Part shown: positions 1-6,676 of the stretch, piece after piece
Numbering within the stretch: position 1 is the first letter of the stretch
How the letters are laid out: every line of letters starts with the position of its first letter
Source of the DNA: an uncultured Planctomycetaceae bacterium
GTDB lineage: Bacteria > Planctomycetota > Planctomycetia > Pirellulales > Pirellulaceae
NCBI GenBank assembly: GCA_903927685.1
Contig: CAIYOB010001590.1
Coordinates: 1-6,676 of the forward strand
DNA: 6,676 nucleotides
Direction of reading: 5' to 3'
The notes under the pieces: generated by a model
Told to the model about the DNA's origin: nothing
What the model saw: the letters and a program-made list of their open reading frames with translations, nothing else
Database searches by the model: none
Position numbers and translations under genes: made by a program

Positions 1-81
1 CACTCCCAGGGCGTCGCCGCGAGCACGGCAGACGTACCGGAGGTGGAAACGGCGCCCGTGACGTTGGTCGAGGAGTCGTAG
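1..81 (+). CDS. C-terminal end of an upstream gene, product unknown (partial)
   Basis: Frame 1 is open from the first base and ends at TAG 79-81, giving 26 residues rich in Ala, Val, Thr and Glu and ending in LVEES. I do not recognise the family from so short a tail. The stop is directly followed by the possible TTG start of the next gene, and an AGGAG at 71-75 inside this tail would serve as that gene's ribosome binding site. The two genes are therefore probably co-transcribed and translationally linked. The tail could be a chance open frame, but the tight junction argues for a real gene end. Confidence 0.5.
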   Translation, partial: HSQGVAASTADVPEVETAPVTLVEES

Positions 82-537
82 TTGATCATGAAACGTCACG
101 TCCGCATGCTGCTGACTGTCCTGCGAGCGATCGTTCCACTGCTTCTGCTGGCGGGCGGAATTGTATCGCTGGTGTACGGCGTGACCCGGCATTCGGCCGT
201 CGTTTCGGTGGAGCAGGAAATCGAAGTCGATTTGGCGGGACCGCCAGGGCTGACGCCGCCAGGACTGGACGGACCTCTGCCTCCCGGCCAGTTTCCACCC
301 GATGGCGGCTTCGGTCCGCCGGACGGCGGATTGGTCGACCCTGCGTTGGCCGTCCCGCCACCCTGGCTGGCGCCGCCGCCGGAACTGACCAAGGTCAAGC
401 AGAAAGTCGTCATCAGCGAGCCGACTCCGGAGTTGACCCTGATTCGCGAGGTGACGTTTGGGGGAGTGACGAGACTGAGTTCCGGCGAGCTGTGGCGGAC
501 CTATACCGGGGCACCGCCTTCGCTGTGCCCTACGTGA
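82..537 (+). CDS. Small single-pass membrane protein, Pro/Gly-rich, unknown function
   Basis: This frame encodes 151 aa from TTG 82, or 149 aa from ATG 88. AGGAG at 71-75 lies 6 nt before the TTG and 12 nt before the ATG, so either start is possible. Residues about 10-34 form one hydrophobic transmembrane segment after a basic N-terminus, suggesting an N-in anchor or uncleaved signal. Residues about 52-100 are a Pro/Gly-rich spacer with repeated PP, PDGG and GPP units, probably extended outside the membrane. Residues about 101-151 look more folded (IREVTFGGVTRLSSGEL) and end in CPT. I do not recognise the family. It lies directly upstream of an iron-sulfur membrane protein and could be an anchor or assembly partner for it; that role is inferred only from position. 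The unrelated frames on the other strand look like shadows of the GC-rich Pro/Gly stretch. Confidence 0.7.
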   Translation: MIMKRHVRMLLTVLRAIVPLLLLAGGIVSLVYGVTRHSAVVSVEQEIEVDLAGPPGLTPPGLDGPLPPGQFPPDGGFGPPDGGLVDPALAVPPPWLAPPPELTKVKQKVVISEPTPELTLIREVTFGGVTRLSSGELWRTYTGAPPSLCPT

Positions 538-563
538 GTGAAGTGAGGCCGGTCGTGGCGCCC

Positions 564-1397
564 ATGACCAAAGGCAATTCGATTCCGCTATCAGCCCGGC
601 TCGCGCGCTGGCGAGTCTGGGTTCAGGCGGTGTTCACGCTGGTCTGGCTGGACCCGCTGGCGCTGCGCATGCACACCGTGTGCTCGCCCGTGTTTCACTG
701 CTACTCGTGCCCGCTGGCCCTGTTCGCCTGTCCGATCGGCGTGCTGGCCAACTTCAGCGCGTTGCACCTGATCCCCTACGTCGCGTTGGGCACGCTGGTG
801 GTGGTCGGGGTCCTGCTGGGCAGCTTCATTTGCGGCTGGGTCTGCCCCTTCGGTTTTCTGCAGGACTTGATCGGCAGGCTCCCGACCCGCAAGTTCGAGC
901 TGCCTGGGTGGCTGGGTTACGGACGCTATATCGTGCTCGTGAGCCTGGTCCTGGCGGTTCCCTATTTCTTTGGCGAGGAGCATCCGCTGTTCTTCTGCCG
1001 GGTCTGTCCCGCCGGAGCGTTGGAAGCCGCTTTGCCGTATACGGCCAGCACCGTCGTGGCGGGCAACGTCGTCTGGCCCACCGCGGCCAAGCTGGTTGTT
1101 TTCGGACTGGTCCTGGCAGCCATGTTCTTCACGTGGCGGCCCTGGTGCACGCTGCTCTGCCCGCTGGGGGCGATTTACGGGCTGTGCAACAAGTTCGCGT
1201 TCGTATTCCTGAAATTCCATCCCGAGCGGTGCAACGACTGCGACCTGTGCCGCCGGTTGTGCCGCTATCACGGCCGCTCGGAACGGCTGGGCGACGAGCA
1301 GCGTTGCATCCGCTGTCTGGATTGCACGCGCTGCAGCGCCGTCACGGTGTCGCATGTCTTTCAGCTGGAGCAAACCGAAGAAAGGAGCGTGATATGA
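564..1397 (+). CDS. NapH/NosR-like polytopic membrane protein with 4Fe-4S clusters
   Basis: This is an integral membrane electron-transfer protein of the 4Fe-4S-binding (Fer4_5) NapH/NosR/YccM type. Family members pass electrons from the quinone pool to periplasmic reductases or support cofactor maturation. Numbered from ATG 564 (277 aa), the membrane part carries C40/C46/C49/C56 (the last followed by Pro), C90xxxC94P, C145xxC148P and C195xxxC199P. Hydrophobic helices lie at about 72-90, 120-136 and 173-190. The C-terminus holds two ferredoxin-type motifs: C223xxCxxCxxxC233 and C248xxCxxCxxC257. The second motif lacks the usual trailing Cys-Pro. The frame is open from a GTG at 492, but that would overlap the previous gene. 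GTG 555, 6 nt after GAGG (545-548), or ATG 564 just after that gene's stop are more likely starts. The TGA stop (1395-1397) overlaps the next ATG. The electron acceptor is unknown; the neighbouring secreted protein is a candidate. Confidence 0.9.
   Translation: MTKGNSIPLSARLARWRVWVQAVFTLVWLDPLALRMHTVCSPVFHCYSCPLALFACPIGVLANFSALHLIPYVALGTLVVVGVLLGSFICGWVCPFGFLQDLIGRLPTRKFELPGWLGYGRYIVLVSLVLAVPYFFGEEHPLFFCRVCPAGALEAALPYTASTVVAGNVVWPTAAKLVVFGLVLAAMFFTWRPWCTLLCPLGAIYGLCNKFAFVFLKFHPERCNDCDLCRRLCRYHGRSERLGDEQRCIRCLDCTRCSAVTVSHVFQLEQTEERSVI
1381..1387 (+). promoter_or_regulatory. Ribosome binding site for the secreted-protein gene
   Basis: AAAGGAG lies 6 nt before ATG 1394 and fixes this start. The open frame runs upstream to about 680, but that stretch overlaps the iron-sulfur gene out of frame. 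The ATGA stop/start overlap indicates translational coupling. Confidence 0.85.
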
Positions 1398-3106
1398 AAC
1401 GACGGTTGATCCGTTGGTCAAGCGTCGCGGCGGTCCTGATGACCGTGGCGAGCGCTGCGACCGCGGAGGCAGAGACGTGTGCTCTGCAAATCAAGCGGTT
1501 GGAATCGGCGACCGCCCGCACGACGGGACCGCCGACCGATCAAATGTTCCGGGGTATGTATCCCCAGCGGTTCTTCCGCCAGACCGGGCTGGAGATCGCG
1601 GGTCGCCCCGGGGCCGACGACGAGGCGGAGTTCGCCAAGGTCATTACCAAAGAGCCCGCCAGTTACAACTCGAAGTCCCCGTTTCGCGCGGTTGCCAAGC
1701 TGGGGACGCAGCAGTTCGGCTTCGTGATCGACAGCCGCAAGGCGGAAGAGGCCGCTGCGGAACCAGCCAAGGATGCGGCCAAGCAACCCGCCAAGGAAGC
1801 CGTCGCCAAGCCGGCGCGGCCGGTCCCGGCACTGCCCGCTTACGGCCGGCTGCTGTTCGACGTTAACCACAATGGCGACTTGACGGACGATCCGGTGATC
1901 GAGGCGCAGACGACGCCGGAACGCGGCTTCCCCGCGGGATACCTGAGCTTCTCGTTTCCCCGCGTCGATCTGACCGTCGAGGCCGACGGCACCAAGATCG
2001 ACTTTGCCTTTACCGTTGACGGGTACGGCCACTCGCAGGTGCTGAATGAGAATCAAACGTACCAGTATGTGTCCGTATCGCTGAATGCCGCCGCCTATCG
2101 CGAAGGCGAGATCACACTGGACGGCAAGCAGACGCGGATCGTGGTCACGGACTACAACAGCAACGGGCGCTTTGATGACCTGTGGGCGATCGACGACAGC
2201 ATTTCGCTGTCGGACGGCACGGTCTATCCACGGCAGGGCGACGTCCTGTTCGTGGACCCGCAGGCGGCCCAAGGCGGTCTGTACGGCTACGATCCGACCA
2301 TGAACGACGTCCAGCAGTTCGTGGCCAAGGCCGTGCAGATCGGCGGGCGGTTCTACACGCTGCGGATCACGCCGGCCGGCGACACGCTGACCTTGGAGCC
2401 GTCGCCGCTGGCCGTCGGCCAGGTCAGCAACCCGAACCGCGGCTACCGTGCCCTGGTCTATGGCGACCTGGGGATTCTGAAGGTCAACGGCGACGCGGAA
2501 GGCCGAGCGCCGTTGCCCGTCGGTTCCTGGAAGCTGTTGATGTACACGATCGATCGTACGGGCATCCAGGATCCGGCCCAACCGGCGGCCAAGGAGCCGT
2601 CGCTGCTGCAATCGCTGGCCAACGCCCTGTTGCAGCGTGAGCCAGCCTCCGGCCCCACGATCGTCTCGGCGCGGGCCAAACGCGACTGCCCAGCCATCGA
2701 AGTCAAGCCAGGCGAAACGGCCGAACTGCGGTTCGGCGCGCCGTACCGAGCCGAAGTCACGGCCTCGGGACCGATTCCCCCCGGGGGCACGGTTTCTCTG
2801 GGGCTGGCGCTGGTCGGCGTGGGCGGCGAAGTCTGCAGCAACTTGATGGTTGCCGGTCAACGGCCGGACAAGCCGCAGTTTACGATCACCGATCCCGATG
2901 GCAAAGTTATCCAGCAGGGTAGCTTTGAGTATGGTTGAGGGTTCACCTGCCGGTACTCGTGGCGAGTACCATCCGAACCTGCGAAAGAGTATCGCGTGAA
3001 AGTGCAGATGAAGGCCGGCCCATTCCCGGTCGATGAAACCTACGTGAACGTTCTCAAGCCGACAGGCGGAAAGGGCCCGTCGAATATGTACCGCCCGCTG
3101 CCGTAG
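1394..3106 (+). CDS. Candidate selenoprotein: secreted beta-rich protein with in-frame UGA (Sec515)
   Basis: The frame encodes 514 aa up to TGA 2936-2938, then 55 more in-frame codons to TAG 3104-3106, or 570 aa with UGA read as selenocysteine. The N-terminus (residues 1 to about 26) is a Sec-type signal peptide with a basic start and an Ala-rich cleavage region. Residues about 115-147 are a Lys/Glu/Ala/Pro linker. D156 and D253 each open a DxNxNGxxxDD- or DxNxNGxxDD-type loop that resembles Ca-binding loops. The last ~140 residues look like an Ig-like beta sandwich that a UGA stop would cut before its final strands. The UGA lies in FEYG-U-GFTC, followed by RYSWRVP, so Sec515 and Cys519 form a UxxxC pair; other cysteines are C29, C432 and C481. 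A SECIS-like stem-loop follows the UGA directly. The paralogous fragment at 5837-5971 preserves the post-UGA frame with mostly synonymous changes. Function is unknown; it may act as an exported redox partner of the preceding iron-sulfur protein. The alternative is a nonsense mutation, giving a 514-aa truncated product. Confidence 0.6.
2936..2980 (+). promoter_or_regulatory. SECIS-like stem-loop directly after in-frame UGA
   Basis: After TGA 2936-2938, an inner stem pairs GGTACTC (2952-2958) with GAGTACC (2964-2970), all seven pairs Watson-Crick, around loop GTGGC (2959-2963). An outer stem pairs GGTTC (2940-2944) with GAACC (2975-2979), extendable by a G-U pair (2939/2980). The internal loops are 7 and 4 nt. 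Bacterial SECIS elements sit just downstream of the UGA inside the coding region, with a small apical loop carrying a G in the first two positions at roughly 16-37 nt from the UGA. Here the distance is 20 nt and the loop begins GU. The element would recruit SelB with Sec-tRNA. A chance hairpin in coding DNA is possible, but the fit in position and loop is good. Confidence 0.6.
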
Positions 3107-3144
3107 CGAGACTCACACGAGTCCCGCTGGCGCTGGCCAGACTG

Positions 3145-3173
3145 CCGGGACGGTCCGCCGAGGACCGTCCCGG
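3145..3173 (+). terminator. Strong 12-bp hairpin after the operon (terminator-like, no U-tract)
   Basis: CCGGGACGGTCC (3145-3156) pairs perfectly with GGACCGTCCCGG (3162-3173) around loop GCCGA. It lies 38 nt after the TAG at 3104-3106 and is followed by TGGCATTTCG with only a short T run. It suits a transcription end or mRNA 3' stabiliser for the operon. Its place relative to the TAG, not the TGA, agrees with the gene ending at 3106. A smaller hairpin, GACTC-ACAC-GAGTC (3110-3123), precedes it. The 12-bp hairpin recurs identically at 6010-6038. Confidence 0.6.
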
Positions 3174-3183
3174 TGGCATTTCG

Positions 3184-3308
3184 AAGCACCACGGAGCCGC
3201 CTCGCCGAGTCGCCCGGATGATTCACCAGGTAGGACGGCGTGTTCTTGAACGCAGTGGTGGGCGGTGCGTGCGATTGGCGAGTGGATCTGCCAGAGGAAG
3301 GCGACTGA
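3184..3308. other. Intergenic stretch with no recognisable feature
   Basis: I see no convincing gene, RNA or repeat here. A + strand open frame at 3173-3358 begins inside the terminator-like hairpin and runs antisense to the TolC remnant, so I do not count it. The homology to the second copy of the operon end stops at 3183. Confidence 0.5.
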
Positions 3309-3467
3309 TTAAGACGCTCCCGGAGCCTGGAGTCCGCCGCTCAGCAGCAGGCCCTTGATTTCCACTGCCCGCAGCCGCAGTTCGCGTAGCCGCTCGACAT
3401 CGGTCAGGTTCGTACGCGAGTAGGTCTGCTGGGCCGTCAGCAGCTGCAGGTATCCAAAACCAAAGGC
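3309..3467 (-). pseudogene. 3' remnant of a TolC/CzcC-type outer-membrane efflux protein
   Basis: Read on the - strand, about 53 codons end at TAA (3311-3309). They include FGYLQLLTAQQTYSRTNL followed by a Leu/Arg-rich helix and VEIKGLLLSGGLQ. This pattern, with the LLTAQxT helix then a helix ending in E-I-x-G-L-L-L, is characteristic of the C-terminus of planctomycete TolC-family outer-membrane factors of RND efflux systems. The normal protein is 400 or more residues, so only the extreme C-terminus remains. The upstream side breaks off at about 3456-3467, where a sulfatase end in the opposite orientation begins. There is no start codon or promoter, so it is a dead fragment. Confidence 0.6.
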
Positions 3468-3620
3468 GCGGTGGAACGGTACAATCTGCGGGACGACATC
3501 GGCGAGCGGAACGATCTGGCCAAGGCGAACGCCGCCAAACGCGACGAACTGCTCGACGATCTGCTAGCCTGGCACCAGTCGGTCCATGCCCGGCTTCCCG
3601 ACAGGCCGAATCCGGACTAC
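3468..3620 (+). pseudogene. 3' remnant of a sulfatase (arylsulfatase family)
   Basis: On the + strand, VERYNLRDDIGERNDLAK is followed by a helical Leu/Asp-rich stretch, LLAWHQSVHARLP and NPDY. This is the usual C-terminal sequence of planctomycete and Bacteroidota sulfatases: LYNLxxDxGExxDLA, an amphipathic helix, then a PNPxY end. The metal-binding and formylglycine (CxPSR) parts are absent. The coding similarity begins abruptly next to the TolC remnant and ends exactly where a 102-bp inverted-repeat element begins at 3621, so the native stop is gone. The frame continues open into the repeat and beyond, antisense to the glycosidase, but those codons carry no family signal. Confidence 0.65.
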
Positions 3621-3722
3621 TGCGTTGTCCAGGCTAAATGTTGGGGTGCCTGGGGGCTCGCCACTCGTACCTCGTGGCTCGACCCCAGCCCCCCAACCCC
3701 AGTTCTTAGGTTGGACAACGCA
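3621..3722. repeat. 102-bp palindromic element with 11-bp terminal inverted repeats
   Basis: TGCGTTGTCCA (3621-3631) and TGGACAACGCA (3712-3722) are perfect inverted repeats. The similarity continues inward (CTAA versus TTAG; G-rich TTGGGG on the left, CCCCAACCCC on the right) to a centre with CCAC (3661-3664) and GTGG (3674-3677). The whole element could fold as one long imperfect hairpin. It holds no gene. The form suggests a non-autonomous MITE-like element or a dispersed palindromic repeat; no clear target-site duplication is visible. It replaces the end of the sulfatase remnant. Confidence 0.6.
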
Positions 3723-3761
3723 CTTGGGCCGTGTCCAAGCTTAATTTTGGAGTCGCCCAAG
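3723..3761 (-). terminator. Hairpin directly after the glycosidase stop codon
   Basis: CTTGGGC (3723-3729) pairs with GCCCAAG (3755-3761), and inside it CCAA (3735-3738) pairs with TTGG (3747-3750). The structure touches the TGA of the - strand glycosidase (3764-3762), so it may act as its terminator or 3' stabiliser. There is no clear U-tract. It also abuts the 102-bp element and may belong to the same repeat block. Confidence 0.4.
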
Positions 3762-5315
3762 TCACAAGGCTTCCGAAGTCCGAACTCTTGCGAGTCCGGC
3801 AACACGGGTTCCCGGCTTGTTCGCCGGCACGGCTGCGGTCCGGCGCTGGCCAGCCGGGACCTGGATGGTGACACGGCTGACCGAGACGCCACTGAGGACC
3901 TGGGGGCTTGCCGCCTGCGGCGAGCCGTCGATATGGATGACGGGATGCGTGCCAGGGAAGCATGCCTCCCAGGTGAGGTCCGGACCGACGTTGTTCATGA
4001 CGGTGGTGGACCGGTTGTGGTCGGCGTGCCGCACGAGGAGGTCGTTCGGGCCCATCGGCAGATGGTCCAGCTGCGCCCAGGCCACTTCCGCCGGCAATCG
4101 TCCCAGGGTGCTCAGCACGCGGCCGGGGGCGTCGGGTTCGATGCCCATGATGCGTGTGGCGATGTGGCTGATGACGGTGAACGACACTTCGGGATAGCTC
4201 GACCGGCTGTCCAGGACGTGCTGGAAATACCGCCACCCCCGCTCGTTCTGGTTCCAGGCGTAGAAGACATCGGGCAGATAAGTCCAGGCCTCGATGTTGC
4301 GGCTGGGCCTGGCCTGAAAGCTGGCGTCGATGAAGTCCAGGTAGGCCGTCGCCCGCGGGCCGGGCTCGCACAACCCGGTGTAGGGAATGAACCAACTTGT
4401 CTCGTAGCCGAAGGCGTTCACCGGTCGGTAGCCGGGATGGTCGAAGCCAACCAAGTAGCGGCCCACGGCGGGATCGTACCAGGTGTCGTTGAATACGCGT
4501 TTCAGCCGCTCGGCCTTTCCGGCCCAGACCTGCGCAGCGGAATCGTCGCCGCTGGCCCGCAGGAGATGCGCGTACGCCTCGAACGCCCGGTACTGCGTTC
4601 CCAGGCTGTCGGCGGCCTCGGCGAGGACCGTTCCCGGAATCTCGTTGTAGGTGCACGCGATGCCCCAGCCGTGCGAGGCTGCCCCCTCGGCGATGCCGTT
4701 GCCGTTGCGGTCGTGTGCGGCGATGAACTCCTGGACGGTGCGGGCATAGAATCGCTGCAACAGTGGATCCTGGATCAGTGCGGGATCTGCGGTCCAGCGA
4801 TGCATGCGATAGGCCCCGTGGAGCAGATCGAACATGCCCGCGGTGTTCCTCCAGAAGTTCCCGTCGTCGCGGTAGTCACAAGCCATGGGCGTGCCATCGT
4901 AATTGATCTCCCACAGGCTGAACCAACCCCTGGCCTCGGTCTGGTTCGTAGCAAAGCACCTGAGCATGGCCCGGTTCTCACGGTGCAGGCCCAGCAGGGC
5001 CGCGCCGTCAATCTGGTGGACGAAATCCCGCTGGCAGTATCCACCCCGGTCCTGCAGGGCAGCCTGGTAGCAGCCGCCGTTGTCGGGATGAACCTTGCCG
5101 AGAGCGGTCCTCTTGGCCCAGGCGAACCCCTCGGTCAGATAGGGACTGCTGGAGCTGAGGACGAGAGCTTCGGAAGACGATGAGGCCGCTGCCTCCGTGG
5201 CGACGGGGCCCGAGGACGCGACGCGCAGCGGCTCCGCGCCCGCGCGGTCCGCAGCGAGCGGTGCCGCCAGTGACGCGACCAGCAGGACGGTAAGGAGCGG
5301 GCTGGCGTATTTCAT
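3762..5315 (-). CDS. Secreted six-hairpin glycosidase-like protein
   Basis: The product is 517 aa from ATG 5315-5313, with AAAGGAG (5326-5320) 4 nt upstream. The N-terminus is a signal peptide (residues 1 to about 27) followed by a Ser/Ala-rich linker to about 57. The rest looks like an (alpha/alpha)6 barrel of the six-hairpin glycosidase superfamily, as in the GH63/MGH1 and GH78-like groups. It has an aromatic- and Gly-rich start (GGCYQAAL at about 80-87, YCQRDFVHQIDG at about 93-104), NFWRNTAGMFDLLHGAYR at about 153-170, NEIPG at about 224, and a late helical region with WAQLDHLPMGPNDLL. The exact family and substrate cannot be told from sequence alone; a role in exported polysaccharide breakdown is inferred. 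The last ~12 residues (LARVRTSEAL region) are encoded by repeat-like hairpin DNA, so the original C-terminus may have been replaced. The gene stands alone, convergent with the left operon. Confidence 0.8.
   Translation of the reverse strand: MKYASPLLTVLLVASLAAPLAADRAGAEPLRVASSGPVATEAAASSSSEALVLSSSSPYLTEGFAWAKRTALGKVHPDNGGCYQAALQDRGGYCQRDFVHQIDGAALLGLHRENRAMLRCFATNQTEARGWFSLWEINYDGTPMACDYRDDGNFWRNTAGMFDLLHGAYRMHRWTADPALIQDPLLQRFYARTVQEFIAAHDRNGNGIAEGAASHGWGIACTYNEIPGTVLAEAADSLGTQYRAFEAYAHLLRASGDDSAAQVWAGKAERLKRVFNDTWYDPAVGRYLVGFDHPGYRPVNAFGYETSWFIPYTGLCEPGPRATAYLDFIDASFQARPSRNIEAWTYLPDVFYAWNQNERGWRYFQHVLDSRSSYPEVSFTVISHIATRIMGIEPDAPGRVLSTLGRLPAEVAWAQLDHLPMGPNDLLVRHADHNRSTTVMNNVGPDLTWEACFPGTHPVIHIDGSPQAASPQVLSGVSVSRVTIQVPAGQRRTAAVPANKPGTRVAGLARVRTSEAL
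3780..3799. repeat. Short palindromic motif inside the glycosidase 3' end
   Basis: CCG-A-ACTC-TTGC-GAGT-C-CGG forms a hairpin with one A/C mismatch and a TTGC loop. It lies in the last codons of the glycosidase. With the hairpin at 3723-3761 and the 102-bp element it makes a run of three palindromes in 180 bp, typical of repeats that collect at gene ends. Confidence 0.4.
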
Positions 5316-5554
5316 GATTCTCCTTTCAGCGGCTCGCGGGTGGGGAGGTCGGGAACGGTCTGCCCCTGGGCGCCGTGCGCGGCCTTGAGTCCGTCGTCGG
5401 GCAGGGAACGGACGGAGCGGCCAGCCTGCCATCCTATTCGCTTGGCGGGACCGAGGGAAGCCGACCGAGGGAAGCTCCTCGGCAGGCGCACGTGCAGAGC
5501 TTGCCCAGCAATTGGCGGTCGAAACGGGTGTGCAGCCGCTGAAGTGGTCATTTG
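5316..5554 (-). other. Upstream region of the glycosidase gene with a short tandem repeat
   Basis: I see no convincing gene here on either strand; the open frames have no family signal. Near the gene is its ribosome binding site (AAAGGAG, 5326-5320). A 13-bp unit, GACCGAGGGAAGC, occurs twice (5449-5461 and 5463-5475) with one base between. It could be an operator-like direct repeat for the glycosidase promoter or a chance slippage product. I cannot place a promoter with confidence. Confidence 0.4.
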
Positions 5555-5674
5555 TCAGTTGCCATAGACTTGCTGGAAGGTCTCGAAATGCTGCTCCAGC
5601 CGCCGCCACAGGCCGGAGGACAGCGGATCGCGGGGGCGGTACAGGGGCAAGGGTTCGACACCCGCGGCGTCCAT
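5555..5674 (-). pseudogene. N-terminal fragment of a probable IS91-type transposase
   Basis: From ATG 5674-5672 to TGA 5557-5555, the - strand encodes 39 aa containing LPLYRPRDP, then LWRRLEQHFETFQQVYG. A short Y-R-P-R segment followed by a helix of the form L-W-x-L-x-x-x-x-F-E-x-F-x-x-V-Y resembles the start of planctomycete IS91-family (zinc-binding N-terminal, HUH Y2) transposases, which are normally 350-400 aa. No zinc cysteines, catalytic residues or downstream homology follow, so it would be a dead remnant. There is no good ribosome binding site. The identification rests on recall of a short pattern and is tentative. Confidence 0.35.
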
Positions 5675-5721
5675 GGCAGGAAGGGCACCGGGTCAGGAAT
5701 GGTATACACGCAGGCATTGGA

Positions 5722-5971
5722 GACGACAGCATTTCGCTGTCGGACGGCACGGTCTACCCGCTGCAGGGCGACGTCCTGTTCGTGGACCCGCAGGCAGCCC
5801 AAGGCGGTCTGTACGGCTACGATCCGACCATGAACGTCCGAACCTGCAAAAAAGTATCGCGTGAAAGTGCAGATGAAGGCCGGCCCATTCCCGGTGGACG
5901 AAATCTATGTGAGCGTCCTCAAGCCCACCGGCGGAAAGGGCCCGTCGAATATGTACCGCCCGCTGCCGTAG
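5722..5971 (+). pseudogene. Truncated second copy of the candidate selenoprotein gene
   Basis: Positions 5722-5836 match 2192-2306 at 111 of 115 bases, and 5837-5971 match 2972-3106 at 125 of 135 bases. The 665 bp between (2307-2971) are missing, which shifts the frame and removes the TGA and the SECIS-like stem-loop. The 5' ~800 bp of the gene, with start, signal peptide and first Ca-type loop, are also absent. In the original frames the pieces encode DSISLSDGTVYP to DPTMN and then SEP to MYRPLP plus TAG. It cannot make a working protein. The homology continues past the TAG to 6048, including the 12-bp hairpin. Confidence 0.9.
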
Positions 5972-6009
5972 CGTGGCTAAGGCGAGTCCCGCTGCCGTTG
6001 GCAAAACCG

Positions 6010-6038
6010 CCGGGACGGTCCGCCGAGGACCGTCCCGG
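6010..6038 (+). terminator. Second copy of the 12-bp operon-end hairpin
   Basis: CCGGGACGGTCC (6010-6021), loop GCCGA, and GGACCGTCCCGG (6027-6038) are identical to 3145-3173, and identity runs on to GGCATTTCG at 6048. It follows the truncated gene copy and came with it. It may also act on transcripts leaving the - strand TPR gene. Confidence 0.55.
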
Positions 6039-6056
6039 TGGCATTTCGGTCCCCCA

Positions 6057-6676
6057 TCAGCGTCGCGATCGGGTATCGCGATGCCGAGCGCAGGCGAAAT
6101 CGCAGGCGGCCAGATCGTCGCGACCCAAGACGCGATAGACCAGGCCGCGGTTGTGGAAGCCCTCGGCTTGGTCCGGCGCCAAGGCGACGCAGGCCGAAAA
6201 CGAAGCCAGGGCAACTTCGTAATCGTGCCGGCGGTAGGCGCAGATCCCGGCGTAGAAGTTGGGCCAAAACGCCTGGGGCTCGATCTCCACCGCGTACGAC
6301 AGCTCGGTCGCCGCCTCCTCAAGGTCGCCGGCCCGCAGCCGAGCCCGGCCCACGGCGTAATGCTCCCAGACCGTCTGCGGCGCCAGTTGCGCCGCCGCGC
6401 GAGCCGCCCGCTCGGCCTCGGAGGCAAGTCCCAATGCCTCGGCGTAGGCTCGCTGCTCGGTGCTCAACACGACGCTTCGACCGAACTCGGCTTCGGCTTG
6501 CGTCAAGACCTGCAGGGCCTCGCGGCGCGCTTGTGCGAGCTGTTCCGCGGATGCCAGTCGCACATGCAGGTCCGCCCAGAGAATCGCTAGTTCGAGCCAA
6601 TCCGCGCGCAGTCGCCGTTCGGTGTCGGCGGCAAGTCCGCCGTCAGTCCGGCTCGTCCCTTGACGCCGACCTTGCC
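6057..6676 (-). CDS. TPR protein, C-terminal part (likely Ser/Thr kinase C-terminus), runs off window
   Basis: The - strand frame is open from the window edge to TGA 6059-6057, giving about 206 codons. A leading helix region (RRLRADWLELAILWADLHVRL, split by its Leu/Trp pattern) is followed by an Ala/Glu-rich helical stretch. Next come about three TPR units: WEHYAVGRARLRAGDLEEAA, then AFWPNFYAGICAYRRHDYEVA, then AEGFHNRGLVYRVLGRDDLA. This order and these sequences match the C-terminal TPR block of planctomycete Ser/Thr protein kinases; the kinase domain would lie outside the window. The third TPR breaks into an Arg-rich tail (RHRDTRSRR) and the stop lies only 9 bp from the end of the duplicated segment at 6048, so the gene end was probably altered by that rearrangement. 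A GTG at 6563-6561 could be read as a start, but family-like sequence continues upstream of it. Confidence 0.75.
   Translation of the reverse strand, partial: QGRRQGTSRTDGGLAADTERRLRADWLELAILWADLHVRLASAEQLAQARREALQVLTQAEAEFGRSVVLSTEQRAYAEALGLASEAERAARAAAQLAPQTVWEHYAVGRARLRAGDLEEAATELSYAVEIEPQAFWPNFYAGICAYRRHDYEVALASFSACVALAPDQAEGFHNRGLVYRVLGRDDLAACDFACARHRDTRSRR

Follow-up and report, generated by a model that had tools for sequence, protein, structure and literature searches.

An apparently undescribed, large family of predicted bacterial selenoproteins that annotation programs cut short at an in-frame UGA

The stretch of DNA analysed here, hereafter the window, comprises 6,676 nt of a contig from an uncultured Planctomycetaceae bacterium. 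Three frames lie closely packed on its forward strand: a small protein (82–537) with an N-terminal membrane segment, as judged by eye, and the C-terminal residues L-C-P-T; a NapH-like membrane Fe-S protein (492–1397; Fer4_5, PF12801, E 1.4e-15), whose true start may be further downstream; and the predicted selenoprotein gene on which this report centers (1394–3106), the start of which (1394) overlaps the stop of the preceding frame (1397). On the frame at 492–1397, the NapH models of NCBIfam scored 56.9 and 56.6 bits, below their curated cut-offs of 234 and 213.05; this neighbor is NapH-like only.

Farther along the same strand, a broken second copy of the gene (5722–6048) joins a piece resembling 2192–2306 to one resembling 2972–3183 (97% and 91% identity) and lacks everything that the main copy has between positions 2307 and 2971, including the Sec codon and the hairpin discussed below. 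Seven of the ten codons that differ in its tail piece are synonymous. Both copies are followed by a GC-rich hairpin (inverted repeat I1; 3145–3174 and about 6010–6040), perhaps a shared terminator. The remainder of the window contains a 27-nt inverted repeat (3621–3647/3696–3722, 78% complementary, 48 nt apart) and, on the reverse strand, a secreted-looking protein (3762–5312) with no Pfam or NCBIfam match as well as a TPR protein (6057–6674).

The first part of the gene, 1394–2938, forms a 514-aa open reading frame closed by TGA at 2936–2938, behind which 55 sense codons (2939–3103) lead in the same frame to TAG at 3104–3106; the in-frame TGA and the extension, first noticed in a sequence-only reading of this DNA, were thus located exactly as proposed. 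Read through, the gene is predicted from its frame, its homologues, and a structural model to specify 570 residues; Sec would be residue 515, and the tail contains the Cys519 of a G-U-x-x-x-C motif. The AlphaFold model had a mean pLDDT of 89.8 and placed strands at residues 519–524 and 533–538, so that the tail would complete a C-terminal, putatively Ig-like domain. The N terminus resembles a signal peptide by eye.

Open frames behind a TGA are common in such DNA: among 186 control ORFs from related contigs (mechanically called, at least 200 aa in length, and ending in TGA), 78 continued for at least 40 open codons. As the fold described below reaches a z-score of only –1.83 as well, the TGA and hairpin of the window are near chance when taken alone. 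It is comparison that lifts codon and hairpin above chance, namely open tails of at least 40 codons in 59 of 59 TGA copies (window included), a covarying hairpin core, and a codon bias within the stem.

A protein database search returned 427 matches and a second one, using the tail-bearing profile A2, 384. From the best 120 of 427 and the best 120 of 384, we compared 154 distinct proteins, including the window's own truncated product (P0002). The motif preceding the TGA (F-x-Y-G-like) was the end of 152 of these 154 proteins, P0002 among them, in line with the sequence-only reading, which had supposed that automatic annotation ends the protein at the UGA. The two exceptions are P0026, which carries Leu at the site and reads through, and P0012, which ends elsewhere; none of the 154 proteins drawn from these best matches reads through with Cys.

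Scanning GTDB contigs with alignment A1 yielded 61 loci (L numbers), in 48 of which the site was readable by tblastn. Their 59 copies held TGA in 58 cases and TGT (Cys) in one, Cys being the only replacement of TGA in this set. The lone Cys copy is a paralogue (L038:3936-5498) from a genome that also has several UGA copies. Behind the TGA, the sequence G-F/G-x-C-x-Y-S-W-R-V-P or a variant of it follows in frame, with the tail extending for at least 40 codons, and the window agrees with the family in codon, hairpin, and tail at conserved positions. Judging by record titles, the loci with UGA stem from Planctomycetes and their groups, Omnitrophota, Verrucomicrobia/Opitutia, Sumerlaeota, and Armatimonadetes, so that the UGA is kept across loci titled as five phyla. 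Members of the Candidatus Nealsonbacteria have small genomes; this title, borne by contigs L007, L016, and L021, is probably wrong, as the genome behind L007 measures 9.1 Mb. In 30 of the 59 TGA copies, the window's included, the next in-frame stop is again UGA, indicating that UGA still serves as a stop in these organisms and has not been generally reassigned.

Immediately behind the TGA, the sequence-only reading had described a two-part stem-loop, of which the inner part stood and the outer did not. In the window, positions 2952–2958 pair with 2964–2970 to form 7 bp around the loop GTGGC (2959–2963), at a distance of 20 nt from the TGA. The minimum free energy (MFE) fold adds an eighth pair and leaves a UGG triloop; for positions 2936–2985, the MFE amounted to –17.7 kcal/mol (z –1.83), a value equalled by 9 of 200 shuffles. 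From 59 sequences, RNAalifold recovered only a 6-bp core (2953–2958/2964–2969), which—with its loop—delimits the predicted SECIS hairpin core at 2953–2969 on the forward strand. The outer stem is absent from this consensus of 59 sequences, i.e. it is not conserved.

Across the covariation set (59 aligned TGA copies, 54 of them distinct), the core was paired in 99.7% of cells. Changes on both sides of a pair were found in 22 cells compared to a shuffled mean of 2.0, a number reached by none of 500 shuffles, and the count fell to 0–4 when one strand was slid. Coarser measures were less discriminating: 15 of 500 shuffles attained as many pairs changed on both sides (4 of 6), and 29 of 500 attained the 8 further pair types seen. 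Codon choice in the stem deviates from that expected from the same genes, with GTA for Val in 48 of 54 cases (2.7 expected), CGA for Arg in 47 of 53 (6.8), TCG for Ser in 41 of 48 (17.8), and TAC for Tyr in 48 of 49 (31.2), these codons being rarer elsewhere in the same genes; due to the relatedness of the sequences, the P values of the hairpin and codon tests are not to be taken literally. Measured against the bacterial SECIS consensus as given in PMC13188914 (section 5 and legend of Fig. 2A), 46 of the 59 family hairpins, including that of the window, lie within the limits on stem, loop G, and energy, and the remaining 13 violate the limit on the loop: 11 have ATGGC there, and ATGGG and CTTGC occur once each. 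Hence, apart from the outer stem, the SECIS-like layout ascribed to the window holds up, both by the published limits and by covariation across the family. Compared to that consensus, the stem sequence of the family is unusually uniform across loci.

If UGA is to be read as selenocysteine, the corresponding machinery should be encoded, and the sequence-only reading had pointed to the sel genes. We looked for them in 35 family-bearing genomes, which account for 35 of the 61 loci, and in 14 control genomes. A threshold of 60 bits for tRNA-Sec, chosen for this analysis, was reached by 29 of the 35 family genomes; at its own cut-off, which 31 of 35 family genomes but also 5 of 14 controls pass, the model is unspecific, and all 14 controls match at E 0.001. 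SelB exceeded its cut-off in 28 of 35 family genomes compared to 2 of 14 controls. Taken together, 33 of the 35 possess a strong tRNA-Sec, SelB, or both. Of the other two, G014 has just a partial SelB, and in G025 both SelB and a strong tRNA-Sec are missing; likewise, SelB was not detected in G043 and G164, which carry the UGA-bearing domain. Gaps in metagenome-assembled genomes may account for the missing genes in all four. Within Planctomycetota, SelB was present in 134 of 199 genomes sampled, that is, in 21 of 23 with a UGA-bearing domain vs. 113 of 176 others (one-sided Fisher p 0.006).

Only in part of the loci is the family gene physically linked to sel genes. ARAGORN placed tRNA-Sec (selC) within 7 of 51 loci scanned, and matches to SelA, SelB, or SelD occurred in 10 of 61; the other 51, many of them short, showed no selA, selB, or selD match within the contig DNA searched. 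A NapH-like match was found in 14 of 61 loci. Six loci (L006, L010, L017, L024, L028, L032) share the gene order selD, selC, NapH-like gene, family gene. In L010, this reads selD, selC, small protein, NapH-like gene, and three family genes, whereas L028 has selB and selA on the opposite strand, then a double-cubane reductase, its activase, selD, selC, a NapH-like match, and three family genes. The reductase and activase (L028:1924-6033) thus reside within the same Sec locus, and the SelD of L010 (L010:2529-4211; 561 aa) is fused to an AhpD-like domain.

Once the part overlapping the tRNA was removed, the small protein of the window (82–537) found relatives in L010 (E 1e-14), L009 (2e-11), L030 (9e-8), and, weakly, L024 (0.002), which have in common the N-terminal membrane segment, again by eye, and the C-terminal L-C-P-T; in L009, L010, and L024, it stands between selC and the NapH-like gene. 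The window enters this conserved order midway, with the small protein, the NapH-like gene, and the family gene (1394–3106), leading us to predict selC and selD just upstream of window position 1.

The C-terminal domain extends well beyond the family first noticed. Profile A5, built on this domain from 57 rows, has an invariant Gly, Sec, and +4 Cys. Among 199 Planctomycetota genomes it has matches in 28; of the 45 rows obtained, 38 contain exactly one TGA. The seven rows without a stop comprise five that end before the site, one with Tyr (L101), and a weak one with Ala (L133); in L101 (L101:479-3976), two neighboring copies have UGA and Tyr, respectively, at the aligned place. Two further phyla yielded A5 matches, namely that to which the genome carrying L015 belongs (titled Omnitrophota; 3 of 14 genomes) and that of the genome carrying L048 (titled Verrucomicrobiota; 3 of 194), with one TGA in each of their 13 rows. 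The Sec domain with UGA was found on many architectures, e.g. in forms whose long tail seems to be membrane-bound (L006:3170-4603, L001:5230-6657), in forms adjoining selA (L104, L098), and in six copies within L055. Divergent forms may lack the +4 Cys (e.g. L117, L124, L128, L129) or have a Cys immediately before Sec (L122, L125, L127). Consequently, the proposal of a new family is supported and was too narrow in extent: to judge from these alignments, the window family forms a single branch within a larger superfamily that contains UGA. The proposed pairing of Sec515 with Cys519 is based on the invariance of both residues throughout A5 (57 rows); divergent forms are devoid of that Cys.

Among the closest known systems are alpha-2-macroglobulin and other Ig-like domains, as the Sec domain seems to resemble Ig-like folds, and the thioredoxin-like proteins of the AhpC-TSA and Thioredoxin_2 types, which the family profile found to have a related N-terminal region. 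In 8 of 9 chosen relatives of that region, a thioredoxin-like C-terminal domain occupies the place where the family has its Sec domain. Two further frames bear on the distribution of UGA codons. An 837-codon frame with the N-terminal region of the family (L057:6447-8957) ends in Y-T, followed by TGA and G-G-G-C, and adjoins a Sec locus (selD, selB, and a double-cubane match); its end is likely another Sec site. In L059:5015-6328, a thioredoxin-like frame has an in-frame TGA inside the domain, to be explained by an error, by a disrupted gene, or by a further Sec site.

Taken as a whole, these observations are best explained by an exported selenoprotein whose codon 2936–2938 specifies Sec, a reading to which we assign a probability of roughly 95%. 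The apparent stop codon of the window gene is almost certainly read as selenocysteine, given that the UGA is conserved across five titled phyla, the hairpin covaries, and relatives encode tRNA-Sec and SelB. We infer both Sec insertion, from sequence comparison, and export; a periplasmic redox role is our best guess. SelB and tRNA-Sec would decode the UGA as Sec under the direction of the hairpin downstream (2953–2969), giving a product of 570 residues. Its N-terminal region, rich in beta structure, has two D-x-N-x-N-G-type motifs, and in its putatively Ig-like C-terminal domain a turn (G-U-G-F-T-C) connecting two strands would harbor Sec515. In the proposed redox role outside the cytoplasm, the neighboring NapH-like Fe-S membrane protein would pass electrons, with Sec515 as the reactive residue and Cys519 as the resolving thiol. 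The small protein encoded alongside, with its conserved terminal Cys, is a possible redox partner and might also pass electrons.

The most serious challenge concerns the role of Sec rather than its presence. A structural or metal-binding residue would fit a domain that seems to resemble Ig-like folds instead of a classical redox fold, and divergent branches keep Sec while losing the +4 Cys. We nevertheless consider such a role rather unlikely, since G-U-x-x-x-C is invariant throughout the 57 rows of A5, the chosen N-terminal-region relatives mostly bear thioredoxin-like domains (8 of 9), and the neighbor in the window, as in 14 of 61 loci, is a gene for an Fe-S membrane protein. Far less probable is that a genuine family is represented in the window by a decaying paralogue or by a copy with a sequencing error: a broken second copy does lie in the window, but codon, hairpin, and tail of the main copy match the family at conserved positions.

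Scarcely credible, too, is an ordinary stop, with the downstream frame untranslated or a remnant. Database annotation ends 152 of 154 compared proteins at the site and open frames after TGA abound in the controls (78 of 186), yet the protein sequence of the tail is conserved in frame in loci whose titles range from Planctomycetes to Armatimonadetes, the final strands of a domain predicted with confidence come from it, and where the two copies of the window differ, seven of ten codons are changed synonymously. Insertion of another amino acid (Trp, Cys, or Gly) through a suppressor or a code change is just as improbable, for the protein alignment by itself says only that UGA is sense, and this alternative is opposed by UGA as next in-frame stop in 30 of 59 TGA copies, by the covarying hairpin behind the codon, by tRNA-Sec and SelB in relatives (beside the gene in part of the loci), and by Cys as the sole replacement among 59 GTDB copies.

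With decoding as Sec being the preferred reading, the question arises which SelB would recognize the hairpin. In a midpoint-rooted tree of 49 SelB rows from 36 genomes, selected by hand, one side of a branch (support 100/95) unites 18 rows, one from each of 18 genomes, all of which have the UGA domain; none of the 7 domain-free genomes falls into this group. The SelBs of L104 and L152 are members, that of L151 is not. The 14-row core of the group (98/93) contains 8 of the 9 SelBs located near a UGA-domain gene, and each of the ten genomes with two or three SelBs contributes exactly one to the 18-row group. On the other hand, the SelBs of 11 UGA-domain genomes fall elsewhere in the tree, two of these genomes having strong domain matches (G047, G095) and nine divergent domain forms (G048, G057, G061, G078, G085, G091, G129, G145, G165), and four rows of the tree are very long, one of them (G035) inside the group.

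Among genomes with SelB, at least two SelB matches occurred in 6 of 21 that have the domain vs. 5 of 113 others (p 0.002 in a post hoc comparison). Three SelB-like proteins per genome were seen in G046, G067, and G013, some of them on very long branches, and of the genomes with a strong tRNA-Sec (29), only G019 has a second tRNA-Sec. As for other UGA genes, G007 encodes two that are formate-dehydrogenase-like and whose hairpins differ from those of the family, with a GUU triloop in L189 and, by eye and not as the MFE fold, a GGUCU loop in L197, a contrast that is thin. It is conceivable, if somewhat doubtful, that the canonical branch has its own second SelB, specialized for its unusually uniform (G/A)UGG-loop hairpin, co-inherited and partly encoded beside it, alongside a housekeeping SelB for ordinary hairpins; we regard the tree as a lead to such a dedicated factor, not as proof.

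The family also appears to be undescribed, as the sequence-only reading had surmised. No NCBIfam model matched any of 13 proteins (P0001, P0026, P0067, and ten relatives) at E 0.01, and no Pfam model exceeded its cut-off for P0001 or the ten relatives; four homologues among the matches listed (best 120 of 427) have a precomputed Pfam domain. A 2026 catalogue counts 119 prokaryotic selenoprotein families (Table 1 of PMC13188914), in no row of which the present family could be recognized. Likewise, none of the rows of that table gives the motif G-U-x-x-x-C, rows with the motif entry '-' not being comparable. A full-text literature search, covering the main texts of published papers, found no description of the family. 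TsoA (the LULAxC motif selenoprotein, NF045695) is listed with the motif U-x-x-x-C, i.e. the U-to-C spacing of the family; the 13 proteins above matched neither this nor any other NCBIfam model at E 0.01. With the prokaryotic selenoproteins catalogued in PMC13188914, the family has in common a UGA-coded Sec, a hairpin downstream, and often a nearby Cys. Most characterized selenoproteins have a thioredoxin-like fold according to the same source, in contrast to the Ig-like appearance of the Sec domain here.

If Sec insertion is true, a large selenoprotein superfamily of the PVC group, with members in some further phyla, would be added, one that methods relying on Cys counterparts would hardly detect. 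It would carry Sec on an apparently Ig-like rather than a thioredoxin-like domain, sometimes in tandem and in a locus of Sec genes. Hundreds of database entries would then be mis-annotated (427 matches, with the ends of 154 compared), devoid of their last strands and of the reactive residue. Given a SelB branch that accompanies the canonical form, how one cell separates two SECIS-reading factors would become directly testable. More generally, the superfamily would help explain what purpose the widespread Sec machinery of planctomycetes serves.
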